A stretch of 64,000 nucleotides of DNA from IMG/VR virus record IMGVR_UViG_3300037258_000514, positions 1 to 64,000 of that record. The stretch is one strand, 5' to 3'. A model generated the notes under the pieces. That model had not been told where the DNA came from. It was given only the letters and a program-made list of their open reading frames with translations, and made no database searches. Source of the stretch: a virus. The position numbers were made by a program, and so were the translations under genes. Below, piece by piece: positions 1 to 64,000 of this stretch. The number at the start of each line of letters is the position of its first letter. Positions within the stretch are counted from its first letter, which is position 1.

Positions 1-2
1 TC

Positions 3-344
3 CCCGGCGAAACACTCGAGACAATCGAAGAAATGCGTCAATGGGTAATTAAGGCGAAACCTTCCGCAGTTACGTTCTCACTGTTTCAACCTTATCCGGG
101 AAGTGATGTATGGAACAATCCACAGAACTACGGCGTAACACTTCCAAACAATGCGTTTGATAAGTTTTGGATTTATGGACTCGAAGGAACAGAAGACGAG
201 CTTGTTCTATCACTACCTACAATTACAAAAGGCGAATTACTTAGAGCGCGAAGAGAGATAGGCGCTTTTATTGACTCCAATATCGGACATAGAGATAGAA
301 GGCGCGTGGATAGTCAATTCCATGGCGAACCGGCGATGATGTGA
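3..344 (+). CDS. Radical SAM protein, C-terminal part (5' end outside window)
   Basis: The reading frame is open from the window edge, so the ATG at 33 is probably internal. The visible part opens with Pro-Gly-Glu-Thr followed by Leu-Glu-Thr-Ile-Glu-Glu, the PGET-type motif of B12-binding/radical SAM proteins. A Phe-x-Pro-Tyr-Pro-Gly-Ser stretch follows, typical of the closing strands of that barrel. The CxxxCxxC cluster motif would lie upstream and cannot be seen. The next gene starts inside the stop codon (GTGA), so the two are probably co-translated. With the sugar epimerase and glycosyltransferases downstream, a role in making or modifying a surface glycan is possible but inferred. Substrate unknown. 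Confidence 0.6.
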   Translation, partial: PGETLETIEEMRQWVIKAKPSAVTFSLFQPYPGSDVWNNPQNYGVTLPNNAFDKFWIYGLEGTEDELVLSLPTITKGELLRARREIGAFIDSNIGHRDRRRVDSQFHGEPAMM

Positions 345-1378
345 GAATCTTAATTTGTGGTAGTCAAGGCCGTATAATGTCACATACAATTAACAGACTG
401 CTTGAGGGAGGACATTCTGTTATTGGTGTAGATAATGGTCAGAAGTGGGGACTATCGCAAACGACACAATATGAATTTGTCGCCGGAGATTGTTCATCAG
501 CAGAATTACTTCAACCTCTTCTATATGACATAGATTGCGTTATACAAGCTGCTGCAACACTTTACGGTGTACTCGGTTTCCATCGCTATCCTGCCGATAT
601 TTTAAGTAACGATCTTGCAGTACAGAAAACTGTTTTAGAATGTTCTCTCAAAGCAGGTATTAAGCGTATAGTTTATATTTCATCTTCGATGGTTTATGAT
701 AAATCTAATCATTGTTCAGATGAATTAGACGAGAAGTTTGCTGTACCAGTAACAGATTATGGATTATCAAAGCTTGTATGCGAGCGTTTAGTCCAGGCTT
801 ATACTTATCAACACAATCTGAATTATACAATATGGCGTCCATTTAACGCACTTGATCCAACTGAACGCGCTGAAAGTGAACAGGGAATAAGTCATGTTAT
901 TCCCGATATGCTTCAGAGACTAATTGTAGAACAACAGAACCCTTTAGAAATTCTCGGTGACGGAAATCAGATTAGATGCTTTTGCCACATTCGTGAAATA
1001 GGCGAAGCAATTGCCGACTTTTCATTCGACTCACGAACACTAAATGGAATCTTTAATTTAGGACGCCACGAAGCTATTTCAATGAAAGACTTAGCTTTAA
1101 GGCTTTACGATGAAGCCTGTAAACAGGGTTTAATCGTTAATCCTGAAGAACTTAAATTTACTTCATTAAAGGTTCCGTCTACAGATGTTCGGGAAAGGAT
1201 CGGATCATTTAACAAGATAAAGAAAGCAGTTAATTGGACATCGAATATTTCATTAACTTCGATGATTCACGATTGTGTTTCATCGTATAGTAAACCCAAA
1301 TTACAAAGTAATGAAAGACAACATAAATCATTACAAACTGCAAATCAATCTGCAACATCAATGACTTTTACAGGATGA
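341..1378 (+). CDS. NAD-dependent epimerase/dehydratase (extended SDR)
   Basis: The 345-residue protein starts at a GTG overlapping the previous stop. It opens with a Rossmann strand and the loop GSQGRIM at residues 7-13, where the third glycine of GxxGxxG is replaced by Met. Asp31 follows the second strand and suits NAD binding. Ser114-Ser116 and Tyr140/Lys144 (YGLSK) form the catalytic Ser-Tyr-Lys set of the extended short-chain dehydrogenases. Members act on nucleotide sugars (epimerases, dehydratases). The length fits the family; the last 30 residues are low complexity. Its place before glycosyltransferases suggests it supplies a sugar donor. The exact reaction cannot be read from sequence. 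Confidence 0.8.
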   Translation: MRILICGSQGRIMSHTINRLLEGGHSVIGVDNGQKWGLSQTTQYEFVAGDCSSAELLQPLLYDIDCVIQAAATLYGVLGFHRYPADILSNDLAVQKTVLECSLKAGIKRIVYISSSMVYDKSNHCSDELDEKFAVPVTDYGLSKLVCERLVQAYTYQHNLNYTIWRPFNALDPTERAESEQGISHVIPDMLQRLIVEQQNPLEILGDGNQIRCFCHIREIGEAIADFSFDSRTLNGIFNLGRHEAISMKDLALRLYDEACKQGLIVNPEELKFTSLKVPSTDVRERIGSFNKIKKAVNWTSNISLTSMIHDCVSSYSKPKLQSNERQHKSLQTANQSATSMTFTG

Positions 1379-1381
1379 CAA

Positions 1382-2077
1382 ATGATCTCTGTTCTTCTCC
1401 CTACACGCAAGCGCCCGCTTTTCTTAAAACGCATGGTTGATTCTCTTCGAGAGATGTCAACTATACAACCTGAAATTATCGTTTACATTGACGATGATGA
1501 TCAGGAAACCCCGCCTATGGCTGCTCAACTCGGTCTTGTTTCAATCATCGGTCCCAGAATTACTATGACAGACTACTGGAATAAGTGTTACGAAAAGGCC
1601 AGTAATGATATTGTCATGCAGGCAGGTGACGATATTGTCTTTCGTACAAAAGGCTGGGATAAGATGGTCGAAGACGAATTTGCAAAGTGGCCTGATAAGA
1701 TCGTTCTTGTTCACGGAGATGATCTCGACGACAATTTTAGAAGTAACTTTGGAACTCACTCTCTTTTACACAGACGTTGGATTGAGACGCTCGGGTATTT
1801 TATTCCTCCCTATTTTTCTTCTGATAACGGCGATCGTTGGTTAATGGCCGTAGCTAATTTTTTAGGAAGAAGAGTGTATCTCCCGTTTGTTACAGAACAT
1901 TTGCATTATAGAACAGGCAAAGCTGTACTAGACGATACTTATAAGGAACGTCTAGCTCGCCACAGAGTTGATAACCCTGATCAACTATATATGGATATGA
2001 TTTCAGAAAGAATACAGGACGCCGCAAAGCTACAGGCCATAATGGACGAGGAGCTTGAGAATGTTAATATCGCCTGA
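1382..2077 (+). CDS. Glycosyltransferase, GT-A fold (family 2-like)
   Basis: The 231-residue protein opens with Ile-Ser-Val-Leu-Leu-Pro-Thr-Arg, the usual first strand of family 2 glycosyltransferases. Four consecutive Asp residues (37-40) follow a hydrophobic strand, and Gly-Asp-Asp at 82-84 is the likely metal/nucleotide-binding DxD-type motif. His and Arg residues near 177-180 could complete the acceptor side. There is no membrane segment, so it is probably cytoplasmic. It starts 4 bases after the epimerase stop, and its 3' end overlaps the next glycosyltransferase gene. Donor and acceptor are unknown; the virion or a host glycan are both possible. Confidence 0.75.
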   Translation: MISVLLPTRKRPLFLKRMVDSLREMSTIQPEIIVYIDDDDQETPPMAAQLGLVSIIGPRITMTDYWNKCYEKASNDIVMQAGDDIVFRTKGWDKMVEDEFAKWPDKIVLVHGDDLDDNFRSNFGTHSLLHRRWIETLGYFIPPYFSSDNGDRWLMAVANFLGRRVYLPFVTEHLHYRTGKAVLDDTYKERLARHRVDNPDQLYMDMISERIQDAAKLQAIMDEELENVNIA

Positions 2078-2711
2078 TGAAGTTGGAAAGAACTATTTAC
2101 TTGTAGGTGTGCCTGCATGCGGTCGCGCTACAACAGTTAGATGGGGGATAAATTTAACATCACAGATTTATCCACTCAGTATGTCGCACAATTTCCTAGT
2201 AGTGAAAGGCGCAGAAGCAGGAGAAGCACGAAATCAAATAGTTAACTATGTAAAAGAATCTAAAGCCAAACTTCTTTGGATGGTTGACGACGATGTTTTT
2301 CCTCCGCAATATGCTGTGCAGAAAATGCTCTATGCTATGATGAGTAAAAAAGATGTAATGGCTTGTGCTGGAATTGTCTATACAAAGTCAGAAATCCCTG
2401 TACCGTTAGTATTTGAACATAATGGTTCTGGTCCTTACCTTAATTGGAAACACGGACGCGTTTTTGAAGTTCCGGGTTTTATCAGTACGGGATGTATGCT
2501 TATCAAGACTGAGATTTTTGATAAGATCGAAACTCCGTGGTTTAAAACTACAGACTACCCTGATAGAATGACAGAGGATGTTTACTTTTGTCTAAAGGTT
2601 AGGGAAGCGGGATATAAAATTCTAGCTCACGGCGGCGTGCTTTGTGGACATTACGATTTTAGAACGAAGAAAGTAGTTAGGGCTCCGGAGGAAACAGCAC
2701 TAATCACTTAG
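2061..2711 (+). CDS. Glycosyltransferase-like protein with DDD motif
   Basis: The ATG at 2061 is preceded by AGGAG with a 7-base gap; a TTG at 2055 is too close to that site. The 216-residue product has Trp-Met-Val-Asp-Asp-Asp-Val-Phe-Pro-Pro at about 73-82, the metal-binding DDD of GT-A enzymes, and a conserved Asp-x-x-Phe-Cys segment near 175. The genes at 2940 and 6073 are paralogues; the one at 2940 has lost the acidic triad. The gene ends in TAG, followed four codons later by an in-frame TGA. Function beyond sugar transfer is not determined. Confidence 0.7.
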   Translation: MLISPDEVGKNYLLVGVPACGRATTVRWGINLTSQIYPLSMSHNFLVVKGAEAGEARNQIVNYVKESKAKLLWMVDDDVFPPQYAVQKMLYAMMSKKDVMACAGIVYTKSEIPVPLVFEHNGSGPYLNWKHGRVFEVPGFISTGCMLIKTEIFDKIETPWFKTTDYPDRMTEDVYFCLKVREAGYKILAHGGVLCGHYDFRTKKVVRAPEETALIT

Positions 2712-2722
2712 GAGAGAGTAAG

Positions 2723-2947
2723 ATGAGCGAAAATAAAGAAAGAAGTAGAATGGAACAACTAAGAGAAGCTCGTGAAATTTTACTTTCTTCGTTGTTAAGT
2801 GTTACTGAAAACTCACTTAGCAATATTAGAAGAATTGATAGAGCAATTGAAAAACTTGAAAATAAAGAAGCAGATCCTGCACCGAGTTATGAAGATGATT
2901 TAAAATTCTTGAAACGATTAGGTATTAAGGAAGTAGAAAATGAGTGA
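2723..2947 (+). CDS. Small charged helical protein, unknown
   Basis: This 74-residue product is rich in Glu, Arg and Leu and has spacing consistent with an alpha-helical coiled coil over residues 5-50. A ribosome-binding site (GGAGAG) lies 6 bases before the ATG and overlaps the amber stop of the previous gene. Its stop overlaps the start of the next glycosyltransferase-like gene, indicating translational coupling. I recognise no family. It may be an accessory subunit of the neighbouring glycosyltransferases, but that rests only on position. Confidence 0.6.
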   Translation: MSENKERSRMEQLREAREILLSSLLSVTENSLSNIRRIDRAIEKLENKEADPAPSYEDDLKFLKRLGIKEVENE

Positions 2948-3581
2948 GAATGTAGGGTTTGGAGCAAATAAACTAATCATTAGTGTACCGAGTTGTGAAA
3001 CACCTGCTTCTGTGGATTGGGCTATCAATTTGGCCAGTCAATACTGGCCATTAACTGTTTCCATTGAATACTCATCGCAAGAGGGTGTAGGACAAGATTT
3101 AGATTTGCTCAGGAATTATACAGTTGCGTACGCGTTAGGAACAAAAACAAAGTACATTTGGTTTGTAAGAGAAAATTCTCTTCCGCCGAACTGGGCAGTG
3201 CATCGTTTGTTAGAAGCAATGCGTGTTGATCCTAAGATTATGATTTGTGCTGGTATGTCACGAACAAATGTTCCTGAATCTGTTGAATTTTTAGACGAAG
3301 TTACAGTATTTGTTGATGAAAATAAAAATGAATTCGAAGTACTCTCTCTAACTCAAAACAATCATGTTGGATTGGAGTGTACACTTATTAAAACAGAAGT
3401 ATTCGACTTAATCCCTGAACCGTGGTTTAAATCGACAGATTTAGTTAAATCTGATAGTCGTTTGTGTTATGAGGTTATGGCGGCAGGATATAAGGTCTGT
3501 GCGCATTCAGGTGTAATGTGCGGTCGTGTTGATGAATCAGGTAGAAGTCACTGGCCTGAAGAAGCACTGGTTGCAGTCTAA
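2940..3581 (+). CDS. Glycosyltransferase-like paralogue lacking the DDD motif
   Basis: The 213-residue product aligns along its length with the gene at 2061: same opening strand, a W-x-V-x-x-x-x-x-P-P segment, a Cys-Ala-Gly segment, Leu-Ile-Lys-Thr-Glu-x-Phe-Asp and the closing Ala-His-x-Gly-Val-x-Cys-Gly. At the position of the metal-binding Asp triad it has Arg77-Glu78-Asn79. It is therefore probably catalytically inactive or metal-independent and could serve as a partner subunit. It starts within the end of the preceding small gene. Frame and ribosome-binding context look intact, so it is not a simple pseudogene. Confidence 0.65.
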   Translation: MSENVGFGANKLIISVPSCETPASVDWAINLASQYWPLTVSIEYSSQEGVGQDLDLLRNYTVAYALGTKTKYIWFVRENSLPPNWAVHRLLEAMRVDPKIMICAGMSRTNVPESVEFLDEVTVFVDENKNEFEVLSLTQNNHVGLECTLIKTEVFDLIPEPWFKSTDLVKSDSRLCYEVMAAGYKVCAHSGVMCGRVDESGRSHWPEEALVAV

Positions 3582-3585
3582 TAAA

Positions 3586-4311
3586 ATGAATAAGTTAACT
3601 GTAGTATCTCCCGCTTTTTATGAAACAACTCAGCCTTATCAACTGCTCGTTGATTCCTGTAAGCACTACGGCATTCAACTACATCTTTATGGATTAGGTG
3701 AACCGTGGCCTTGGTACTTTGATGCTAAAGTTTTAAGACTCAAAGCTGAAATAGAAGAACTTGACACAGAACTCGTTCTTGTGTGCGATGCCGATGATGC
3801 GTTTATTATGGGTCCGCAAGCCGAGATTTTAAACAAGTATTACAGGTTCGAATCCGATATTGTTGTATCAGCTGATAGAACTCAAGAAGAGGGAGATTCA
3901 AAATTTCCTCAAAGTATTTTCAGAGACTTATATCCTTTATCTTCAACTCCTTGGCGCTATTGCAACTCAGGCGGTTATATTGGTAAGAAAGAAAGTATTT
4001 TAGATCTTCTAAATACGATGGCTACGCTAAAACAGCCTGAGTATATTCCGATCTATAGAAGTAAAGATTGGGATAACGATCAATTTAGAATGTCAATTGC
4101 ATACTTAAATGGTTATGCTATGCGAGTAGATACTAGATGCAATATTTTTCAAACGACAGGATGCGCAGAGAAAGAAGAACTTGTTTGGAAAAGTAACTAT
4201 TTAATGAATAGTGTAACTGGTAATTTTCCCTGTATCATTCATTTCAATGGCAATGCACCTGGAATAAAGGAGACGTACGAAAAATGCTTCGCGCTTCGAA
4301 CTACTCAGTAA
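3586..4311 (+). CDS. Glycosyltransferase resembling the PLOD/procollagen type
   Basis: I chose the ATG at 3586, just after the previous stop, because the longer frame from 3526 lies inside the previous gene. The 241-residue product has Val-Cys-Asp-Ala-Asp-Asp-Ala at about 66-72, a DxD metal site. Downstream are an Asn-Ser-Gly-Gly-Tyr-Ile-Gly segment and Asp-Trp-Asp-Asn-Asp-Gln. This order is typical of the glycosyltransferase domain of PLOD/LH3-like enzymes and related phage and giant-virus proteins. A His-Phe-Asn-Gly-Asn segment near the end suits the same fold. The acceptor is unknown. It belongs to the 5' glycan cluster and overlaps the next gene by 28 bases. Confidence 0.7.
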   Translation: MNKLTVVSPAFYETTQPYQLLVDSCKHYGIQLHLYGLGEPWPWYFDAKVLRLKAEIEELDTELVLVCDADDAFIMGPQAEILNKYYRFESDIVVSADRTQEEGDSKFPQSIFRDLYPLSSTPWRYCNSGGYIGKKESILDLLNTMATLKQPEYIPIYRSKDWDNDQFRMSIAYLNGYAMRVDTRCNIFQTTGCAEKEELVWKSNYLMNSVTGNFPCIIHFNGNAPGIKETYEKCFALRTTQ

Positions 4312-4544
4312 CATTTAACCCGGATGGTCCTCCCGTTGAGCAGGATAGCTTCACTTGTGGACACTGCCAGAGAATAACATTTGTTAAACCTGGACAGAGA
4401 CCGGATGATATTGGTGGATTGTGCAAAGTATGTATGAATTTGATTTGTCCTGAATGTGTTGGTTTAATGGTGTGCGATCCTTTTGAAGAGAAACTAAAAC
4501 GAGCAGAACAACGTGATAGATTTAGACGTCAAGTAGATCTATAG
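4284..4544 (+). CDS. Small zinc-ribbon protein
   Basis: The 86-residue protein has CxxC at Cys25/Cys28, another pair at Cys47/Cys50 and a further Cys55/Cys58, with a basic C-terminal tail. Zinc-ribbon proteins of this size are common among phage structural genes, where they are thought to be minor virion or assembly proteins. A GGAG site precedes the ATG within the end of the upstream gene. The gene ends in TAG. The next start (4560) is in the same frame with no other stop between, so amber readthrough would give a fused protein. The downstream signal peptide and its own upstream purine stretch argue that two separate proteins are normal. Confidence 0.65.
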   Translation: MLRASNYSVTFNPDGPPVEQDSFTCGHCQRITFVKPGQRPDDIGGLCKVCMNLICPECVGLMVCDPFEEKLKRAEQRDRFRRQVDL

Positions 4545-4559
4545 CGGAGTTACTCTAAA

Positions 4560-5108
4560 ATGCAAATTCTTCAGTTTTTCATCTTAACAGCGATATTTAT
4601 ACAATCTGTTATCATTTTGCCGGCTCAACAACTTATTACACAAGCAAAAGCAGTTTCAGTATTAGTTAACAATGATCAAATTATTGGATATTCCTGGGGA
4701 ATCGCTATTCCCAGTAAATACGAACCGACTAAGCAATTAATTTCATGTAAATTTACAAAAGTAGAGAAAGCAAAAGCTAGTAATGTTCTTCTTGTTAAAA
4801 CGTGCCTCAACAAAACGATTAATATTTATTTCACAAGTGAAGATAGTTTTGTATGCAAGACTCCATGTTCTTTTGAGGGTACGACATTTAATTGGAATGA
4901 TGAAGTACGTTGGGCGCCCGACGGCACAAACTACCGAGTTGTTAATTCCGAAATACTCGTAGTATTTGGTAGTTTTACTGATCCATCAGGCACAATGATT
5001 CCAGCAGCTGCAAATATATCATTTAGAACTTGGCCAACAAATTATCAAGATTACAATTTCCCGATTCTTATGGGCGGAACATTTGGCGTTGAACTAGGTC
5101 AAAAATAA
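4560..5108 (+). CDS. Exported protein of unknown function
   Basis: The 182-residue product begins with a hydrophobic stretch (about residues 5-22) followed by Pro-Ala-Gln-Gln, a plausible Sec signal peptide with a cleavage site near 23. The rest is beta-rich with four cysteines (two in Cys-Lys-Thr-Pro-Cys) that could form disulphides after export. I recognise no family. The stop overlaps the next ATG (TAATG). Exported proteins are unexpected inside a phage tail-fibre cluster, because virion proteins normally assemble in the cytoplasm. It may act on the host envelope or be a moron gene. Confidence 0.55.
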   Translation: MQILQFFILTAIFIQSVIILPAQQLITQAKAVSVLVNNDQIIGYSWGIAIPSKYEPTKQLISCKFTKVEKAKASNVLLVKTCLNKTINIYFTSEDSFVCKTPCSFEGTTFNWNDEVRWAPDGTNYRVVNSEILVVFGSFTDPSGTMIPAAANISFRTWPTNYQDYNFPILMGGTFGVELGQK

Positions 5109-6073
5109 TGGCAGATACTAAGATTAGTGCTCTCCCGACTGTAACAACAGCGCAGGGAACAGATCAATTCGCAGTTAATCAAGGCGGCGTTTCTATGCAG
5201 GAAACGCTTGCTCAAGCATTAACTGATGATGTTCACGCTGGATATTCTGAATACACAGCAATTGCGTCTCCCAGTACACCCTCAGGGGCCGTAAGATTCT
5301 ATGCTCAACAATCAGCAAGATATTTGCCGCGATGGATTGGTCCCTCAGGATTAGATACAGGCGTGCAACCAGCATTGTTTGGTAATAATGTTGTAATGTG
5401 GCTTGTAGGGACATCAATAACGGCGGCTATTAACTTTGGAACTGCTTGGACAGTCGCTACGACACAAGCAACCCCAACCATTGCAAATACAAATTTCATG
5501 ACGCAGATGAAGCGCGCTACGTTTACGACAACAACAACTGCTGCAAATACATCAGGCGTTAGAAGCAGTGCTCCTTGTTGTTGGATTGGAAGTTCTGCTG
5601 GTCAAGGCGGTTTTTATTTTGTTGTAAGATTTGGAATCGCAACATATTCATCGACAATGCGTGTATGGGCAGGATTATCAGCTCTTACAACAGCGTTGGC
5701 AGCCGATCCCAGTTCCACAGTAAATACATGTGCAATGACAAAGGATACAGGGGAAACAACTTGGCAATGTACTACAGTAAATGGACTCGGTTCTGCAACA
5801 AAAATAAGTACAGGGAGAACTACACAAGCCGGAACAACATCAGACATATTTGATTTTAGAATGTTTTGTGCGCCTAATGGTACATCAATCACATTTAATG
5901 TTGAAGACATTACATCGGGAACAGTTTATGTAAATAACTCATCTCAAACGTTAACTTTACCGGGTAACTCAGCTATGTTACTCCCTCACGTTGAATGCAC
6001 GAACGTTGCTGGGGGTGCGGGTACGGCAGTTGCAATCTTCTTAAATAAAATTTACATCGAGACGGATAACTAA
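5108..6073 (+). CDS. Tail fibre / receptor-binding-like structural protein
   Basis: The 321-residue product starts Met-Ala-Asp-Thr-Lys-Ile-Ser-Ala-Leu-Pro, followed by a Gly-Thr-Asp-Gln-Phe segment. This N-terminal signature recurs in many phage tail-fibre and virion surface proteins. The remainder is Thr/Ser/Gly-rich, beta-strand-like and lacks charged clusters, consistent with a beta-sandwich (lectin or laminin-G-like) tip domain. There is no signal peptide. It is coupled to the genes on both sides by TAATG overlaps. Sugar or receptor binding is inferred from the family signature and composition. Confidence 0.65.
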   Translation: MADTKISALPTVTTAQGTDQFAVNQGGVSMQETLAQALTDDVHAGYSEYTAIASPSTPSGAVRFYAQQSARYLPRWIGPSGLDTGVQPALFGNNVVMWLVGTSITAAINFGTAWTVATTQATPTIANTNFMTQMKRATFTTTTTAANTSGVRSSAPCCWIGSSAGQGGFYFVVRFGIATYSSTMRVWAGLSALTTALAADPSSTVNTCAMTKDTGETTWQCTTVNGLGSATKISTGRTTQAGTTSDIFDFRMFCAPNGTSITFNVEDITSGTVYVNNSSQTLTLPGNSAMLLPHVECTNVAGGAGTAVAIFLNKIYIETDN

Positions 6074-6807
6074 TGAAAGAAAAAGTTGTTATCGGCTGGC
6101 CTGATGGAGGAAATGTTTACGGCGGATTTACTAAATCCCTGCTCTCTTTACTTCATTTTGAATTGAACAACCCTAATGATCGCTATGAAGTTTTAGAACC
6201 AATTCGATCTACCGGGTTATATATAACAGAGAATAGAAATGAGTTAATTAGACAAGCTAAAGAATATAAAGCAGATTGGCTTCTTCAGATTGATGGAGAC
6301 GAAACTTTTAATCCTAGTTTACTCAAAACTTTGCTTCGAACAGCTGATAAGGAAACAAGGCCGGTTGTTGTTGGTATTTATGCTAATATTGGATATGTTG
6401 AAAACGGCGGATTTAACCTAATTGATTGTGTATACGCAGAAGGCCCGGATGGACGTTATAGAAATATGGCTCCTCCTAAAAATCTCGTTCCTTTTATTGT
6501 AGACGCAGCAGGAACTGGTGTATTTTTAACGCATACATCGATTTATGACAAGATCCTCCCGCCTTGGTTCTGGCTCGAGCAACTCCAGTTGCCTGACGGT
6601 AAAATCCAGTTTATGAATGAGGATATCGCCTTTTGTCGTATTCTTAGAGAAAACGGATATAAGATCTGGTGCGATCCGCTAGCTGAAGCAACTCATTGGA
6701 AAATGCTTCCGTTAAACGCGTCACCTACCGGTCAATTTATTCGTAAGATAGGGAAAGATAAACAAGAACACAATATTAATATCGGAGCTGAAATAGTAGG
6801 AGTATAA
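6073..6807 (+). CDS. Glycosyltransferase-like protein with DGD motif
   Basis: The 244-residue product has Leu-Gln-Ile-Asp-Gly-Asp-Glu at about 75-81, a DxD metal site. A later Phe-Met-Asn-Glu-Asp-Ile-Ala-Phe-Cys segment matches the acidic catalytic region of its relatives at 2061 and 2940. The gene sits among tail-fibre and virion genes, so it may glycosylate virion proteins; that is inference. ATG overlaps the previous stop. No membrane segments are seen. Confidence 0.65.
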   Translation: MKEKVVIGWPDGGNVYGGFTKSLLSLLHFELNNPNDRYEVLEPIRSTGLYITENRNELIRQAKEYKADWLLQIDGDETFNPSLLKTLLRTADKETRPVVVGIYANIGYVENGGFNLIDCVYAEGPDGRYRNMAPPKNLVPFIVDAAGTGVFLTHTSIYDKILPPWFWLEQLQLPDGKIQFMNEDIAFCRILRENGYKIWCDPLAEATHWKMLPLNASPTGQFIRKIGKDKQEHNINIGAEIVGV

Positions 6808-6984
6808 ATGGCTATTAATTATTACGAATTAGAAAATGGAACAGGACACTATGAATTAGAAAATGGTTCTGGTTCTCTTCTACTACAATCATCCGATGAT
6901 CCGAATTATATTGGTGCAGTTGGAGTAGAGACAAATCTTCCCGGTGGTTTAAGACTAGATCCATTAAAGATAATTGGATATTAA
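6808..6984 (+). CDS. Small protein with internal YELENG repeat
   Basis: A 58-residue frame runs from an ATG directly after the previous stop to a TAA directly before the next ATG, so it fills the gap exactly. The N-terminus contains Tyr-Glu-Leu-Glu-Asn-Gly twice, nine residues apart, followed by a Ser/Leu-rich and Gly-rich tail. Similar short repeat proteins are found among phage tail accessory genes. AGGAG lies upstream of the ATG. The perfect packing and the repeat support a real gene; its role is unknown. Confidence 0.6.
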   Translation: MAINYYELENGTGHYELENGSGSLLLQSSDDPNYIGAVGVETNLPGGLRLDPLKIIGY

Positions 6985-8298
6985 ATGGCGATCAGTCCTG
7001 ATCACATAACAGTTAGTTCTGCGGGTTTATCTTCAGGAGCGTCGTTAACAACGTCTTCTAGTACAGGTAATCTAAGTGCTGTTGCTATATGTTTGTCTGC
7101 TGTAGCAGGATTAGTTAATAGTGTAACAGATAATAAGAGTAATGCGTATTTGTTGGGAGTTAAGAAAGACGACACACTCTCAGATTTGGAGATTTGGTAC
7201 GCTCCGAATGCAACAACAGGAATAACATCAGTTACTGTTACATTTGTAGGTACAGCAACTATGTTATTTGCCGTTTATGACTGTTCCGGAGCATTAACAA
7301 CAAATCCTTTTGTTAACGCTGATTTTATAGAATCAAATGCAACTGGCAGTACAGCGACGACTAATCCTGTTGGTCCAACAGTTAATTACAATTATGGAGG
7401 AACATTTTCTATTGCAATCTGTTTCTCAACTGGTTCCGTGTCAGCTGTAAGTTCACCCTATACTTTAGACCTAGCTAGTCATAACGGATTGGCTCATGCA
7501 GCATTTGCGGGAACAGGCGTATTTCAACCGAGTTGGACAACACTTGTAAGTCAACCTTGGGCCGGTGTTAATGCCCTATTTGCTTCAAATGCAGGATCAA
7601 ATAATATTAGATTTTTAAAAGGTAAAAGTGGAAGTAATTTACCATCAATTCAAGCTAGTCCTGTAACAACGGCTATCGGAGATTTAGTTATTCTAATAGA
7701 TGTTTCAAGTGGCGGTTCAGCGCCATTTTTCACTGATAATAAAGGAAATACTTTTATAAACGTTCCTGGTATGAATCCTTTTAGTGGCGGAGGCGGAGAT
7801 AGTAACGTTGGATATTGCATTCTTACATCAGCCGGAACTAATCATATTTTCCAATTTAATTCGGCTTTTAATACAACCGGACCAATACTTGGAATAGTAA
7901 TTACACCAAATATAACGCCGACACTTACGGATAAGAATATAGCTTTTACATCATCTTCAGGTACTACATTTACAGGTGTTTCTTGCACGCCTCATGCCGG
8001 AGATTATTTATTTAACTGGACAGACGTGCAAGATGGACAAGAGTCAAGTTTTACTGCTAACGGCTCATGGATACTGGGACCATTTGAATTAGACGGTAAT
8101 AGTTATTCAGATCCACAGACATTAACATATCAGTTAAATGCTGTTGGGGGTTCTACATCTGATAATTCATCTGTATCTCCAAATGCAGCTTCGGCAGTCG
8201 AAGCCATAATTGCATTTACAATTGCAGCTTCATCGCCATCGAATATTTATCCAAATGATTTAACACCCGGGACGAATGTAGTATTTGAGATTGCATAA
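6985..8298 (+). CDS. Virion surface protein with two beta-rich repeats
   Basis: The 437-residue product is Ser/Thr/Gly/Asn-rich, has few charges and contains no signal peptide. Residues about 1-200 and 205-420 look like two copies of the same fold: each has a 'gdL.vl..dvs' type strand, a 'tdn.gN.' turn with Asp-Asn-Lys, and a closing 'a..ai.af' strand. The C-terminus reads Asn-Asp-Leu-Thr-Pro-Gly-Thr, a motif also seen at the end of the gene at 10217 (Glu-Asp-Met-Thr-Pro-Gly-Ser). It resembles the downstream gene at 8752. Probably a tail-fibre or decoration protein; exact location unknown. Confidence 0.55.
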   Translation: MAISPDHITVSSAGLSSGASLTTSSSTGNLSAVAICLSAVAGLVNSVTDNKSNAYLLGVKKDDTLSDLEIWYAPNATTGITSVTVTFVGTATMLFAVYDCSGALTTNPFVNADFIESNATGSTATTNPVGPTVNYNYGGTFSIAICFSTGSVSAVSSPYTLDLASHNGLAHAAFAGTGVFQPSWTTLVSQPWAGVNALFASNAGSNNIRFLKGKSGSNLPSIQASPVTTAIGDLVILIDVSSGGSAPFFTDNKGNTFINVPGMNPFSGGGGDSNVGYCILTSAGTNHIFQFNSAFNTTGPILGIVITPNITPTLTDKNIAFTSSSGTTFTGVSCTPHAGDYLFNWTDVQDGQESSFTANGSWILGPFELDGNSYSDPQTLTYQLNAVGGSTSDNSSVSPNAASAVEAIIAFTIAASSPSNIYPNDLTPGTNVVFEIA

Positions 8299-8300
8299 CT

Positions 8301-8774
8301 ATGAGAAAAAAATTTGTCATTACTGCTGTTAGCATACTAGTTATAGTGATTCTTGCATATACACAAGGACCACATATTCATGCTATCTTGGATCTAGGAC
8401 CTCCTAATCAAGCGTTTACTGTTGGACAGTCTGTTCCAGCTTATACTGTTGTTCATACATCAGGATCGCCTTATTCCTTAGTAGGATATTCAGGATATTA
8501 TTGGAATAATACATCAGGGTCCTACGGTTGGCAGTTAGACGCACCAATCGTTGGTAAACAATATTGTTTTGGTAATTACCCTGGAAGATCGGGAATACTA
8601 ACGGTTACGACCGCGCCTTCTGTTTATATCGCATATGAAGGAATAAATGGCACTATTACAACAGGAACATTAATTTCGGGAGGAGCTTTAGGTGATTTTG
8701 TATGCATGGAAGCCGTTGATTTAACTCACTACGTTGTTACAGGAGCAGGGTATGGTAGTTGGACTCCGAGCTAA
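8301..8774 (+). CDS. Exported protein, unknown function
   Basis: The 157-residue product begins Met-Arg-Lys-Lys followed by about 16 hydrophobic residues, a clear Sec-type signal or membrane anchor. The mature part is rich in Gly, Tyr and Ser with a repeated Gly-Tyr-Ser-Gly-Tyr-Tyr pattern and no recognised catalytic motif. It starts 2 bases after the previous stop and its 3' end overlaps the next signal-peptide gene. It is one of a run of exported products placed among virion genes. Confidence 0.5.
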   Translation: MRKKFVITAVSILVIVILAYTQGPHIHAILDLGPPNQAFTVGQSVPAYTVVHTSGSPYSLVGYSGYYWNNTSGSYGWQLDAPIVGKQYCFGNYPGRSGILTVTTAPSVYIAYEGINGTITTGTLISGGALGDFVCMEAVDLTHYVVTGAGYGSWTPS

Positions 8775-10203
8775 ATTATTCTTGTTGTTGCTAATTGTAT
8801 TTTGTGGATGTGCAAGAGCAGCAAATACCCTACTTATTACAGATCCTTCTATGTGGGAATATGTAGATGCTCAAATACTGCAGGGTATAATGCCCGTTAG
8901 TAATGGGGCAGCAAATGATGGTTGGATAATCGTTCAAGACGCTGGATTTGCATGTGAAACAACAACAGCTAGTTGTTTAAATGAATATATGGTTCCAACT
9001 ATTTCAGGCACAGTGTTGGCGTTTTGTTTTAATTCAGGTACAAACGAAACAATACTCAGCGTAACTGGTGGTAGCGGCTGGACTGTTCAACCCTTATCGC
9101 ATCTTGTTGATAATACAAATGGTTCTTATGGAGAGTGCATTACAAGCGCAGCAGGTACATCGGGACTTTCGAATTTAACATTGAATTTAAACGGAGCAAT
9201 AAGTGGGGGATTTTATACAGATTTATTTGAATTACTCCCGCCACCAGGTTCTACGGCTTCGTTTGATACAGCAAATACAGTATCACTTACTTCCTGCACG
9301 AGTTGTCAAGCTGCATCAGTTAGTATATCAACTACAGATATAATAGTAGATTTTATAGTGAATTTTACTAATTTTACTACGACACCAAGTTTTTGGACTT
9401 CGCCCTACATATCGACAATAGTTAATAATGGTATAGGTAAGAATCTGACTAACGGGACAGGTGCTACAGCAACTCAAAGTCCGACCGGTCCATTTAATGA
9501 AATTACTCTTGCTTTCAAATCTACGGCAGGTCTTTTCACGCCGCCAGCAGAGATTCAATCATTACATGGTCTGACAATCGTATCTGATGCGATAGATTGT
9601 ACTCCTATTTGTTCTGCTATTACGCTTACTCCGGCGCCAACGCCAGGCGATTTACTATTTATTCAAGCAGCCGATGAAAATAGTGGTCAACACATTACAT
9701 CAATTAGCGATGGGCATAGCGGAGGTTATACAGTTCCTAGCGGAGCTAATACATGTCAGAACACAGGACCAACAACAAATAATGACGAAAGTTGTGGCTA
9801 TTCCCTGTCAGTCCCGTCCAGTGTTACACAACTTACTATTACAATGAATAGTACGGGATTTGTTGGATTTTTAATTTGGGATGTTCATAAGTCTAGTGGG
9901 GTTTGGAGTTTTGATAGTCAAAATTCTTTAACTACATCTAGTACATCACAATATATAAGTTGTCCTTCATTAAGTATTACAGGAAAAAATGATGCCATCT
10001 TTCAAGCTGCAATTCAAACGGGATCATTTGCAGTTAGTAGCCCTAGCTTCTACCCATTTGCTTGGCAAAATAGTAGTTGGGGAAATCCTGTATTGGTCGG
10101 CGCAGCCAGCGGTGCACTGGGTTTAAACTACAATAAGTACTATCAATGTGTGTGGGAGAGCAATGAAACGCCTTCTGCATTGTATAGTATAGCATTTAAG
10201 TAA
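8752..10203 (+). CDS. Exported beta-rich protein related to the gene at 6985
   Basis: I chose the ATG at 8752 rather than 8734 because it places a hydrophobic signal peptide (Leu-Phe-Leu-Leu-Leu-Leu-Ile-Val-Phe-Cys-Gly-Cys) at the N-terminus, possibly with a lipobox at the Cys. The roughly 483-residue product is Ser/Thr-rich with several Cys pairs. It shows two copies of the fold seen at 6985, each with a 'pgdLlfiqa.d' type strand. Compared with that neighbour it has gained an export signal and cysteines, suggesting a version adapted to the periplasm or cell surface. Function unknown. Confidence 0.5.
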   Translation: MVVGLRAKLFLLLLIVFCGCARAANTLLITDPSMWEYVDAQILQGIMPVSNGAANDGWIIVQDAGFACETTTASCLNEYMVPTISGTVLAFCFNSGTNETILSVTGGSGWTVQPLSHLVDNTNGSYGECITSAAGTSGLSNLTLNLNGAISGGFYTDLFELLPPPGSTASFDTANTVSLTSCTSCQAASVSISTTDIIVDFIVNFTNFTTTPSFWTSPYISTIVNNGIGKNLTNGTGATATQSPTGPFNEITLAFKSTAGLFTPPAEIQSLHGLTIVSDAIDCTPICSAITLTPAPTPGDLLFIQAADENSGQHITSISDGHSGGYTVPSGANTCQNTGPTTNNDESCGYSLSVPSSVTQLTITMNSTGFVGFLIWDVHKSSGVWSFDSQNSLTTSSTSQYISCPSLSITGKNDAIFQAAIQTGSFAVSSPSFYPFAWQNSSWGNPVLVGAASGALGLNYNKYYQCVWESNETPSALYSIAFK

Positions 10204-10216
10204 ATTAGATAACTAA

Positions 10217-10555
10217 ATGAACTACTACCTACAAGATTCGGGAGCAAACAATTGGCAGTTAGGTGTTACTCCTTATGGAGATTTAACAACAGCTCCTGTT
10301 GGAGCTGTGTCTATTCCAACATTAGTATTGAAAGATCTTGCAGGAAACTATTGGGTTTTAGGAGTAACAACTGATGGGGTATTAACCACAACAGGAACTA
10401 GTCCTGCAACTGTTACAACAATTAATTTGCAGGACGGAGCGACGTATTTTTGGAATGTACAGATCACAATATTCGGACAGCTCGAAACATTTTTTCTATC
10501 GGGTAATATACTTCCTGAAGATATGACGCCAGGATCGGAATTTGTGTGGTGTTAA
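10217..10555 (+). CDS. Small protein of three ~30-residue repeats
   Basis: The 112-residue product consists of three related units: Leu-Gln-Asp-Ser...Asn-Trp-Gln-Leu-Gly-Val-Thr; Leu-Lys-Asp-Leu...Tyr-Trp-Val-Leu-Gly-Val-Thr; Leu-Gln-Asp-Gly...Phe-Trp-Asn-Val-Gln-Ile-Thr. Each ends near Gly-x-Leu-x-Thr. Such L.D..G..W.l.vt..G.l repeats occur in phage tail accessory proteins and probably form beta hairpins. The last residues, Asp-Met-Thr-Pro-Gly-Ser, echo the end of the gene at 6985, perhaps a shared attachment motif. Confidence 0.55.
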   Translation: MNYYLQDSGANNWQLGVTPYGDLTTAPVGAVSIPTLVLKDLAGNYWVLGVTTDGVLTTTGTSPATVTTINLQDGATYFWNVQITIFGQLETFFLSGNILPEDMTPGSEFVWC

Positions 10556-10563
10556 AATTTTAG

Positions 10564-13500
10564 ATGTTTAGACAATATCAATACGATGAGCTAACTCAGC
10601 CAACAGTAGTTCCGGCTAATCCAGTTACTCCCTCTATTGATGGTTGGGGACAACCTCAAATCCAACCTACAAGTAATTTCTTATCGAAAGCGCGGGGCTT
10701 TGCTGTTGCATTAATTGCAACAGGAATTTTCTTTACAACTATTGTAACTCCGCATGCTGACGCTTTAAGTGGAGTTTCTTCTTCTGTAAATAGAATAAGA
10801 TTTCAGAAGAAATTTGCTTCCCGAATCCCAAGTTTCTTCTGGAGTGACTATACTCCTCCTGCTGCATTAACTCCTGTTCCTTTTGTTTGCGCAGAATATC
10901 CTACTAAATTTTATGCAAAAAAATATCTTACAGAAGCAGTAGATACGTCTGATGGACAAGCTTCTATAGGTATACCTCCTCCAGCTGTTAAGCAAATAGG
11001 CGGAAGTGCAGGCAAAAGTTTAAGAATTAAGTTTACAAAACCGTCCGTAGCACTAACTCCTTCATTCTTCTGGAGCGGCTATACTCCTGTTATAACTCTA
11101 CCAACAGGTTGGTTAACATTAACTAATCAACCTGCAACGTTAAAAGTAACGTCTAGAGCTGTTTATGAATACAACTCTAATGTTCCTCCGCCGCAACAGT
11201 TAGATTGGATTCAACCACAGAGTCAACCTGTTTCTAGAAAAGTATTAACTACTGCTGAACAACAAGCTGTAATCTTTGGTAGACCGATCGCTCAAGAATA
11301 TCTTGTAGGCGACATTTCAATATCACAACCGTATTCTACAAGAAAAGTTTTACATGCTTCTCAGCAACTGTATTACTTTGCTCCATTATCAGAGCAGTCA
11401 GAAAATGTTCTCGTAAGTAGCTGGTTTCAGAATACACAACAACCTTATCCTTTCAAGAAGTCTTTACCATCAGCTGAACAACAAGCTACATTCTGGAACA
11501 CATCAACTTCTCCAGAAAACGTACTTGTACCAAGCTGGAGTCCAAACTATCCGCAATCTTATCCAACTAGACCTTCTCTACGAACAGAAGATCAACAGTA
11601 CTTCTTCTTTGGAAAGCAGGTAGCCCAAGAATATCTTGTTGGAAATGTTCCTGTAGCACAGCCAGTAGTTAGACTACGTAATAGTGCTGTGTATGAACCA
11701 GCTTCAGGATGGATATTCACTCCACCGCCGGTTCAGACATTTAATGCTTGGTTACCGATATATCCGGATAATGTTTACGGAAGAGATTATTTACTAGCCG
11801 CGCAGCAGCAGGCAACATTTTGGAATACTTCTACTCAACCTGAAAACGTTCTTGAAAGCAGTTGGCAGGGAGTACAGGGACAACAAACACGTAACAGAAG
11901 AATTCAATCAACAGAAGCTGTAAGCTTTATTTCAGATCAGGGATTAGCTTCTGTTATACTTCCTGAGAGAAGCGTTGTAGTAAAAGCCCTTGCTACATAC
12001 CAACCATGTTCAACATGGTTAGCGCAACCAACGTCAACAGTCCTACTTGATTGGCAGCAACCACAATCACAACCTGTAATAGCGAAAAGGGCGACTCAGC
12101 TAGAATCTGTAACAGTTGTTCAACAGCAGTTTAGACTCGATTGGTCTCCTTTTTATCCGGATAGTATTTCGATAAAGAAACTGTTAGTAGCCGAACAACA
12201 GTTCTTAGCTTTAAATACATCTACAAGTCCAGAAACAGTATTTGAGAGTAGTTGGCAAGGTGTTTCATGGAGTTCGCGTCCTACTAAGCAATATCCGTTA
12301 TCTGCTCAGCAACAAGCATTCTTCTGGAACACATTAACACCGCCGGATACGTTGTTCCCCTCGCATTGGGGGCCACAGTATCCACAACCGTTCCCGAAGA
12401 AGCTATATTTACAAACAGCATCGATCCCTTCGACATTTTGGAATACTTCTACTCAATCTGAAGTTGTTACAGAAGATAGATGGCATCAACCGCAAAGTCA
12501 GCCGTATCCGTTTAAGCCATATAGACCAGCAGCCGTTTATCCGACTTCGTTTTACGATCCATCATTTGCTACAGAAGTAGTGGAAGTAAGTAGTTGGGCG
12601 CAGCAGCAATCGCAACCAACACCTAAACGGTTCCCAAGAGCTTCTTACGAAACTATTACATGGGCTCCGTTTACTCCAGCAGCAGTTTCACTAAATTGGT
12701 TCCAACAGATACAACAACCTATAAGGAAAGCTGTATCTGTAAGAAGTGATATAACATTTGTTCAACCAGTTGAAGAGGGTTGGAACCAACAACAAGCTAT
12801 TGTAGTAAGAAAGCAAACAGCACAACAGCAACAAGCTTCGTTCTGGAATACATTTACTCCAGCTGAGGTTATAACTGCTGATAAGTGGCAACCAGTTTGG
12901 CCGCAACCCTTCCCAGCGAAGCGTGTTCTTACAACTGCTGAACAACAAACCGTATTCTGGAACACATCAACTTCTCCAGAAACAGTATTTGTAAGTAGTT
13001 GGATATCTCAACAAAATCAATCTGTTCGTAAATTAGCGTCAGCACAACAGCAGAGTTTCTTCTGGAGCAATTATACTCCTGTTAGTGTATCGTTAGATTG
13101 GTTCCAACAGATACAGCAGCCAGTAAAAACTGTTGTAAAGATAAATACAAGTGCAATTACATTTGTTCAACCAACTGAGGAGGGTTGGAACCAACAACAA
13201 GCTATTGTAGTAAGAAAGCAAGTTGCTCAATATCAATCATTCTTCTGGAACGATTTCACACCTGTAGCAATTTCAGGGTTTGCTACACCAGCTCCTGTTT
13301 ATCCGGATAGAGTCTTAAGTAGGCAGTATTTGCCTGCAAATCAGCAGGCATTCTTCTGGGGAGAATTTACACCTGCTGTTGTTGCAATTACACAACCTGT
13401 TACACTTTATCCCGATAGATTAGTAGGCAGACGTTATTTAATCGCTGATCATCAATCATGTTTCTGGAGTGGATTTACTCCTTATGCTCCGGCAGCAATG

Positions 13501-14181
13501 GATTGGCAGCAGGCAGGTAATCAACCCAGACAAGAAAAGAAGCTTCTCGCTACAGCTGAACAACAGGCACTCGCTTGGAATACAAGTACAAGTGCGGAAA
13601 CAATATTTGTAAGTAGTTGGGTACAACCACAGAATCAACCGAAACTAACTGAGAAGTACCGAAGAGCTTGTTATGATTGGGTTAATTGGATTCCGTTCAC
13701 TCCAGCTGAAGAAGGATCAATGGAGTGGGCGCAACCGATTAATCAACCATATCCATACAAGCACACGCTTGCAACTGCTCAGCAACAAGCATTTTTCTGG
13801 CATATTTCAACCGAAGAAGAAACTGTTACCGTTTCTTCTTGGATGCCACCAATTGAACAGCCTTATCCTTATGGTAAGCATTTTGGAGTAGCGTTACAAC
13901 AAACTTCGGTATGGCATATTTCAACGCAGCAAGAACTTGTTCTTGTAAGTAGTTGGGTACAGCCGATTAGTCAGCCTTATCCTTATACAAGAGTACTACT
14001 AAACGCGCACCAACTTTCAACTGTATGGAATAACTTAACTCCTCCACCGGTTATCCCTGCATTTGTTCAGGGAACAGGAATCGTTACAGAAGCTGTAGTT
14101 GTTTCAGGAGCAGTAACACAAAACGTTAATGCTACAGGAGAAGTTTCTTCTGTACAGGGAACAGGGAGTGTTATTCAATAA
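10564..14181 (+). CDS. Giant repeat protein (1205 aa) with N-terminal membrane segment
   Basis: A hydrophobic segment lies at about residues 42-60. From about 75 to 1160 the protein is a series of diverged repeats of about 35-45 residues built around Gln-Gln-x-x-Phe-(F/W)-Trp-Asn, Thr-Pro/Ser-x-Glu-x-Val, Ser-Ser-Trp and Gln-Pro-Tyr-Pro. The repeats are rich in Gln, Pro and aromatic residues and poor in acidic ones. At DNA level some copies are nearly identical, for example a stretch of about 40 bp near 12776 and near 13182. The C-terminus is a short Gly/Val/Thr-rich tail. No enzyme motif is seen. It ends at the head-tail connector start (TAATG overlap). Possible fibre or whisker. Confidence 0.6.
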   Translation: MFRQYQYDELTQPTVVPANPVTPSIDGWGQPQIQPTSNFLSKARGFAVALIATGIFFTTIVTPHADALSGVSSSVNRIRFQKKFASRIPSFFWSDYTPPAALTPVPFVCAEYPTKFYAKKYLTEAVDTSDGQASIGIPPPAVKQIGGSAGKSLRIKFTKPSVALTPSFFWSGYTPVITLPTGWLTLTNQPATLKVTSRAVYEYNSNVPPPQQLDWIQPQSQPVSRKVLTTAEQQAVIFGRPIAQEYLVGDISISQPYSTRKVLHASQQLYYFAPLSEQSENVLVSSWFQNTQQPYPFKKSLPSAEQQATFWNTSTSPENVLVPSWSPNYPQSYPTRPSLRTEDQQYFFFGKQVAQEYLVGNVPVAQPVVRLRNSAVYEPASGWIFTPPPVQTFNAWLPIYPDNVYGRDYLLAAQQQATFWNTSTQPENVLESSWQGVQGQQTRNRRIQSTEAVSFISDQGLASVILPERSVVVKALATYQPCSTWLAQPTSTVLLDWQQPQSQPVIAKRATQLESVTVVQQQFRLDWSPFYPDSISIKKLLVAEQQFLALNTSTSPETVFESSWQGVSWSSRPTKQYPLSAQQQAFFWNTLTPPDTLFPSHWGPQYPQPFPKKLYLQTASIPSTFWNTSTQSEVVTEDRWHQPQSQPYPFKPYRPAAVYPTSFYDPSFATEVVEVSSWAQQQSQPTPKRFPRASYETITWAPFTPAAVSLNWFQQIQQPIRKAVSVRSDITFVQPVEEGWNQQQAIVVRKQTAQQQQASFWNTFTPAEVITADKWQPVWPQPFPAKRVLTTAEQQTVFWNTSTSPETVFVSSWISQQNQSVRKLASAQQQSFFWSNYTPVSVSLDWFQQIQQPVKTVVKINTSAITFVQPTEEGWNQQQAIVVRKQVAQYQSFFWNDFTPVAISGFATPAPVYPDRVLSRQYLPANQQAFFWGEFTPAVVAITQPVTLYPDRLVGRRYLIADHQSCFWSGFTPYAPAAMDWQQAGNQPRQEKKLLATAEQQALAWNTSTSAETIFVSSWVQPQNQPKLTEKYRRACYDWVNWIPFTPAEEGSMEWAQPINQPYPYKHTLATAQQQAFFWHISTEEETVTVSSWMPPIEQPYPYGKHFGVALQQTSVWHISTQQELVLVSSWVQPISQPYPYTRVLLNAHQLSTVWNNLTPPPVIPAFVQGTGIVTEAVVVSGAVTQNVNATGEVSSVQGTGSVIQ

Positions 14182-15167
14182 TGTCAACAACGATAGTATC
14201 TCCTCCACAATCCTTTACGTTTAGAGCGCTACAACAAGCCCAGATAACGTGGAACCTAACAGATCAGTTAGGAGTTCCGATTACTGGAGCCACTGTTAAT
14301 GCAACATGCTATGTTGACCAAAATATTCAAAATCCTACATTGTATCCTGGTACACCAATTGCAGGATTTAACAACGTTGTATTTACGGAGACACCTGCTC
14401 TTTCGGGAATATACATAGTAATTCTTCCTGCATCTATTTCACCACCGCAATGTACGATTGGATATGTTACGGTAATTTCCGCTCTGCTGGGTCCGACTGC
14501 TGTCGGAACATGGACGATACCAACTGTTTTTGTTCCGCCACAAAATATAATCGACCTTGTAACTCTAGAACAAGCAAAAGATTGGTTAGGTATCGCCTCA
14601 AGCAATACAGATTCGGATGGCACTATTCAATTTATTATTTCAGCATTCAGCGAATACGTAATTAACAGAACGGGAATCAGTTCATTTAATTCAATTCAAA
14701 CTTACAACGAGACTTATGATGGGAATGGTGCGTCTAGAATGTTTGTGCGAAATCCGCCCATTCAATCATTAATTTTATTACAAATCGGATCTAATCAGAT
14801 TTCTGTTTCATCTGGTCCTACATCAACGGGCATATATGTTGAGGATTCTAGAAAGTCTATTGCATTTAGATCTTCAGGATGGGCGTTGTATCCTCCTCAG
14901 TCGATATATCCTTATGTGTTTACTTCAGGACAAGGAAATGTTTTAGTTAGCTACTTAGGTGGTTATACATCCGTTCCCTTTGATTTAGGTGAGACGTGCA
15001 TGAAAGTTGTTGGAATCAACTACACAAGACAAGCTTTTATTGACTTAGCTAGCAAAACAATTGCGGCAGGCGGAGGTGCAACAGGGACAACGCGATATAG
15101 GGATTGGGCCATGCCACCTGAATGTGAACGCGTAATCTACTTCTACCAAAGAAGGGCGATGCCTTAA
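14181..15167 (+). CDS. Head-tail connector (gp6-like) with N-terminal extension
   Basis: Residues about 125-328 carry the pattern of phage gp6/Gp15-type head-tail connectors: Leu-Val-Thr-Leu-Glu-Gln-Ala-Lys-Asp-Trp-Leu-Gly, then Asp-Gly-Thr-Ile-Gln-x-x-Ile and Glu-x-x-Ile-x-Arg-Thr-Gly. A Tyr-Asp-Gly-Asn-Gly segment and Pro-Pro-Ile turn lead to the closing helices. Residues 1-120 form an extra beta-rich domain (Ig-like by pattern), making the protein longer than usual connectors. In siphoviruses this ring sits below the portal. The downstream HK97-gp10-like and tail terminator genes support the assignment. Confidence 0.65.
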   Translation: MSTTIVSPPQSFTFRALQQAQITWNLTDQLGVPITGATVNATCYVDQNIQNPTLYPGTPIAGFNNVVFTETPALSGIYIVILPASISPPQCTIGYVTVISALLGPTAVGTWTIPTVFVPPQNIIDLVTLEQAKDWLGIASSNTDSDGTIQFIISAFSEYVINRTGISSFNSIQTYNETYDGNGASRMFVRNPPIQSLILLQIGSNQISVSSGPTSTGIYVEDSRKSIAFRSSGWALYPPQSIYPYVFTSGQGNVLVSYLGGYTSVPFDLGETCMKVVGINYTRQAFIDLASKTIAAGGGATGTTRYRDWAMPPECERVIYFYQRRAMP

Positions 15168-15745
15168 TGCCAAAAATTATTTCATTTTCTTTCGATGGAT
15201 CAGATACGCGCGCTGTTGCCGCACTCAGAGTTACAAACGAACGCCTTACTGTAATGCTTCTTGAAAAGATGACATTTCTAATGACTCGTTTACAAGAAAA
15301 GATTAGAGGGAAAATTCACTCAGTATCAGGCAAATTAAGTAGTAGTATTGATAATCCAAGAGCTGAAGTTGAAGGGACGAATATTGTAGGAAAACTTGAC
15401 GTAGGAAAAACAGCTATTAGTGAGGATGGATTTAACTATACAATGGCTGTTGAGAAAGGCATTGAAAAAGAATACGAAATACACCCGTTAGCTGTTGAAG
15501 GTACAAGGATGTATTTAAATCCTAAAGGATTATGGAGAAGAGGACACCATAAGGGAGCGATTAGACGTTTTGGACAAGGAAACTTACAACTATTTTCGCA
15601 GAAGCTTGGAAAGGAAGTATTTGCTAGTTATGTTACACATGGACCTGTTGAAGGTAAGTATTTTATCAAGTCTAGTTTAGAAGAAATGCAAGAAGAATTT
15701 AGACAGGGAATTATCGAAACGTTAGAGAGTGTTAATCAATCTTAG
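15167..15745 (+). CDS. HK97-gp10-like head-tail/tail completion protein
   Basis: The 192-residue protein sits between the connector and the tail terminator, the usual place of HK97 gp10-like proteins. The pattern fits: a long N-terminal helix, a Val-Gly-Lys-Leu-Asp-Val-Gly strand, Ala-Val-Glu-Lys-Gly-Ile near 106, Ile-His-Pro at 121-123, and a C-terminal helix rich in Glu. It probably forms part of the neck. Stop is TAG with the ribosome-binding site of the next gene (TAGGAG) overlapping it; readthrough would add 17 residues before TGA. Confidence 0.6.
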   Translation: MPKIISFSFDGSDTRAVAALRVTNERLTVMLLEKMTFLMTRLQEKIRGKIHSVSGKLSSSIDNPRAEVEGTNIVGKLDVGKTAISEDGFNYTMAVEKGIEKEYEIHPLAVEGTRMYLNPKGLWRRGHHKGAIRRFGQGNLQLFSQKLGKEVFASYVTHGPVEGKYFIKSSLEEMQEEFRQGIIETLESVNQS

Positions 15746-15753
15746 GAGTTATT

Positions 15754-16011
15754 ATGCCAAATACACGTGCAGTGCGATCTTACAAATTGTCTGGTATGAA
15801 GAAAGCATCCGATGGCGGAGTACCGTCGCAGGGTGTTCCTCCAGAAAACTCTACATATCCTGTTTTTGTAATGGAACCAGAACCAACAGAAGGAAATTCA
15901 AATCTTTACTCAGGAACGCCTGAGAATAAAGAATATTTGGGACGTTTACCAACAACACCTACGCCAATCGGAACAGTTGATCTTGGTCCCGTGGATCAGA
16001 AAGCAAAGTAA
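15754..16011 (+). CDS. Small Pro/Gly-rich protein, unknown
   Basis: An 85-residue product, rich in Pro, Gly, Glu and Lys, with no predicted helix-rich core and probably disordered. A GGAG site lies 7 bases before the ATG. It sits between the HK97-gp10-like gene and a promoter-like repeat element, so it may be a minor neck or decoration protein. I recognise no family. Confidence 0.5.
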   Translation: MPNTRAVRSYKLSGMKKASDGGVPSQGVPPENSTYPVFVMEPEPTEGNSNLYSGTPENKEYLGRLPTTPTPIGTVDLGPVDQKAK

Positions 16012-16031
16012 AGTTTAACTGCAAGTTGTTT

Positions 16032-16060
16032 TGATTTGCTTAGCGTTTAACGAGTAGTTA
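16032..16060 (+). repeat. 29-bp intergenic element, copy A
   Basis: This stretch lies in the only clear gap of the neck/tail cluster, between 16011 and 16075. The same 29 bases occur, in the reverse orientation and without mismatch, at 63431-63459 in the oppositely transcribed arm, again upstream of a gene. Both copies therefore have the same orientation relative to transcription. A 12-base core recurs at 46890-46901 before the SbcC gene. The core reads TTGCTTAGCGTT. A transcription signal or protein-binding site is the likely meaning. Confidence 0.6.
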
Positions 16061-16074
16061 AGGGAGAGTTGTAT

Positions 16075-16509
16075 ATGAATGCTATTGAATTAACTAACGC
16101 GCTTAGACCAGAAGAAAATAAGGATTGTTACAGTTTTTCAATTAGTACCAAAAAAGTTGTCACATACCTTCGTGATTTAGCAAATAAACTTGAAAGAGAT
16201 GAGGCAGGTATTCAATCTATTAAGATTGATAGCACTGCAGAATTTGATGAATTCCCTCGAGTAACGTTAAACGTTTGCTTTGTTGAAAAAATAAAACCCC
16301 ATGCTGATGAAATAGCTTTAGAAAGAAAGAAAAGCGAATCTTTCGATATGCGAGTGTTTTCAGGTAAAATACCAAAACAAGTTGCAAAGCTAACACTGCC
16401 TGCGAAGATGCAAAAATTGGCAAATGAAACAGGTATGCCTATCGAACCTCCTCCACAAGACTTTTTAGATAACATCGCCATTGCAGAATCATTAAGGTGG
16501 AATAAGTAA
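16075..16509 (+). CDS. Hypothetical protein, possibly regulatory or accessory
   Basis: I chose ATG 16075 because AAGGGAGAG stands 7 bases upstream; the TTG at 16069 is too close. The 144-residue product is charged and mixed alpha/beta, with Phe-Ser-Ile-Ser-Thr-Lys-Lys-Val near residue 25. It has no signal peptide or membrane segment and no recognised motif. It stands alone behind the 29-bp repeated element and interrupts the neck genes. It may be an inserted accessory gene with its own promoter. Confidence 0.5.
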   Translation: MNAIELTNALRPEENKDCYSFSISTKKVVTYLRDLANKLERDEAGIQSIKIDSTAEFDEFPRVTLNVCFVEKIKPHADEIALERKKSESFDMRVFSGKIPKQVAKLTLPAKMQKLANETGMPIEPPPQDFLDNIAIAESLRWNK

Positions 16510-16510
16510 T

Positions 16511-16981
16511 ATGGCTATTCAGCCTTTACCTCACGCGACGAGGAACCAAGTTTTTACTGCTCTCTATAACTTGCTTCTAACGACTCCACCGCCTGTCGGT
16601 CAGAAGTGGAACTATACTAGTCAATCATTGGAGTTATGGGATCAAGTTAAAGAAGCTAACCAACCTTCGTTGTTTTTACATAGAAGTGTGCAGATTGCAA
16701 CAGAAAATCATGCCTATGGTGTAACGAAGTGGTTATGGAAATCTTCTGTTTGGGTTTACTATAGAGTTGAGAACTACAATACAAAGAATACTTATCCGGA
16801 TCAATTAACAGATCAGTTTCTTGACGGATTAGAACAAGTGTTTTTACCTGTTCCGCCTTATAAGAACCAAACACTAGGTGGACTGTGCGTTAATGCGTGG
16901 ATAGATGGTCAGTGTATTTTTGATTCTGGTCTACAGGACGGACAGGCAGTTATTGTCATTCCTATTTCAATATACGTATGA
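16511..16981 (+). CDS. Tail terminator / tail completion protein
   Basis: The 156-residue protein lies directly upstream of the tail-tube gene (apart from an inserted endonuclease), the standard position of the gpU-like tail terminator. Its pattern also fits: an N-terminal helix, a Ser-Leu-Phe-Leu-His-Arg strand, a Val-Trp-Val-Tyr-Tyr-Arg strand, a helix with Asp-Gly-Leu-Glu-Gln-Val, and a final Ile-Ile-Pro-Ile-Ser-Ile-Tyr-Val-type strand shared by this fold. It would cap the growing tail tube and join it to the head. Its stop overlaps the endonuclease start (ATGA). Confidence 0.6.
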   Translation: MAIQPLPHATRNQVFTALYNLLLTTPPPVGQKWNYTSQSLELWDQVKEANQPSLFLHRSVQIATENHAYGVTKWLWKSSVWVYYRVENYNTKNTYPDQLTDQFLDGLEQVFLPVPPYKNQTLGGLCVNAWIDGQCIFDSGLQDGQAVIVIPISIYV

Positions 16982-17694
16982 TTGTATATCTAATTACAAA
17001 TAATCGTGTATTTAACAAATACAACTGTAACAATATGTTATACGTTGGATGGACAAGTACGGATTTTAAAACTCGATGGAAATTACATTTATACGAAGTA
17101 CAGAGAGGAGGGAAGTATTACTTTAATAATGCAATTAGAAAATACGGTTCGGAAAGTTTTACATATGAAATTCTCTCTACAGTTAATACTGTAGCAGAAG
17201 CGCATAGTTTAGAACAGTTATGGATTTCTGTTCTTAGAACATATGATCCGGAATATGGTTATAACATGACCTATGGAGGTGAGGGAGCTAAACATACTAT
17301 AGGTACGAGGAAAAAATTACGCGAATTAAGATTAGGAAAATCTCCTGTTAACAAAGGTAAGTCTAATGTTGAATTTTTTGGAAAAGAACGCGCTGCTGCA
17401 ATTAAAAATCAAAACTCTTCTTCAAAGCGAGGAAAAATTTCGCCTATAAGAGGTATTCCCCGTACGCAGGAAGTAAAGAATAAAATTCGAAATACGTTAA
17501 TATCTAAAAAACTTCAATCATCGAAGAAAGGCAGAACTTATGAAGAGATTTACGGTAGAGAAAAAGCTGTTGAATTAAAACGAAATTTGAGATCTTCTGT
17601 CAAACTCAAGCGTTTGTATTTTTCTCCTCCTGTCGGAGAATTACAAGATGTAAACTTAACTAGAAGTGACAAAGGAGAACATCAATGCCTGTAA
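16978..17694 (+). CDS. GIY-YIG homing endonuclease
   Basis: The 238-residue protein has an N-terminal GIY-YIG nuclease pattern: Val-Tyr-Leu-Ile at 3-6 and Leu-Tyr-Val-Gly-Trp at 21-25, Arg34 region, and Tyr-Gly-x-Glu-x-Phe at about 58-64 with a Glu at about 79. A NUMOD3-like helix segment with Lys-His-Thr and Lys/Arg-rich DNA-binding repeats follows. It is wedged between tail terminator and tail tube with overlaps at both ends, and the tail-tube ribosome-binding site lies inside it. Such free-standing genes copy themselves into phage genomes lacking them. Confidence 0.75.
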   Translation: MIVYLITNNRVFNKYNCNNMLYVGWTSTDFKTRWKLHLYEVQRGGKYYFNNAIRKYGSESFTYEILSTVNTVAEAHSLEQLWISVLRTYDPEYGYNMTYGGEGAKHTIGTRKKLRELRLGKSPVNKGKSNVEFFGKERAAAIKNQNSSSKRGKISPIRGIPRTQEVKNKIRNTLISKKLQSSKKGRTYEEIYGREKAVELKRNLRSSVKLKRLYFSPPVGELQDVNLTRSDKGEHQCL

Positions 17695-18443
17695 TCGAGT
17701 TCGGAAGTGGCCTGCTATACGGAACACCAAATGCCGGCAATCTCCCTACAAATCCTACACCTATTCGCCTTTTACTTCAGGAAGTTTCAATTGATTTCAA
17801 AGGCGATTTAAAGAAACTATACACACAGTCTCAGTTGCCAATTGCGACCGCTCGCGGTAAGATCGACGTAACTGGTAAAGCTAAAATTGTAAACTTTGAT
17901 CCTGATCCCATCAATCAACTTTTCTGGGCGCAGTCAATTGCAACCGGAATTGAAATTCCTGTGGATCAAGAAGCTGATACTATTCCATCAGTATCAACTT
18001 TCACCATTACTGTTACAAATGGAGCAACATTTGCTGTTGATCACGGTGTGTCATTTACAACGGGATCTAGGTCAGGTCAGTTGTTACTAAACGTTGCATC
18101 AGCTCCAGCAACGGGACAGTATCAAGTTAATGCGTCAGGTACATATACATTTGCTGCTGTTGATAACAGTTTGGGCGTAGCGATTAGCTATACCTACACG
18201 AATGCAACACGCGGTAAGACCATTACACTAACGAACCAGTTAATGGGTTATGCGCCTATCGTACAGATGGACTTGTTTGCTAACTTCAGAAACAAAGTTT
18301 TGGGTATTAGACTTAATGCTTGCACTTTGGGCAGCTGGTCTTATCCTTCAAAGCTTGAGGACTTCTGGATGGCAGACGTGGCGTTTGACGCTAACACAGA
18401 TAACAGCAACAATCTCGGCAAGATCTTCGCCGACACATTTTAA
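17685..18443 (+). CDS. Major tail protein (tail tube)
   Basis: The 252-residue, beta-rich, nearly charge-balanced product lies between tail terminator and tail assembly chaperone, followed by a terminator hairpin, as expected for an abundant tube protein. It has a Gly-rich N-terminal arm, a 'vti.fkgdlk.ly' region, Gly-Lys-Ile-Asp-Val-Thr-Gly-Lys typical of tube proteins, and a 'vqmdl..nfrnk...i.l..c..' segment near the end. AAAGGAG lies 7 bases before the ATG. An inserted middle region (about 90-165) could form a surface loop domain. Confidence 0.75.
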   Translation: MPVIEFGSGLLYGTPNAGNLPTNPTPIRLLLQEVSIDFKGDLKKLYTQSQLPIATARGKIDVTGKAKIVNFDPDPINQLFWAQSIATGIEIPVDQEADTIPSVSTFTITVTNGATFAVDHGVSFTTGSRSGQLLLNVASAPATGQYQVNASGTYTFAAVDNSLGVAISYTYTNATRGKTITLTNQLMGYAPIVQMDLFANFRNKVLGIRLNACTLGSWSYPSKLEDFWMADVAFDANTDNSNNLGKIFADTF

Positions 18444-18458
18444 TCGATGTGTCATTTT

Positions 18459-18498
18459 GGTAGGGAGGCTCTTACAGATCCCTACCAGTTTATTTAAT
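18459..18498 (+). terminator. Intrinsic terminator after the tail-tube gene
   Basis: GGTAGGGA (18459-18466) pairs exactly with TCCCTACC (18479-18486) across a 12-base loop, followed by a T-rich run (AGTTTATTT). It lies 15 bases after the tail-tube stop. It may reduce transcription into the less needed assembly chaperone and tape measure genes. Confidence 0.6.
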
Positions 18499-18503
18499 AT
18501 ACT

Positions 18504-18657
18504 ATGTCTACTCTTGGATATAAGCACTCTCCGGAAACGATTGCTAGAATAAGGGCTTCTAATCTTGGAACTTCGTTATACTGTAAGTAATGGATTAACG
18601 CTGTGTCCTAGCTGTCACAGAAAAGAAGAAACTAAATTAACAAAAGAGAGGAATTCA
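18504..18657 (+). pseudogene. Remnant of an HNH homing endonuclease (NUMOD3 + HNH C-terminal part)
   Basis: An ATG at 18504 opens a 28-residue frame with Gly-Tyr-Lys-His-Ser-Pro-Glu-Thr-Ile-Ala-Arg-Ile, the NUMOD3 DNA-binding motif, ending at 18590. In another frame (from about 18565) follows Glu-Leu-Arg-Tyr, then Asn-Gly-Leu-Thr-Leu-Cys-Pro-Ser-Cys-His-Arg-Lys, which is the C-terminal half of an HNH nuclease finger. The central His-Asn part is missing. The arrangement fits an internal deletion with frameshift of an inserted homing endonuclease. The second frame runs in phase into the tail chaperone gene. Confidence 0.65.
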
Positions 18658-19011
18658 ATGAACACAGAAGTTAAGATTAATGAAAAATCATACCAAGCTG
18701 CTCCCTTGCGACTAAAGCAACTACGAACTATCAGCGAGATGATTGGTGCAGGATTGCCAACACCAAAAAGTGCTTACGAGGATATTAGTCGTTGGCTTCC
18801 TTTTGTTCTTCAATGTTTGCAAGTTAATCATCCTGAAGTAACAGCAGATACGCTTGACGAAATGACTCCCCAGGAGTTTACGGAAGCTTGGCAAGCAATT
18901 GTAGCAAATTCGAAGGTTAAAGTTGTTTCGGGGGAAACGAAGCCGGCGCCGAATGGAGTGCTATCTACGGAAGGCTCGCTACCGCCGTCGGCTGGTCCTA
19001 CCGTACAATAG
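18658..19011 (+). CDS. Tail assembly chaperone, short form (gpG-like)
   Basis: Position between tail tube and tape measure and size (117 residues) fit the gpG-like chaperone. ATG 18658 has GAGAGG 6 bases upstream; the frame is open further upstream only because of the endonuclease remnant. Residues 1-85 are helical with 'yqaaPLrlkQLr.is.mi' at the start, a pattern of tail chaperones binding the tape measure. The last 25 residues are a Pro/Gly/Ser tail with little character. That is what one expects downstream of a frameshift site where the other frame carries the conserved sequence. Confidence 0.7.
   Translation: MNTEVKINEKSYQAAPLRLKQLRTISEMIGAGLPTPKSAYEDISRWLPFVLQCLQVNHPEVTADTLDEMTPQEFTEAWQAIVANSKVKVVSGETKPAPNGVLSTEGSLPPSAGPTVQ
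18930..18936 (+). other. Candidate -1 ribosomal slippery site
   Basis: GGGGGAA, read G|GGG|GAA in the zero frame, stands just after the last -1 frame stop (TAA, 18918-18920) and before the zero-frame stop (TAG, 19009). Slipping back one base joins the chaperone to a well-formed open frame that ends at 19277, next to the tape measure start. The P-site glycine tRNA re-pairs perfectly; the A-site match is imperfect, so this exact heptamer is a best candidate only. Confidence 0.5.
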
Positions 19012-19277
19012 ATGAACATACACTTGACGAAGTAGAAGAAGTATTTGATTGGCTTATTGACCATCCTCCAGCAGCTGATATTCTATTTGTAGCGCATAAG
19101 ATCAAATCCAATAGATTATCAAAGAAAAGAATTAAGAAAATGAATGAAGCTTTGTTGGAATCGTCGCTTCGCGAAGTTGCTGGGGTTGGATTAGATGCCA
19201 CTGAAATGCCCGATGATTTTAAAGAAAATATGCGTTATGCACAAGAATTAATGAGAAAGTGCAAAATCATAAACTAA
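18933..19277 (+). CDS. Tail assembly chaperone frameshift extension (gpT-like)
   Basis: This -1 frame has no start codon of its own near its beginning but codes for about 114 residues. It begins Gly-Asn-Glu-Ala-Gly-Ala-Glu-Trp, followed by Ala-Ile-Tyr-Gly-Arg-Leu-Ala-Thr-Ala-Val-Gly-Trp-Ser, a pattern seen in frameshifted tail chaperone domains. It ends with a basic helical region and stops one base before the tape measure ATG. Fusion through slippage near 18930 would give a protein of about 206 residues. In lambda-like phages the minor fused form recruits the tape measure and tube subunits. Confidence 0.75.
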   Translation, partial: GNEAGAEWSAIYGRLATAVGWSYRTIDEHTLDEVEEVFDWLIDHPPAADILFVAHKIKSNRLSKKRIKKMNEALLESSLREVAGVGLDATEMPDDFKENMRYAQELMRKCKIIN

Positions 19278-19278
19278 T

Positions 19279-22200
19279 ATGGACGATCTTGAACTTAGAG
19301 CACTTTTTGATACATCTGAATTTAAAGAAGGTATAGCAGAGATCGGCGAGTCATTACATAAGATGACCGCTGATTTTCTGTCGTCGGCTTCTGAAATAAC
19401 AGATAGTGAAGATACTGTTCTAGCTTCTTTAGGTCCAAACCTTGTAGCAGCACTTTCTCCTTCTGCTGAAGCGCTAAATGCTGTAGGAGAAAGTGTTTCC
19501 GGGATGCTACGTGAATTTGGCGTCCTAGACGATGAAGCGTCAAATACAGCAGTTGCTTTAGCGTCGATTGGCACAGGCGCAAGCGCGGCTGTGGGAGGAG
19601 AAACAGCATTAAGTACAGCACTTGATGATCTCTTCTCTTCTCTTTCTGAAACAGGCGGACTACTTGAAGGTGTTGTAGTACCGGCGAATACGAAACTCGC
19701 CGTCGCCCTTGATGCACTATTTGAACCTCTAACAGCAGTAGCAAGTGGATTCGAAACCCTTACACCGTTAGAGAATGAATTCAGTGCTGCACTGGATAGA
19801 GTATTTGCTTCATTAAACGCTGTAACTGATGAAACAGCAAACGTTGCCTCATCTGAAACTTTACTAAGCGGCGCGCTAGATCAACTACTAAATCCACTAG
19901 TAGCAGTTGATAATGCTGTTAAAGATGTAGGCATATCATTTGACCGGTTAGAGTCAACAGCTGGAGGTGTACAAGGCATCCTGGAAGGGATGAGTGGCCT
20001 ATTTAGCGATTCAGCTGAATCTCTTCTAAAAACACAGGTAGCTGCTGAAGCTTCTGCCGAAGGGCTAGCTAAAGTTGAAACTGCTGAAAGGAGATTAGCT
20101 GAAGCTACAGCTGCGAGAAAAGAAATACAAGACAGAATTTCTTCAGCGCCAACTTCAGCAATAGGAAACGCGCAGGAAGCCCCTTCATCTATCACCGCTA
20201 CTCAAGATGAACTGATAGTAGCATATAGAGAAGAAGCTGAAGCACTAAGACAAGTTAAAGAAGTAAAAGCAGATATTATTCAAATAACTGCTACTGAAGA
20301 TGCTTCTCTACAGTCTCTCAGTCAGTACATAACACAACTTCAAAATTCCTATACTCAAGAAGCTACTGCGGCAATAAAAGCTTCAATAGCTGCTACCGCG
20401 CTTGAAGACGCGCAGAGAAATGGACTAGCAACTTCACGTCAAGTAGTTGCCGCACAGAATGATGAAATTGCTGCATACGAACGAGAACGTGAAACTCTTC
20501 AATCTTTAATTGCAGCAAAAGAAGCTTATGCAGCAGGCGGAGTTGGAGCTACAGGAGCAGCAGCTGTAGTTCCAACGGCAGATACCTCTCAACTAGACGT
20601 ATTTTCTGCTAAGGCGAGTGAACTTCAGCAAGAAATTACAGGACTAAAAGAGAGCCTTGCTAGTTTAACGCCTGCATTTGAAGCCGTTGGAGAATCTGCT
20701 AATGAAGCAGCGGGTCAACTCGCACTATTTGCAGGTGAAGCTAATGTATCAACCACACCATTAACAGAAGGTTTACAGGATGCAAATGGGCAGCTTCCGT
20801 TATTCACTTCAAATATTGCTGATGCGAATGGACAGTTAGGTTTATTTGAAATTCAATCCTCTGCGGCAGCAGCGGCAGAAGCAGCTTATGAAGCTTCGTT
20901 AGGTGAAGGATCAGCAGCGCAAAATGCTTTTAACATCTCTATTGGTCAAGGCGTAATAGTTACAGAGAAGATGCAAGCTGCAATTGATTATCTAACTAAT
21001 GCCGAAGCTGTGAGCGAAGGCGGCGCGCTAAATCTAGCTACAGCAAAAAGACTGTTAGCTCAAGAAGCACAGAAGGCTGGATTATCAATAAAGGAACTTG
21101 GTAATGAAATTTCGCTCACAAAGATTAAATCAGATGCAGCTAGAGCCGCGATCTCGCAACTTGATCAACTACTCGGTAACTTAGCTGGTCGAGGTGTTGC
21201 AGAAGAACTAGGTCTTGGTAGACTAAGTTACGCTTTGGGTTTATTGGGAAGGTCTTTAGCGCCACTTAATGCAATATTTGTAGCTGCATTCCCAATAATT
21301 GGTGTTGCACTTGCTATTCAAGTAATTCAAGATTTAATTGATAAAATCAGACTGGCTGGAGACGAAACTAGAAAGAATATTCTTTCTTTTACTGATCTTA
21401 GTGCTTCTGCTACTGTAGCGGCTGAATCACTTGAACTTGTAAATCTAAGATTAGATGATCAGATAGCAAAGCTTGAAGGCGGTCCTGCAAGCAATCAACT
21501 CGCAGAAGCATTAATTGAGAATAGAATTGAAGCCGATAAGCTAACGAAGTCTGTTGGTGATACTCTTGAGAAAATTACTGAGTTAATTGAGAAAGCAGAT
21601 ATAGGTGTTATACCTGCGTTCTTTAAGGGCGAGGCTCCTTCTAGCGTTGCATTTGATTTAGGCAGTAAGTATGATGATCTTAAAACAAAGATTGATCTAG
21701 CTTCTGCTGCCCTCGGTTCTTATAGGGAAGCACAAGCAGATGTTGATACACAAGCCGAAAAAGTTAACGCTGCTATACAAAGTGGTAATACTAATGCGAT
21801 AGCTTCTGCAGTGGCAGTTGCAGCTGTAAAGAAACAAACGGCAGCTGATGCTCTTGCCGCAGCCAATGCAGCTCAAACAGATGCAGTAAAAGCTGGACAA
21901 ACAGCAAAAGATCAGTTAGACACAGAAAAAGCAGCAAGAATAAAGTCTTTAGAAACTCCGCAATATGCTCCGGGTGGCGGTTACGCTCCTGCTATTCAAA
22001 AACCTGCTCTCTCTTCTACTGATGCGATAAAAGAAGCAAACACTGAATATGTGCATCAAGAAGCTGTAATTAATAATACAACTGCTGCACTTAAAGAACA
22101 AAGAATAGCTCAGGATGAAGGTGCACGTGCTGATGTAAAAAGATTAAAAGAAGCTGCCGATGCAAAGGCTACTGCAGATTATGCTGCGTTGAAAGAGCAG

Positions 22201-25200
22201 CGTACTCCTGAAATTAAGTCAGGTGCAACTGATGAAGAGAAAGAAGCTGCAAGAATACGTTCTACTGCAGCGGCAAATCTCGCTCTTCAAGAAGCTACAA
22301 TTAAAAAGGAAGTTGAAGATGCTCAGCTTGCCGGTAGGTCTAAAGCAGCAGCAGAAGAACAAGGTGCGCGAGAAGTAGCGGCTGCGAAAGAAACAGCTCG
22401 ACAACAAGATCTTGCCGCTGAGCAAATTAGCTACGAAACTAAGAAGAAATCAACAGAACAAGAAATTGCACTTGCACAACAAAATCCAGATCAGGGTAAG
22501 AAAGCTGCTGAATTACTTACATTAAATACTCAGCTTGAACAGATAGAAAAGGATCATACAACAGCAGTAGCTACAATTGATGCTAAGTCAAAGACCGATC
22601 AATTAAATGCTGAAGCAGAAGTTGATAAGCAACTTATAGCTGAAAGAACAAAGCAAACAAATGAACTTGTAACTGTTGCATCAGAAGAGACTAGAGCACT
22701 AATTGATGAGCAGAAGCGCGCAGCATCTGAACAACTACAACAAGTAACAACAGGTGAACAAGAAAAACTAGTAGCGATTAATGAAAGCGAAAAACTACAC
22801 TTCGACTCAGTACGACAAGCTGCTGCAGAAAGACAAGCAGCCCTCGAAGACGAGAGAGCTGCTGCCAATGTTATATATGAGAAAGAAAAAGATGATATTG
22901 AAACGCAGCAAGCATCGCTTGCACTTCTTTCTGGTCAACTACCTGAAGGAAGTCCCGGTATCGAAAAACTTCAAAGTCAACTTGATAAATTAGCGCAATC
23001 ACTTAGAACTGTTACAGAAGAACAGGATAAGTTTAATCAGAAGATTCGCGAGCAGGAATCACTTGCATCAGGTAAATCGTGGGATGAACAATATCAAGCT
23101 CTTTCCAACTTTACAAATCAAGCCACAGGAGCGTTTAATGGATTCGTAGGACAGATTATTACATCTAATCAGAGAATCAGTGTTGATTTTTACCACATGA
23201 CTCTTCAGTTAGAGAATGATTTTTTCCAGATGCTTTTGAAGATGGTAGAACAACTGCCTTTCTTCACAAGTATTCAACATGAAGTACAAAATATTATTCA
23301 AGGAGCTTTTAGCAAATTAGGATTGGGTCCTCCTGTTGCTGGTCCCGGTGAAGTTCCTTCTATTACACCAGGATTAACACAACAAGTTGTTGGTAGCGGA
23401 ACTACAACGGATACAGCTGCACAACAAGCTCAAACAGAAGCAATTGAAGCAGGAATTCCTCCGATTCAACAACTTGCTACTTCTGCTGAGTATGCAGCGA
23501 ATACTTTAGAGGCACAGAAATTTACCGGTATCGGAGGCGCAGAAGTAGCATCTCCACTAACGCCTATAGAAGCGCGATTTGGGAGTGGTATTGCTGCTGA
23601 GGGTAATCTTCCTGCAATAGAGGCACCTCTTGGAACAGGTGCAACTGATATTGATAGTCAGTTAAGGGGAGAACAATCAGCAATAACGGCGGGATTCCAA
23701 GTACAACATGTACCTCCAGGAACATCGGGACTCATTCCTCCCGGAGGTACCGCAGCCGCTAACGACCAAGCTAAAATTACAGCAGAGCAGACAAATACTA
23801 CTGCAATCCAACAGTTAAACTCTTCAATACAAACAAAGACACAAACTACTACACCTACAGCAGCTACAAATGCTCCGCCCGCGCCTTCAGCCGTTACAGC
23901 AACAGAAGGAGGAGCTACTCAAAGCGCAGGCGCATCACAGTTTACAAGTGTTCTTCAATCGACTGTAGTGGCCTTACAACAATTTAATCTTGCGTTGCAA
24001 AGAGCTGTTAGTACACTTACTCAATTAAATACATCAACTCAAACTGCTACTACGTCACAATCGACGCACACAGCAACAGTAAACAATTCGAGCGTAGCTC
24101 ATCAGATAAATACACCTTCAGTTCAACAATCAACAGTAGCTAACACACTTAACACAGGTACAACAAATACTAATACAACATCTACAATACTTAATACAGG
24201 AACACAAAACGCAAATACAACTTCTACACTTATTAACACAGGAATAACGAATACTGATACGGTTTCAACGATAGGAAACGTAGCAGTTACAAATACTGAT
24301 ACTGCTACCACAGCAGTTCATGCAGCATCTACTACTGCCGATACAGGAGCAACACACGCACATTCAGCTTCGCTCTTTACAAGTATTGGAGCAATATTTA
24401 CTCACACTGCAGCTGTAATTCACGATACTGCAGTGTCAATTGGACATGCAGCAGCGGTAACTGCTTCAACAATTGCGCACGTACTTCACGCTGTTTTCGT
24501 TCATTTATCGTCAGCAGCACATGCACTTCATCTGGGAACAGTTCTTGCCGATACAGCAGCTATTATTACGCACACAGCTGAAGTACTCGCTGACGTAATA
24601 GCATTAATTATTCACGCTATTGTTGCTTTATTTACTTCAGGACATGCTGAAGGCGGGTTAATTCAAGGAGCGGGAACGGGAACGAGCGATTCGATTCCCT
24701 CATTGTTGTCTCATGGTGAATACGTAATTCAAGCTGAGAGTGTTGGCAAACCTGGAATGCTTAATTTGTTGCATGCAATTAATGCTGGTAACATTGGAGC
24801 AGAGCATTTTAGTAATGAAAGTCATGATAGTATAGCTTCAAAAGCTACTGCTGAAAAATCTAACGCGGCCCAGTTTATAGATCATAGTTCTGCAACAAGA
24901 TCAGTCTCGAGATTGGAAACACAAGCCTCGTTGGCAGGAACGTTCTCTGCTATGGGTTATACAGGAAAGACTATTAAAGCTGCAAGTGGTGGATTTGTTG
25001 GTCCGACAGGTGTATATCACGATGATATTCTTCTCCCAACTTCATTTAATGTTAATTTAAAGAACGTTGTTTCTCCGGAACATAACGAAGATACAACAGA
25101 TGGAAGAATTGGTGCTACAGTACAAAATGAACGTGTTGCTTCAGTAGCCACTTCAGCTAATTCAGTTGCTGCCACAGCTGCAAACCTAACATCAGGAAAA

Positions 25201-25635
25201 GGCGGTAAACCTCAAGATAATGATACAATTCCCGAAAGCTTAGTTGCTCATACAGAAAAGAACATCAGGAATATAGGAAACGCTTTAAATCTTCAAACTA
25301 CGCAAACGGCACGAGGAATTCAAACAAGTTTAAATGAAGGTTTATTTGTTCCTACGTTCATGGGAGCATCTGGAATTACACCGACAACTAGATTAGCAAG
25401 TAATATCGCTTCAACCGCTAGCGCGTTAAAGACAGACGTACATAATACATTTGATTCGCCACAACATACTACAGTTGCTCCTGTTGTACATTTTCATGGA
25501 GGAGATGTACAAGCACTAGACGGAGAAGGTGTAGGAGCTATTCTTGCGCGTAATCATAAACATGTATCCAAAATTGTAGAGGGAGCAGTAAGACGCGGAT
25601 TGATTAACCCAAAGGATTTTCTAAAACACTCTTAA
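19279..25635 (+). CDS. Tape measure protein
   Basis: The 2118-residue product is by far the longest and follows the tail chaperone, which defines it as the tape measure. The N-terminal half is Ala/Glu/Gln-rich helix and coiled coil. A hydrophobic stretch near residues 665-690 could insert in the membrane. Asn/Thr repeats about 11 residues apart lie around 1600-1660, then a His/Ala-rich amphipathic region to about 1790. Gly-Gly-Leu-Ile-Gln...Gly-Thr-Gly-Thr-Ser-Asp-Ser-Ile-Pro and Ser-His-Gly-Glu-Tyr-Val-Ile are the conserved motif of siphovirus tape measures. At the usual 1.5 Angstrom per residue the tail would be about 300 nm long. Confidence 0.9.
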   Translation: MDDLELRALFDTSEFKEGIAEIGESLHKMTADFLSSASEITDSEDTVLASLGPNLVAALSPSAEALNAVGESVSGMLREFGVLDDEASNTAVALASIGTGASAAVGGETALSTALDDLFSSLSETGGLLEGVVVPANTKLAVALDALFEPLTAVASGFETLTPLENEFSAALDRVFASLNAVTDETANVASSETLLSGALDQLLNPLVAVDNAVKDVGISFDRLESTAGGVQGILEGMSGLFSDSAESLLKTQVAAEASAEGLAKVETAERRLAEATAARKEIQDRISSAPTSAIGNAQEAPSSITATQDELIVAYREEAEALRQVKEVKADIIQITATEDASLQSLSQYITQLQNSYTQEATAAIKASIAATALEDAQRNGLATSRQVVAAQNDEIAAYERERETLQSLIAAKEAYAAGGVGATGAAAVVPTADTSQLDVFSAKASELQQEITGLKESLASLTPAFEAVGESANEAAGQLALFAGEANVSTTPLTEGLQDANGQLPLFTSNIADANGQLGLFEIQSSAAAAAEAAYEASLGEGSAAQNAFNISIGQGVIVTEKMQAAIDYLTNAEAVSEGGALNLATAKRLLAQEAQKAGLSIKELGNEISLTKIKSDAARAAISQLDQLLGNLAGRGVAEELGLGRLSYALGLLGRSLAPLNAIFVAAFPIIGVALAIQVIQDLIDKIRLAGDETRKNILSFTDLSASATVAAESLELVNLRLDDQIAKLEGGPASNQLAEALIENRIEADKLTKSVGDTLEKITELIEKADIGVIPAFFKGEAPSSVAFDLGSKYDDLKTKIDLASAALGSYREAQADVDTQAEKVNAAIQSGNTNAIASAVAVAAVKKQTAADALAAANAAQTDAVKAGQTAKDQLDTEKAARIKSLETPQYAPGGGYAPAIQKPALSSTDAIKEANTEYVHQEAVINNTTAALKEQRIAQDEGARADVKRLKEAADAKATADYAALKEQRTPEIKSGATDEEKEAARIRSTAAANLALQEATIKKEVEDAQLAGRSKAAAEEQGAREVAAAKETARQQDLAAEQISYETKKKSTEQEIALAQQNPDQGKKAAELLTLNTQLEQIEKDHTTAVATIDAKSKTDQLNAEAEVDKQLIAERTKQTNELVTVASEETRALIDEQKRAASEQLQQVTTGEQEKLVAINESEKLHFDSVRQAAAERQAALEDERAAANVIYEKEKDDIETQQASLALLSGQLPEGSPGIEKLQSQLDKLAQSLRTVTEEQDKFNQKIREQESLASGKSWDEQYQALSNFTNQATGAFNGFVGQIITSNQRISVDFYHMTLQLENDFFQMLLKMVEQLPFFTSIQHEVQNIIQGAFSKLGLGPPVAGPGEVPSITPGLTQQVVGSGTTTDTAAQQAQTEAIEAGIPPIQQLATSAEYAANTLEAQKFTGIGGAEVASPLTPIEARFGSGIAAEGNLPAIEAPLGTGATDIDSQLRGEQSAITAGFQVQHVPPGTSGLIPPGGTAAANDQAKITAEQTNTTAIQQLNSSIQTKTQTTTPTAATNAPPAPSAVTATEGGATQSAGASQFTSVLQSTVVALQQFNLALQRAVSTLTQLNTSTQTATTSQSTHTATVNNSSVAHQINTPSVQQSTVANTLNTGTTNTNTTSTILNTGTQNANTTSTLINTGITNTDTVSTIGNVAVTNTDTATTAVHAASTTADTGATHAHSASLFTSIGAIFTHTAAVIHDTAVSIGHAAAVTASTIAHVLHAVFVHLSSAAHALHLGTVLADTAAIITHTAEVLADVIALIIHAIVALFTSGHAEGGLIQGAGTGTSDSIPSLLSHGEYVIQAESVGKPGMLNLLHAINAGNIGAEHFSNESHDSIASKATAEKSNAAQFIDHSSATRSVSRLETQASLAGTFSAMGYTGKTIKAASGGFVGPTGVYHDDILLPTSFNVNLKNVVSPEHNEDTTDGRIGATVQNERVASVATSANSVAATAANLTSGKGGKPQDNDTIPESLVAHTEKNIRNIGNALNLQTTQTARGIQTSLNEGLFVPTFMGASGITPTTRLASNIASTASALKTDVHNTFDSPQHTTVAPVVHFHGGDVQALDGEGVGAILARNHKHVSKIVEGAVRRGLINPKDFLKHS

Positions 25636-25639
25636 CACT

Positions 25640-26614
25640 ATGTCAATAGCATTCCCTGTTTTTCCTACACTTATAGCGGGACAGTCATTCATTACTCCAA
25701 ACCAACCTCTTAGAGGTGTAGGATGGAGTGTGAAAAAAACTCCCACATGGAGCAATGAACGTCAGCAAACAACATCAGGACGCACGCTTGTAGTTAAGTA
25801 TTGGGTAAATCCTCTTTGGAAGTGGGAGTTCAGTTATGAAATAATTCTAGACAATCCTGATAATTCTAATAGTTTTTACTCAACGCCATTCCCGGCCACA
25901 GATTTTGAAATGCTTCAAGGATTTTATTGTGGGATGGAAGGTATGGGGAATGAATTTGCGTATCAACCACCTGATTCTATTAGAGGTGGAAGTTTTACAA
26001 TAACATCAGTTTATATTGGGACTGCAAATATAGCTGTACTTGGAATTAATTCGTCATTATCTGTCGGACAACTTAGACTTGGTGATGGTTTACATATTTC
26101 GGGTTTAAGTGTTGTAACAGGTTTAAATGGAGGAAATGGCACTGTAATAGGTCTTGATACAGTAGCTAATAAAATTACGTTGTCTATTACTATTGCTACG
26201 CATGTTTTTACTGCGGATAGCGGAACAGCAGTTGGCGGACAACCTCTAAGTGTTCCTGATGGTGATGGTAATATTGAAATAGTAAATACGATTGGCGCTT
26301 ATCCAAACACACTAGTCGCGGCCCCTGCAATTAATACTTCTGTGGAATCTGTTCAGTTGCCTGATACATCCACAATTATAATCTACAGTAACGGAACTGA
26401 CGTAACGAGTAGTTGTACTTTTGCTGCTGCAAATACGATCGCTGATTATCAGGGTGTTGTTGCTCAATTCGGGGTAACATCTTTAACAGCACCAATTACT
26501 GCATCATTCCAATACTTTTACTTATGTCGCTTTTCTGAAGATACACAAGAATTTGAAAATTTTATGGCTATGCTTTGGAAAGCAACAGTCAAAATAGATC
26601 AGGTGCGAATCTAA
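25640..26614 (+). CDS. Distal tail protein, DUF2460-like (first copy)
   Basis: The 324-residue product begins with Phe-Pro-x-Phe-Pro-Thr-Leu, Gly-Trp-Ser-Val-Lys-Lys-Thr, and Trp-Glu-Phe-Ser-Tyr-Glu. It closes with Phe-Tyr-Leu-Cys-Arg-Phe-Ser-Glu-Asp-Thr-Gln-Glu-Phe, the signature of the DUF2460/gp12-type protein of GTA-like tails. A beta-rich insert occupies about 110-240. It follows the tape measure, as distal tail proteins do. The gene at 27893 is a clear paralogue. Confidence 0.7.
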   Translation: MSIAFPVFPTLIAGQSFITPNQPLRGVGWSVKKTPTWSNERQQTTSGRTLVVKYWVNPLWKWEFSYEIILDNPDNSNSFYSTPFPATDFEMLQGFYCGMEGMGNEFAYQPPDSIRGGSFTITSVYIGTANIAVLGINSSLSVGQLRLGDGLHISGLSVVTGLNGGNGTVIGLDTVANKITLSITIATHVFTADSGTAVGGQPLSVPDGDGNIEIVNTIGAYPNTLVAAPAINTSVESVQLPDTSTIIIYSNGTDVTSSCTFAAANTIADYQGVVAQFGVTSLTAPITASFQYFYLCRFSEDTQEFENFMAMLWKATVKIDQVRI

Positions 26615-27891
26615 TGGGGTTGCAATTCTTAATGTCGGGATGTAACTTTTGCTTTAATCAGGGTATAACTACTGCTGGAGTGTTCGGCGCGACATTTCAA
26701 GCTACTTTATCAAATAGTGCCCCTGCAGGCAGAGGAAGTTCGTATGCAGTTCAAACAACTGGATCAGGAGGACAAGTATCTGCATTTTCGTTAGCATCAA
26801 ACTACTCAACCCTTATCGCAGGATTTGCTTACTACCCCACAGGACTTAGCTTTGTTATTCAACCGCAGATATTAACATTCTATACAAACAGTATAGCGAG
26901 TCAGTGTGATGTACGAGTAAATAGTAGTGGACTCTTTTACTTTACTAGAAACGGAACTACAATAAGCGGATTGAGTTCTATAGCTTTAAGCCAAAACGTA
27001 TGGCAGTATATAGAATTTAAAGCTTTCTTCTCAATAGGAACTTCAGGGACATGCGAAGTTAGAGTAAATGGTGTTCCTGTTCTAACAGCAACGGGATTAG
27101 ATAACTCCTCTACAGGAAACGGGGGACTCGTACAGTACGGAACACTAGGCGCTACTCAAGGATACTACAGAGATTTTTATTTCTTAGATGGTATAACAGG
27201 AGTAAATACAGATTATTTAGGAGATATTAGTGTTCAAGAATACTATCCGAATGGGGCAGGTGTAAATTCTCAATGGACGCCAAACGTCGGACCTTTCTTA
27301 ATTACCTCCGTAGCAGCAGGAACTGGTGTTTATACAGGAGTAATTACAGGAGGAGGATCAAATGCTTACCAAGGATATTACTTTGTAGCAAGCGGTTTCG
27401 GCCAATCTGCAAATAACGGAACTTTTTTGTGTACAGCATCATCATTAACTACATTAACACTAGCCAATGCATCAAGTCAGATTGATACAACAGGAACAAT
27501 TGATTTTCAATGTATAGTTCAGCCAGGTATTCATGGCGGTGCAGTTGATAATTCTACTTCGAATGTAGGAACCCGTCCGAATCAAGATGTAACATATATT
27601 TCAGATTCAACTTCCAGTGATATTTCTGACTTCGTTCATCAACAGTTTACTACGGCTAACGCATTAATTCCTGGAATTACGCATTTATCTTATGCCCGAA
27701 AAGATGATGTTGGCACGAGACTAATCGCGCAAGTTCTTCTATTGGGAGGAGCAACTGCTGTTTCTAACAGCATATCTTTAAGTACGAACTATCAGTACTA
27801 TCAACAGGTAATGGATGTTGATCCGAATAGTAATCCCTGGACAGTTTCAAATTTTAATTTGACAACAGGCGGAGTAAAGGAGTTAACATAA
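26614..27891 (+). CDS. Lectin-like (laminin-G/concanavalin fold) tail protein, copy 1
   Basis: I chose the ATG at 26614, which overlaps the previous stop (TAATG). The roughly 425-residue product has the pattern of LamG-like domains: 'cdvrvnssGlfyftrnGttisg', Trp-Gln-Tyr-Ile-Glu-Phe-Lys, and Gly-Thr-Cys-Glu-Val-Arg-Val-Asn-Gly. It is Ser/Thr/Gly-rich. A closely similar protein is coded at 34853. Such domains often bind surface sugars, so adsorption is a reasonable inference. Its location between two copies of the distal tail gene is unusual. Confidence 0.65.
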   Translation: MGLQFLMSGCNFCFNQGITTAGVFGATFQATLSNSAPAGRGSSYAVQTTGSGGQVSAFSLASNYSTLIAGFAYYPTGLSFVIQPQILTFYTNSIASQCDVRVNSSGLFYFTRNGTTISGLSSIALSQNVWQYIEFKAFFSIGTSGTCEVRVNGVPVLTATGLDNSSTGNGGLVQYGTLGATQGYYRDFYFLDGITGVNTDYLGDISVQEYYPNGAGVNSQWTPNVGPFLITSVAAGTGVYTGVITGGGSNAYQGYYFVASGFGQSANNGTFLCTASSLTTLTLANASSQIDTTGTIDFQCIVQPGIHGGAVDNSTSNVGTRPNQDVTYISDSTSSDISDFVHQQFTTANALIPGITHLSYARKDDVGTRLIAQVLLLGGATAVSNSISLSTNYQYYQQVMDVDPNSNPWTVSNFNLTTGGVKELT

Positions 27892-27892
27892 A

Positions 27893-28996
27893 TTGGCTGC
27901 GCGACTCGATCAGGATTTATATCTTCTAGCCGTCCAGAAGACAGGAGCAAGAGCTCGCTTAGATCAAGATTTACTTCTTGTTGCAAAAGCCTCTGATGGT
28001 TTCCTCCAAACATTACCTATAGTTGTTGCGGGTCAAAGTACTAATCTTCCTCTAAATGCAGTTCGTGGAGTTGGATGGAGTGTAAAAAAATCAGCAAAGT
28101 ATTTTTCAATTCCTCAACAGTCTACATCAGGCGTATCTACAGTAGTTATACTAGCAAGAAATCCTGAATGGCACTGGGAGTTTACTTTTGAGATACTTCT
28201 AGATAATCCAAATCAACCTAATTCTTTCTATACTATTCCTTTTCCTGCCACGGATATTGAAGAACTAACAAGTTTCTATTCAAGTGCTCAAGGTGCAGGG
28301 AAATTTGCTTATCAACCTCCTGATTCTGCGCGAGGAGGTACATTCGTAGTCACAACAGTTAATGTTCCTACAAACGGATTAGTAGCTATAACGACAGATG
28401 GCGCCACTCCTGTTACAAATCTTAAACTTGGAGATATACTTGTCGGAAACAGTTTTTCTTTAGCGACGTATTTAAATAGAGCAGCAGCAACTGTTGTTGG
28501 AATTAACCCGTTAATAAGTGCGTTTACTATTGCTGTGAGTACATCAGGTATCCATGCACCGGTAACAGATAACGGTCAGATGGTAGGAGGACAGCCACTA
28601 ATAGTTACAAATAATACGTGTGAACTTGTTAGTACGATAGGAACCGTTCCTCTAACTATAACATCTTCGCCATCAACAAGTTTAACGGTTGAAGCTGTAC
28701 AGCTAATAGATAAAGAAACTCTCACCTTTTATTCCAATGGTGTTCGTCTTCTAAACTATACAATAGATAGAACATTCGCTTTAACAGGAAGAGCAATGTA
28801 CATAGCTAAGGGAAAAGGCGTAAGCCCTTATCAAGGTATTTCAGTTTCATTTCTTTCTACGCCTACTAATCCTGTTACAGCAAGCTATAACTACTATTAT
28901 TTGTGTAAGTTTTCAGATGATACACAAGAATATGATAATTTTGTTGCAACACTTTGGGCATGTAGTTCAATAAAAATTCAACAGACAAAACACTAA
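27893..28996 (+). CDS. Distal tail protein, DUF2460-like (second copy) with QD-repeat N-terminus
   Basis: Translation starts at TTG 27893 behind AAAGGAG. Residues 1-35 contain two Arg-Leu-Asp-Gln-Asp-Leu-x-Leu-(L/V)-Ala units, related to the Ser-Gln-Asp-Ile-Thr-Leu-Val repeats coded at 36194. From about 38 the protein aligns with the gene at 25640: Ile-Val-Val-Ala-Gly-Gln-Ser, Gly-Val-Gly-Trp-Ser-Val-Lys-Lys, Trp-Glu-Phe-Thr-Phe-Glu and the closing Tyr-Leu-Cys-Lys-Phe-Ser-Asp-Asp-Thr-Gln-Glu. The two copies share less in the central insert. They may form different rings of the tail tip. Confidence 0.7.
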   Translation: MAARLDQDLYLLAVQKTGARARLDQDLLLVAKASDGFLQTLPIVVAGQSTNLPLNAVRGVGWSVKKSAKYFSIPQQSTSGVSTVVILARNPEWHWEFTFEILLDNPNQPNSFYTIPFPATDIEELTSFYSSAQGAGKFAYQPPDSARGGTFVVTTVNVPTNGLVAITTDGATPVTNLKLGDILVGNSFSLATYLNRAAATVVGINPLISAFTIAVSTSGIHAPVTDNGQMVGGQPLIVTNNTCELVSTIGTVPLTITSSPSTSLTVEAVQLIDKETLTFYSNGVRLLNYTIDRTFALTGRAMYIAKGKGVSPYQGISVSFLSTPTNPVTASYNYYYLCKFSDDTQEYDNFVATLWACSSIKIQQTKH

Positions 28997-28997
28997 A

Positions 28998-30044
28998 ATG
29001 CGCTCAATTTACGATTCAACTACAGGTAACGATGTTACATCATCAGTTCAATCAACATTACTTGCAGGACGCACATTCTTTACACGATATTTGTTTCGTT
29101 TTCAGGTGTTAGGATTTTGGTTCACAAATGCAACAAATAATTTTGTTGACTTTGCTTTTACAACAGACTTTCCTATCTTCGTAAACAAATATCAGGTTAC
29201 AGCGACAGGAGCAACACAATTAGGATCATATTCAGGAGGAATACTTCAGAATAATGGTGTTACTTTTTTCCCTGACCAGTTTGATATAACATCATCAATT
29301 GATTACGATATTGGATTTGCAGATCATCCTGTCGAAATTACTTGGTATATAGATGATACAAGAAATTACTCAGGGAATAGCGGAACAGGATTAAATGCAG
29401 TAACTAGTCCGAATGGACTAACGATGAAACAAGCTATGCTAATGGGGGCGTTTAATGAAGCTCCCTTTTGGATACATCAAGCGTTGTACACAGCAGATCC
29501 CACTAAAGGAGGAACTTTTTTAGGAACAGTTTTAATGTTTAGAGGTTATATTAGAAAAGTTGTGGCCTCGAAGAACTCCCTAATTCTAAGTATTACAAGC
29601 TTGATGGATGCATTTCAACAAACACAAGTTCCAACACAAACATTTACTCCAAACTGCCGCGCTGTTCCATTCTTGCCGGCAGCAGGAGGAACTTATGCGG
29701 GACATTGGGTTAGTATTGCCTCTGTTACATCACCTACACAGATTACATTTAACATAGGAGCTACATTAAGTATTCCTGAAGACGCATTGAGAGATTATTA
29801 CATAGGATTTACATCAAATATTGGTGGAGGTGTTGTTCCTTGGGGTACAGCGACGCCTCCTGCTCCATTTTGGAGGATTAGAGGTAACCCTTCAACAACA
29901 AGTAGTAGTACAGTAACGTGCTATTTCTACGAGCCGCCAATTGTTCCGGCAAGTCCTTCGGATATACCTGTAATGGGTCAAACAAGTTTGGCAGGTTCAC
30001 CAAAAGGTTTCCCCTACATTCCGCCTCCAGAATTATCAATATAA
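28998..30044 (+). CDS. Baseplate hub protein, DUF2163-like
   Basis: The 348-residue product follows DUF2460 and precedes the NlpC/P60 gene, the order of GTA genes gp12-gp13-gp14. It has an early Tyr-Leu-Phe-Arg-Phe segment, Trp-Tyr-Ile-Asp-Asp near 112, Gly-Thr-Val-Leu-Met-Phe-Arg-Gly near 180, and 'tqtftpnCra.pF' near 215, as in DUF2163 proteins where a conserved Cys follows the first domain. The C-terminus is Pro-rich. It probably forms part of the tail tip hub. Confidence 0.65.
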   Translation: MRSIYDSTTGNDVTSSVQSTLLAGRTFFTRYLFRFQVLGFWFTNATNNFVDFAFTTDFPIFVNKYQVTATGATQLGSYSGGILQNNGVTFFPDQFDITSSIDYDIGFADHPVEITWYIDDTRNYSGNSGTGLNAVTSPNGLTMKQAMLMGAFNEAPFWIHQALYTADPTKGGTFLGTVLMFRGYIRKVVASKNSLILSITSLMDAFQQTQVPTQTFTPNCRAVPFLPAAGGTYAGHWVSIASVTSPTQITFNIGATLSIPEDALRDYYIGFTSNIGGGVVPWGTATPPAPFWRIRGNPSTTSSSTVTCYFYEPPIVPASPSDIPVMGQTSLAGSPKGFPYIPPPELSI

Positions 30045-30066
30045 CCTCTAAGGAGCATTTCCTGTC

Positions 30067-30333
30067 ATGCCCGATACATTAATTGATGTACAAAATATAG
30101 TTGCTAAACAACTGGGTGTTGAATTAAACGCTGTACAACCAGAATCATTACTAGCCGAAGAACTCGGTGCAAATTCGCTAGACAAGGTTGAAATTATTAT
30201 TCGTATTGAAGAACGATATGACATTATTATTCATGATAATGATGCTAAGGATATACGAACTGTTTCTGATGCAGTTAAAGCTATTGATGAACGTGTAGCT
30301 CAGAGAGAAGAAAAACTTGATATATCCTTCTGA
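30067..30333 (+). CDS. Acyl carrier protein
   Basis: The 88-residue, acidic, helical product has Glu-Leu-Gly-Ala-Asn-Ser-Leu-Asp-Lys-Val-Glu-Ile, matching the phosphopantetheine attachment motif GADSLDTVEL of bacterial AcpP, with Ser37 as attachment site and Asn in place of the preceding Asp. Length fits AcpP. An AAGGAG site lies 11 bases upstream. It is coded between tail hub genes with no fatty-acid or polyketide genes nearby. Either it is a phage copy that diverts the host's acyl chemistry, or a structural reuse of the fold, or it acylates a tail protein. All three are inference. Confidence 0.8.
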   Translation: MPDTLIDVQNIVAKQLGVELNAVQPESLLAEELGANSLDKVEIIIRIEERYDIIIHDNDAKDIRTVSDAVKAIDERVAQREEKLDISF

Positions 30334-30571
30334 ACTTGTCGAGGAAGTAACAATAGGATTTAAGAATCCAAAAATACGTCGTGTCCTTCGTATTTACAGA
30401 AAAGCTTTTGGAGTAGATCCAGCGCATATTGGTGGATATTACGATGCCGCGTATCTTCTGAAAGTTATACGTTTTTCAGAGTTTTATGCTAGAATGCGTA
30501 ATAGACGCGCTGTAGCAATAATTAAGCAATTGCGGAAGGAGTTATCTGCATGTCGTCGCCAGAAGAAGTAA
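30317..30571 (+). CDS. Small basic protein, unknown
   Basis: An 84-residue frame beginning at TTG 30317 overlaps the end of the acyl carrier gene and the start of the NlpC/P60 gene. It is helical and Arg/Lys-rich, with Tyr-Tyr-Asp-Ala-Ala-Tyr in the middle and a basic C-terminus. Small helical proteins are found at this place in several GTA-like tail clusters. The start is uncertain. Confidence 0.45.
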   Translation: MIYPSELVEEVTIGFKNPKIRRVLRIYRKAFGVDPAHIGGYYDAAYLLKVIRFSEFYARMRNRRAVAIIKQLRKELSACRRQKK

Positions 30572-31038
30572 CTAATCAGCGAGTGGCAGTGTGTACTGAA
30601 GCAGAATCTTGGATAAAAACTCCTTTTCATCACGCTGCCTGTGTAAAAGGAGCGGGAGTTGATTGTGCACATGTTGGAGCAACGTTTGAAAAAGTTCTCG
30701 GGATAAAACTTCCTTTTCCATCGTACTACGCATCTCAGTGGCATTTACACGAAACAATGACTCCAGAAGGATTGAGATTCGTAGAAATATACGTTGATGG
30801 CCTCCATAATGGAGGATTTATTGATATTACTAAAGAACAAGCTCTTCCCGGAGATGTAGTTCTATCAAAACTTGGACGCACATTTTGTCATGGCGGTATT
30901 ATCGTAGGATGGCCTTGGGTTGTTCAGGCAGAATCTTCTCCTGTGGGTGCCGGGAAAGTAGTTAAAGCAAATGCTACAGCAAATTGGTTCCTATCAGGAA
31001 GAACACTAAAATTCTTTTCTTATAAGGATTGGCATTAA
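30550..31038 (+). CDS. NlpC/P60-type peptidase of the tail tip
   Basis: The 162-residue protein has Gly-Val-Asp-Cys39-Ala-His-Val, the catalytic Cys motif of NlpC/P60 peptidases (usually DCSG/DCAH), and Phe-Cys-His114-Gly-Gly-Ile-Ile-Val carrying the His. Pro-Gly-Asp-Val-Val at 100-104 is the family's usual strand before the His. These enzymes cut cell-wall peptides; the GTA gp14 homologue sits at the tail tip and aids DNA entry. Context between DUF2163 and tip protein is the same here. Confidence 0.8.
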   Translation: MSSPEEVTNQRVAVCTEAESWIKTPFHHAACVKGAGVDCAHVGATFEKVLGIKLPFPSYYASQWHLHETMTPEGLRFVEIYVDGLHNGGFIDITKEQALPGDVVLSKLGRTFCHGGIIVGWPWVVQAESSPVGAGKVVKANATANWFLSGRTLKFFSYKDWH

Positions 31039-31040
31039 AG

Positions 31041-34000
31041 ATGGCTTCTACTAAAGCGCCCGCCCAACAGACACAAAGAGTTACCGGATTACAAATATCT
31101 GATACTGCTATGGGGCAATGTCTTCAATATGTATTTGGACATTGCCGTTGTCCTCATACCCTAATCTACTACTCAAACTTTCAAGTTCATCAACAACAAA
31201 ACTCTCTGAAGAAAGGAGGCAAAGCGGGAAGTACCAACTGGTACAGTGTTAACGCTGATTTCTTTCTTGGTTATGGTCCATTTGAAGGTCTTGTAAGTTG
31301 CTGGGAAAGTAGCGTTTGGTATTATGCAACATACAGTTCGCAAACATTTACAGGATCAGGAACAGGAACGCAATTCAATTTTACAATAAGTAACAATTCT
31401 TCTGATCTAATTCTCGTAATGGGCGTAGCTTATAGTTCAGCATATAATATCAACTACAGCGATTATGCTGATCCATTTACAACAAACGCATTTAATTTAT
31501 CAGGTACATCGTATCTTCCTCTATATAACGCCTTCTTTCCATTGCCAAATTACGGAAATATTTCTTTAAGTGGACAACCTTTTGCATACTATAATGATAA
31601 TCCAACAGAACCAACAGTTACAGTAATTTTTCCATCTGCAGTTACAAGTCCTCAGATTATTGTTTACTATGCTGAAGTTGGAGGAAATAACGGTTTAATC
31701 AATAATCAATCAGGTAAAAAAGGTGGTGGGAATCTTCCTTATCAAAATGGCGGATTAGTTTTTGAAAGAGTATTAGGTGTCGGACCTTCAGGAAATCCTC
31801 TTACATATCCAGAATTTTCTGGAGATGGCGGCGCTAATATTGCATTGGGCGCGTCAGCAATTCTGCCTCAGTTTAACTATGAGGTAAAAGCTTTATTTGG
31901 ATTAGGTAATTCATCACCTGTTAGCACATACAATCCAGGAGCGGCTCCTGGAGACCCTGGTCAGTATATTGCTAAAACGACAAGTGGTGATTGTAATCCT
32001 GCAGATATTATCTGTGACCTAATTTGCTCAGGCAATAGAGAACCTGGGGACGTAGATTTTGTTTGGCAGCATGGATTAGGATTTAGTAGCTATATTCCCT
32101 CCACAGTTGATGCTTATTGGGCATATAGTCGATTTGGGGGTATCTTAAAAGATGAACCTAATTTGAACGGAACTAGTGGAGGAACGCATACATTTTATCG
32201 CCCAACAACATCTTCCGGTTCAGGAGGACCAGTACCGGGATATGTAAACCCCGCAAATGCTTATGACAATGATCCTACTACGTTTTCATCGGGATTTACT
32301 AATGTAGCTATTGATGATCTTGTCAGTGAAACCTGGAGTGGATTTCCCGCAGGAACAGTTAGTACTAATACGTTTTTAAGAATATTGTCTTCAGTTCCAA
32401 AAGTTGTTTCCGGAGGATTAGCAGAACTTCAATATTCAATTGATGGTGGATCATCCTTTACTACAATATATTCAGAAACATCGCAATCAGGACAAGATGT
32501 GTCCAGAAACGAACAAACTGACTCTGTTTTAATTCCTAGTGGGACATCAATGACTGATGTTCAGGTACAAGCTATTGTAAACTTTGGATCAGGAAGTGCA
32601 AGTCAACTTATTAATGAGATCTATCTTGACGCAGTAGTTTTTTCTGGAGGAGGAGGAACTGGAAGTTTAGGTTTAACAAATCTAAGAAACTACTGTATGG
32701 CTTACAACATCTTTATTTCAGGAGCTATAGATAATCAATCTATAGCAGCACAAATACTAGACGATCTTGCTGCAGTGGCAAATAGCGCCCCGGTATTTGA
32801 TGGCGCAGCTCTTGATTTTATTCCTTACTGCGAAGTTAGTAACTATGGGAATGGTACAAGTTATGTAGCCCTATCTGCAAGTGGGCCACTTTTTAATCTG
32901 ACATCAGCTAACTTCTTGCCTGTAAAAGGAAAAGCTCCCGTTGAAGAAACTTATGATAGAGCAAAAGATAACTTCAACTCAATTCAAGTAGGATTTAAAG
33001 ATGCTACTGCTCAATGGACAGATAACTTTATAATCTTAACAGATTCAATGGATGTTACTATCCAAGGAGCAATGAATTCTACACAGAGAAATTTTTCGTA
33101 TATAACGAATGCAGCTACAGCGCAAGCCGTTGGGTATCCACTATTACGGCGAACATTATTAGTAGAACGAAAAGAATATAAATTTTCTCTTCCTGCCGTT
33201 TGGTCTACAATCCTTACACCAATGGATCTAGTTACATTAGATGAATCTACGATTAGTTCTTATCCAATACCTGTAAGGATTAAAACTTTATCGCTAGATA
33301 AAAAAATGGAACTGCAAGTTACGGCTGAACCATACATCTATGCATCAAGCAGTCCGATAGTTCCGGGAGCGACAGGAACTGCGCAAGCTATTCAAAACCC
33401 CGGGAATGGTAGTAATGATCCGGGAAATATTAATACACCTATAATTTTAGAAACAGTTCCAAAACTTATACCGACAGGACCCTCAATTGCATTTTGTGTT
33501 TCAGGTTCCGGAGCCTACTGGGGCGGCGCTATTATTTGGATGTCCACTGATGGAGGAAATTCTTATGCGCAAGTTGCAGGTGTAACAAATAGACAAACAC
33601 AGGGAGTAACATCAACATCAACATATCCTAATAATACTGACCCTGATAGCACAGACAGTTTATTTGTTGATTTAACTGAGAGTTTAGGGACACTCAATAG
33701 TGTTTCGTCTTCACAGCAAGATCAATTCTTTCCTTCTTTGTGTTACTTACAAGGCGGAGGAACATTTACAGATCCAAACGGTAATATCTTTACAATTCCT
33801 TATGAATTGGTGTCATTTCAAACTGCAACATTAACTGCTGCTAATAAATATGAAATGGGTGCTGTTACATCTACGCCTATTCGACGCGGCGTATTTAATA
33901 CGCCTCCTACTTCACATGCATCAGGCAGTCAGTTTTCGTTTTTATCAGATGGTATTGTAGTAACAATAAATCTTCCAAACAACTTAATTGGAACAACGCT

Positions 34001-34853
34001 TTACTTTAAGTTTACTTCATTTAATATTCAGGGAGGTAGTTCTCAGCAACTACAAGATGTTTCTGCATATACATTTACTCCAACAGGTCAGGTTGGATGG
34101 ATGCAAGGCACATACACTGTTTCTCCACAACCTACAATTTACCAAGGCCAGAGTGGAGGGTGGGCTGGTGTTGATACAAATAGTTCTACATGGACTACAT
34201 CAGCAGATATATACTTCCCACCTATTACAACGACTTATTCAGGTGGATCATCTGTGAAATATGCTGCAAGAGATGCGGGAATCGTTGCGTTTACTAATCC
34301 GCTAGGTGGCGAACAAACTTGGGTTACAATTTATGATCCTGGGTTGGTAGGAGATTTTGGCGCATCTTCTCTTCTTAACACGTATGCTGATCTAAACCAG
34401 ACACGGTGGAATACGCCCGGCTATATTCGTGTAGGTACTCTGACATCATTAGCTTTCTCTGGTGGAGGCGGTTCAGGGGGAGGTGGAGGAACAAGTCCAG
34501 GTGGAGTAAACGATTCCATTATGTATATTCCAATTGTTGCTGGAACGTATGCCGCAAATCAAGAATTATTTTACACAATTTATCCAAGAACCGTTACTTT
34601 CCCTGTAAATCTAACAGGTACAACTGTTGGAAGTAGAGTTAATCCAACTTCTACTGTAACTGTAACATTAAATAAAAATGGAAGTTCAATAGGAACAATT
34701 AGTATAACATCGGCAGGGGTAGCAACAATAACATTTACGGCTGCTGTTTCATTTAACGGAATTTCAGATAGCTTTAGTATCGTAGCACCTTCTAGTTCTG
34801 ATTCTGCCTTTGCAGGTTTCTTCATGGCGATATACGCAAGTAGGAGCAACTAA
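31041..34853 (+). CDS. Tail tip / host specificity protein (gp15/TipJ-like)
   Basis: The 1270-residue product starts at ATG 31041. The N-terminus has the 'a.Gt.i..vyG..r.pg.liy..' style of tail tip proteins. Ile-Cys-Asp-Leu-Ile near residue 325 and a 'd.dl.n.ri.' region near 640-720 with Asp-Asn-Phe-Asn-Ser-Ile-Gln-Val fit the phage-tail_3 (gp15-like) fold. A coagulation-factor-like beta insert near 380-540 and a C-terminal Gly-rich linker plus beta domain (about 1140-1270) may contact the host. It follows the NlpC/P60 gene as in GTAs. Confidence 0.7.
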   Translation: MASTKAPAQQTQRVTGLQISDTAMGQCLQYVFGHCRCPHTLIYYSNFQVHQQQNSLKKGGKAGSTNWYSVNADFFLGYGPFEGLVSCWESSVWYYATYSSQTFTGSGTGTQFNFTISNNSSDLILVMGVAYSSAYNINYSDYADPFTTNAFNLSGTSYLPLYNAFFPLPNYGNISLSGQPFAYYNDNPTEPTVTVIFPSAVTSPQIIVYYAEVGGNNGLINNQSGKKGGGNLPYQNGGLVFERVLGVGPSGNPLTYPEFSGDGGANIALGASAILPQFNYEVKALFGLGNSSPVSTYNPGAAPGDPGQYIAKTTSGDCNPADIICDLICSGNREPGDVDFVWQHGLGFSSYIPSTVDAYWAYSRFGGILKDEPNLNGTSGGTHTFYRPTTSSGSGGPVPGYVNPANAYDNDPTTFSSGFTNVAIDDLVSETWSGFPAGTVSTNTFLRILSSVPKVVSGGLAELQYSIDGGSSFTTIYSETSQSGQDVSRNEQTDSVLIPSGTSMTDVQVQAIVNFGSGSASQLINEIYLDAVVFSGGGGTGSLGLTNLRNYCMAYNIFISGAIDNQSIAAQILDDLAAVANSAPVFDGAALDFIPYCEVSNYGNGTSYVALSASGPLFNLTSANFLPVKGKAPVEETYDRAKDNFNSIQVGFKDATAQWTDNFIILTDSMDVTIQGAMNSTQRNFSYITNAATAQAVGYPLLRRTLLVERKEYKFSLPAVWSTILTPMDLVTLDESTISSYPIPVRIKTLSLDKKMELQVTAEPYIYASSSPIVPGATGTAQAIQNPGNGSNDPGNINTPIILETVPKLIPTGPSIAFCVSGSGAYWGGAIIWMSTDGGNSYAQVAGVTNRQTQGVTSTSTYPNNTDPDSTDSLFVDLTESLGTLNSVSSSQQDQFFPSLCYLQGGGTFTDPNGNIFTIPYELVSFQTATLTAANKYEMGAVTSTPIRRGVFNTPPTSHASGSQFSFLSDGIVVTINLPNNLIGTTLYFKFTSFNIQGGSSQQLQDVSAYTFTPTGQVGWMQGTYTVSPQPTIYQGQSGGWAGVDTNSSTWTTSADIYFPPITTTYSGGSSVKYAARDAGIVAFTNPLGGEQTWVTIYDPGLVGDFGASSLLNTYADLNQTRWNTPGYIRVGTLTSLAFSGGGGSGGGGGTSPGGVNDSIMYIPIVAGTYAANQELFYTIYPRTVTFPVNLTGTTVGSRVNPTSTVTVTLNKNGSSIGTISITSAGVATITFTAAVSFNGISDSFSIVAPSSSDSAFAGFFMAIYASRSN

Positions 34854-36190
34854 TGTCAATTCGTTTTGTTGAATCCGGCGGACAATACCATCTTAACTCT
34901 GGAGTGGGAGTTGCAGGAGTATGGGGATCCGCTTCTAGTAACGGCATTGTTAGTAATGCTATTGCTAGGAATGGTAGTACTTATGCTTATGGGCAGAATA
35001 GTAACTTAAAAACTCCCAATCTTGGAGGCGGTTCAGGATATAATGGCATGGTTGCTGGATTTGCGCTTTATTCTCCAACGATTACAAACAATCAACAACT
35101 AATTGTCTTTTTAGATAATTCGAATGCAAATCAATGCGATGTTAGAATGAATGGCTCCGGCCAGCTTTTCTTCACAAGAAATGGAACAACGATAGGAAGC
35201 ACTAGTACAAGCGTTTTAACTGCAAATACCTGGAGTTATATAGAATTTAAAGCTTCATTTAGTATAACGGGAACAGGCAGTTGTGAAGTTAGAGTAAATG
35301 GAATAGTATTTGTATCCTCTTCGAGTTTGACAAATGCTACTACAACAGCGAAAGGGTTTGGTGTTCAATTTGCTACAGAAAATGCAGCAAATGCAGCTGC
35401 TATGGATTTTTATGTACTCGACACTGACTCAAGTAGCGGTGGCGGTTCAAATCCAAATAATACGTATTTAGGTGATATAACAGTTGCAGAAATTTATCCG
35501 AACGGCGCTGGAGTTCATTCGGATTGGTCGCAAGCTACAAACAATGGCGGAGCAGGTTCTCCTCCTCCGTTTGCTTTGTCATCATGTAATAATACATCAG
35601 GCGGCACAACTGTTTATAACAGAACAACAACTGCAACAGGAGAAGCTACCAATGCCTACCAAGGCTACTACTTTATTGTATCAGGATTTGTCACACATAG
35701 CGCACAGAATAATGGGACATTTTTATGTGATTTATCATCAACTACAACAATAACGTTATCGAATCCGAATGGGATAGCCGAAACTGTTTCTGCATCGGCA
35801 GCTTTCCAAGCTATTACGCAATGCGGTATCCATGGCGGTATTGTAGACGGCTATCAACTTGGCGCTGTTGGAACGCGTAATAATGGTGATGCTACATTTA
35901 TACTAGACAGTTCTTCAGGCGATATAAATGATTTTGCTCATCAAACCCTACCAGGAATCGGTACAATTTATGGTGTAGTTCATGTTTCTCTAGCCCGGGA
36001 TGATGCTGGCGGCGGAGCAACAATGAATCAAGTTTGTATTTCAAATGCGACTACTGAAACATCGACAGCTATTTCTCTTGGAGCTTCGTACCAGTACTAT
36101 CAAGACATTATCGAACTAGATCCTCATACATCAGCAACATGGACTGGTTCAAATTATAATGCGGCTACATTCGGTCCAAAGAAAACATAA
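34853..36190 (+). CDS. Lectin-like tail protein, copy 2
   Basis: The 445-residue product is a paralogue of the gene at 26614: 'cdvrmnGsgqlfftrnGttig', Trp-Ser-Tyr-Ile-Glu-Phe-Lys-Ala, Cys-Glu-Val-Arg-Val-Asn-Gly, then Leu-Gly-Asp-Ile-x-Val-x-Glu-x-Tyr-Pro-Asn-Gly-Ala-Gly-Val and a late Ile-His-Gly-Gly. Long stretches differ at DNA level, so the duplication is not recent. The fold pattern suggests carbohydrate binding. ATG overlaps the stop of the tip gene. Confidence 0.65.
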   Translation: MSIRFVESGGQYHLNSGVGVAGVWGSASSNGIVSNAIARNGSTYAYGQNSNLKTPNLGGGSGYNGMVAGFALYSPTITNNQQLIVFLDNSNANQCDVRMNGSGQLFFTRNGTTIGSTSTSVLTANTWSYIEFKASFSITGTGSCEVRVNGIVFVSSSSLTNATTTAKGFGVQFATENAANAAAMDFYVLDTDSSSGGGSNPNNTYLGDITVAEIYPNGAGVHSDWSQATNNGGAGSPPPFALSSCNNTSGGTTVYNRTTTATGEATNAYQGYYFIVSGFVTHSAQNNGTFLCDLSSTTTITLSNPNGIAETVSASAAFQAITQCGIHGGIVDGYQLGAVGTRNNGDATFILDSSSGDINDFAHQTLPGIGTIYGVVHVSLARDDAGGGATMNQVCISNATTETSTAISLGASYQYYQDIIELDPHTSATWTGSNYNAATFGPKKT

Positions 36191-36193
36191 CAA

Positions 36194-36499
36194 ATGGCGA
36201 TTAGAAATAGTCAAGACATTACACTAGTTGTTTTTTCAGGACAACCAAATGTAAGAGTTTCGCAAGACATTACACTAGTTGTTTTTTCAGGACAACCAAA
36301 TGTAAGAGTTTCGCAAGACATTACACTAGTTGCTTATACGAGACTTTTTGGTCCTGCAACACAGCTACTTACATTTACTGATCCTGGATTCGGTTTTAAG
36401 CCTGTGATACGAAGAAATCAAGGATTATTTCAAACGGCAAGTACTTTAGTATATCCAACAACACGAAAAGTATTTCCGATTGTATTTTGTGTAACATAG
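36194..36499 (+). CDS. QD-repeat protein, likely minor tail component
   Basis: The 101-residue product begins with three units of Ser-Gln-Asp-Ile-Thr-Leu-Val. The first two are complete 17-residue units coded by identical 51-bp DNA repeats. Similar 'R.sQ...lv' repeats lie at the N-terminus of the second distal tail protein (27893), which also follows a lectin-like gene. The C-terminal half has no known motif. The gene ends in TAG, in frame with the lipoprotein gene at 36509. Confidence 0.5.
   Translation: MAIRNSQDITLVVFSGQPNVRVSQDITLVVFSGQPNVRVSQDITLVAYTRLFGPATQLLTFTDPGFGFKPVIRRNQGLFQTASTLVYPTTRKVFPIVFCVT
36212..36332 (+). repeat. 51-bp direct tandem repeat inside a coding region
   Basis: Two identical 51-bp units (36212-36262, 36263-36313) are followed by 19 bases of a third. 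The unit is a multiple of three, so copy number can change without breaking the frame. Exact identity implies a recent duplication or ongoing homogenisation. Confidence 0.85.
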
Positions 36500-36508
36500 G
36501 GAGGCAGT

Positions 36509-38002
36509 ATGAAGTGGAAGTTAGTTACAGCATTGCTATGTATTTGTATTGGAATCGTATCGTGTACAAAACCCGCGCAACAATCGAGTGCCAAACTTGT
36601 ACAAAATAAAACACTCGCACCCGAACAGCCTCAACCCAGTACAGTGCAAGGGGCGCCAACAAGTTATACAGTTGCAAGAACCGATCAAGCTATAACACAG
36701 GTTCCTGCTCCAATGCCTAAGTGGGGTTCAACAGGTATAGGACAGAAATGGTGTAATCCTGCTTTCAACGGAATTTGTATGATTCGTTTAACAGATAGAA
36801 CATCATGGCCGAATGCTGCCTCGGGTTTATCTGTTGAAGCCGGGAAAGAAAATCCTTTTTCAAAGGATTCAAAGTTTGTTATGGTATCGAATTCTAACGG
36901 AGCTTCGAAGATAATTGCGTTTGATCCGAAGAAAGAGCTCCCCAAAGCAACCGCTACCGTATTTAAAAACGGTCCTGCTGAATTTTCTTACAATGAAGCA
37001 AATAGTGCATTTCAGCGGCAGAATAAAACTCAAGTTGCTAAACTTACTTCAACAAATAGCTGGTTAACATATTCATCAACATTAGTATATGATTTTGCTA
37101 AGTGTTTGCCTACAGGATATGTTGTTACATGGGTAAGTTCCTGGTCGATCTCTTCGAGCGATACAGAGTTTACTTCCATTTATTCAAATAATGGCGGACA
37201 AGGATCTGGTGGACTTGTAGTGTACTGGAAGAAAAGTAAAGGCTGTGCATCGTTAAATACACTTACAGGAGTTGTAACAGACTGGAACGGAAAAGTACTC
37301 GGGACTATTGATGATGGATCTAAGCCTCTAGCCGATAGATTTGTTGTTCATGATGGTGGTTCTGTAAAAATGCCTGGAGTCGTATCTTTGGGTTATTCAG
37401 TTAATGACAATACTAAAGGTGCGAAAGGGACATCAGGTTGTAAAGCAGGAGATTGCGCTGGTAATGATCCTTACTTTTGGGAAGTGTATGATTCATCAGG
37501 AAAAGTTACTACGCATCTTCGACCATGCGGTCCTTATCAATGCGGAGGACATTCAGCCTCAGCGTATCAACATGCTGCGGGCAAAAAGCTAGAATTGCAC
37601 AATCTATTAAATCCTTCAACACCTTTAACAAAGTTAATTACACTTCCCTGTTGCGGTTATGACATGCAAGGATCTTGGAATAATGCTGATAGCACAAGTG
37701 CGCAGCCAATAGCAATCGTTACGTCACTTGTAACAAAAGTACCTGGTCCTCCATTTAACGGACCTTACCAGAATGAAATCACAATGGTTCAACCTGTAGC
37801 TAATGGCAAAGCTTGGAGAGAGGGGCAAACATTAAATACAGGAATGTCTCCTTACTATATTTGCCAAACAGCGCATCAATCTATAAGTCCGGATGGACAT
37901 TGGGTTCTATTCTCTACAGATGCTGGGGGTAATGGCGCTTTAGGGTATGAAGTAGGTAGCGCTATATCTGCATGTGACGCCTTCTTGATGGAATTAAAAT
38001 AA
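36509..38002 (+). CDS. Lipoprotein, possibly beta-propeller
   Basis: The 497-residue product starts with a lipoprotein signal: basic residues, a hydrophobic run and the lipobox Ile-Val-Ser-Cys at about 16-19, followed by Thr-Lys-Pro. The mature protein has repeated 'fs.Dskfv.....g....y.....' and 'SPDGhwvlFstDagGn' segments, typical blades of beta-propeller proteins. GGGAGG precedes the ATG. A large envelope lipoprotein in a phage late operon may alter the host surface, for example excluding other phages, but no direct evidence exists. Confidence 0.6.
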   Translation: MKWKLVTALLCICIGIVSCTKPAQQSSAKLVQNKTLAPEQPQPSTVQGAPTSYTVARTDQAITQVPAPMPKWGSTGIGQKWCNPAFNGICMIRLTDRTSWPNAASGLSVEAGKENPFSKDSKFVMVSNSNGASKIIAFDPKKELPKATATVFKNGPAEFSYNEANSAFQRQNKTQVAKLTSTNSWLTYSSTLVYDFAKCLPTGYVVTWVSSWSISSSDTEFTSIYSNNGGQGSGGLVVYWKKSKGCASLNTLTGVVTDWNGKVLGTIDDGSKPLADRFVVHDGGSVKMPGVVSLGYSVNDNTKGAKGTSGCKAGDCAGNDPYFWEVYDSSGKVTTHLRPCGPYQCGGHSASAYQHAAGKKLELHNLLNPSTPLTKLITLPCCGYDMQGSWNNADSTSAQPIAIVTSLVTKVPGPPFNGPYQNEITMVQPVANGKAWREGQTLNTGMSPYYICQTAHQSISPDGHWVLFSTDAGGNGALGYEVGSAISACDAFLMELK

Positions 38003-38048
38003 CAAGACACTTTGTCTAAACTACATTAAAATACAAAAGGAGAAGTAA

Positions 38049-38675
38049 ATGAATACACTAACAGTAAAATTTAGGAACGTAGAAATTGACGATATTCCGC
38101 GTATGGCAACATCACTACTCCTAATCCCGATTCTAGTCGTTATGCTGGGAGCCTGGAGTTGTAGTGTTCAACAAACACAAACATGGTTACAGATTGCGCA
38201 GAGTGATTTACCTGTTCTTTCACAAGAAGCTGTAAATATTTTAAATCTTGTGAATCCTGCTGATAGTGCGATTGCGCAACAAGTATCTACCGCTGCCACA
38301 GTAGCATTAACCCTTATCACTGATGCTATTGCAGCTTACAATGTTAATCCATCAGCTACTACATTGCAGGCCGTTGCAGCAGCATTCGATAAAGCAGGAA
38401 GTGAACTATCAGGATTAATGCAAACATTAACGTTTGTTAATCCTACAGATGAGTTGATCGTTGGCGCGGCTGTAGCTGCTATTGTTACAACACTTGACAT
38501 AATTGCTTTACAGATTCCGGGATCAGCTCCGAATGCAATGAAGGCGCGATTCTCTAGAATGTCAAAATCCGGAACAGTTAAGAATTCTATTCCTACTCCG
38601 CAACAACTTAAGAAAAATTGGAATAAGAATATATGTTCTAAGGGCGTAAATGTTACAACTTGTAAATTGAAGTAG
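38049..38675 (+). CDS. Membrane-anchored or lipoprotein-like protein, unknown
   Basis: The 208-residue product has a hydrophobic segment at about 20-38, ending Gly-Ala-Trp-Ser-Cys, which could be a lipobox, preceded by a charged cytoplasmic-like N-terminus longer than usual. The rest is Ala/Val/Leu-rich helix, with a basic tail containing two Cys. AAAAGGAGAAG stands before the ATG. It ends in TAG, with TGA three codons later. A role in lysis or envelope attachment is possible; no family is recognised. Confidence 0.5.
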   Translation: MNTLTVKFRNVEIDDIPRMATSLLLIPILVVMLGAWSCSVQQTQTWLQIAQSDLPVLSQEAVNILNLVNPADSAIAQQVSTAATVALTLITDAIAAYNVNPSATTLQAVAAAFDKAGSELSGLMQTLTFVNPTDELIVGAAVAAIVTTLDIIALQIPGSAPNAMKARFSRMSKSGTVKNSIPTPQQLKKNWNKNICSKGVNVTTCKLK

Positions 38676-38683
38676 GAGTTCAC

Positions 38684-38899
38684 ATGAAACTAAAACTAAC
38701 ACTTTTATTGCTAACGCTATCACCTATGATGTATGCATCGCAGCTTGATAGTAAATCATTGTTTATAGGCGTAGGACTTGGTTTAGGAACCTATGCTTCA
38801 CGACAATATATCGCAAAACCTGTAGCAAAAGCAACAAAGAAAGCTGCGAAGAAAACAGCATACGGTGCCGTTCATATTGTTACCCTAGGGAAGAAGTAA
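38684..38899 (+). CDS. Small exported basic protein
   Basis: The 71-residue product begins Met-Lys-Leu-Lys with a hydrophobic run and Met-Tyr-Ala-Ser, a plausible signal peptidase site near residue 18. A second Gly-rich hydrophobic stretch and a Lys/Ala-rich tail follow. GGAG lies 5 bases upstream of the ATG. Possibly a membrane-active or lysis-related peptide; this is only a suggestion from composition. Confidence 0.5.
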   Translation: MKLKLTLLLLTLSPMMYASQLDSKSLFIGVGLGLGTYASRQYIAKPVAKATKKAAKKTAYGAVHIVTLGKK

Positions 38900-38911
38900 G
38901 GAGTAATCTAA

Positions 38912-39658
38912 ATGAGCAACAGGAAGTTAGGAAAGCTCGCTCCAAAGCAAAATGCTAAAACACTAAAACTCTCTAAATATACTTTTGCTCTGCCTCAAGC
39001 ACCTGCAAAAATATATAGAGAGTATAAAATCCCAGAAGAACTTTGGGGGATGGATGCAAATGATCTGTATGGTGATTGTACATGTGCTGCTATTGCGCAT
39101 ATGTTAATGCTTATAACAGCACATACAGGTACAATGGTAGTACCAACCACACAACAGGTACTTCAGGAATATAGTGATATAACAGGCTTTAACGTTGGAC
39201 CTCCACCAATCAATGATAACGGTGCAGCTATAACTGATGTTCTTAACTATTGGAGAACAACAGGTATTGCAGGGCATAAGATTCTTGGATGGGTTCAAAT
39301 TGACCACACAAATATTGAAGTGGTTAAGCAGGCTATCTGGTTGTTTGGAGCCGTTGATATCGGTGTGATGCTACCGAATTCTGCATCGACTCAAACAGAT
39401 AACAGACAATCATGGAATATAGTTAAACCTGATGGTGGTATTGATGGCGGCCATTCTATTCCTATATTTGGCTATGGAGCGGATGGTTGTACAAGTGTAA
39501 CTTGGGGACAGTTGCAACAGATTAATTGGGCTTGGTTTAACAAGTATTGTGACGAAGCTTATGCAGTCCTTACTGAGGATTGGATTAATCAGGCAACTCA
39601 ATCAGCCCCGAATAATTTTAACTTAGATCAGCTGAAGCAAGATTTAGCGGCGTTGTAA
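38912..39658 (+). CDS. Papain-like cysteine peptidase
   Basis: The 248-residue product carries Leu-Tyr-Gly-Asp-Cys-Thr-Cys-Ala-Ala-Ile (Cys56/Cys58), resembling the papain-type active site where a Gly-x-Cys is followed by small residues. Gly-Gly-His181-Ser-Ile-Pro-Ile-Phe-Gly-Tyr matches the His segment (GGHA...GY). An aromatic/Asn position (Asn or Trp near 198-212) may complete the triad. There is no signal peptide. Neighbours are exported proteins. It could process virion proteins, attack host proteins or assist lysis. Substrate unknown. Confidence 0.65.
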   Translation: MSNRKLGKLAPKQNAKTLKLSKYTFALPQAPAKIYREYKIPEELWGMDANDLYGDCTCAAIAHMLMLITAHTGTMVVPTTQQVLQEYSDITGFNVGPPPINDNGAAITDVLNYWRTTGIAGHKILGWVQIDHTNIEVVKQAIWLFGAVDIGVMLPNSASTQTDNRQSWNIVKPDGGIDGGHSIPIFGYGADGCTSVTWGQLQQINWAWFNKYCDEAYAVLTEDWINQATQSAPNNFNLDQLKQDLAAL

Positions 39659-39669
39659 GAAAGGACAAA

Positions 39670-39882
39670 ATGTCAGTCCTTGCATGGATTATTAAAGTGT
39701 ACAATAAACTAGTTGCTCTATACAAAATTGCGGAGCAAATACAGAAACAACAGCAGCTTTATCAACAAGATATAGATACAAGATTTGATACTGTAGATAA
39801 GGATCTTGCGTCTATTAAAAAAGCAATTGGGATAGGTGTTCCTGTACAAGAAACAATTGTATGGGGCGCACCAAAACCATAG
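39670..39882 (+). CDS. Small coiled-coil protein with WGAPKP end
   Basis: The 70-residue product has an amphipathic N-terminal helix, a Gln-rich coiled-coil stretch (about 22-50) and ends Glu-Thr-Ile-Val-Trp-Gly-Ala-Pro-Lys-Pro. The next gene ends with a similar Glu-Thr-Val-Gln-Phe-Gly-Thr-Pro-Thr-Pro. The shared ending may be an interaction tail. AAAGGA precedes the ATG. Stop is TAG with TAA four codons later. Confidence 0.55.
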   Translation: MSVLAWIIKVYNKLVALYKIAEQIQKQQQLYQQDIDTRFDTVDKDLASIKKAIGIGVPVQETIVWGAPKP

Positions 39883-39916
39883 ATGTTACACAACTAAATG
39901 CGAAAGGAAATTACAA

Positions 39917-40240
39917 ATGCCAGCAACAATTACAGATGTACAGTCAATCCCGGTAACAGGTATCGCAGCGGTTGATGCTGCGGGTGAAGCTGTTACAGTT
40001 GATACCACGCAAGTTACAACAAGTGTTGGGGATCCAACACTTCTTGCGTTCACCTTAGATCCAACAACTAACCTCCCAACGTTTAGTTTCAACAAGGGAG
40101 TATTTACAGGAACTCTTCCTGCAACAAGTCAAGTTAGTTTACAGGACACAGTAAATAATCTAACTTCGCAGGATACAGTTACTGTTAATGCGTCTGCTGC
40201 CACATCTGAGACAGTTCAGTTCGGTACGCCGACTCCGTAA
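39917..40240 (+). CDS. Small beta-rich protein (Ig-like), last gene of the + operon
   Basis: I chose the ATG at 39917, which has AAAGGA 8 bases upstream; the frame is open earlier only through the end of the previous gene. The 107-residue product is Thr/Val/Ala-rich with an Ig-like (Big-type) pattern, for example Ser-Gln-Val-Ser-Leu-Gln-Asp and Ala-Ala-Thr-Ser-Glu-Thr-Val. It is followed by a strong terminator. Abundant decoration protein is a fair guess given composition and position, but unproven. Confidence 0.55.
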   Translation: MPATITDVQSIPVTGIAAVDAAGEAVTVDTTQVTTSVGDPTLLAFTLDPTTNLPTFSFNKGVFTGTLPATSQVSLQDTVNNLTSQDTVTVNASAATSETVQFGTPTP

Positions 40241-40260
40241 GATTTCATAACTGATTAATA

Positions 40261-40294
40261 AACCGGACAGCTAAATACTGTCCGGTTTTTTATC
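40261..40294 (+). terminator. Intrinsic terminator of the late + operon
   Basis: AACCGGACAG pairs perfectly over 10 bp with CTGTCCGGTT across a 7-base loop (CTAAATA), followed by TTTTTAT. It is 20 bases after the last stop. A textbook Rho-independent signal. Confidence 0.9.
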
Positions 40295-40302
40295 TTCTCA
40301 TC

Positions 40303-40740
40303 ATGCTAACAAACGTAGCAGCAGAGCGGCAAAAGAAGACACGATCCGACAGATTAGCTCGTGTAAAAGATCTTCTTCTAACGGGAGCTTCTAACGCTGT
40401 TATTTCAGAAGAACTACATGCAACTGAAAGAACAGTTAAAGCTTACATGCACTCTTTATTTACAATATACAATATCACAGGTAAATGCAAAAGAGTAAAG
40501 TTAGCCGTAAGATTAATTGACGATGTAGAAAAAGAACAGACAAATTTAAATATGACAAAGCTAGAGAAACTAATAATAAATCTTGTTGTAGAAGGAAAAA
40601 TTAATCGACAGATTAGCGAAGAACTCCATTTATCAGAAAATATGGTAAAAAATTATCTCCGCACTATATATGATAAAACAGGAATGGGTTGCAGAACAGA
40701 GTTAGCACTCTGGGCAAAATCAAAAAGTTTCGTTGCTTAG
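40303..40740 (+). CDS. Tandem LuxR-type helix-turn-helix regulator
   Basis: The 145-residue product holds two LuxR/GerE-type HTH domains and nothing else. Domain 1 (about 18-70) has Leu-Leu-Leu-Thr-Gly-Ala-Ser-Asn, Ile-Ser-Glu-Glu-Leu and Thr-Glu-Arg-Thr-Val-Lys-Ala-Tyr. Domain 2 (about 83-137) has Leu-Val-Val-Glu-Gly-Lys, Ile-Ser-Glu-Glu-Leu-His-Leu-Ser-Glu and Met-Val-Lys-Asn-Tyr-Leu. There is no receiver or sensor domain. It lies between two terminators, next to the promoter of the tRNA operon. It could act on late transcription. Stop is TAG with TGA four codons later. Confidence 0.75.
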   Translation: MLTNVAAERQKKTRSDRLARVKDLLLTGASNAVISEELHATERTVKAYMHSLFTIYNITGKCKRVKLAVRLIDDVEKEQTNLNMTKLEKLIINLVVEGKINRQISEELHLSENMVKNYLRTIYDKTGMGCRTELALWAKSKSFVA

Positions 40741-40756
40741 GGAGGCAACGCTTGAA

Positions 40757-40803
40757 GGGCTACAAACTGCTCCTGGAAGGGTTTGTAGCCCATTTTTATT
40801 TTA
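40757..40803 (+). terminator. Intrinsic terminator after the LuxR-HTH gene
   Basis: GGGCTACAAAC (40757-40767) pairs perfectly over 11 bp with GTTTGTAGCCC (40781-40791) around a 13-base loop, followed by ATTTTTATTTT. It separates the regulator from the PTH2/tRNA transcript. Confidence 0.9.
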
Positions 40804-40812
40804 AAGAAAAGC

Positions 40813-40840
40813 TTGACATTGGACCCTCAATTTTTATATT
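40813..40840 (+). promoter_or_regulatory. Sigma-70-type promoter for the PTH2/tRNA transcript
   Basis: TTGACA (40813-40818) and TATATT (40835-40840) are separated by 16 bases, close to the bacterial housekeeping consensus. It directly follows a terminator. The expected start near 40847 leaves only about 10 bases before the ATG at 40858, so the first message is nearly leaderless. Confidence 0.75.
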
Positions 40841-40857
40841 ATTACGCTATGACATAG

Positions 40858-41328
40858 ATGAATCAGAACGCCCCGAATCCTGCCGATAAATACGTGTATC
40901 TCTTCGTCCGCCAAGATCTACCAATTCAACACCAAATTGTTCAATCCAATCACGCCACTCATATGATGGCTTCGATTCGCCCGGAAGAGTGCGTGCCCAA
41001 TATCGTACTTATTGGTGTGCCCGACTTAAACGCTCTTCTTCGTGTGGCGCAGAAGCTTAGAGCTAATCAAATTCCTCACTACGAGTGGGTCGAACCAGAT
41101 TTTGATTTAGGTTTTACTTCAATTGCTACTGCTCCGATTACTGGAGAGAAGCGTCAAGTTTTGAAGAACTATAGACTTTATTCCCCTGGAACCGTTGCGG
41201 TAAACGGCGTCGCTTGTATAGACCAGCCAATCCGCGCAGCTTGTCTCTTAACTGAGGACAGGGGAGCCAGTGCCCGAGTAGCTCAACAGCAAGAGCAGCC
41301 CGGTCTAAACGGGATGGCTGAAGGTTAA
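40858..41328 (+). CDS. Peptidyl-tRNA hydrolase 2-like protein
   Basis: Residues about 11-115 follow the PTH2/Bit1 pattern: Tyr-Val-Tyr-Leu-Phe-Val-Arg-Gln-Asp-Leu, then Gln-Ser-Asn-His-Ala-Thr-His in place of QCSHA, and Ile-Val-Leu-Ile-Gly-Val-Pro-Asp. A helix, Ile-Pro-His-Tyr and a final 'siataPi...' strand come next. Family members release peptides from stalled tRNAs, and some phage copies are of unknown activity; the invariant Cys-Ser is Ser-Asn here. The last 40 residues have no PTH2 counterpart, and the frame ends inside the first tRNA gene. Being co-transcribed with tRNAs supports a translation-related role. Confidence 0.55.
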   Translation: MNQNAPNPADKYVYLFVRQDLPIQHQIVQSNHATHMMASIRPEECVPNIVLIGVPDLNALLRVAQKLRANQIPHYEWVEPDFDLGFTSIATAPITGEKRQVLKNYRLYSPGTVAVNGVACIDQPIRAACLLTEDRGASARVAQQQEQPGLNGMAEG

Positions 41329-41347
41329 AGTCCTTCCTTGGGCACCA
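41272..41347 (+). tRNA. tRNA with CUA anticodon (amber suppressor)
   Basis: A 76-base cloverleaf with encoded CCA: acceptor GCCCGAG/CTTGGGC, TA, D-arm GCTC/GAGC with loop AACAGCAA, anticodon stem GCCCG/CGGGA (one G-A mismatch), loop GTCTAAA, variable TGGCT, T-arm GAAGG/CCTTC with loop TTAAAGT, then A and CCA. The loop centre after U33 is CUA, which reads the codon UAG. The D-loop lacks GG and the T-loop lacks the usual TTC, a paired loss. The amino acid cannot be told. The 5' two thirds overlap the end of the PTH2-like frame, whose TAA lies in the T-loop. Confidence 0.8.
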
Positions 41348-41350
41348 TAT

Positions 41351-41400
41351 AGGGCGGGCTAGCGCGCTAGCTAGGGGCTTCAGTGCCTCCCGCCCTACCA
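41351..41400 (+). ncRNA. 50-nt tRNA-like element lacking D and anticodon arms
   Basis: Acceptor AGGGCGG (41351-41357) pairs over 7 bp with CCGCCCT (41390-41396), followed by A and CCA. A T-arm GGGGC/GCCTC has loop TTCAGT. Where D and anticodon arms should be is one 5-bp hairpin, GCTAG/CTAGC with loop CGCG. It lies in the 58-base gap between two full tRNAs and has the 3' end of a tRNA. It cannot decode. It might be a degenerated tRNA or a tRNA mimic processed with its neighbours. Confidence 0.55.
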
Positions 41401-41405
41401 GATAT

Positions 41406-41486
41406 GCCGCTGTAGCTCAGATGGGCTGTATCCAGAGCAGCTTCCTTTTAGGGAGCAGGTCGGTGGTTCGATTCCATCCAGCGGCT
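41406..41486 (+). tRNA. tRNA with UUU anticodon (Lys-type), enlarged D-loop
   Basis: Acceptor GCCGCTG/CAGCGGC (7 bp), TA, D-stem GCTC/GAGC with a 16-base loop (normal is 7-11), anticodon stem GCTTC/GGAGC, loop CTTTTAG with UUU, and T-arm GGTGG/CCATC with loop TTCGATT. No CCA is encoded and the discriminator base is T, unlike ordinary tRNA-Lys. Function is likely but these oddities leave room for a decayed gene. Confidence 0.7.
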
Positions 41487-41502
41487 CTCTTTAAAATCGT
41501 GC

Positions 41503-41530
41503 GTCGGTTCGAACCCGACATGGCGCTCCA
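41503..41530 (+). pseudogene. 3' half of a tRNA gene
   Basis: A perfect T-arm, GTCGG-TTCGAAC-CCGAC (41503-41519), is followed by ATGGCGC, T and CCA (41520-41530). No matching 5' acceptor (GCGCCAT) lies within the preceding 100 bases. It is therefore an isolated 3' half, either a relic of a deleted tRNA gene or a phage attachment core of the type that restores a host tRNA. No integrase is present in the window. Confidence 0.65.
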
Positions 41531-41567
41531 CTTCTTAACTACACCGTGTTTAAGACATATCCACTCA

Positions 41568-42974
41568 TCATCCATTTTCACTCCCTTGCTGCAGTTGATT
41601 TGCCAGTTCCATTGTCATCGCAGTAGAATCCAAACAAAACTGTCCTATCCTGTAGTTCTGTGAAATTAGTGCTGTAAATCCATCCTCTGAATCTCTTCCA
41701 GCAGCAGCGTAAATTCTAGCTAACCCCAAACGCTTTTCCTCAGGAGTTTGACTATACGTTATAACGTTATCCGCTGTACCTATTTTCGACCAATCTTCTG
41801 CAATATGTTTCTTTCCCACAAGATTAGCTTCGTCAGACTCTTTATTACCTTGACTAGCTGTTACAAGTGCTTTATCTCTACTAACAGCAATTCCTCTAAG
41901 TTCCTTGTAGAGTCTACCTGTATCAATACGAAGAATCGAAGAATCAATCCTCATTAAATCCGCATAGTCAACGATGATGATATCTGGATCAAAGGGAATC
42001 TCATGTCCGGCGCCACGCTTAAGAGAATCAAGATACAAGCATAACTGCTCAGTTGATAACATCCCGGGCGGATATTCCTTTATTAGAAATGGAGGAAAAC
42101 TATTTGCCATTGCTAGTAACTTACGACTAACTTCTTTTCTCTTTGCAATGACAGAGTCTCTAATAATATCACGAAAACTAAGTACAACTCCACCTTCCCC
42201 GTCTCTTTGAAAGTAGGGAGTACGTACTTCTTGCGCCTCGTCTTTTGTTAAACTAAACAAAGCTTGAATATAACGTTTTGCTGTCTTCTCTTCGCTTAAT
42301 TCAAGTGTTAGATGAAGTACTTTATGATGATGTTGTATCGCTGCTTTTCCCACGTCTGTTAGCCACCAAGACTTTCCCCTCTTAGCAGCCGCGATGATAA
42401 ACATTAGTGTCTTACGTTCAGGTCTGATCCCCTTTCTATCAAATACTTCTATTCCTGATGAGAAAAATTCATGTTCTTCATTCTTATCCAGAAATCTAAA
42501 TGCTTGTCCAGGATCGAATAACTGTATCCCTTTAGATCCTTCTGTTTGTATTGATACTTGTTTGTAGAGAGCTTCTTTTGCTTGTTCGAGCTCGCCTTGA
42601 TCAACTAAATCTGTTGCTGTTTCAAGTGTTTTCTGTAGCTGCTGAATAGCGATGAAGTGATCGAGTTGTTCAATAATAAACTGCGGTTGGATTAATATGG
42701 ATTGCTTACGAAGTAAATCTATCTCTTGTTTTAAAACACGTCCTTCATCTCCGCGACGAAGTTCGCTCTCGAGTAAATACTCCAACTGCATACCGGGGGC
42801 GATGGAATACTTTTCGATATATGCAAGCGATGTCTTTGCTATATCTTGTGTTTGTTTGTTTGTAAAAAGAGAATTATCGCGTATTCTTAATGCAACCGTA
42901 GCTGCGTGTTCTGCACTAAATGCCAAAAGGCAGAGTACTGCTTCTTCGAGAGCAGCATTAGATATTTTGGTCAT
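41568..42974 (-). CDS. dnaB: Replicative DNA helicase, DnaB-like
   Basis: The 468-residue protein has an N-terminal helical domain (about 1-130) and a RecA-like domain. The Walker A segment is Ala-Ala-Ala-Lys-Arg-Gly-Lys-Ser (195-202), with Ala replacing the first Gly. Leu-Thr-Leu-Glu-Leu-Ser gives the catalytic Glu near 222-227. The Walker B strand is Ile-Ile-Ile-Val-Asp-Tyr-Ala-Asp near 335, and a sensor segment Thr-Ala-Ser-Gln follows. It would unwind DNA ahead of the phage polymerase. It is the last gene of the leftward operon. Confidence 0.85.
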   Translation of the reverse strand: MTKISNAALEEAVLCLLAFSAEHAATVALRIRDNSLFTNKQTQDIAKTSLAYIEKYSIAPGMQLEYLLESELRRGDEGRVLKQEIDLLRKQSILIQPQFIIEQLDHFIAIQQLQKTLETATDLVDQGELEQAKEALYKQVSIQTEGSKGIQLFDPGQAFRFLDKNEEHEFFSSGIEVFDRKGIRPERKTLMFIIAAAKRGKSWWLTDVGKAAIQHHHKVLHLTLELSEEKTAKRYIQALFSLTKDEAQEVRTPYFQRDGEGGVVLSFRDIIRDSVIAKRKEVSRKLLAMANSFPPFLIKEYPPGMLSTEQLCLYLDSLKRGAGHEIPFDPDIIIVDYADLMRIDSSILRIDTGRLYKELRGIAVSRDKALVTASQGNKESDEANLVGKKHIAEDWSKIGTADNVITYSQTPEEKRLGLARIYAAAGRDSEDGFTALISQNYRIGQFCLDSTAMTMELANQLQQGSENG

Positions 42975-42977
42975 TTA

Positions 42978-43175
42978 CTATCGAGCGGCGAGAATTGCTT
43001 TCTTAACTTCGCTTACAGGAACTGCTCCTGTTGCATTCTTCTGTTCAAGCATTAACTTAAAAAAGACTGAGAAGTTTTGATTTAATTCCGCGATCTGGGC
43101 TGTCGTCTCAACACGAAGTGCAGCTTCCATACTGTTTAGTGATTTAAACTGATTTCTAATTTCGTTAGATGTCAT
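42978..43175 (-). CDS. Small helical protein, unknown
   Basis: A 65-residue product, helical and Ala/Glu-rich, with Gln-Asn-Phe-Ser-Val-Phe-Phe-Lys in the middle. It starts on the stop of the preceding nuclease-QueD gene (ATGA overlap) and ends with TAG immediately followed by TAA, three bases before the helicase ATG. It may be a helicase partner or loader fragment, judged by position only. Confidence 0.55.
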   Translation of the reverse strand: MTSNEIRNQFKSLNSMEAALRVETTAQIAELNQNFSVFFKLMLEQKNATGAVPVSEVKKAILAAR

Positions 43176-44326
43176 TCTAGCTCCTTTGGTAAAACTAATA
43201 GCCCACTGTTTGTATAAACTAAGGAATACATTGTAGTTGATGTTAGTTCAAATGTTGCAGAGCACTTTCTTGTTTCCTCAACACAACATTTTACTAAGTG
43301 CACTCCTGTTCCTGTAAGTTGTTTTGGACCGACATGCTCAACAAGAAATTTAGCGATATTTTCAGCTGTAGGATTAAATGGAGTAATTACAACAGTTTTA
43401 TCAAGAGCCTTAAATGTTTTACTCCAAGGATCTTTCTTCCATATTAAAAATCTATGATCCCAGTTTGTTTCTAGCCATTGGCATAGAAGTGTGTTAATTA
43501 CTCCAAAATCAATTACTCTTCCTATTGAATCTAGAGAAGAAGCAACGCATGTAAAGTGTATTCTATAATTATGTCCATGAGCGTGGGAGCAAGCCCCTTC
43601 GTGTCCATATACTCTATGACCTGAAGAGAAATCGTGATAACGAGTAGCTGTAATTAAACTGTTATGAATTTTCTTAGCTATCCATAAGGGAATATCATGC
43701 TCCCAAAGTATTTCGACTTCCCATCCCTTTGCTTTGATAAAGCTAAGTCTTTGTTTTTCGTATGAAATACTTTTCTCTAAAACTTGTTTATCTACAATTT
43801 TATCAAATCCACATATCGAGCAGTTATGCCAAAAACATCCATTAACTTCGAGAATTTTCTTCTCATTTAGTGAGGCAAAATCTACTTGGTATCTTCCGAT
43901 ATGATATTGCCTTTTCCATCCCTGAAGATATTTCGCAACTAAATCTTCTACTTTTGATGTTTTTCTTCTGCCAACTTCAGGAGAATGAAAAATCCAATGT
44001 GCACCATTTTTTAGTGCTGTTGAAATCTTCTTAGCTATTTCAGGATCTTTAGCTATATTCTTCTCGCCATGCTGATATCCTACTTTAGGCATAGAAGTTC
44101 CGTAAATACCTAAGTATGTTTTTCCTTTTGTTCCGTGTCCTTGTTTATAAACAGGTCCGGATTTTACTTCGTGCGACAATCTTATAATTTTTGTTCCGCA
44201 TCCACAGGAACATTCTACTTCTATGGGTGTTAAGCATAAATTGCATATAAACGATTTAATATCGTTAGCTAGAAAACGGTCCTCGCAGTATTTGCAACTA
44301 CGCTCTTTCGGTGTAGTTAAACGCAT
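43172..44326 (-). CDS. queD: Vsr-like nuclease fused to QueD (6-carboxytetrahydropterin synthase)
   Basis: The 384-residue protein has two parts. Residues 1-225 carry CxxC pairs (11/14, 28/31), a middle DNA-binding region, and a Vsr/EDxHD-type nuclease: Val-Asp-Phe (148-150), Asn-Gly-Cys-Phe-Trp-His-Asn-Cys (162-169) and Trp-Glu-His-Asp (208-211). Residues 227-384 are QueD: Ser-Ser-Gly-His237-Arg, Cys246 with His250-Gly-His252, Trp-Asp-His-Arg near 294 and Val-Glu-Glu-Thr near 355. QueD makes the precursor for 7-deazaguanine. The link between domains is direct. A homing nuclease that entered the queD start in frame is the simplest explanation. Confidence 0.8.
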   Translation of the reverse strand: MRLTTPKERSCKYCEDRFLANDIKSFICNLCLTPIEVECSCGCGTKIIRLSHEVKSGPVYKQGHGTKGKTYLGIYGTSMPKVGYQHGEKNIAKDPEIAKKISTALKNGAHWIFHSPEVGRRKTSKVEDLVAKYLQGWKRQYHIGRYQVDFASLNEKKILEVNGCFWHNCSICGFDKIVDKQVLEKSISYEKQRLSFIKAKGWEVEILWEHDIPLWIAKKIHNSLITATRYHDFSSGHRVYGHEGACSHAHGHNYRIHFTCVASSLDSIGRVIDFGVINTLLCQWLETNWDHRFLIWKKDPWSKTFKALDKTVVITPFNPTAENIAKFLVEHVGPKQLTGTGVHLVKCCVEETRKCSATFELTSTTMYSLVYTNSGLLVLPKELE

Positions 44327-44336
44327 AAATCGTTTC

Positions 44337-44588
44337 TCACTTCTTGTCCCTCACTAACTGCGCTTTCTTTTTTGCTCTGTTGATTCTTCTATGTCTTGCT
44401 GAATGACAGGCTCTGCATCTCGGTTGTACTTTCCACCACCATCTATAGCCGCTATAATGATCGTACTCACAAGGACCCCCACCACAATCCACGCAAGGCA
44501 GATAAAAGGGTGGATCAATAGTACCTTTGCGTATAGCGCGGTAAATGCGACAGTGACAGCGATGAGCCACTTTGTTCTTCGTTGCCAT
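44337..44588 (-). CDS. Small HNH-type zinc protein
   Basis: The 83-residue product has Cys-Val-Asp-Cys-Gly, Glu-Tyr-Asp-His-Tyr-Ser-Gly-Tyr and Arg-Cys-Arg-Ala-Cys-His, the order C-x2-C, DH, C-x2-CH of small HNH endonucleases, and a very basic C-terminus. In phages such small HNH proteins serve as nicking or packaging nucleases or as mobile elements. The overlapping frame 44354-44593 has no such motif and is discarded. It starts two bases after the stop of the small gene upstream. Confidence 0.65.
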   Translation of the reverse strand: MATKNKVAHRCHCRIYRAIRKGTIDPPFYLPCVDCGGGPCEYDHYSGYRWWWKVQPRCRACHSARHRRINRAKKKAQLVRDKK

Positions 44589-44589
44589 T

Positions 44590-44745
44590 TCATTTAGATT
44601 TTGCCTGGTCGTCTGCTATTTTTGTCGCTGCCGCAATTCGGGCAAGTTCAGCAAACATAGAACTACCTTTAATTGTTTGTGAAATTCTTCTTCTTCGAGC
44701 TTTAGATTTACCTCTATTGGCATTATACTTCTTATTAATCGCCAT
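44590..44745 (-). CDS. Very small basic protein (51 aa)
   Basis: ATG at 44745 lies within the last codons of the SbcC-like gene, and the TGA at 44590 is adjacent to the next start, so the frame fills the gap exactly. The first half is Arg/Lys-rich, the second an Ala-rich helix. A small DNA-binding protein is possible. Coupled translation supports a true gene. Confidence 0.5.
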   Translation of the reverse strand: MAINKKYNANRGKSKARRRRISQTIKGSSMFAELARIAAATKIADDQAKSK

Positions 44746-46828
44746 CATGCTCACTTACCTTATAAATTTTACTTCCTGTTGTTTCTTTTACTACAGTCCA
44801 TATTTCCTTAAAACCACTGAACGCTAATGCTCTGTGATCTACGATCCAGATTTGTTTATCATTTGCTTCTGCTCGATACTGAAGTGATTGTAATAAATCT
44901 TCAATACCTTCTGATGATAACCATGATGATGGTTCATCCCACACTTCAAATGTAAATCTAACTCCTGCTGCTCTATGTATTAAACTAGCTAATCCCATAG
45001 CAATAGCAAGGCGAAGGCGCTGTGTTTCTCCCCCTGACCATACATCCCAAGTACCTTGTGCCGTAGGAGAACTAATATGTATTTGTACACCTAACTTGAT
45101 CGTAGCTGATTTTGTTTCGGTTTCAGTGGCGAGTGCCACACTCCAGCCTGTCAACCCTAGCGCACTTATTGCAGACTGAATTTCGAGTTGTAACACAGCA
45201 AGTACCTGCTGAACGAAATAAAGCCGAATGCGTTTAAAACCATGCTTCCAATATTCGGCGGCGATAACTTGTGATTCTATTAATTTATACTCAGTTTCTT
45301 GAGCTACCAGCAGTGTGAGTAAACGTGATCTTTCTTCTTTAACTCTTTCAAGTTTTTTTATGAAAGGATTTTCTTCGATACTAACTGCTGCCATCTGTAT
45401 GGCGTAAGGATCTTTCTTATTCTTAACATCTACAATTTGCTTTGTAAATGGATTGTTTTCGTTTTCGAGCACTGCAAGTTGTTTTATGTAAGGATCGTTA
45501 TCGTGTGCGCGAACGAGCGCCGAAGCGTCTTTCTCAATCTGTCGAATCTGATCTTTTAGGCTTTTTACCTCCTTCTCAAGTATTTGCTTCTTACCATTAT
45601 GTTGAGAATTTGTTACGATGCAACCCTGAATCTGTAAGTTAAAGTCTATAATTTCTTTAGATTTAACTTCTACAACAGCCTGCGCTTTATCACGAGTGTC
45701 TTCGAGAGTTTTCTTTATCTTGCCAACACACTCAAGTTCGTGCTTCTTCTTATCATGTTCGATCTTCTGAAAGCACGTAGGGCACGTTTCTTGTGTCCAG
45801 AGGGAGGCTGCCGTATCACAACTCGCTATATCGTATGTTGTCTTATATAAGATTGCTGTCTGTTCTTTATTTATCTTTTCAAATTCTTTTACAAGGAGTT
45901 GCATTTGTTGAATGTGTCCCTGTAAAGGATTACTTACAAAGTTCTCATACTCAAACTCTAACGGTGCAAGACGTGTTTCAAGATCTTCTATCTGCTGAAG
46001 TTTATCTTCAGCTTCTGTCATTTTGGATTGTTTCCACTCAGCGATACTTTCTGTAAGATGAATGATCTGCTCTTGTTGCTTTCCCAACCAGTTTATAGCT
46101 TGACTTTCAAGTAGGGTTACTTGACGTACTTTTTCATCAGCCCAATCACGTGATTGTTTATCTAGTGACGCAAGCCGCAAGTCTCTTTCAAGATTCCAAG
46201 TTTGTATATCAGCTGATAAGGTTTCTTCAGTAGCTAATGAGTTTAAACTGCCGTTAGTAAAAGCCCGTGCTGTTTTCTTTTGTTCCAAAACTTTTTCAAG
46301 ACTGGATTGCTTGCTACTTGCAGCTTCAGTTGCTTTCTGCCAGACGCTTAGTGAGAGTACTTCGTCAAGTAGAGCGCCACGTTCCGACGTATCTTTATCC
46401 GGAAATAATTCGACACCTTGTCCGAAGATAACAGAATTAAGAAAACGAAGTTTAGATAAGCAGAAAAGTTGATCTACTTCATTTTGTGTTACGATCACGT
46501 CGTTTATTTCGACCTTCATTGGAGGACCGTAACGTTTTACTTTGTATAGGGTTTCATCTATAAACACATGAAATTCTACTTCTGTAGTTTCCTGTCCCCA
46601 ACTTATTACAGAAGATGTTCGTGCACCTTTTATGCTAGTGCCTGTTACACACCAACAAACAGCATCCCAAAATGAACTTTTACCAGCTCCATTAGCTCCG
46701 AGTCGTAGATCTACCTTATTATTGCCTGATAGAAGTTTTAATCCATTTGTATCAGGAAACACAACTGTTTCACTAGAGAACGAACGAAAGTTCTTAATCG
46801 TTACGCGTTGTGGTTTAATAGTCTTCAT
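44735..46828 (-). CDS. sbcC: SbcC/Rad50-like recombination ATPase
   Basis: The 697-residue protein has Walker A Gly-Ala-Asn-Gly-Ala-Gly-Lys-Ser-Ser (44-52), a long coiled coil with a Cys-Pro-Thr-Cys zinc hook near residue 345, the signature Trp-Ser-Gly-Gly-Glu-Thr-Gln-Arg-Leu near 605, and Walker B Phe-Glu-Val-Trp-Asp-Glu-Pro. This is the SbcC/Rad50/T4 gp46 architecture at the short length typical for phages. With the SbcD-like product at 48000 it should form an end-processing nuclease. Three small genes separate them. A gap of 96 bases with a repeated core (46890-46901) precedes it, so it may have its own promoter. Confidence 0.9.
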   Translation of the reverse strand: MKTIKPQRVTIKNFRSFSSETVVFPDTNGLKLLSGNNKVDLRLGANGAGKSSFWDAVCWCVTGTSIKGARTSSVISWGQETTEVEFHVFIDETLYKVKRYGPPMKVEINDVIVTQNEVDQLFCLSKLRFLNSVIFGQGVELFPDKDTSERGALLDEVLSLSVWQKATEAASSKQSSLEKVLEQKKTARAFTNGSLNSLATEETLSADIQTWNLERDLRLASLDKQSRDWADEKVRQVTLLESQAINWLGKQQEQIIHLTESIAEWKQSKMTEAEDKLQQIEDLETRLAPLEFEYENFVSNPLQGHIQQMQLLVKEFEKINKEQTAILYKTTYDIASCDTAASLWTQETCPTCFQKIEHDKKKHELECVGKIKKTLEDTRDKAQAVVEVKSKEIIDFNLQIQGCIVTNSQHNGKKQILEKEVKSLKDQIRQIEKDASALVRAHDNDPYIKQLAVLENENNPFTKQIVDVKNKKDPYAIQMAAVSIEENPFIKKLERVKEERSRLLTLLVAQETEYKLIESQVIAAEYWKHGFKRIRLYFVQQVLAVLQLEIQSAISALGLTGWSVALATETETKSATIKLGVQIHISSPTAQGTWDVWSGGETQRLRLAIAMGLASLIHRAAGVRFTFEVWDEPSSWLSSEGIEDLLQSLQYRAEANDKQIWIVDHRALAFSGFKEIWTVVKETTGSKIYKVSEHDGD

Positions 46829-46889
46829 CTAATCTACATCATTTCGTCATCATAGCCTAAGAGACACGCCATAGCAAAACGATCAAGCA

Positions 46890-46901
46890 AACGCTAAGCA
46901 A
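46890..46901 (-). promoter_or_regulatory. 12-bp core of the repeated intergenic element, copy C
   Basis: On the - strand this reads TTGCTTAGCGTT, identical to the core of the 29-bp elements at 16032 and 63431. It lies in the gap before the SbcC gene, about 60 bases from its start. The flanks differ. Possible promoter or regulator site. Confidence 0.4.
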
Positions 46902-46924
46902 CCAATGGCAATTAGCAGAGTAAA

Positions 46925-47215
46925 TTAGTCTTCGAGGCGGACAGCGCGCTCGATATTTGTTTCGATTCTGGCTACAGGCACAGGGGGCGGTGGAGGAGGG
47001 GCAGCTTGAGGAATAGGACCATTGTAAATAAAGATTCTATCGCCGCTGCCATTATCCTGCCAGTTCAAAAATCCGTGTGTTGTTTCTATTCTGCCCATTG
47101 TATTATTCCAAACAACGGGCACACCTTTTTCTTGTAGAATGGGAATAAGAGCTTGATCTCCTGGAAGCGCCCTAAGGCGAGAATAACTAATCGTGACTTT
47201 AATTTCATTCCCCAT
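46925..47215 (-). CDS. Small protein with shared RxVRxED C-terminal tail (1)
   Basis: The 96-residue product has an N-terminal beta/alpha part, a Pro-rich linker (seven consecutive prolines near 71-77) and the ending Glu-Arg-Ala-Val-Arg-Leu-Glu-Asp. The two genes just upstream in the operon end almost the same way. It sits between SbcD and SbcC genes. The linker followed by a conserved tip looks like a docking tail, as in SSB-type proteins. Function of the globular part unknown. Confidence 0.6.
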   Translation of the reverse strand: MGNEIKVTISYSRLRALPGDQALIPILQEKGVPVVWNNTMGRIETTHGFLNWQDNGSGDRIFIYNGPIPQAAPPPPPPVPVARIETNIERAVRLED

Positions 47216-47216
47216 C

Positions 47217-47810
47217 TTAGTCTTCTAATCTAATCTCTCTATCTTCTTCTACTGTTACGTGAATCGCATTTTTTGCTTTTGCTGCATGTGCAAGGTGTTG
47301 CCTAGCTATAAGAAGTTCTGTTTCAAGTTCGCGCTTTTCCTTAAGTAATGCTGTATAAGAATTTGAAGTTCCTACATTCGAAGTAGAATTATCAACTGCA
47401 CCGCTATAATGCGAGGGGTAGGATGTATTTCCAGGAACAAGTCCTCCAGACGCTCCAATTTCTACGATTTCACTATCTGGAGGAATATATGCGTAATTAG
47501 AAAAGTTAGGACTAGCACTTGTACAGTTAACATTTGTGGTAAAAGATACTGCTGTTTCTTTGGCATTTTTAATTGCTGATGACAATTGCTTAATCTTTTC
47601 TGCTGTTAAGTTAACAGTACCTGTAAGATGTTTGTCAAACGATTCTAAGTCAGCGGCAGTAGCTTTTGATATGTAGGGCGAATTTGAATATGAAGGTCCG
47701 GGAGTAGATTGAGTATTCATACCTGTAAGTTCGCGCGGAACATGCTCTCCGCACTCTATACAAAGGCAAAGACTGCTTCCATCGTCGTAAAATTTATGAG
47801 CGCACTTCAT
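47217..47810 (-). CDS. Zinc-finger/coiled-coil protein with shared C-terminal tail (2)
   Basis: The 197-residue product begins with a probable zinc site (Cys3, His5, Cys15/Cys17/Cys20 region), has a Ser/Thr/Asn/Gly-rich middle, a coiled-coil Leu/Glu stretch near 155-180, and ends Asp-Arg-Glu-Ile-Arg-Leu-Glu-Asp. It starts on the stop of the previous gene. A role in the SbcCD-type complex is suggested only by position. Confidence 0.6.
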   Translation of the reverse strand: MKCAHKFYDDGSSLCLCIECGEHVPRELTGMNTQSTPGPSYSNSPYISKATAADLESFDKHLTGTVNLTAEKIKQLSSAIKNAKETAVSFTTNVNCTSASPNFSNYAYIPPDSEIVEIGASGGLVPGNTSYPSHYSGAVDNSTSNVGTSNSYTALLKEKRELETELLIARQHLAHAAKAKNAIHVTVEEDREIRLED

Positions 47811-47998
47811 TAGTCTTCAAATCTTACTTCACGTTCTGCCTGTATTTCAGTTGTACAATTAACTGTAGCACGTGCCTCATTTATTGACTCTACACAACCA
47901 ATAAGCATAAGATGCGTTTTTAGCATCGCTATGCGAAGTTCGTTCTCGATCTTGTTCTCTTCTAACTTATTGTGGAGGAAAATTTCTCTAACGTGCAT
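47810..47998 (-). CDS. Small helical protein with shared C-terminal tail (3)
   Basis: I chose ATG 47998, one base after the SbcD-like stop; the longer frame lies inside that gene. The 62-residue product is helical, with Asn-Lys-Leu-Glu-Glu-Asn-Lys, and ends Glu-Arg-Glu-Val-Arg-Phe-Glu-Asp. The DNA coding this tail differs in most third positions from the two sister genes, so the similarity is kept at protein level. Confidence 0.55.
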   Translation of the reverse strand: MHVREIFLHNKLEENKIENELRIAMLKTHLMLIGCVESINEARATVNCTTEIQAEREVRFED

Positions 47999-47999
47999 A

Positions 48000-48995
48000 T
48001 TATATACCTTCCAACAGTGCAACACCCATATCAATTACATCGCTGCTAAGTTTTTCATCTGCGCCGAATGTACGGACAACTTCCGCTGGTTTCATCAGTT
48101 CGAGTTGTTCTACTTTCTTGTTAGTATTAGCCTTTACTCCATCACCGATGAGTATACTTTCAGTAGAAGCTATATGAATCCCACGATCACTTCCCCACTT
48201 AGTTATCACTTTTTGTTCTTCAGGCCACTGCGTAAGTTGCTTACCTGTTAGATGATATCTTATTCTAACTTGGTCGCCTTTCTTATAAGGCATAGTCATG
48301 AGTTCTTGTGAAGATGCAATATCTAAGATTGCTCTTTTTGTTGTATCAAGCCATATATCTATAGGCATGGCAAAGCAATCATCTTTAATAAGTATTACTC
48401 TATTAGGCCACGATTCACTAAATTTTACCGGATGCGGCGTACCGATGTAAATTACGTTTCCAACAGTTTGTGGACGATGAATGTCTCCTGAGTAAATAAT
48501 AAAGTTATTTACTGATAATGGCAGAGTACAACCGGACAGCACTCTATCATTCTCTACAAGTGACCCGGAAACACACTGATGCATGAATAACGTCTTTACT
48601 CCTTTGAAATTTAGCTTTTCCCAATCTTTCTCAGGGTTAGAAGTAAACGGTAGGAAATACACGCCATCATGTAACTCCGGTTCTTGAATGTATTTAATGC
48701 CTAGTTTGTTAAGAAATTTCCAGTAATATAATCCTGTTGTTGGTGCATCGTGGTTTCCTGATATGATCTTTATATCTGCTTTTGTAAAAGATTGAAGATG
48801 ACTAAATACGTCTATCACTCCGTTAATAAGAGTTCGTGAGTGGTAATCCTTTCTGTCTACAAGATCACCTAAGCAATCAATCTCACTAACTTGATGCTTA
48901 ATAGCTAACTCTTCTAACGTCTTAAAAATATTCCATCTGTAAGCTTCCAGTGGATTGTCTGTTAGATGAGGATCTGTAAAGAGTAATCTGTTCAT
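48000..48995 (-). CDS. sbcD: SbcD/Mre11-like nuclease
   Basis: The 331-residue protein has the calcineurin-type metal sites: Asp8-x-His10, Gly43-Asp44-Leu-Val-Asp-Arg, Gly80-Asn-His-Asp83, Met-His-Gln near 138, and Gly-Asp-Ile-His near 172. This is the nuclease partner of SbcC/Rad50, here at the size of T4 gp47. Its start overlaps the preceding gene (ATGA). The pair likely processes DNA ends during recombination-dependent replication. Confidence 0.9.
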   Translation of the reverse strand: MNRLLFTDPHLTDNPLEAYRWNIFKTLEELAIKHQVSEIDCLGDLVDRKDYHSRTLINGVIDVFSHLQSFTKADIKIISGNHDAPTTGLYYWKFLNKLGIKYIQEPELHDGVYFLPFTSNPEKDWEKLNFKGVKTLFMHQCVSGSLVENDRVLSGCTLPLSVNNFIIYSGDIHRPQTVGNVIYIGTPHPVKFSESWPNRVILIKDDCFAMPIDIWLDTTKRAILDIASSQELMTMPYKKGDQVRIRYHLTGKQLTQWPEEQKVITKWGSDRGIHIASTESILIGDGVKANTNKKVEQLELMKPAEVVRTFGADEKLSSDVIDMGVALLEGI

Positions 48996-49201
48996 CTTTT
49001 TAGCTCAGGTACAAAATCTCTATGCGTTGGTTTAAGTCGAAACGACTTTCTAGTTATTTGCATTTTATCCCATGAATAATCAAATTCAGCTCCACAACAT
49101 AAACAGGTGATGTACGAGCGATTTTCTTGTTTTATTGTAAAAACACGACTCGTATGTTCATGTTTGCATCCGAACAAAAAATTAAGTAGATTAAAAAGCA
49201 T
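48992..49201 (-). CDS. Small Cys/His protein
   Basis: The 69-residue product has Cys12, His14-Glu-His16 and Cys-Leu-Cys-Cys near 33-36, a possible zinc site, and a basic tail. It overlaps both neighbours by a few bases. Small zinc proteins cluster here with the recombination genes. No family recognised. Confidence 0.5.
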   Translation of the reverse strand: MLFNLLNFLFGCKHEHTSRVFTIKQENRSYITCLCCGAEFDYSWDKMQITRKSFRLKPTHRDFVPELKR

Positions 49202-49376
49202 CTTCTACACACTTTGCATCCTCATACACCACTAAACAACGAGGACAGATTTTAGGTCGCTCTCTAGTCTTCATTGAAAATTCTAACCCACAATCCCAAC
49301 AGTGCCACATACGATAAGTTGTTAAAACTACTTCAAGAGTTTGTGAACCACAATTAGGCAGGATTTCGCGGATCAT
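49191..49376 (-). CDS. Small zinc-ribbon protein
   Basis: The 61-residue product has Cys-Trp-Asp-Cys-Gly-Leu-Glu-Phe and Cys-Pro-Arg-Cys about 18 residues later, a standard two-knuckle zinc ribbon. It overlaps the start of the next gene and the end of the nuclease gene (ATGA). Possibly a DNA- or protein-binding adaptor. Confidence 0.55.
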   Translation of the reverse strand: MIREILPNCGSQTLEVVLTTYRMWHCWDCGLEFSMKTRERPKICPRCLVVYEDAKCVEDAF

Positions 49377-49930
49377 TCTCTTGTCCTTAACAACTTACCC
49401 AAGTATGCCTTAGATGGAATTTCTTTAACAAATTCTTCCAGTCTAAACATATATACCTGTCCGTTGAATATCTTGTGGAAAGATAAAGTTTCAGGAACAT
49501 TTTCAAAAACTTCATCGAAACAATATTTCATACCATTTATAGGCATGAAAAGCAAATCGGGTTTATGATTTTGTTTCGCAATAAGCCACCACATCTTACC
49601 TAATCCTTCCGCTTCACTTTGTACTTTTAGTAACGCATCGTAGAGTAAACCTTTACGAAAAAGAAAGTTGTGTATTTCTAGATCTTTCCAAAATTTACAC
49701 TCAACAACAAACTGAGAACAGAAATCAAAAGCAAGAGGATCTTGTGCCATCAGATCCCCTGCTTGCCCTGCTGAAATTAGTTGTTTGTTATAGTTTGTAA
49801 ACTGTGCGCCTGATCCGACCGTACGACAGAGTAATTTTTTATGAACGCCTTCGGAGAGCCAGAGACTGATTTTCTCACTTACATCGTTTTCATAACCTCC
49901 ACCTTTAGCTTTTCCTCCTCCACTACGCAT
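49373..49930 (-). CDS. PD-(D/E)XK nuclease (Holliday junction resolvase-like)
   Basis: The 185-residue protein has a Gly/Lys-rich N-terminus, Glu14 in a helix, Gly-Asp-Leu (58-60) and Phe-Val-Val-Glu-Cys-Lys (74-79), the E-x-K strand of PD-(D/E)XK nucleases. The later half is less conserved. The context of RecA, SbcD and SbcC favours a recombination nuclease. A packaging or restriction-like role cannot be excluded. Confidence 0.65.
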   Translation of the reverse strand: MRSGGGKAKGGGYENDVSEKISLWLSEGVHKKLLCRTVGSGAQFTNYNKQLISAGQAGDLMAQDPLAFDFCSQFVVECKFWKDLEIHNFLFRKGLLYDALLKVQSEAEGLGKMWWLIAKQNHKPDLLFMPINGMKYCFDEVFENVPETLSFHKIFNGQVYMFRLEEFVKEIPSKAYLGKLLRTRE

Positions 49931-50051
49931 GATGCACTTCCAATCCGGAAGTTATTATTAGTTTTCTTCCTTGCCACCAGTTATGTACACCGATATAAAA
50001 ACATCCATCTATAATATTAGTTGTTTTGTATATCGTAAACTGTTTCGTCAT
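49923..50051 (-). CDS. Truncated GIY-YIG domain peptide (42 aa)
   Basis: The frame starts with an ATGA overlap on the previous gene and ends with TAG beside the next start, with TAA five codons later. Residues about 5-22 read Thr-Ile-Tyr-Lys-Thr-Thr-Asn and Phe-Tyr-Ile-Gly-Val-His, the opening of a GIY-YIG nuclease; the catalytic Arg and Glu parts are gone. It is a remnant of a homing endonuclease that has kept its coupled reading frame. Confidence 0.55.
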   Translation of the reverse strand: MTKQFTIYKTTNIIDGCFYIGVHNWWQGRKLIITSGLEVHHA

Positions 50052-50425
50052 ATATTCTTCTCATGCCCGTGACAAAGAATATGTCCGCACGTTGTGCAAT
50101 AAAGTTCATTCTCAATGTCATCAGGTCTAAAGTCAATGTCATGTGGAGCGAAGCCGTGCCGCTCTGCTGCTCTATCTTCTAACAGCCAAAGTACGTTTTG
50201 TAAAAATCTAATAGAATGATCGTTGTTAATATGCTGATGTTGATTGTTGAGATAACGAAATCTATGTATGAGTGCACGGATGTTATCTTGAATATTTGTT
50301 CCGGAGTGGCTTCCTACGTTTCCTGGATAACCGTCTCCTTCACGCTTCATAAAATCAAGCTGTTGGGGAAGACCTCCGTCATAACTATCAAGTAAGTAAC
50401 TATGTCCAGGATCGAGTACTATCAT
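50048..50425 (-). CDS. Conserved phage/bacterial protein, unknown function
   Basis: The 125-residue product has Asp-Pro-Gly-His near the start, a Phe-x-Lys-Arg-Glu-Gly segment, Ser-Gly-Thr-Asn-x-Gln-Asp, Tyr-Leu-Asn-Asn-Gln and Glu-Asp-Arg-Ala-Ala-Glu-Arg-His-Gly. This order is known from many uncharacterised proteins of bacteria and phages. A CxxC and His-rich tail (Cys-Thr-Thr-Cys-Gly-His) is added here. It overlaps the next gene upstream by 4 bases. No function can be assigned. Confidence 0.6.
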   Translation of the reverse strand: MIVLDPGHSYLLDSYDGGLPQQLDFMKREGDGYPGNVGSHSGTNIQDNIRALIHRFRYLNNQHQHINNDHSIRFLQNVLWLLEDRAAERHGFAPHDIDFRPDDIENELYCTTCGHILCHGHEKNI

Positions 50426-50652
50426 TTAAGTATGTTCTTTCTTTGTTCTTCCATAAGCGCTGCGCACTCAATTGCGTCGAGCATTTTCTGATCGTTAAGT
50501 GTATTTAAACCTAGACGAATACGTTCTTGTATCCATGCTAAGATTGCTACTTGCGCGGCAGGATCTCGTGCAAGGAGAACAAACATTAATTCATCATCTC
50601 CAGCTCGATTAAAACAACTATTTGGATTAGCTACTTCTTCATTTTTTCTCAT
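50422..50652 (-). CDS. Conserved small protein, unknown function
   Basis: The 76-residue product has Asp-Glu-Leu-Met-Phe-Val-Leu-Leu-Ala-Arg-Asp-Pro-Ala-Ala and Trp-Ile-Gln-Glu-Arg-Ile-x-Leu-Gly-Leu-Asn, a pattern frequently found beside the DPGH protein coded next to it. Both genes couple by overlap. They probably act together, but how is unknown. Confidence 0.6.
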   Translation of the reverse strand: MRKNEEVANPNSCFNRAGDDELMFVLLARDPAAQVAILAWIQERIRLGLNTLNDQKMLDAIECAALMEEQRKNILK

Positions 50653-51707
50653 CTGTATTTCCTTATTGATGGTGCAAGATTTTGCTCAATCTTAGTCCAA
50701 CGCGTAATAGCATCCTGTTTAATATTTGCAAGTAGTTCGTCGAGCAAAACATAATCTTGCTTTTCGCGTGCTGTCTCTATTTGATCTTTTAAAGCTTTTG
50801 CAGTTTCTTTTGGATAAGCACCACTACTTTGGAGCCACTCCACCATTGATATTTCATCATCAATTCCATATCCAAAAATAATTCTAAATGAAGCTTCGCG
50901 AAAGGGCATGGCTACACTACACTTCTTAACTCTAGCGAGTACGTCTACGCCAACCGGTCTTTCTTCGCCTAATGACTGACGAGTTATTTTACCTTCTTCT
51001 CTAAGCCAAACGATTTGACTTGCATAGAAGTTAAGTGCTCTCCCTCCTGAGCGCGTAGATTGCTCACCGAAAGATACACCAATTGCATCACGAAGCTGAC
51101 TAATAATCCCTAGTGTACAATTAGCTCTAGTAATGTCTCGAGCAAGCACACGGAATAAAGCTGACATCTTCTTAGCCTTAGCTGTACCATAACTTCCGCC
51201 TTCTTCATCCCCGCGTTTCTTAATCTCTCCGTAACGCTCTAGTTCATCTTTATCGCTTAATGAATCGAGAGAATCCAGAATGTATAACTTAGGTCTTGTA
51301 TCATCTACTTTTCTATCTTTTTCTTTCTTCTTTGGATCACCGTTGATAAACTCTGTAAAATCAAACTGAAAGTCTTCAACTGTCTCAAGTGGTTCATCTG
51401 GAAGAGCTACTTCTGGAGGGAAACCTATACTTTCAGCAAAGTCACGTTCGAAGCGCGATTCGGCTTCTCCATAACGCATATCACAATTAGGTCCGAAGGT
51501 ACGTTTGAAGTTTGCGAATGCCTCAAACGCTTGCAAAGTCTTTCCGCTGCTTCTATCGCCTACAAGATTAAAAACACGCTTGCAAGCCCAACCTCCACCG
51601 AGCGCTAAATTTAGTAAAGTACTGCCTGTTGAAAAGAATTTTGTTAAGGGAACTGGAGAGTTTTTTAACTGCTCTTTTTCATCTTTCGAAGTGGTTTCAT
51701 TAGCCAT
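50649..51707 (-). CDS. recA: RecA/UvsX-like recombinase
   Basis: The 352-residue protein has Walker A Gly-Asp-Arg-Ser-Ser-Gly-Lys-Thr (50-57), Glu76/Glu78 region for the catalytic carboxylate, Walker B Leu-Tyr-Ile-Leu-Asp-Ser-Leu-Asp near 142, and Ile-Ser-Gln-Leu-Arg near 204 followed by Gly-Gly-Arg-Ala-Leu. This is the RecA-fold recombinase core; the N-terminal domain is short and the C-terminus is Lys/Glu-rich helix. It would drive strand exchange with the SSB and SbcCD-like products. Its start lies inside the preceding small gene. Confidence 0.9.
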   Translation of the reverse strand: MANETTSKDEKEQLKNSPVPLTKFFSTGSTLLNLALGGGWACKRVFNLVGDRSSGKTLQAFEAFANFKRTFGPNCDMRYGEAESRFERDFAESIGFPPEVALPDEPLETVEDFQFDFTEFINGDPKKKEKDRKVDDTRPKLYILDSLDSLSDKDELERYGEIKKRGDEEGGSYGTAKAKKMSALFRVLARDITRANCTLGIISQLRDAIGVSFGEQSTRSGGRALNFYASQIVWLREEGKITRQSLGEERPVGVDVLARVKKCSVAMPFREASFRIIFGYGIDDEISMVEWLQSSGAYPKETAKALKDQIETAREKQDYVLLDELLANIKQDAITRWTKIEQNLAPSIRKYR

Positions 51708-51841
51708 TCGTAAGCCTCTTCACGAGAATCAAATATCGCAATACTAGTGGGTACCACTGATTTAACTTTCGCAATTGTTCTAAGATCACCCACTGTTGTT
51801 CTATAACCGATCCACACACGATCAGTTCTGCGCTTAGCCAT
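51665..51841 (-). CDS. Small basic protein, unknown
   Basis: I chose ATG 51841, behind GAAGGAGATT; the frame from 51874 has no ribosome-binding site. The 58-residue product has Trp-Ile-Gly-Tyr-Arg, a 'vv.tsiaifdsreeAyewl' alpha/beta segment and a Lys-rich tail. It overlaps the RecA start by 43 bases. Possibly a small regulator; no family known. Confidence 0.5.
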   Translation of the reverse strand: MAKRRTDRVWIGYRTTVGDLRTIAKVKSVVPTSIAIFDSREEAYEWLMKPLRKMKKSS

Positions 51842-52103
51842 GCACGTAATCTCCTTCTGCCCTTGCACTTCCATGTTCAGTAATATGGAACACTGAAGTG
51901 TCCTCTATCTTGGGAGGTTCTTTACTAGGCCAGTAAGAAGAATTTTTGGGTAGTGTTCGCAAATATTCTTGCATCTCAGCAAGCTTTTGAACCATCGCTT
52001 TATCAAAACGTTTCTTATCTATATCAGCAAATGATAGGGCTGCTTTTACTCCTGCAAGAGCTAATCTTCGTCTGCGCTCTGCGTATTGTCCTTGATCAAG
52101 CAT
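51834..52103 (-). CDS. Small helical protein, unknown
   Basis: The 89-residue product is Arg/Ala-rich helix for the first 50 residues, then a Pro/Ser region and a His/Gly tail. ATG overlaps the stop of the gene before it (TAATG) and its own end overlaps the next start. Nothing identifies its role. Confidence 0.5.
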   Translation of the reverse strand: MLDQGQYAERRRRLALAGVKAALSFADIDKKRFDKAMVQKLAEMQEYLRTLPKNSSYWPSKEPPKIEDTSVFHITEHGSARAEGDYVHG

Positions 52104-52765
52104 TAAAATCCTAATCTCAACTCTCTAATTTTGTAAGGATCGCTCATTGCCCACGCAACAATTTCTGGCATCCACGTATCGAGAGTGAAATAATCAGCCC
52201 ACTGTTTTAACCTGTCGAGTTTCCTTCTTGTATCAGCTACCGATATGTCGTTAAGAGGTTTCATCTTTGAAAGTGCCCCCTTTGTTCCATCAATCTTCTT
52301 CAAGGCCCACGCTCTGCCGAGCCCACGACTTGTTAGTAAGTTGTGTTGTTTGTATTGATTTACTTGTAGTGGAGGAAGGTCACACTCAAAAGCTCGTTCT
52401 TCATAGTGCATACATCTGCCTGTTACAACATCCAGATTACGACACCAATCACCTGTATGATCCTGCTGTAGATCTGAGAATAGAAGAAATTCTTTTTCGT
52501 TTACTTTTACTTTAAACTCAAGTGTAGCCTCCTTTACGCGCTTAGTTTCATCAGGTAAGTAATTAAGAGCATATCGCTTACAACATGCTCCGCACTTTTC
52601 AGGACAATCTAGTTCGCGAAAGATCATTGGACTTACTACAAGGGGTTTAGGCGTAATTGTAAAGAGACTGTAATTAATCGTCTTCCGCGTAACAGCAGCG
52701 AAAAATCGTGTAAATAATCTATCTAAGTCGGCAGGATCTGTTTTGTGCCCGATATGAATGAGCAT
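52103..52765 (-). CDS. YkgJ-family cysteine-cluster protein
   Basis: The 220-residue protein has Cys-Pro-Glu-Lys-Cys-Gly-Ala-Cys-Cys near 54-62, and later Trp-Cys-Arg-Asn and Arg-Cys-Met-His-Tyr...Cys-Asp-Leu-Pro-Pro. This matches the metal- or Fe-S-binding pattern CxxxCxxCC ... C ... C ... C of YkgJ-like proteins. The function of the family is not settled. The long C-terminal helical region is extra. Confidence 0.7.
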   Translation of the reverse strand: MLIHIGHKTDPADLDRLFTRFFAAVTRKTINYSLFTITPKPLVVSPMIFRELDCPEKCGACCKRYALNYLPDETKRVKEATLEFKVKVNEKEFLLFSDLQQDHTGDWCRNLDVVTGRCMHYEERAFECDLPPLQVNQYKQHNLLTSRGLGRAWALKKIDGTKGALSKMKPLNDISVADTRRKLDRLKQWADYFTLDTWMPEIVAWAMSDPYKIRELRLGF

Positions 52766-52767
52766 TA

Positions 52768-53052
52768 CTACACCCTATTAATTCCATCTACAACAACAAA
52801 ATCTGAATCATCTTGCCATCCGTACTTTGAAGCAAAAGCTTTTGCCGCTGTATGAAACAAACGCATTGATGTTTCAGCAAAAACAACTTTACCATCAGGT
52901 AAAGTAATAGCAAATGATATAGATGGTTTACCAGACGTCATCCCTCCCGCTAAACCGCCTATCTTTATATCATTATCTGCTATGATAACATTCTCGCGCG
53001 GTATACCTTCAAGCATACCGTCACCTGCTAAGAAGATCTTCAAAAGAGCCAT
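52768..53052 (-). CDS. Small alpha/beta protein, unknown
   Basis: The 94-residue product has 'isfaitlpdGkvvfaEtsmrlf..aakafa.kyg', a pattern seen in small uncharacterised phage proteins. It ends in TAG followed at once by TAA. Its start lies directly beside the queF stop. No function can be assigned. Confidence 0.5.
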   Translation of the reverse strand: MALLKIFLAGDGMLEGIPRENVIIADNDIKIGGLAGGMTSGKPSISFAITLPDGKVVFAETSMRLFHTAAKAFASKYGWQDDSDFVVVDGINRV

Positions 53053-53496
53053 TTACTTCATTTCCTTTTGAAGTCTCACATGAGGCTGAAAGGAAATTCC
53101 TCCTCTTGGATAAAACCTGCCTATTACATTAATCCAGTGTGGCCGTAAGAAGTTAAACAAATCCGCTGCAATGCGATTTGTTACGTCTTCATGAAAAGCT
53201 CCTGAATTACGGAAAGAGAATAGATATAGTTTTAAACTCTTACTCTCTACGCATAGCGTATCTGGTGAGTATGTGATCTCAATTGTCGCAAAATCGGGTT
53301 GTCCTGTTTTTGGACAAAGACAAGTAAATTCAGGAGCTTTTATTTCAATTGTGTACTCGTGCTTCTGCTGAGGGTTTGAAAAAGATTCAAGAAGTGTTGG
53401 ATTGTAGTAAACTTCGTACTTCGTATCCCCACTTCCTAAAGACTTTAAATTTGGTGGAGGAGGAACAGGAGGATAGTCTTCTTTTGTTATGGTCAT
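53053..53496 (-). CDS. queF: QueF, 7-cyano-7-deazaguanine reductase
   Basis: The 147-residue, type I (single-domain) protein has Cys61-Pro-Lys-Thr-Gly-Gln-Pro-Asp68-Phe-Ala, the catalytic Cys and Asp at the standard spacing of seven. The family motif Glu-Ser-Lys-Ser-Leu-Lys-Leu-Tyr lies at 84-91, and Phe-His-Glu-Asp follows near 101. QueF reduces preQ0 to preQ1 with NADPH. Both catalytic residues are kept, so activity is expected. With QueE and QueD it marks a deazaguanine route; preQ1-type DNA bases are known in some phages. Confidence 0.85.
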
Positions 53497-53768
53497 TATT
53501 TTATCTCATACTTTACTAAGAATTCTTCGAACGAGTTAGGTATGTCGTTAATTTCTCGAGCCTTAAGAGACGGAGTGCTTTTGATCGAAGATTCGATCTC
53601 CAGCACTCTCATGTCAGGATTCATCTCTCTTTCAATACGTTCACTAAGTGTTTTTACAACGGATTCTTCTGCTTCAGCTCTTACTTCATTTTTAAGCTGA
53701 TCGACGAAACTTTGATGTTTTCGTTGAAGATGCTCAGTTGTTAAGGGATCGTATTGAAATTGTTCCAT
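53496..53768 (-). CDS. Acidic helical protein, unknown
   Basis: The 90-residue product is Glu-rich and predicted helical (Glu-Val-Arg-Ala-Glu-Ala-Glu-Glu). It overlaps the queF start by one base. No family recognised. Confidence 0.5.
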
Positions 53769-53771
53769 TGG

Positions 53772-54014
53772 TTACCTATCTCCTCTAACACTAGGCATTG
53801 GACCGTTTGTGTTTGGTTTCTTTGGTTGCACGGCACCTGCTTCAACAATTGATAATTCTTCAATATCAAAAGTCGATGTTTTAACTGGTTCACCATCTTT
53901 AATTTCTTGTGGCTGAATAGTTAAGCGAATACAACCGTTTATCCATGTTGTATAAGCTACAACTATTCCGGTAAGACCAGTTACACGATCTTTAACTTTA
54001 TCACCTAAATTCAT
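53772..54014 (-). CDS. Conserved small beta-barrel-like protein
   Basis: The 80-residue product has Leu-Gly-Asp-Lys-Val-Lys-Asp-Arg-Val-Thr-Gly-Leu-Thr-Gly-Ile-Val and Asn-Gly-Cys-Ile-Arg-Leu-Thr-Ile-Gln-Pro, a pattern found in many small phage proteins of unknown function. It likely forms a small SH3-like barrel. One-base overlap with the next gene upstream. Confidence 0.6.
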   Translation of the reverse strand: MNLGDKVKDRVTGLTGIVVAYTTWINGCIRLTIQPQEIKDGEPVKTSTFDIEELSIVEAGAVQPKKPNTNGPMPSVRGDR

Positions 54015-54250
54015 TATGCAGCCGCCTGTATAACTTTCTTACCACGTGTTACGCGAATTGTTTTTGCAACGTTTCCGTCAGCTGTCAGGAAGTAGAAGAA
54101 TCCTTTTTCGGGAACAAATGCTCCTGAAGCTACAACTGTGCGATCCTTTGTTTTTCTATCTTGTGCTACAACATCACTACCAGAAATAAAGTAGCGAAAA
54201 CCTTCTTGACGCTTAATGTTAGTTTTAGCAACTACTGTTGACTCTGCCAT
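54014..54250 (-). CDS. Small beta-rich basic protein, unknown
   Basis: The 78-residue product alternates short strands with Lys/Arg and has Gly-Phe-Arg-Tyr-Phe-Ile-Ser-Gly-Ser-Asp near the start. AAGGAG lies upstream of the ATG. The roughly 50-base gap before it is A+T-rich, with no clear hairpin. Confidence 0.5.
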   Translation of the reverse strand: MAESTVVAKTNIKRQEGFRYFISGSDVVAQDRKTKDRTVVASGAFVPEKGFFYFLTADGNVAKTIRVTRGKKVIQAAA

Positions 54251-54300
54251 TGTGTTATTTCTCCTTTAATTTTATAGTAAAAACGTAGTGCTACCGCCTT

Positions 54301-55089
54301 TTATCTTACATTCATAATCTTGTGCATCTGAACCGAAATTCTCCAGTTTGGAAATTTCTTCTGCCAGTCTAAACATAATTTGAGATTCGTCATATTAACT
54401 TTATTTTCAAAGTTAATTGGTTGCAGCCATACTAGCTGATGTTTTAAAATCTCTTCAGGTAGTTGATAAGGATCAAATTTTTCATCTACAAGTAATTTTA
54501 TTTCATTTGCAATCTTTAACATTTCAGGCAAAGCCTTAAATTTTGGTGAACATGTAATCCATATATATGCGTGAGAATCGAAACTAGTAAAGGTTTTATT
54601 TAATGGAATTGTTCCTGAAGTCTCAAGTCGGATTTCTTTTCCTGCATTATGAAGTATATCAACAAGTGATGTTAATGGATGCATCATAGGTTCGCCTCCT
54701 GAAATGCAAACGTACTTAACTTCTTGCGGAAGTAATGCAATTATTTCGTAAGCAAATAAGCGTTCTTTTACTCTATAGTCTGTATCACACTCCATTGTTC
54801 GCCCGTCAAGTATTGTACACTTTTCTGTGTAAATAGGTAGAAGCGCGCTCTTTTCTTGAAAATATTTCGCTACAGCACAATTCGGCTTATGTCCAATATC
54901 CGGATCACAGTCGCTTGTACATTTATCAGGTTGAACAGGATTTTCATAACGCTCTTTTGAATAAGGCTTACCAACAGTACAACCGGCTAACCTAATGAAT
55001 GTCTGTAATTGACCACTATACGTTCCTTCACCTTGAGGTGATGTAAAAATTTCTGCTATTGGATATTTATATTCTTTAGATTTAAACAT
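54301..55089 (-). CDS. queE: QueE, 7-carboxy-7-deazaguanine synthase
   Basis: The 262-residue protein starts with Ile-Phe-Thr-Ser-Pro-Gln-Gly-Glu-Gly and Phe-Ile-Arg-Leu-Ala-Gly-Cys37, typical for QueE. Between Cys37 and Cys-Asp-Thr-Asp (Cys101) lies an insert of about 60 residues with Cys57, Cys61, Cys71 and Cys91, longer than in the E. coli or B. subtilis enzymes. Ile-Ser-Gly-Gly-Glu-Pro (129-134) and Glu-Thr-Ser-Gly-Thr near 155 are the SAM-binding motifs. It forms CDG from the QueD product, using a [4Fe-4S] cluster. The extra Cys residues could bind an added metal. Confidence 0.85.
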   Translation of the reverse strand: MFKSKEYKYPIAEIFTSPQGEGTYSGQLQTFIRLAGCTVGKPYSKERYENPVQPDKCTSDCDPDIGHKPNCAVAKYFQEKSALLPIYTEKCTILDGRTMECDTDYRVKERLFAYEIIALLPQEVKYVCISGGEPMMHPLTSLVDILHNAGKEIRLETSGTIPLNKTFTSFDSHAYIWITCSPKFKALPEMLKIANEIKLLVDEKFDPYQLPEEILKHQLVWLQPINFENKVNMTNLKLCLDWQKKFPNWRISVQMHKIMNVR

Positions 55090-55144
55090 GTTTTACCTGT
55101 TTGTTTTCCTTTCCATTAGTAATCCATGTAGAGCCGACTAACAT

Positions 55145-56224
55145 TTATTTTGGTGGTCCTGTTTGAAATCTTGCTTTCAATCGTGAGATACCGTCTCCTG
55201 CTGCTTGAGGTTCAGCTGTGACTGTTGCAACCACAGGTTGGGTTTGTTGTGCAACCACAGGTTGCGCAGTTACTGCCGGAGCAGAACCATTTGTCAGATC
55301 GCGGCTAAAGTCGCAATCACCCTGGTGATTACCAACAAAGGCGCATCCCCATACTCTCCCGCCTGCCTTCATTGACTTGTTACAAAATTCAGGAGGAGTT
55401 AAGACAAGAGGTACAGTAGGCGGAACTGGTTGCTGTACTTGGACTTGCTGAGCTTGCGGCTGTTGTATTTCAGTTCGTGGAGGGCGATCAGACTGTACAG
55501 CTTGCGGCGGCACTTGTTGCGTTTGTTCTGGTTCGGCATTCTTTTCCTTCTCCGGAACATTACCCTCAAACAAGTGCTTCATCTCATCGTAATCTCTATA
55601 CAAGAGAACAGTTGGAAGAGGATTGTTGACAATAATATCCAAGTAGTGATCTTCAATTACTGACTGCCTACGAGCAAGCTGTGGTGCAGAATATTTTGTT
55701 GTCTCACCCTCACCTGTCTTATCAAAGTAAACATCATAGCCAAGTGTTGGATGGTCTATATGATAAATCTCACCTGATTCGCGATCCTTGCAGATCTTTG
55801 AGATATCTCTATCCAACGTCCACGGCATTGACCAGACCATTGGATTTTCGTTCTTGTCTTCTTCTTTCCTATCAATTACCCATACAAGAACGCGTCGCTT
55901 GGGTTTGAACTCTGATGCATCATCACGTCCCTGTGCTTCTGCCTGTAGTTGAAATTCGCATATAGGACAAGCCATGCGCATCATCTTGTTTAAGCAGAGA
56001 ACAGTTCCACCCTCAGGACTCGCATCGTAATGCACCCAAACATCATAACCATGATGCGTTGCGCCATCCCATGTTGGGGGAGCAATACGAATTGAGTTTT
56101 CATCCTTACGTGCTCCGTAAGTGTTAAACTGATCCTTGATAATACCTATGTAAGTGTTACCTGATTGATTCGCTCGTTTTGCCCAATTGGCCTCTTCACG
56201 TGGTTTGTAAACGAAATTTGCCAT
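55145..56224 (-). CDS. Single-stranded DNA-binding protein (gp32-like)
   Basis: The 359-residue protein has an N-terminal Lys/Arg region, an OB-like core and Cys-Pro-Ile-Cys near 85, reminiscent of phage SSBs with a zinc site. The C-terminal third is Gln/Pro-rich linker with Cys-x(n)-Cys-x(n)-His-x(n)-Cys (second zinc-like site near 290-310) and a short basic end. Its position between clamp loader and queE in the replication arm supports SSB. Unlike typical SSBs it has no acidic C-terminal tip. Confidence 0.6.
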   Translation of the reverse strand: MANFVYKPREEANWAKRANQSGNTYIGIIKDQFNTYGARKDENSIRIAPPTWDGATHHGYDVWVHYDASPEGGTVLCLNKMMRMACPICEFQLQAEAQGRDDASEFKPKRRVLVWVIDRKEEDKNENPMVWSMPWTLDRDISKICKDRESGEIYHIDHPTLGYDVYFDKTGEGETTKYSAPQLARRQSVIEDHYLDIIVNNPLPTVLLYRDYDEMKHLFEGNVPEKEKNAEPEQTQQVPPQAVQSDRPPRTEIQQPQAQQVQVQQPVPPTVPLVLTPPEFCNKSMKAGGRVWGCAFVGNHQGDCDFSRDLTNGSAPAVTAQPVVAQQTQPVVATVTAEPQAAGDGISRLKARFQTGPPK

Positions 56225-56232
56225 CGCTGCGT

Positions 56233-56364
56233 TTATTCCTTTCCTCTAAATTTTCTTTGCCAAACTTGAAAGTCTTGGAGTGAACGTAAGATTGCGGATG
56301 ACCATAATCGCAGCGCTATGTACACTGTAAATATACCAAGAACTATCTCTAAAGCAATTTTCAT
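56233..56364 (-). CDS. Small membrane protein (43 aa)
   Basis: The frame starts at ATG 56364 and codes a hydrophobic segment (about residues 2-22) followed by a basic, Gln/Arg-rich tail. It lies in an otherwise empty 151-base gap between two genes and ends with GAA TAA near the ribosome-binding site of the SSB gene. One transmembrane helix with positive tail. Role unknown. Confidence 0.5.
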   Translation of the reverse strand: MKIALEIVLGIFTVYIALRLWSSAILRSLQDFQVWQRKFRGKE

Positions 56365-56375
56365 TCATTTACCTT

Positions 56376-56873
56376 TTATTCTTTAATATCTGCAAGGCCT
56401 CTAATTTCACGCCGTCGCTTTGTTCTCACGTAATCTGTAGTCAAAAAACCATTACTTAATAAATCGGCTGCCACTCTAATTTGTGATGATTTAGTTCTCA
56501 TTGCTTCCTGCATTGACGACCACAATGCTGCATCGAGTCTTGCTTGACTAAGTTTGTTTTGACTTGTTTTATACAAGTCGTATAAAGGCAGTTGAGAATC
56601 AATTGTTGACTCAGAACGCGCTTTTCCGTTATCACCTGGCACTATTCTTAACTGCTGCGCAATATTAGCTTTTGTTCGATCAAACTCTTCTTTCGCTGAA
56701 TCACGCAGCTCATTTGCAATTGCTACACACTCACCTGCATCCTGAACAAGTACCGGAATCTCTATAAGTTCTTCGTCAATGTCGAGCAATTCCAAGCGAC
56801 GTTTAGAACGAAACCACAAATATTTTTCAGTTCTAAATGACGGTACTAAATCAGAATCTTTATTATCTTCCAT
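56376..56873 (-). CDS. Helical protein, possible recombination mediator
   Basis: The 165-residue product is helical throughout: residues 25-65 are acidic, 90-135 are Leu/Ser/Ala-rich and the end is basic (Arg-Arg-Arg-Glu-Ile-Arg). Length, composition and position next to clamp loader and SSB resemble UvsY-type recombination mediators of phages, but I see no diagnostic motif. Treat as hypothetical. Confidence 0.4.
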   Translation of the reverse strand: MEDNKDSDLVPSFRTEKYLWFRSKRRLELLDIDEELIEIPVLVQDAGECVAIANELRDSAKEEFDRTKANIAQQLRIVPGDNGKARSESTIDSQLPLYDLYKTSQNKLSQARLDAALWSSMQEAMRTKSSQIRVAADLLSNGFLTTDYVRTKRRREIRGLADIKE

Positions 56874-56934
56874 TGTAATTATACCAATTACTTATGATTG
56901 TTTAAGCAGCGTCTCATATGATTTAACGCAATAC

Positions 56935-57972
56935 TTAATTTCCCCACAGCACTTGTCCTATACCGGAGTACAACTGAACTTTCTTATTCCAACTTCCATT
57001 TGTTTCCGAAATTGATCTAAGCAATTTCCAGATTTGTTGCGCGTTTTCAGTGTCTTTACTACGTGATAAAGATGAAGTTAAGATGTTGAGAATGTGACTA
57101 TGTGCTGCTGTAAAATCTTCAATGTTTCCGAGCATCTTTGTAATCATTCCCCAATCACGTCCACCCTTTGCAAGATACACACCAAGTGCAGCAGCAGGAG
57201 AGTTATCTGATTCTACTTCAACAATTATTTGAGAGAGATCGTCTCTTGATTTTACAGCATGTCCTGCCTGAAGGATGGATAAAGCGTTGCGGGCACTTCC
57301 ATCTGCCGCTTGAACAATCGCATTAAATACATCATCTACAACTGTCCACTTCTCAACTTCGCAAACAAGAGTAAGAAGCTTTTCAATATCACGCGCTTTT
57401 AGTGGTTTAAGCGCAACAGGATAGCATCTACCCTTCTTGACCGTTAGCTTTACTGCTTCTGGCTCTGTTGTGCAGAGCGCCCAGTAAAGAAACAGAGGAG
57501 GTTCTTCGATTGGCTTTAGCAAAGGTTCCCAAGCCTTATCGGACAAGTTGTGACACTCGTCTACGATAATCATTCTGTTTTTCTGTCCTGGTATGACAAG
57601 AGAAGGAAAACAAGAATTTTCAACGAGCCTTCTTGTATCATCTACACCGCTATTGCTAGCAGCGTCCATCTCCTGGATAAAAGCATTTACTTCCTTTGCA
57701 ATAATTCTCGCTAGAGTTGTCTTGCCTACACCTGTTGGTCCTGTAAATAAAAATGCATGCGGATGCGCATCGCCTTTCATTGCTTCAGCTAAGGCTTTAA
57801 TGCAAAGTTCATTCCCAATAACTTCCTCAAACACTTCAGGACGATATTTTGTAATCAATGGCAAAGACATTTTCTTCCTTTGTTTCTCTTCTCTATAATC
57901 GTCGAGTTCGATTGCTTGTTGTACTTCAAATAGCGGTTCTTCGTCTTTTGGATACGTATAAGGAACGCGCAT
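56935..57972 (-). CDS. Clamp loader ATPase (DnaX/RFC-like)
   Basis: From ATG 57972 (TAATG overlap with the GIY-YIG stop) the protein has 345 residues. A second ATG at 57870, behind AAGGAAG, begins Met-Ser-Leu-Pro-Leu-Ile-Thr-Lys-Tyr-Arg-Pro, the usual opening of clamp loaders, and may be the true start. Walker A is Gly-Pro-Thr-Gly-Val-Gly-Lys-Thr (78-85) and Walker B Ile-Ile-Val-Asp-Glu-Cys-His-Asn. Sensor residues are Thr-Thr-Glu-Pro and Gly-Ser-Ala-Arg-Asn. It would load the DnaN-like clamp coded at 61443. Only one loader gene is visible, so it may form homopentamers. Confidence 0.85.
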   Translation of the reverse strand: MRVPYTYPKDEEPLFEVQQAIELDDYREEKQRKKMSLPLITKYRPEVFEEVIGNELCIKALAEAMKGDAHPHAFLFTGPTGVGKTTLARIIAKEVNAFIQEMDAASNSGVDDTRRLVENSCFPSLVIPGQKNRMIIVDECHNLSDKAWEPLLKPIEEPPLFLYWALCTTEPEAVKLTVKKGRCYPVALKPLKARDIEKLLTLVCEVEKWTVVDDVFNAIVQAADGSARNALSILQAGHAVKSRDDLSQIIVEVESDNSPAAALGVYLAKGGRDWGMITKMLGNIEDFTAAHSHILNILTSSLSRSKDTENAQQIWKLLRSISETNGSWNKKVQLYSGIGQVLWGN

Positions 57973-58709
57973 TAAGTTAATGCTCTTCTCGGACGTCCCG
58001 ATGGTTTTATTCTGTGCGTGAGACCGTAATGCCAACCATCAGGTAGTTGTTCTGTTTTAAGTAATTTCCTATTGTTTATGCCATTTGTAATTAAGTTGTA
58101 AGGATTTGCTTTTAATGTAACGGATTGATGAAGAGAACGCTTTAACTTGATTTCTGCAGAAGACGCAATACGCATTAATGAAGCTTTTCTTGCGGCCTTA
58201 ATTTCGGGCCTTTCCCAAACAATAGCGTTCTTACTTCCGCGTACTTTCCTGTATTGGGGATCAGACCATGTTTCTCTTATCCTAGTAGATTTTCTAGCTC
58301 TACTTTCTGGCGTTGAATGAATTTGCTTACAGATTGTTTGAAATAACAATCCGTATCGTGGCCCACCTTTAGAAGATTCTAAAACGTTATAACCATTTCT
58401 TACTGAATCGAAAAGCTTAATGTACGCTCTTTCCATTTCAAGCAAAATTTCTCTATTGTAATCATCTTGATAGTAAAGAGGAAGAAGTAGAAAAGAACTA
58501 ACTTTATACTTTAGAAGAGCACTTCGTATTATCGGACCGATACTACTTCTTTCAGGAGAAGTGTAATCAAGCAAACGTGTTGCCACATTCTGACTGATAC
58601 CAACATATTTCTTTTCATTTAGCATGTTTTGAATACAATATATACCGGGACGATATTCAGGGATATTACGTTCTAACACTTTGAACCCGCGCCAGTCTGC
58701 GAATATCAT
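57972..58709 (-). CDS. GIY-YIG homing endonuclease
   Basis: The 245-residue product has Gly-Ile-Tyr-Cys-Ile (22-26) and Lys-Tyr-Val-Gly-Ile-Ser (34-39), Arg45 region, Tyr-x-Lys-Leu-Phe and Tyr-Asn-Val-Leu near 105-112. A basic C-terminal DNA-binding region with Lys/Arg helices follows. Its ATG directly follows the TAG of the polymerase gene in the same frame, and its TAA overlaps the clamp-loader start. It appears to have inserted between polymerase and clamp loader without harming either. Readthrough of the TAG would give a polymerase-endonuclease fusion. Confidence 0.75.
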   Translation of the reverse strand: MIFADWRGFKVLERNIPEYRPGIYCIQNMLNEKKYVGISQNVATRLLDYTSPERSSIGPIIRSALLKYKVSSFLLLPLYYQDDYNREILLEMERAYIKLFDSVRNGYNVLESSKGGPRYGLLFQTICKQIHSTPESRARKSTRIRETWSDPQYRKVRGSKNAIVWERPEIKAARKASLMRIASSAEIKLKRSLHQSVTLKANPYNLITNGINNRKLLKTEQLPDGWHYGLTHRIKPSGRPRRALT

Positions 58710-61220
58710 CTAGAAATAGCTCCCAGTAAATTTAGTTAGAGTTTCCAAATCGCACCAGTTATATCCTACTCGCGCTTCTGTCATAAGTGGTACCGTTACA
58801 AAAGGAAATCTTGGTTTAACTATTTCAACTCCTATCGTAGTAATATACGATTCCGTTTTATCTGAATCAGGTATCGCGAAGATTAGATCGTCATGAACAT
58901 TAACCCGAGGTAATAAATTCATATCTGTCTCAATTGCCATCTCAAATAGAGCGTTTTGGGCTTCTAACACAAGCTCTGCAGCAGTACCTTGAACAGGTGT
59001 ATTAATTACTTCGTTTCCAGGTAGTACTTCGTTCCTCTCTCTGCCTGTTAGTGAAGCTACCGTTCCCGTAGCTTTATACCTTCTAAACTGTCCGTCAACC
59101 CAAGCTTTTGTTACTTTATATTCTGTCCAGAATTCATGCAAGATCTCTTCGCAAATACGAAGCGGGATTCCCGTCCTTGTAGCAATAGATTTAGCAATTG
59201 ATCCATAAAAGCTGGCAAATACAAAATCAGTTTTAATGATCGTGCGCCCGCCTTTTAGTATGTGCTTCTCTGTTGTTTCTCCTGTCTTTTGTTTTAGACG
59301 ATCCATATAAGCCGGATAGGCTTTAATAATTCTATACAGCCATTTCCAGTGGATATCGTCATCATCTACAAAAGCTTTCTTTAAGACAGGATCTTTACTA
59401 AACATTGCGATAACTCTGCCTTCAAGTTGTCCATAGTCAAAAGCAGCAAACATATAACCAGGAGGAGGGATTATCTGACGTCTAACCTCTCTGTGCTTTC
59501 GTTTCGGCCAATTCTGCATGTTGGGATCGGCGCCAGAGAGGCGATAAGTGTTTGTGTGAACTACAGTATATTGTCCGTGGATAAGTCCATCTACACCGAT
59601 AATACGTCCCTTTAAAATCGGATCAACGTAAGTGGATTTTTGTTTTTCAACTTCTCTGTATTCAAGAGTTAAATCAATTAATCTACAACTTTTCTTCTCC
59701 GCTAATTTTTCAAGTTCGTCTGCTTCTGTAACATAGTTTATTTTTCCCGCTGCAGTGACGTTCGTTGGAACTTGATAGTGATAATACTTATCCAATACGT
59801 AAGCTAAAGTTTGACCTGAGGAAATACTAAATATTTTGCTTTCTTTTTTCTCAAAATCTCTAACTTCAGGTAATAATGAAGCTTCTTTTTCACATGCTTG
59901 AGATTTCTTAAATAAGTCTTTCTGTAGCGATTCACTCTCCTTAATGTCGTAGTTTAATCCCTGTACTTCCATTGCAACAGTTGATTGCACTGTTTGAACA
60001 CTGCGTCGGTAATTAGGCAATTGAACAGGAGGAAGCATTTCAAGCATTTGGTAATATAACAATGCTTCAGCCCAAGCATCCAGCGCATTATACTCTAAAA
60101 CTTGTTCAGGAGAATATTCAGATAAGCGCTCTTTATCAAGCGGTCCTAATCCCTGTCCTGCAAGTGCGTTGTTTGTTAACTGCTTTACATCAATACCGAA
60201 ATAAATACGTGATAGAACATCTAAACTACCAAGTCCTTTTCTCTTGTGAAGTAAACGTGCAAGAATTTCTGTATCATGTAATTTCTGTTTGTAGTTCTTT
60301 GTCAAACCTACGATCCAAGGAAGTTCCATACTAGCATGTTGTGCTATCCATTCTTTATCGGATAACATCATTTCAGTTAGTACTTCCATTCCCCACGGAT
60401 CTAAATCACCCGGCCATCTAACTTTGAATGAAAACGTGAGTATTCCATCAGAACATCCACAAGTAAGTAAACGCGCGTCACGTTGGTAATGTCGAAACTT
60501 AAACGTTTCAAAATCTATTGCATAAGGACTTCTTAATTTATGAAAAAGATTAAGAACTTCTTGCTTTGTTTTTGGATAGAGTATTTCTTTTGGGGGAATT
60601 TTAATCTTTGGCGGAGCTTGAAATTTGGTCTTAACGTTCTCAAAGAAGTTTATAAGGTCATTTTGGAAAAGAGGCAGTACTGTATTAACTGTACTTCCAT
60701 CTGCATAATCTTCTCTCTCAGCACGTGCGACGTAAGATGGATGAAAAGTAGATGTAAACCAGCAAACGTGATCTCCAACTATAACAGGAAAAGGAATTCC
60801 TCTTATTTTAGAGATTGTAGGAGCATCCGGCCAAAAATAATTGAGTGCCTCATTTCCAATACCAAGAATGGCATGGGGACGGAGACTTAGGATATCCTGT
60901 TTAAGAAAGTTGGCACAACAGCTTACCTCACGTGGTGTTGGAGTTCTATTCTTTGGTGGACGACATCTTACTGTGTTCTGCCAATAAAGCTTTTTCTCCC
61001 AGTTAGGAGGGAAGTTTTCACGAAGAAACTGTCCTGTCTTTCCAATAAACGGAAACCCTTTATCGTCTTCGGTTTGTCCAGGAGCTTCTCCAATTACCAA
61101 TACTTTGTAAGGACTTTGCTCCTTCGCTATTGCCATAGGCATGCGAGGGGTCTTTAATATTGGCCACTCCTGTTTCAAGGAGCAGGAATTGCAGCTGTCG
61201 AATTGTATTAGTCCGGGCAA
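58710..61220 (-). CDS. polA: DNA polymerase A with N-terminal uracil-DNA glycosylase domain
   Basis: The 836-residue protein has three parts. Residues 1-195 are a family 4-type uracil-DNA glycosylase: Gly-Glu-Ala-Pro-Gly (44-48), His-Pro-Ser-Tyr (160-163) and four Cys (10, 13, 86, 102) with the spacing of its Fe-S cluster. Residues 230-390 are a 3'-5' exonuclease (Asp236-Phe-Glu238, His-Asp-Thr-Glu, Tyr-Asn-Ala-Leu-Asp). The rest is family A polymerase: motif A Ala-Phe-Asp-Tyr-Gly-Gln-Leu-Glu-Gly-Arg, motif B Lys-Thr-Asp-Phe-Val-Phe-Ala-Ser-Phe-Tyr-Gly and motif C Val-His-Asp-Asp. It copies the phage genome and may sense or remove uracil. Confidence 0.9.
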   Translation of the reverse strand: MPGLIQFDSCNSCSLKQEWPILKTPRMPMAIAKEQSPYKVLVIGEAPGQTEDDKGFPFIGKTGQFLRENFPPNWEKKLYWQNTVRCRPPKNRTPTPREVSCCANFLKQDILSLRPHAILGIGNEALNYFWPDAPTISKIRGIPFPVIVGDHVCWFTSTFHPSYVARAEREDYADGSTVNTVLPLFQNDLINFFENVKTKFQAPPKIKIPPKEILYPKTKQEVLNLFHKLRSPYAIDFETFKFRHYQRDARLLTCGCSDGILTFSFKVRWPGDLDPWGMEVLTEMMLSDKEWIAQHASMELPWIVGLTKNYKQKLHDTEILARLLHKRKGLGSLDVLSRIYFGIDVKQLTNNALAGQGLGPLDKERLSEYSPEQVLEYNALDAWAEALLYYQMLEMLPPVQLPNYRRSVQTVQSTVAMEVQGLNYDIKESESLQKDLFKKSQACEKEASLLPEVRDFEKKESKIFSISSGQTLAYVLDKYYHYQVPTNVTAAGKINYVTEADELEKLAEKKSCRLIDLTLEYREVEKQKSTYVDPILKGRIIGVDGLIHGQYTVVHTNTYRLSGADPNMQNWPKRKHREVRRQIIPPPGYMFAAFDYGQLEGRVIAMFSKDPVLKKAFVDDDDIHWKWLYRIIKAYPAYMDRLKQKTGETTEKHILKGGRTIIKTDFVFASFYGSIAKSIATRTGIPLRICEEILHEFWTEYKVTKAWVDGQFRRYKATGTVASLTGRERNEVLPGNEVINTPVQGTAAELVLEAQNALFEMAIETDMNLLPRVNVHDDLIFAIPDSDKTESYITTIGVEIVKPRFPFVTVPLMTEARVGYNWCDLETLTKFTGSYF

Positions 61221-61221
61221 T

Positions 61222-61446
61222 TTACTTTGGTTCTAAGAGATAGATACCTACAATTGCATCCTGCATAAAATATGCAATGGTTTCAGTTTTATCTCCGTTA
61301 GTTTTATCTCTGTTAGTCTTATAAAGCGAGACTGTCGGCGCATACCAACCAGTTCCATCAGCTTCTATGTCAACATACTTAGTTGTTACAGATGCACGTA
61401 CTGCTGCGACATCGTTACCCCGAAATATTATCCTGTAAGTTTTCAT
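61222..61446 (-). CDS. Small beta-rich protein, unknown
   Basis: The 74-residue product has Tyr-Arg-Ile-Ile-Phe-Arg-Gly-Asn-Asp-Val-Ala-Ala-Val-Arg and alternating strands, and ends Ile-Tyr-Leu-Leu-Glu-Pro-Lys. It overlaps the clamp gene by 4 bases. Such small proteins are common beside phage clamps. No known role. Confidence 0.5.
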   Translation of the reverse strand: MKTYRIIFRGNDVAAVRASVTTKYVDIEADGTGWYAPTVSLYKTNRDKTNGDKTETIAYFMQDAIVGIYLLEPK

Positions 61447-62537
61447 TTTGCCTCTCCATCTACAACGTAAATAAACTCAGGTTCATCACCGCGAAGTACT
61501 AGCGTACTCTTTCCGTCCTTGTTAAGATAATCAAATACAATCGTCTTAACGTGCATTAAAGCAATAAGTAGTAGATCAGCTGATAGCGCAACTTGCTCAT
61601 ACTTAATATCGACAGGCAATCCTTCAGCAATAAAAAATTCTTCCGTTGAACTTGCGATGCCTGAATGCGATAAGATTAGTTTTCCATCTTCTACTTTAAC
61701 TGTGATCGTGAAGGATGTATTACGATCCGATAGGAAGCGCGCTCTTGTAATAAACTTTCTCACAGCATCGCCGTTTATCTTTGTTGTTTGTGTTTGTAAC
61801 TTGTAACCATCTATGAGTTCTTTTAAATCATGTTCTAAAGGAACTGAAATAGGTAAGTGGGCTTTTAGCCAATCGCCTTGAATGAAAATTCCATCTTTAG
61901 TAATGTCAATCGCACAGTTAGGACAAACGGATACAAATGTTGAAATAATTCCCGGAACTGGCGGACGCACAGTTACTTCGTTTCTAAGAAATGTTCCATC
62001 TTGTAATATAGGAAATGTTCCTCTTGGAATCTTCGAACAGGCAAGTGAGATTGAATTTGAGGATAACAAAAATAAATCATCGCCTACAGGTTTAAAAGCA
62101 ATCCCGTACAACCCAACAGAGACAGCATGAGCTTGACACGCTGATGCTGCAAGATCGAGTGCATCGCTAAGGCTTTTGCTAGGGATCCAAGGATATGATT
62201 GATGATCAAGTGCAGGGATTTGATGATCACTAAATACAATATTCCATCGCCCTGTAGCTGCTCCGCATTGCCAGTTAATTCTATTCTCTTTTTCAATAAA
62301 AGTAATTTCACTGTCACTAGGAAGTGAACGGGCTACTGCCAGTACAGCAACAGTATCCAATAACGTTGGTTTTGTTATACCTGTGTCATCACAAAGAATG
62401 GCTGCTGTACCAAACTCACTAGTACAACGAATTTGTTCTTTATCAATCTCAATACTTCGAAATAGAGAAGTGATACTACTTGAGAATGAGATTTTTGATA
62501 GGATATTTGTTATAGCAAGAAGTGCAGAAACTTTCAT
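61443..62537 (-). CDS. dnaN: Sliding clamp (DnaN-like)
   Basis: The 364-residue length matches bacterial beta clamps. Three alpha/beta repeats can be traced. They contain Ile-Arg-Cys-Thr-Ser-Glu-Phe near 37, 'lsdaldlaasAcqah..s..lyGiafkp..ddlfllssns.slA' in the middle (the usual 'S.yG...v.i......l.l.atds..l'), and 'kfitRarfl.drntsf' in the third. The typical C-terminal peptide-binding end is altered. It is accompanied by a clamp loader. Divergent, but length, pattern and context agree. Confidence 0.75.
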   Translation of the reverse strand: MKVSALLAITNILSKISFSSSITSLFRSIEIDKEQIRCTSEFGTAAILCDDTGITKPTLLDTVAVLAVARSLPSDSEITFIEKENRINWQCGAATGRWNIVFSDHQIPALDHQSYPWIPSKSLSDALDLAASACQAHAVSVGLYGIAFKPVGDDLFLLSSNSISLACSKIPRGTFPILQDGTFLRNEVTVRPPVPGIISTFVSVCPNCAIDITKDGIFIQGDWLKAHLPISVPLEHDLKELIDGYKLQTQTTKINGDAVRKFITRARFLSDRNTSFTITVKVEDGKLILSHSGIASSTEEFFIAEGLPVDIKYEQVALSADLLLIALMHVKTIVFDYLNKDGKSTLVLRGDEPEFIYVVDGEAK

Positions 62538-62555
62538 CTTTTCCTCTTCTTTACT

Positions 62556-62990
62556 TCAATTTTTTAGATTCGGTTCCTCGCAGAGTAGTTTAGTTCTTTC
62601 CAGCATGATAATTTTACCGAGATGATTTTCGCCCGCTCCGTTAACTGTCCCCCAGTAAGTATCTCCCCACCAATTGCCTTCTTCAAGCTGTTCATTGTCT
62701 GTATCAAGTAGCAGTTGCCGTAGCGGATTTACAGAAAATTTCTGTGCAACAAGTTCTTGCATAATCTTGTTGCGCATTTCATTCCAACCATCACGCAATT
62801 GGACAATTCTACCAAGGTGTTTAGCTTCTGATGCTTTACAGTGAAAAAACTTGGATCGCTCTTCCTTATTTCTACATTTGGCGGCTTGAAAGGCATTTTC
62901 AACGGATGGATATCTATCGCCTTCGTAGTAGATAAAACAACTCCAGAAGTTTGAAAGAAATCTGTATTGTCCAACAAAGTTGTTAATCAT
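62556..62990 (-). CDS. NADAR domain protein
   Basis: The 144-residue product has Tyr-Arg-Phe-Leu-Ser-Asn-Phe, Tyr-Pro-Ser-Val-Glu-Asn-Ala-Phe-Gln-Ala-Ala-Lys, Arg-Asp-Gly-Trp near 67, and Trp-Trp-Gly-Asp-Thr-Tyr-Trp-Gly. This is the signature of NADAR (YbiA-like) proteins. Family members act on ADP-ribose-linked compounds, and some remove ADP-ribose from guanine in DNA, which reverses DarT-type toxins. A phage copy could protect its DNA from such a defence; this is inference. It overlaps the preceding gene by 4 bases. Confidence 0.85.
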   Translation of the reverse strand: MINNFVGQYRFLSNFWSCFIYYEGDRYPSVENAFQAAKCRNKEERSKFFHCKASEAKHLGRIVQLRDGWNEMRNKIMQELVAQKFSVNPLRQLLLDTDNEQLEEGNWWGDTYWGTVNGAGENHLGKIIMLERTKLLCEEPNLKN

Positions 62991-63382
62991 ATAATTACTT
63001 GTCCTCCATTTGTTGGGGGAGGTAGCGTCATTGATTCTTCAACAGGCGTAAGGCGCTGCTTCTCGATAAGCTCAGCAATACACTCTCTGCCTGTTATTGT
63101 TACTTTTGTATAGAAGTTTTCAATCAGCTTTAAGCTAAGTTCGTTGATTACAGTTTTTTGCTCCCGCCCTGATTGAAGTATTTTTAAAGCATGTTCGCAG
63201 ATTTGATTAGTACAATCAGTAAACTCGGAAGTTTTATCCCCGTCAGCATGGAAGTGGGCATGACGTTCTTGAACGAGTGCAGCGAAGGCTGTGCGTAATT
63301 GGGTTTCTTCTTGCCTTTCATACAGTAGGTAAGATACAATTGTTTGTAATCTTGCTAACTGTACTTCCATCGTTGGACCCAT
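62987..63382 (-). CDS. Helical protein, unknown
   Basis: The 131-residue product is largely helical (Leu-Gln-Thr-Ile-Val-Ser-Tyr-Leu-Leu-Tyr-Glu-Arg) with two Cys and a His-Ala-His-Phe-His segment near 41-45, and a Pro/Gly-rich end. GAGAGGGA lies 6 bases before the ATG. It is the first gene after the repeated 29-bp element and may head its own transcript. Family not recognised. Confidence 0.5.
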   Translation of the reverse strand: MGPTMEVQLARLQTIVSYLLYERQEETQLRTAFAALVQERHAHFHADGDKTSEFTDCTNQICEHALKILQSGREQKTVINELSLKLIENFYTKVTITGRECIAELIEKQRLTPVEESMTLPPPTNGGQVII

Positions 63383-63430
63383 AAAATCCCTCTCATTAAT
63401 TTTCGTTATACTTTGATATACCGAAGCATC

Positions 63431-63459
63431 TAACTACTCGTTTAACGCTAAGCAAATCA
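63431..63459 (-). repeat. 29-bp intergenic element, copy B
   Basis: Reverse complement of the element at 16032-16060, identical over all 29 bases. It lies in the 95-base gap between two - strand genes, about 50 bases before the start at 63382. Relative to the downstream gene the orientation is the same as at 16032. This argues for a transcription or binding signal rather than a chance match. Confidence 0.6.
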
Positions 63460-63477
63460 CGTTAACTAGCAGGTGTT

Positions 63478-63786
63478 TTAGGATTCTTTCTGTTTTGGCG
63501 GACTAATTACAATGTCGAGTTCGCGCGTGCTCTGCTGAAATCCTACAGGACCTCTTTCACGAGATTCGACAATCCATGCTATCTTTTCCATCTGAGTAAG
63601 TGATGTTGCTGTACGATTAGAATAATCAGAACATTCCGCAACAGCAAATTTCATAATTGCATCTAGAATACCGCATTTAATAACATGCTCTAGATTTGCT
63701 CCTTTTACAACAGTTGCTTGTGAGCAAGTTTCGCAAAGTGACTTCTCAATTCGCGGTGTCCCATTTTTAACTTTAATTACAATCAT
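63478..63786 (-). CDS. Small protein with CxxC motif
   Basis: The 102-residue product has Leu-Cys-Glu-Thr-Cys-Ser at 17-22, Cys38 and Cys52, and a mixed alpha/beta rest (Glu-Lys-Ile-Ala-Trp-Ile-Val-Glu). A zinc site at the N-terminus is likely. It starts with an ATGA overlap on the gene before it. No family assigned. Confidence 0.5.
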   Translation of the reverse strand: MIVIKVKNGTPRIEKSLCETCSQATVVKGANLEHVIKCGILDAIMKFAVAECSDYSNRTATSLTQMEKIAWIVESRERGPVGFQQSTRELDIVISPPKQKES

Positions 63787-63947
63787 AGCGTTTTTACTTT
63801 TCTTGTCGGTGTTTTACATCTCATGCAGTGCATATCTTCTTTCCTACACTTGCCCTGTGAGAGAAGATAAAATCTTGCCTTACAAGACCCGCAGTAAATC
63901 TCGAAGATTTTTTCGCCTTTACTGTGCTTAGAAAGAAATTTGCTCAT
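63783..63947 (-). CDS. Small zinc-ribbon protein (54 aa)
   Basis: ATG at 63947 overlaps the stop of the partial gene before it (ATGA), and its own TGA overlaps the next ATG. The product has Tyr-Cys-Gly-Ser-Cys-Lys and, about 20 residues later, Cys-Met-Arg-Cys-Lys, a zinc ribbon, with a Lys/Arg-rich remainder. Such ribbons are typical of small phage transcription or DNA-binding proteins. Confidence 0.6.
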   Translation of the reverse strand: MSKFLSKHSKGEKIFEIYCGSCKARFYLLSQGKCRKEDMHCMRCKTPTRKVKTL

Positions 63948-64000
63948 ATTACTGCTAATTCGGCTTTAAGAATACACTCTTGGATTTTGTCCCAGTAGCG
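63944..64000 (-). CDS. Partial gene, C-terminal 18 residues
   Basis: The frame is open from the window edge to a TGA that overlaps the next ATG. The visible end reads Arg-Tyr-Trp-Asp-Lys-Ile-Gln-Glu and is helical. Too short for identification; the coupling with the zinc-ribbon gene shows the operon continues to the right. Confidence 0.45.
   Translation of the reverse strand, partial: RYWDKIQECILKAELAVI

Follow-up and report, generated by a model that had tools for sequence, protein, structure and literature searches.

The sbcD-sbcC operon of this phage raises the question of why adjacent proteins with seemingly nothing else in common should end in almost the same eight residues. The window analysed here comprises the first 64,000 nucleotides of a virus record 175,952 bp long, and the rest of the record (pieces L002-L007) was scanned as well. 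The first gene of the operon, on the minus strand, encodes an SbcD-like nuclease subunit (48000-48995; phrog_100, E 1.1e-21; Pfam Metallophos), and an SbcC-like ATPase subunit without the tail is encoded on the same strand at 44735-46828 (phrog_77, E 6.5e-58; Pfam SMC_N and AAA_23). Between them, genes A, B and C form one operon-like minus-strand run. Gene A (47810-47998), whose start codon lies 1 nt past the sbcD stop, encodes a 62-aa small helical protein that ends in EIQAEREVRFED, the tail EREVRFED being encoded at 47813-47836; its stop codon and the start codon of gene B share a base in TAATG. The 197-aa product of gene B (47217-47810) consists of a zinc-binding-like region of N-terminal Cys pairs, a long linker and a C-terminal coiled coil, and ends in VEEDREIRLED, with the tail DREIRLED at 47220-47243. 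Gene C (46925-47215) encodes a 96-aa protein with a small domain and a poly-Pro linker, ending in IETNIERAVRLED (tail ERAVRLED, 46928-46951), and is followed by about 96 nt free of genes, its tail being kept without an overlapping downstream start codon. None of the three proteins matched PHROGs or Pfam above noise. Gene B and a 438-aa plus-strand ORF at 26575-27891 have GAVDNSTSNVGT in common (12 identical residues, E 0.008).

The three tails noticed in the sequence-only reading are joined by five more in the whole record. The pattern R-x-[VI]-R-[LF]-[ED]-D ends 8 of the 1,540 ORFs of the record, against 0.0004 expected from residue composition, and occurs 0 times inside proteins (111,488 residues). 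Scored with a profile of the tails, those family members that were included have values of 22.7-25.7, and no other window in the genome exceeds 11.4; one tailed ORF, encoding a SWIM-like protein, had been removed by the overlap filter and is hence missing from the ranked lists, its tail having been scored separately.

The five further tailed ORFs lie side by side on the minus strand at 120,347-122,492 of the record, about 73 kb from the sbcD-sbcC trio. The largest encodes a 315-aa DUF3150-like protein (record 121545-122492; tail MRAVRFED in the end DAPMRAVRFED), and its gene keeps the full tail with a gap of about 270 nt downstream and no overlapping gene. The others encode a SWIM-like zinc finger protein with a weak Pfam match (120991-121272, MRVVRLED), a protein with a coiled coil and an N-terminal hydrophobic segment that we read as a membrane anchor (120710-120991, EREVRFDD), a near-bare tail peptide of about 30 residues (120625-120732, VREVRLED), and a protein with two zinc-binding-like Cys pairs and a coiled coil (120347-120625, EREIRLDD). 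In the AlphaFold model of the 315-aa protein, residues 307-315 have pLDDT < 50 and follow a helix; a fold search with this model, which is of modest confidence and whose underlying alignment left out the homologue from phage Tunturi_3, gave no match. SbcD, gene B and the 315-aa protein, used as single queries against viral contigs, retrieved no relatives, and a DNA search among annotated phages found none either. For the SWIM-like protein, the best relative comes from LR745208.1, a 485-kb uncultured phage, as the N-terminal part of an ORF (L063:2922-4002) that appears DNA ligase-like by eye and in which no common tail was seen.

Such likeness of gene ends might arise by duplication, in DNA or at the level of protein. 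A paralogous family was rejected because the likeness does not extend past the tail: the bodies without their tails are mutually dissimilar (BLASTP, best E 0.39), in agreement with the claim that the upstream parts are unrelated. A DNA-level origin, whether through signals for translational coupling, through overlap with start codons or through 3' ends of genes copied recently, could draw on the fact that several tails run into the start codon of the following gene (TAATG, TAGTG), and that both -DD variants are those in which the following gene takes its ATG from GATGAC. However, where two of the eight tails have the same residue, the codon agrees in 66 of 146 comparisons, at the chance level of 63.1 expected from genome codon usage, and gene C and the 315-aa gene keep the full tail without any overlapping downstream gene. 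For the latter reason, gene overlap accounts only for the change from E to D at the penultimate position. A DNA-level origin, which we regard as extremely improbable, is refuted as the main cause and still explains the -DD variants. Unrelated bodies, random use of synonymous codons and the lack of an adjacent gene at two of the tails together show that the tail is conserved at the protein level, as had been proposed.

A short exposed C-terminal peptide that is kept on unrelated proteins with random codons is best accounted for by docking to one partner. The octapeptide [E/D/M/V]-R-x-[V/I]-R-[L/F]-[E/D]-D-COOH is thus very probably a C-terminal docking motif, binding being deduced from the sequences, and the common docking partner supposed in the sequence-only reading is supported as the most economical interpretation. 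The tail would probably be extended when bound, its V/I and L/F residues facing the same side. Among known systems, the C-terminal tip of bacterial SSB is a short acidic docking peptide with one carrier, SSB, and many binding partners. The phage tail resembles it as a docking device but differs in that many carriers presumably meet one partner, and the SSB of this phage ends in ARFQTGPPK. A precedent comes from T4: the C-termini of gp43, gp55 and gp33 resemble one another, are hydrophobic and acidic, can replace each other and bind the sliding clamp (PMC2988020). In both phages, unrelated proteins end in a near-identical short hydrophobic/acidic peptide on a flexible linker. Unlike in T4, however, the sequence is R-x-V-R-L-E-D, the carriers are eight mostly small proteins rather than three, and the hub, which in T4 is the clamp, is a candidate only. 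No published account of a shared phage tail with this sequence, or of DUF3150, was found. Our best reading is that the sequence is new as a docking peptide.

The T4 precedent and the position of three tailed genes within the sbcD-sbcC operon would both be consistent with docking to a recombination or replication hub, such as SbcCD, a gp32-like SSB, the sliding clamp or RecA. The phage does encode RecA, a gp32-like SSB, a clamp loader, PolA and a probable sliding clamp (61443-62537; phrog_947, E 1.1e-5). However, the tail is absent from RecA, the clamp loader, the gp32-like SSB and the replicative polymerase, the last being a PolA-UDG fusion (58710-61220) that ends in TKFTGSYF, unlike the tailed polymerase gp43 of T4. 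Moreover, five of the eight tails lie beside an AAA+ module, and Tunturi_3, which has a related tail, yielded no hits for the families of SbcC, SbcD or the clamp. Because the Tunturi_3 genome is complete at 97,608 bp (PMC11924767), SbcCD, which the sequence-only reading had named as an example beside SSB and the clamp, is unlikely to be the common partner. The clamp family search was weak: it overlooked even the clamp of the present phage, and the absence of a clamp match elsewhere therefore says little. Taken together, we consider a replication or recombination hub unlikely.

Several other observations on the genome may be recorded here. The polymerase ORF fuses a uracil-DNA-glycosylase-family domain, a 3'-5' exonuclease and a family A DNA polymerase, and beside the probable clamp lies a NADAR-domain protein (window 62556-62990), a possible counter-defence gene. 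PHROG matches to a QueD-like protein (fused to a DUF559-like part) and GTP cyclohydrolase, together with resemblances by eye to QueE, FolE and QueC, were seen at 43172-44326, 53053-53496 and 54301-55089 of the window and at L002:4793-6736; a 7-deazaguanine pathway is probably encoded, perhaps for use in DNA modification. ARAGORN reports a tRNA with the anticodon CTA at window 41272-41347 (labelled tRNA-Pyl), adjoining a tRNA-Trp at 41406-41487; it is a possible amber suppressor tRNA.

Recurrence of the motif near sbcC or sbcD in other phages, which the common-partner idea had led one to look for, was not seen. Specific tail patterns gave 0 matches against 2.9 million viral contigs, and further pattern scans of viral contigs gave 11 single chance-like matches in unrelated proteins or spurious frames, implying that the exact motif is particular to this phage lineage. 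The tail recurs instead on homologues of the 315-aa protein. Tunturi_3 gp96 is a distant homologue (28.7% identity over 95%, E 9e-33), and further distant homologues are present on other viral contigs; profile scans of genome contigs with two alignments added no relatives. The family resemblance to DUF3150 (PF11348) is likewise distant, as the homologue on L011 scores 19.8 bits against Pfam, under the cut-off of 24.9, and the 315-aa protein itself has no match to this entry. The homologues end in DAPDRKFHLEGEEF in Tunturi_3 (RKFHLEGEEF), KKSRAISFDED on L043 and L044, GGRSYNLDE on L042 (RSYNLDE), RRRKFSLAKRA on L011 and PRRRFAANTDGRV on L012, and the better kept of these tails have the core R-x-hydrophobic-x-[LF]-[ED]. 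Within-family variation of the tail is visible for the DUF3150-like protein only. When this genome was scored with a profile of four DUF3150-like tails, of which the phage itself contributed one, the remaining tailed proteins in the filtered ORF set (i.e. without the SWIM-like ORF) came directly after the 315-aa protein. Apart from the tails, a 58-aa ORF at record 92496-92672 shares 72% identity with gp125 of Tunturi_3, whose annotation is that of a release factor with an RF-1 domain; this identity is unusually high for this phage pair.

The retention of the tail goes together with the genomic neighborhood of the DUF3150-like gene. A p97-like AAA+ gene lies near every DUF3150-like gene whose product has a tail or a degenerate tail, and the homologues beside a p97-like AAA+ mostly keep related tails. 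A second group of homologues (L045-L055) has different C-terminal ends. No AAA+ match was found in the records of tail-less homologues, many of which are fragments, and in one of them (L046) the tail-less form lies near a VWA/metallopeptidase-like gene (phrog_1314; the VWA reading is by eye). The DUF3150-like clades differ in company: in L046 the tail-less form lies near the VWA/metallopeptidase-like gene, whereas tailed forms occur with a p97-like AAA+ and here also with DUF2997. The link between tail and AAA+ is one of one clade against another rather than of repeated independent events, and it may reflect shared descent alone.

In this phage, the AAA+ ATPase of the p97/Cdc48/Rix7 class is encoded at record 127442-129001 on the same strand as the second cluster (Pfam AAA, E 5e-11). 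Its best PDB profile matches are p97/Cdc48 (E 4e-24), and its best matches in a fold search are Rix7 and p97 (E 2e-11). By sequence, a single AAA module is matched (about 313-370), and the first half is predicted to be alpha/beta without a sequence match to AAA. The last 30 residues (490-519) have pLDDT < 50 and are disordered in the model, and it is inside this stretch that the top-scoring tail-profile window of the protein, GRIVNLDT, is found; it may represent a ninth, subterminal copy of the tail. The second cluster lies downstream of the AAA+ gene, with a DUF2997 gene (E 1e-16) in between. Also between the AAA+ and 315-aa genes, a 228-aa protein (record 123415-124101; L005:915-1601) has MRAVDFNP 8 residues before its end (score 8.3), possibly a decayed or extended tail.

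The association of DUF3150 with AAA+, the position of the second cluster and the tail-like stretch of the AAA+ itself make the AAA+/DUF3150 complex the first candidate for the hub. Proximity to the AAA+ gene holds for the second cluster only, because the two clusters lie in different operons. We regard this complex as the likeliest candidate, though only tentatively. The analogy is with p97/Cdc48, which many unrelated cofactors reach via the short linear motifs VIM, VBM and SHP, the VBM being aliphatic-RXXRXXR and the SHP aromatic-XGXGXXL (PMC5559722). The phage AAA+ is nearest to p97/Cdc48/Rix7. The comparison is nevertheless one of analogy and not of membership: the tail differs in sequence from the p97 motifs, these are not known as C-terminal octapeptides, and binding to the AAA+ is putative here.

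An AAA+ of the unfoldase class is also consistent with a different role, in which the phage AAA+, or an AAA+ protease of the host, would recognise the tail as a tag and engage, unfold or degrade its carriers. Many small unrelated proteins here carry a short peptide exposed at the C-terminus, and degrons take this form. Tags of the ssrA type have a hydrophobic end, which the tail does not resemble, and a protease domain was sought in the AAA+ without success. In addition, distant phages retain the tail of the DUF3150-like protein next to the ATPase, which suits a working partner better than a substrate. A tag therefore seems rather improbable to us.

Sharing of a tail within other phages was assessed by comparing the DUF3150 tail of each phage with the C-termini of its other ORFs, internal windows serving as the null. 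In G007, the end GGRGYFLDES of a protein annotated as terminase large subunit, unrelated to the DUF3150-like protein, matches the DUF3150 tail GGRSYNLDE with a score of 36, where the internal maximum among 10,485 windows is 22. The best in-phage matches in Tunturi_3 and G001 are gp131 (VRKIRLDNE, E 0.14) and a 592-aa ORF (RRRIRLQRK, E 0.16), respectively. No second tailed protein was found in the C-terminus search of G002, G008 or G009; the DUF3150-like proteins of G008 and G009 are tailed, and the tail of G002 is degenerate. In-phage sharing extends to at least one other phage, the G007 case being significant and the Tunturi_3 and G001 cases suggestive, and the tail sequences vary from phage to phage. 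Two other likenesses were set aside: the tail ELTRRA common to Tunturi_3 gp109 and gp110 was discounted since these are paralogues over much of their length, and a 76-aa ORF of G001, whose end RRLIRLQR resembles that of the 592-aa ORF, is not significant as a DUF3150 tail match.

The terminase of G007, whose tail is of the type seen on the DUF3150-like protein of that phage, brings up the possibility that the tail directs proteins to the virion, to packaging or to a host structure (e.g. terminase, prohead, membrane or host RNA polymerase), and one tailed protein of the present phage does have an N-terminal hydrophobic segment. Here, however, the candidate terminase (155266-157038, recognised by eye only) ends in AEVAKSRL, all eight tailed genes are in early/metabolic minus-strand regions, and no other ORF of the record has the tail. 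Such targeting is accordingly quite improbable.

Our preferred explanation, a docking motif with the AAA+ or the AAA+/DUF3150 complex as its likeliest partner, has as a whole a probability of roughly 40% in our estimate. In this mechanism, eight structurally unrelated proteins would dock via their tails into the same pocket of one phage-encoded partner, namely the AAA+ ATPase or its complex with the DUF3150-like protein. The small tailed proteins would act on the AAA+ machine as adaptors that can replace one another, or would be its clients, and some would serve the SbcCD operon. A more speculative version, which we think possible but doubtful, is that fast-evolving small adaptors with a common docking octapeptide serve a p97-like AAA+ and its DUF3150-like partner while tail and pocket co-evolve. 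If tail and pocket co-evolve, each phage lineage would have its own version of the tail, and the carriers would differ by phage, a terminase in one and SbcCD-operon proteins in another.

If docking to one partner is correct, sequence alone would suffice, by way of common docking tails, to expose the hub of a protein network. One octapeptide would tie eight orphan proteins, members of the SbcCD operon included, to one common partner in phages in which hardly any of these genes has an assigned function, and the function of the conserved phage AAA+/DUF3150 module would become directly testable with synthetic peptides.
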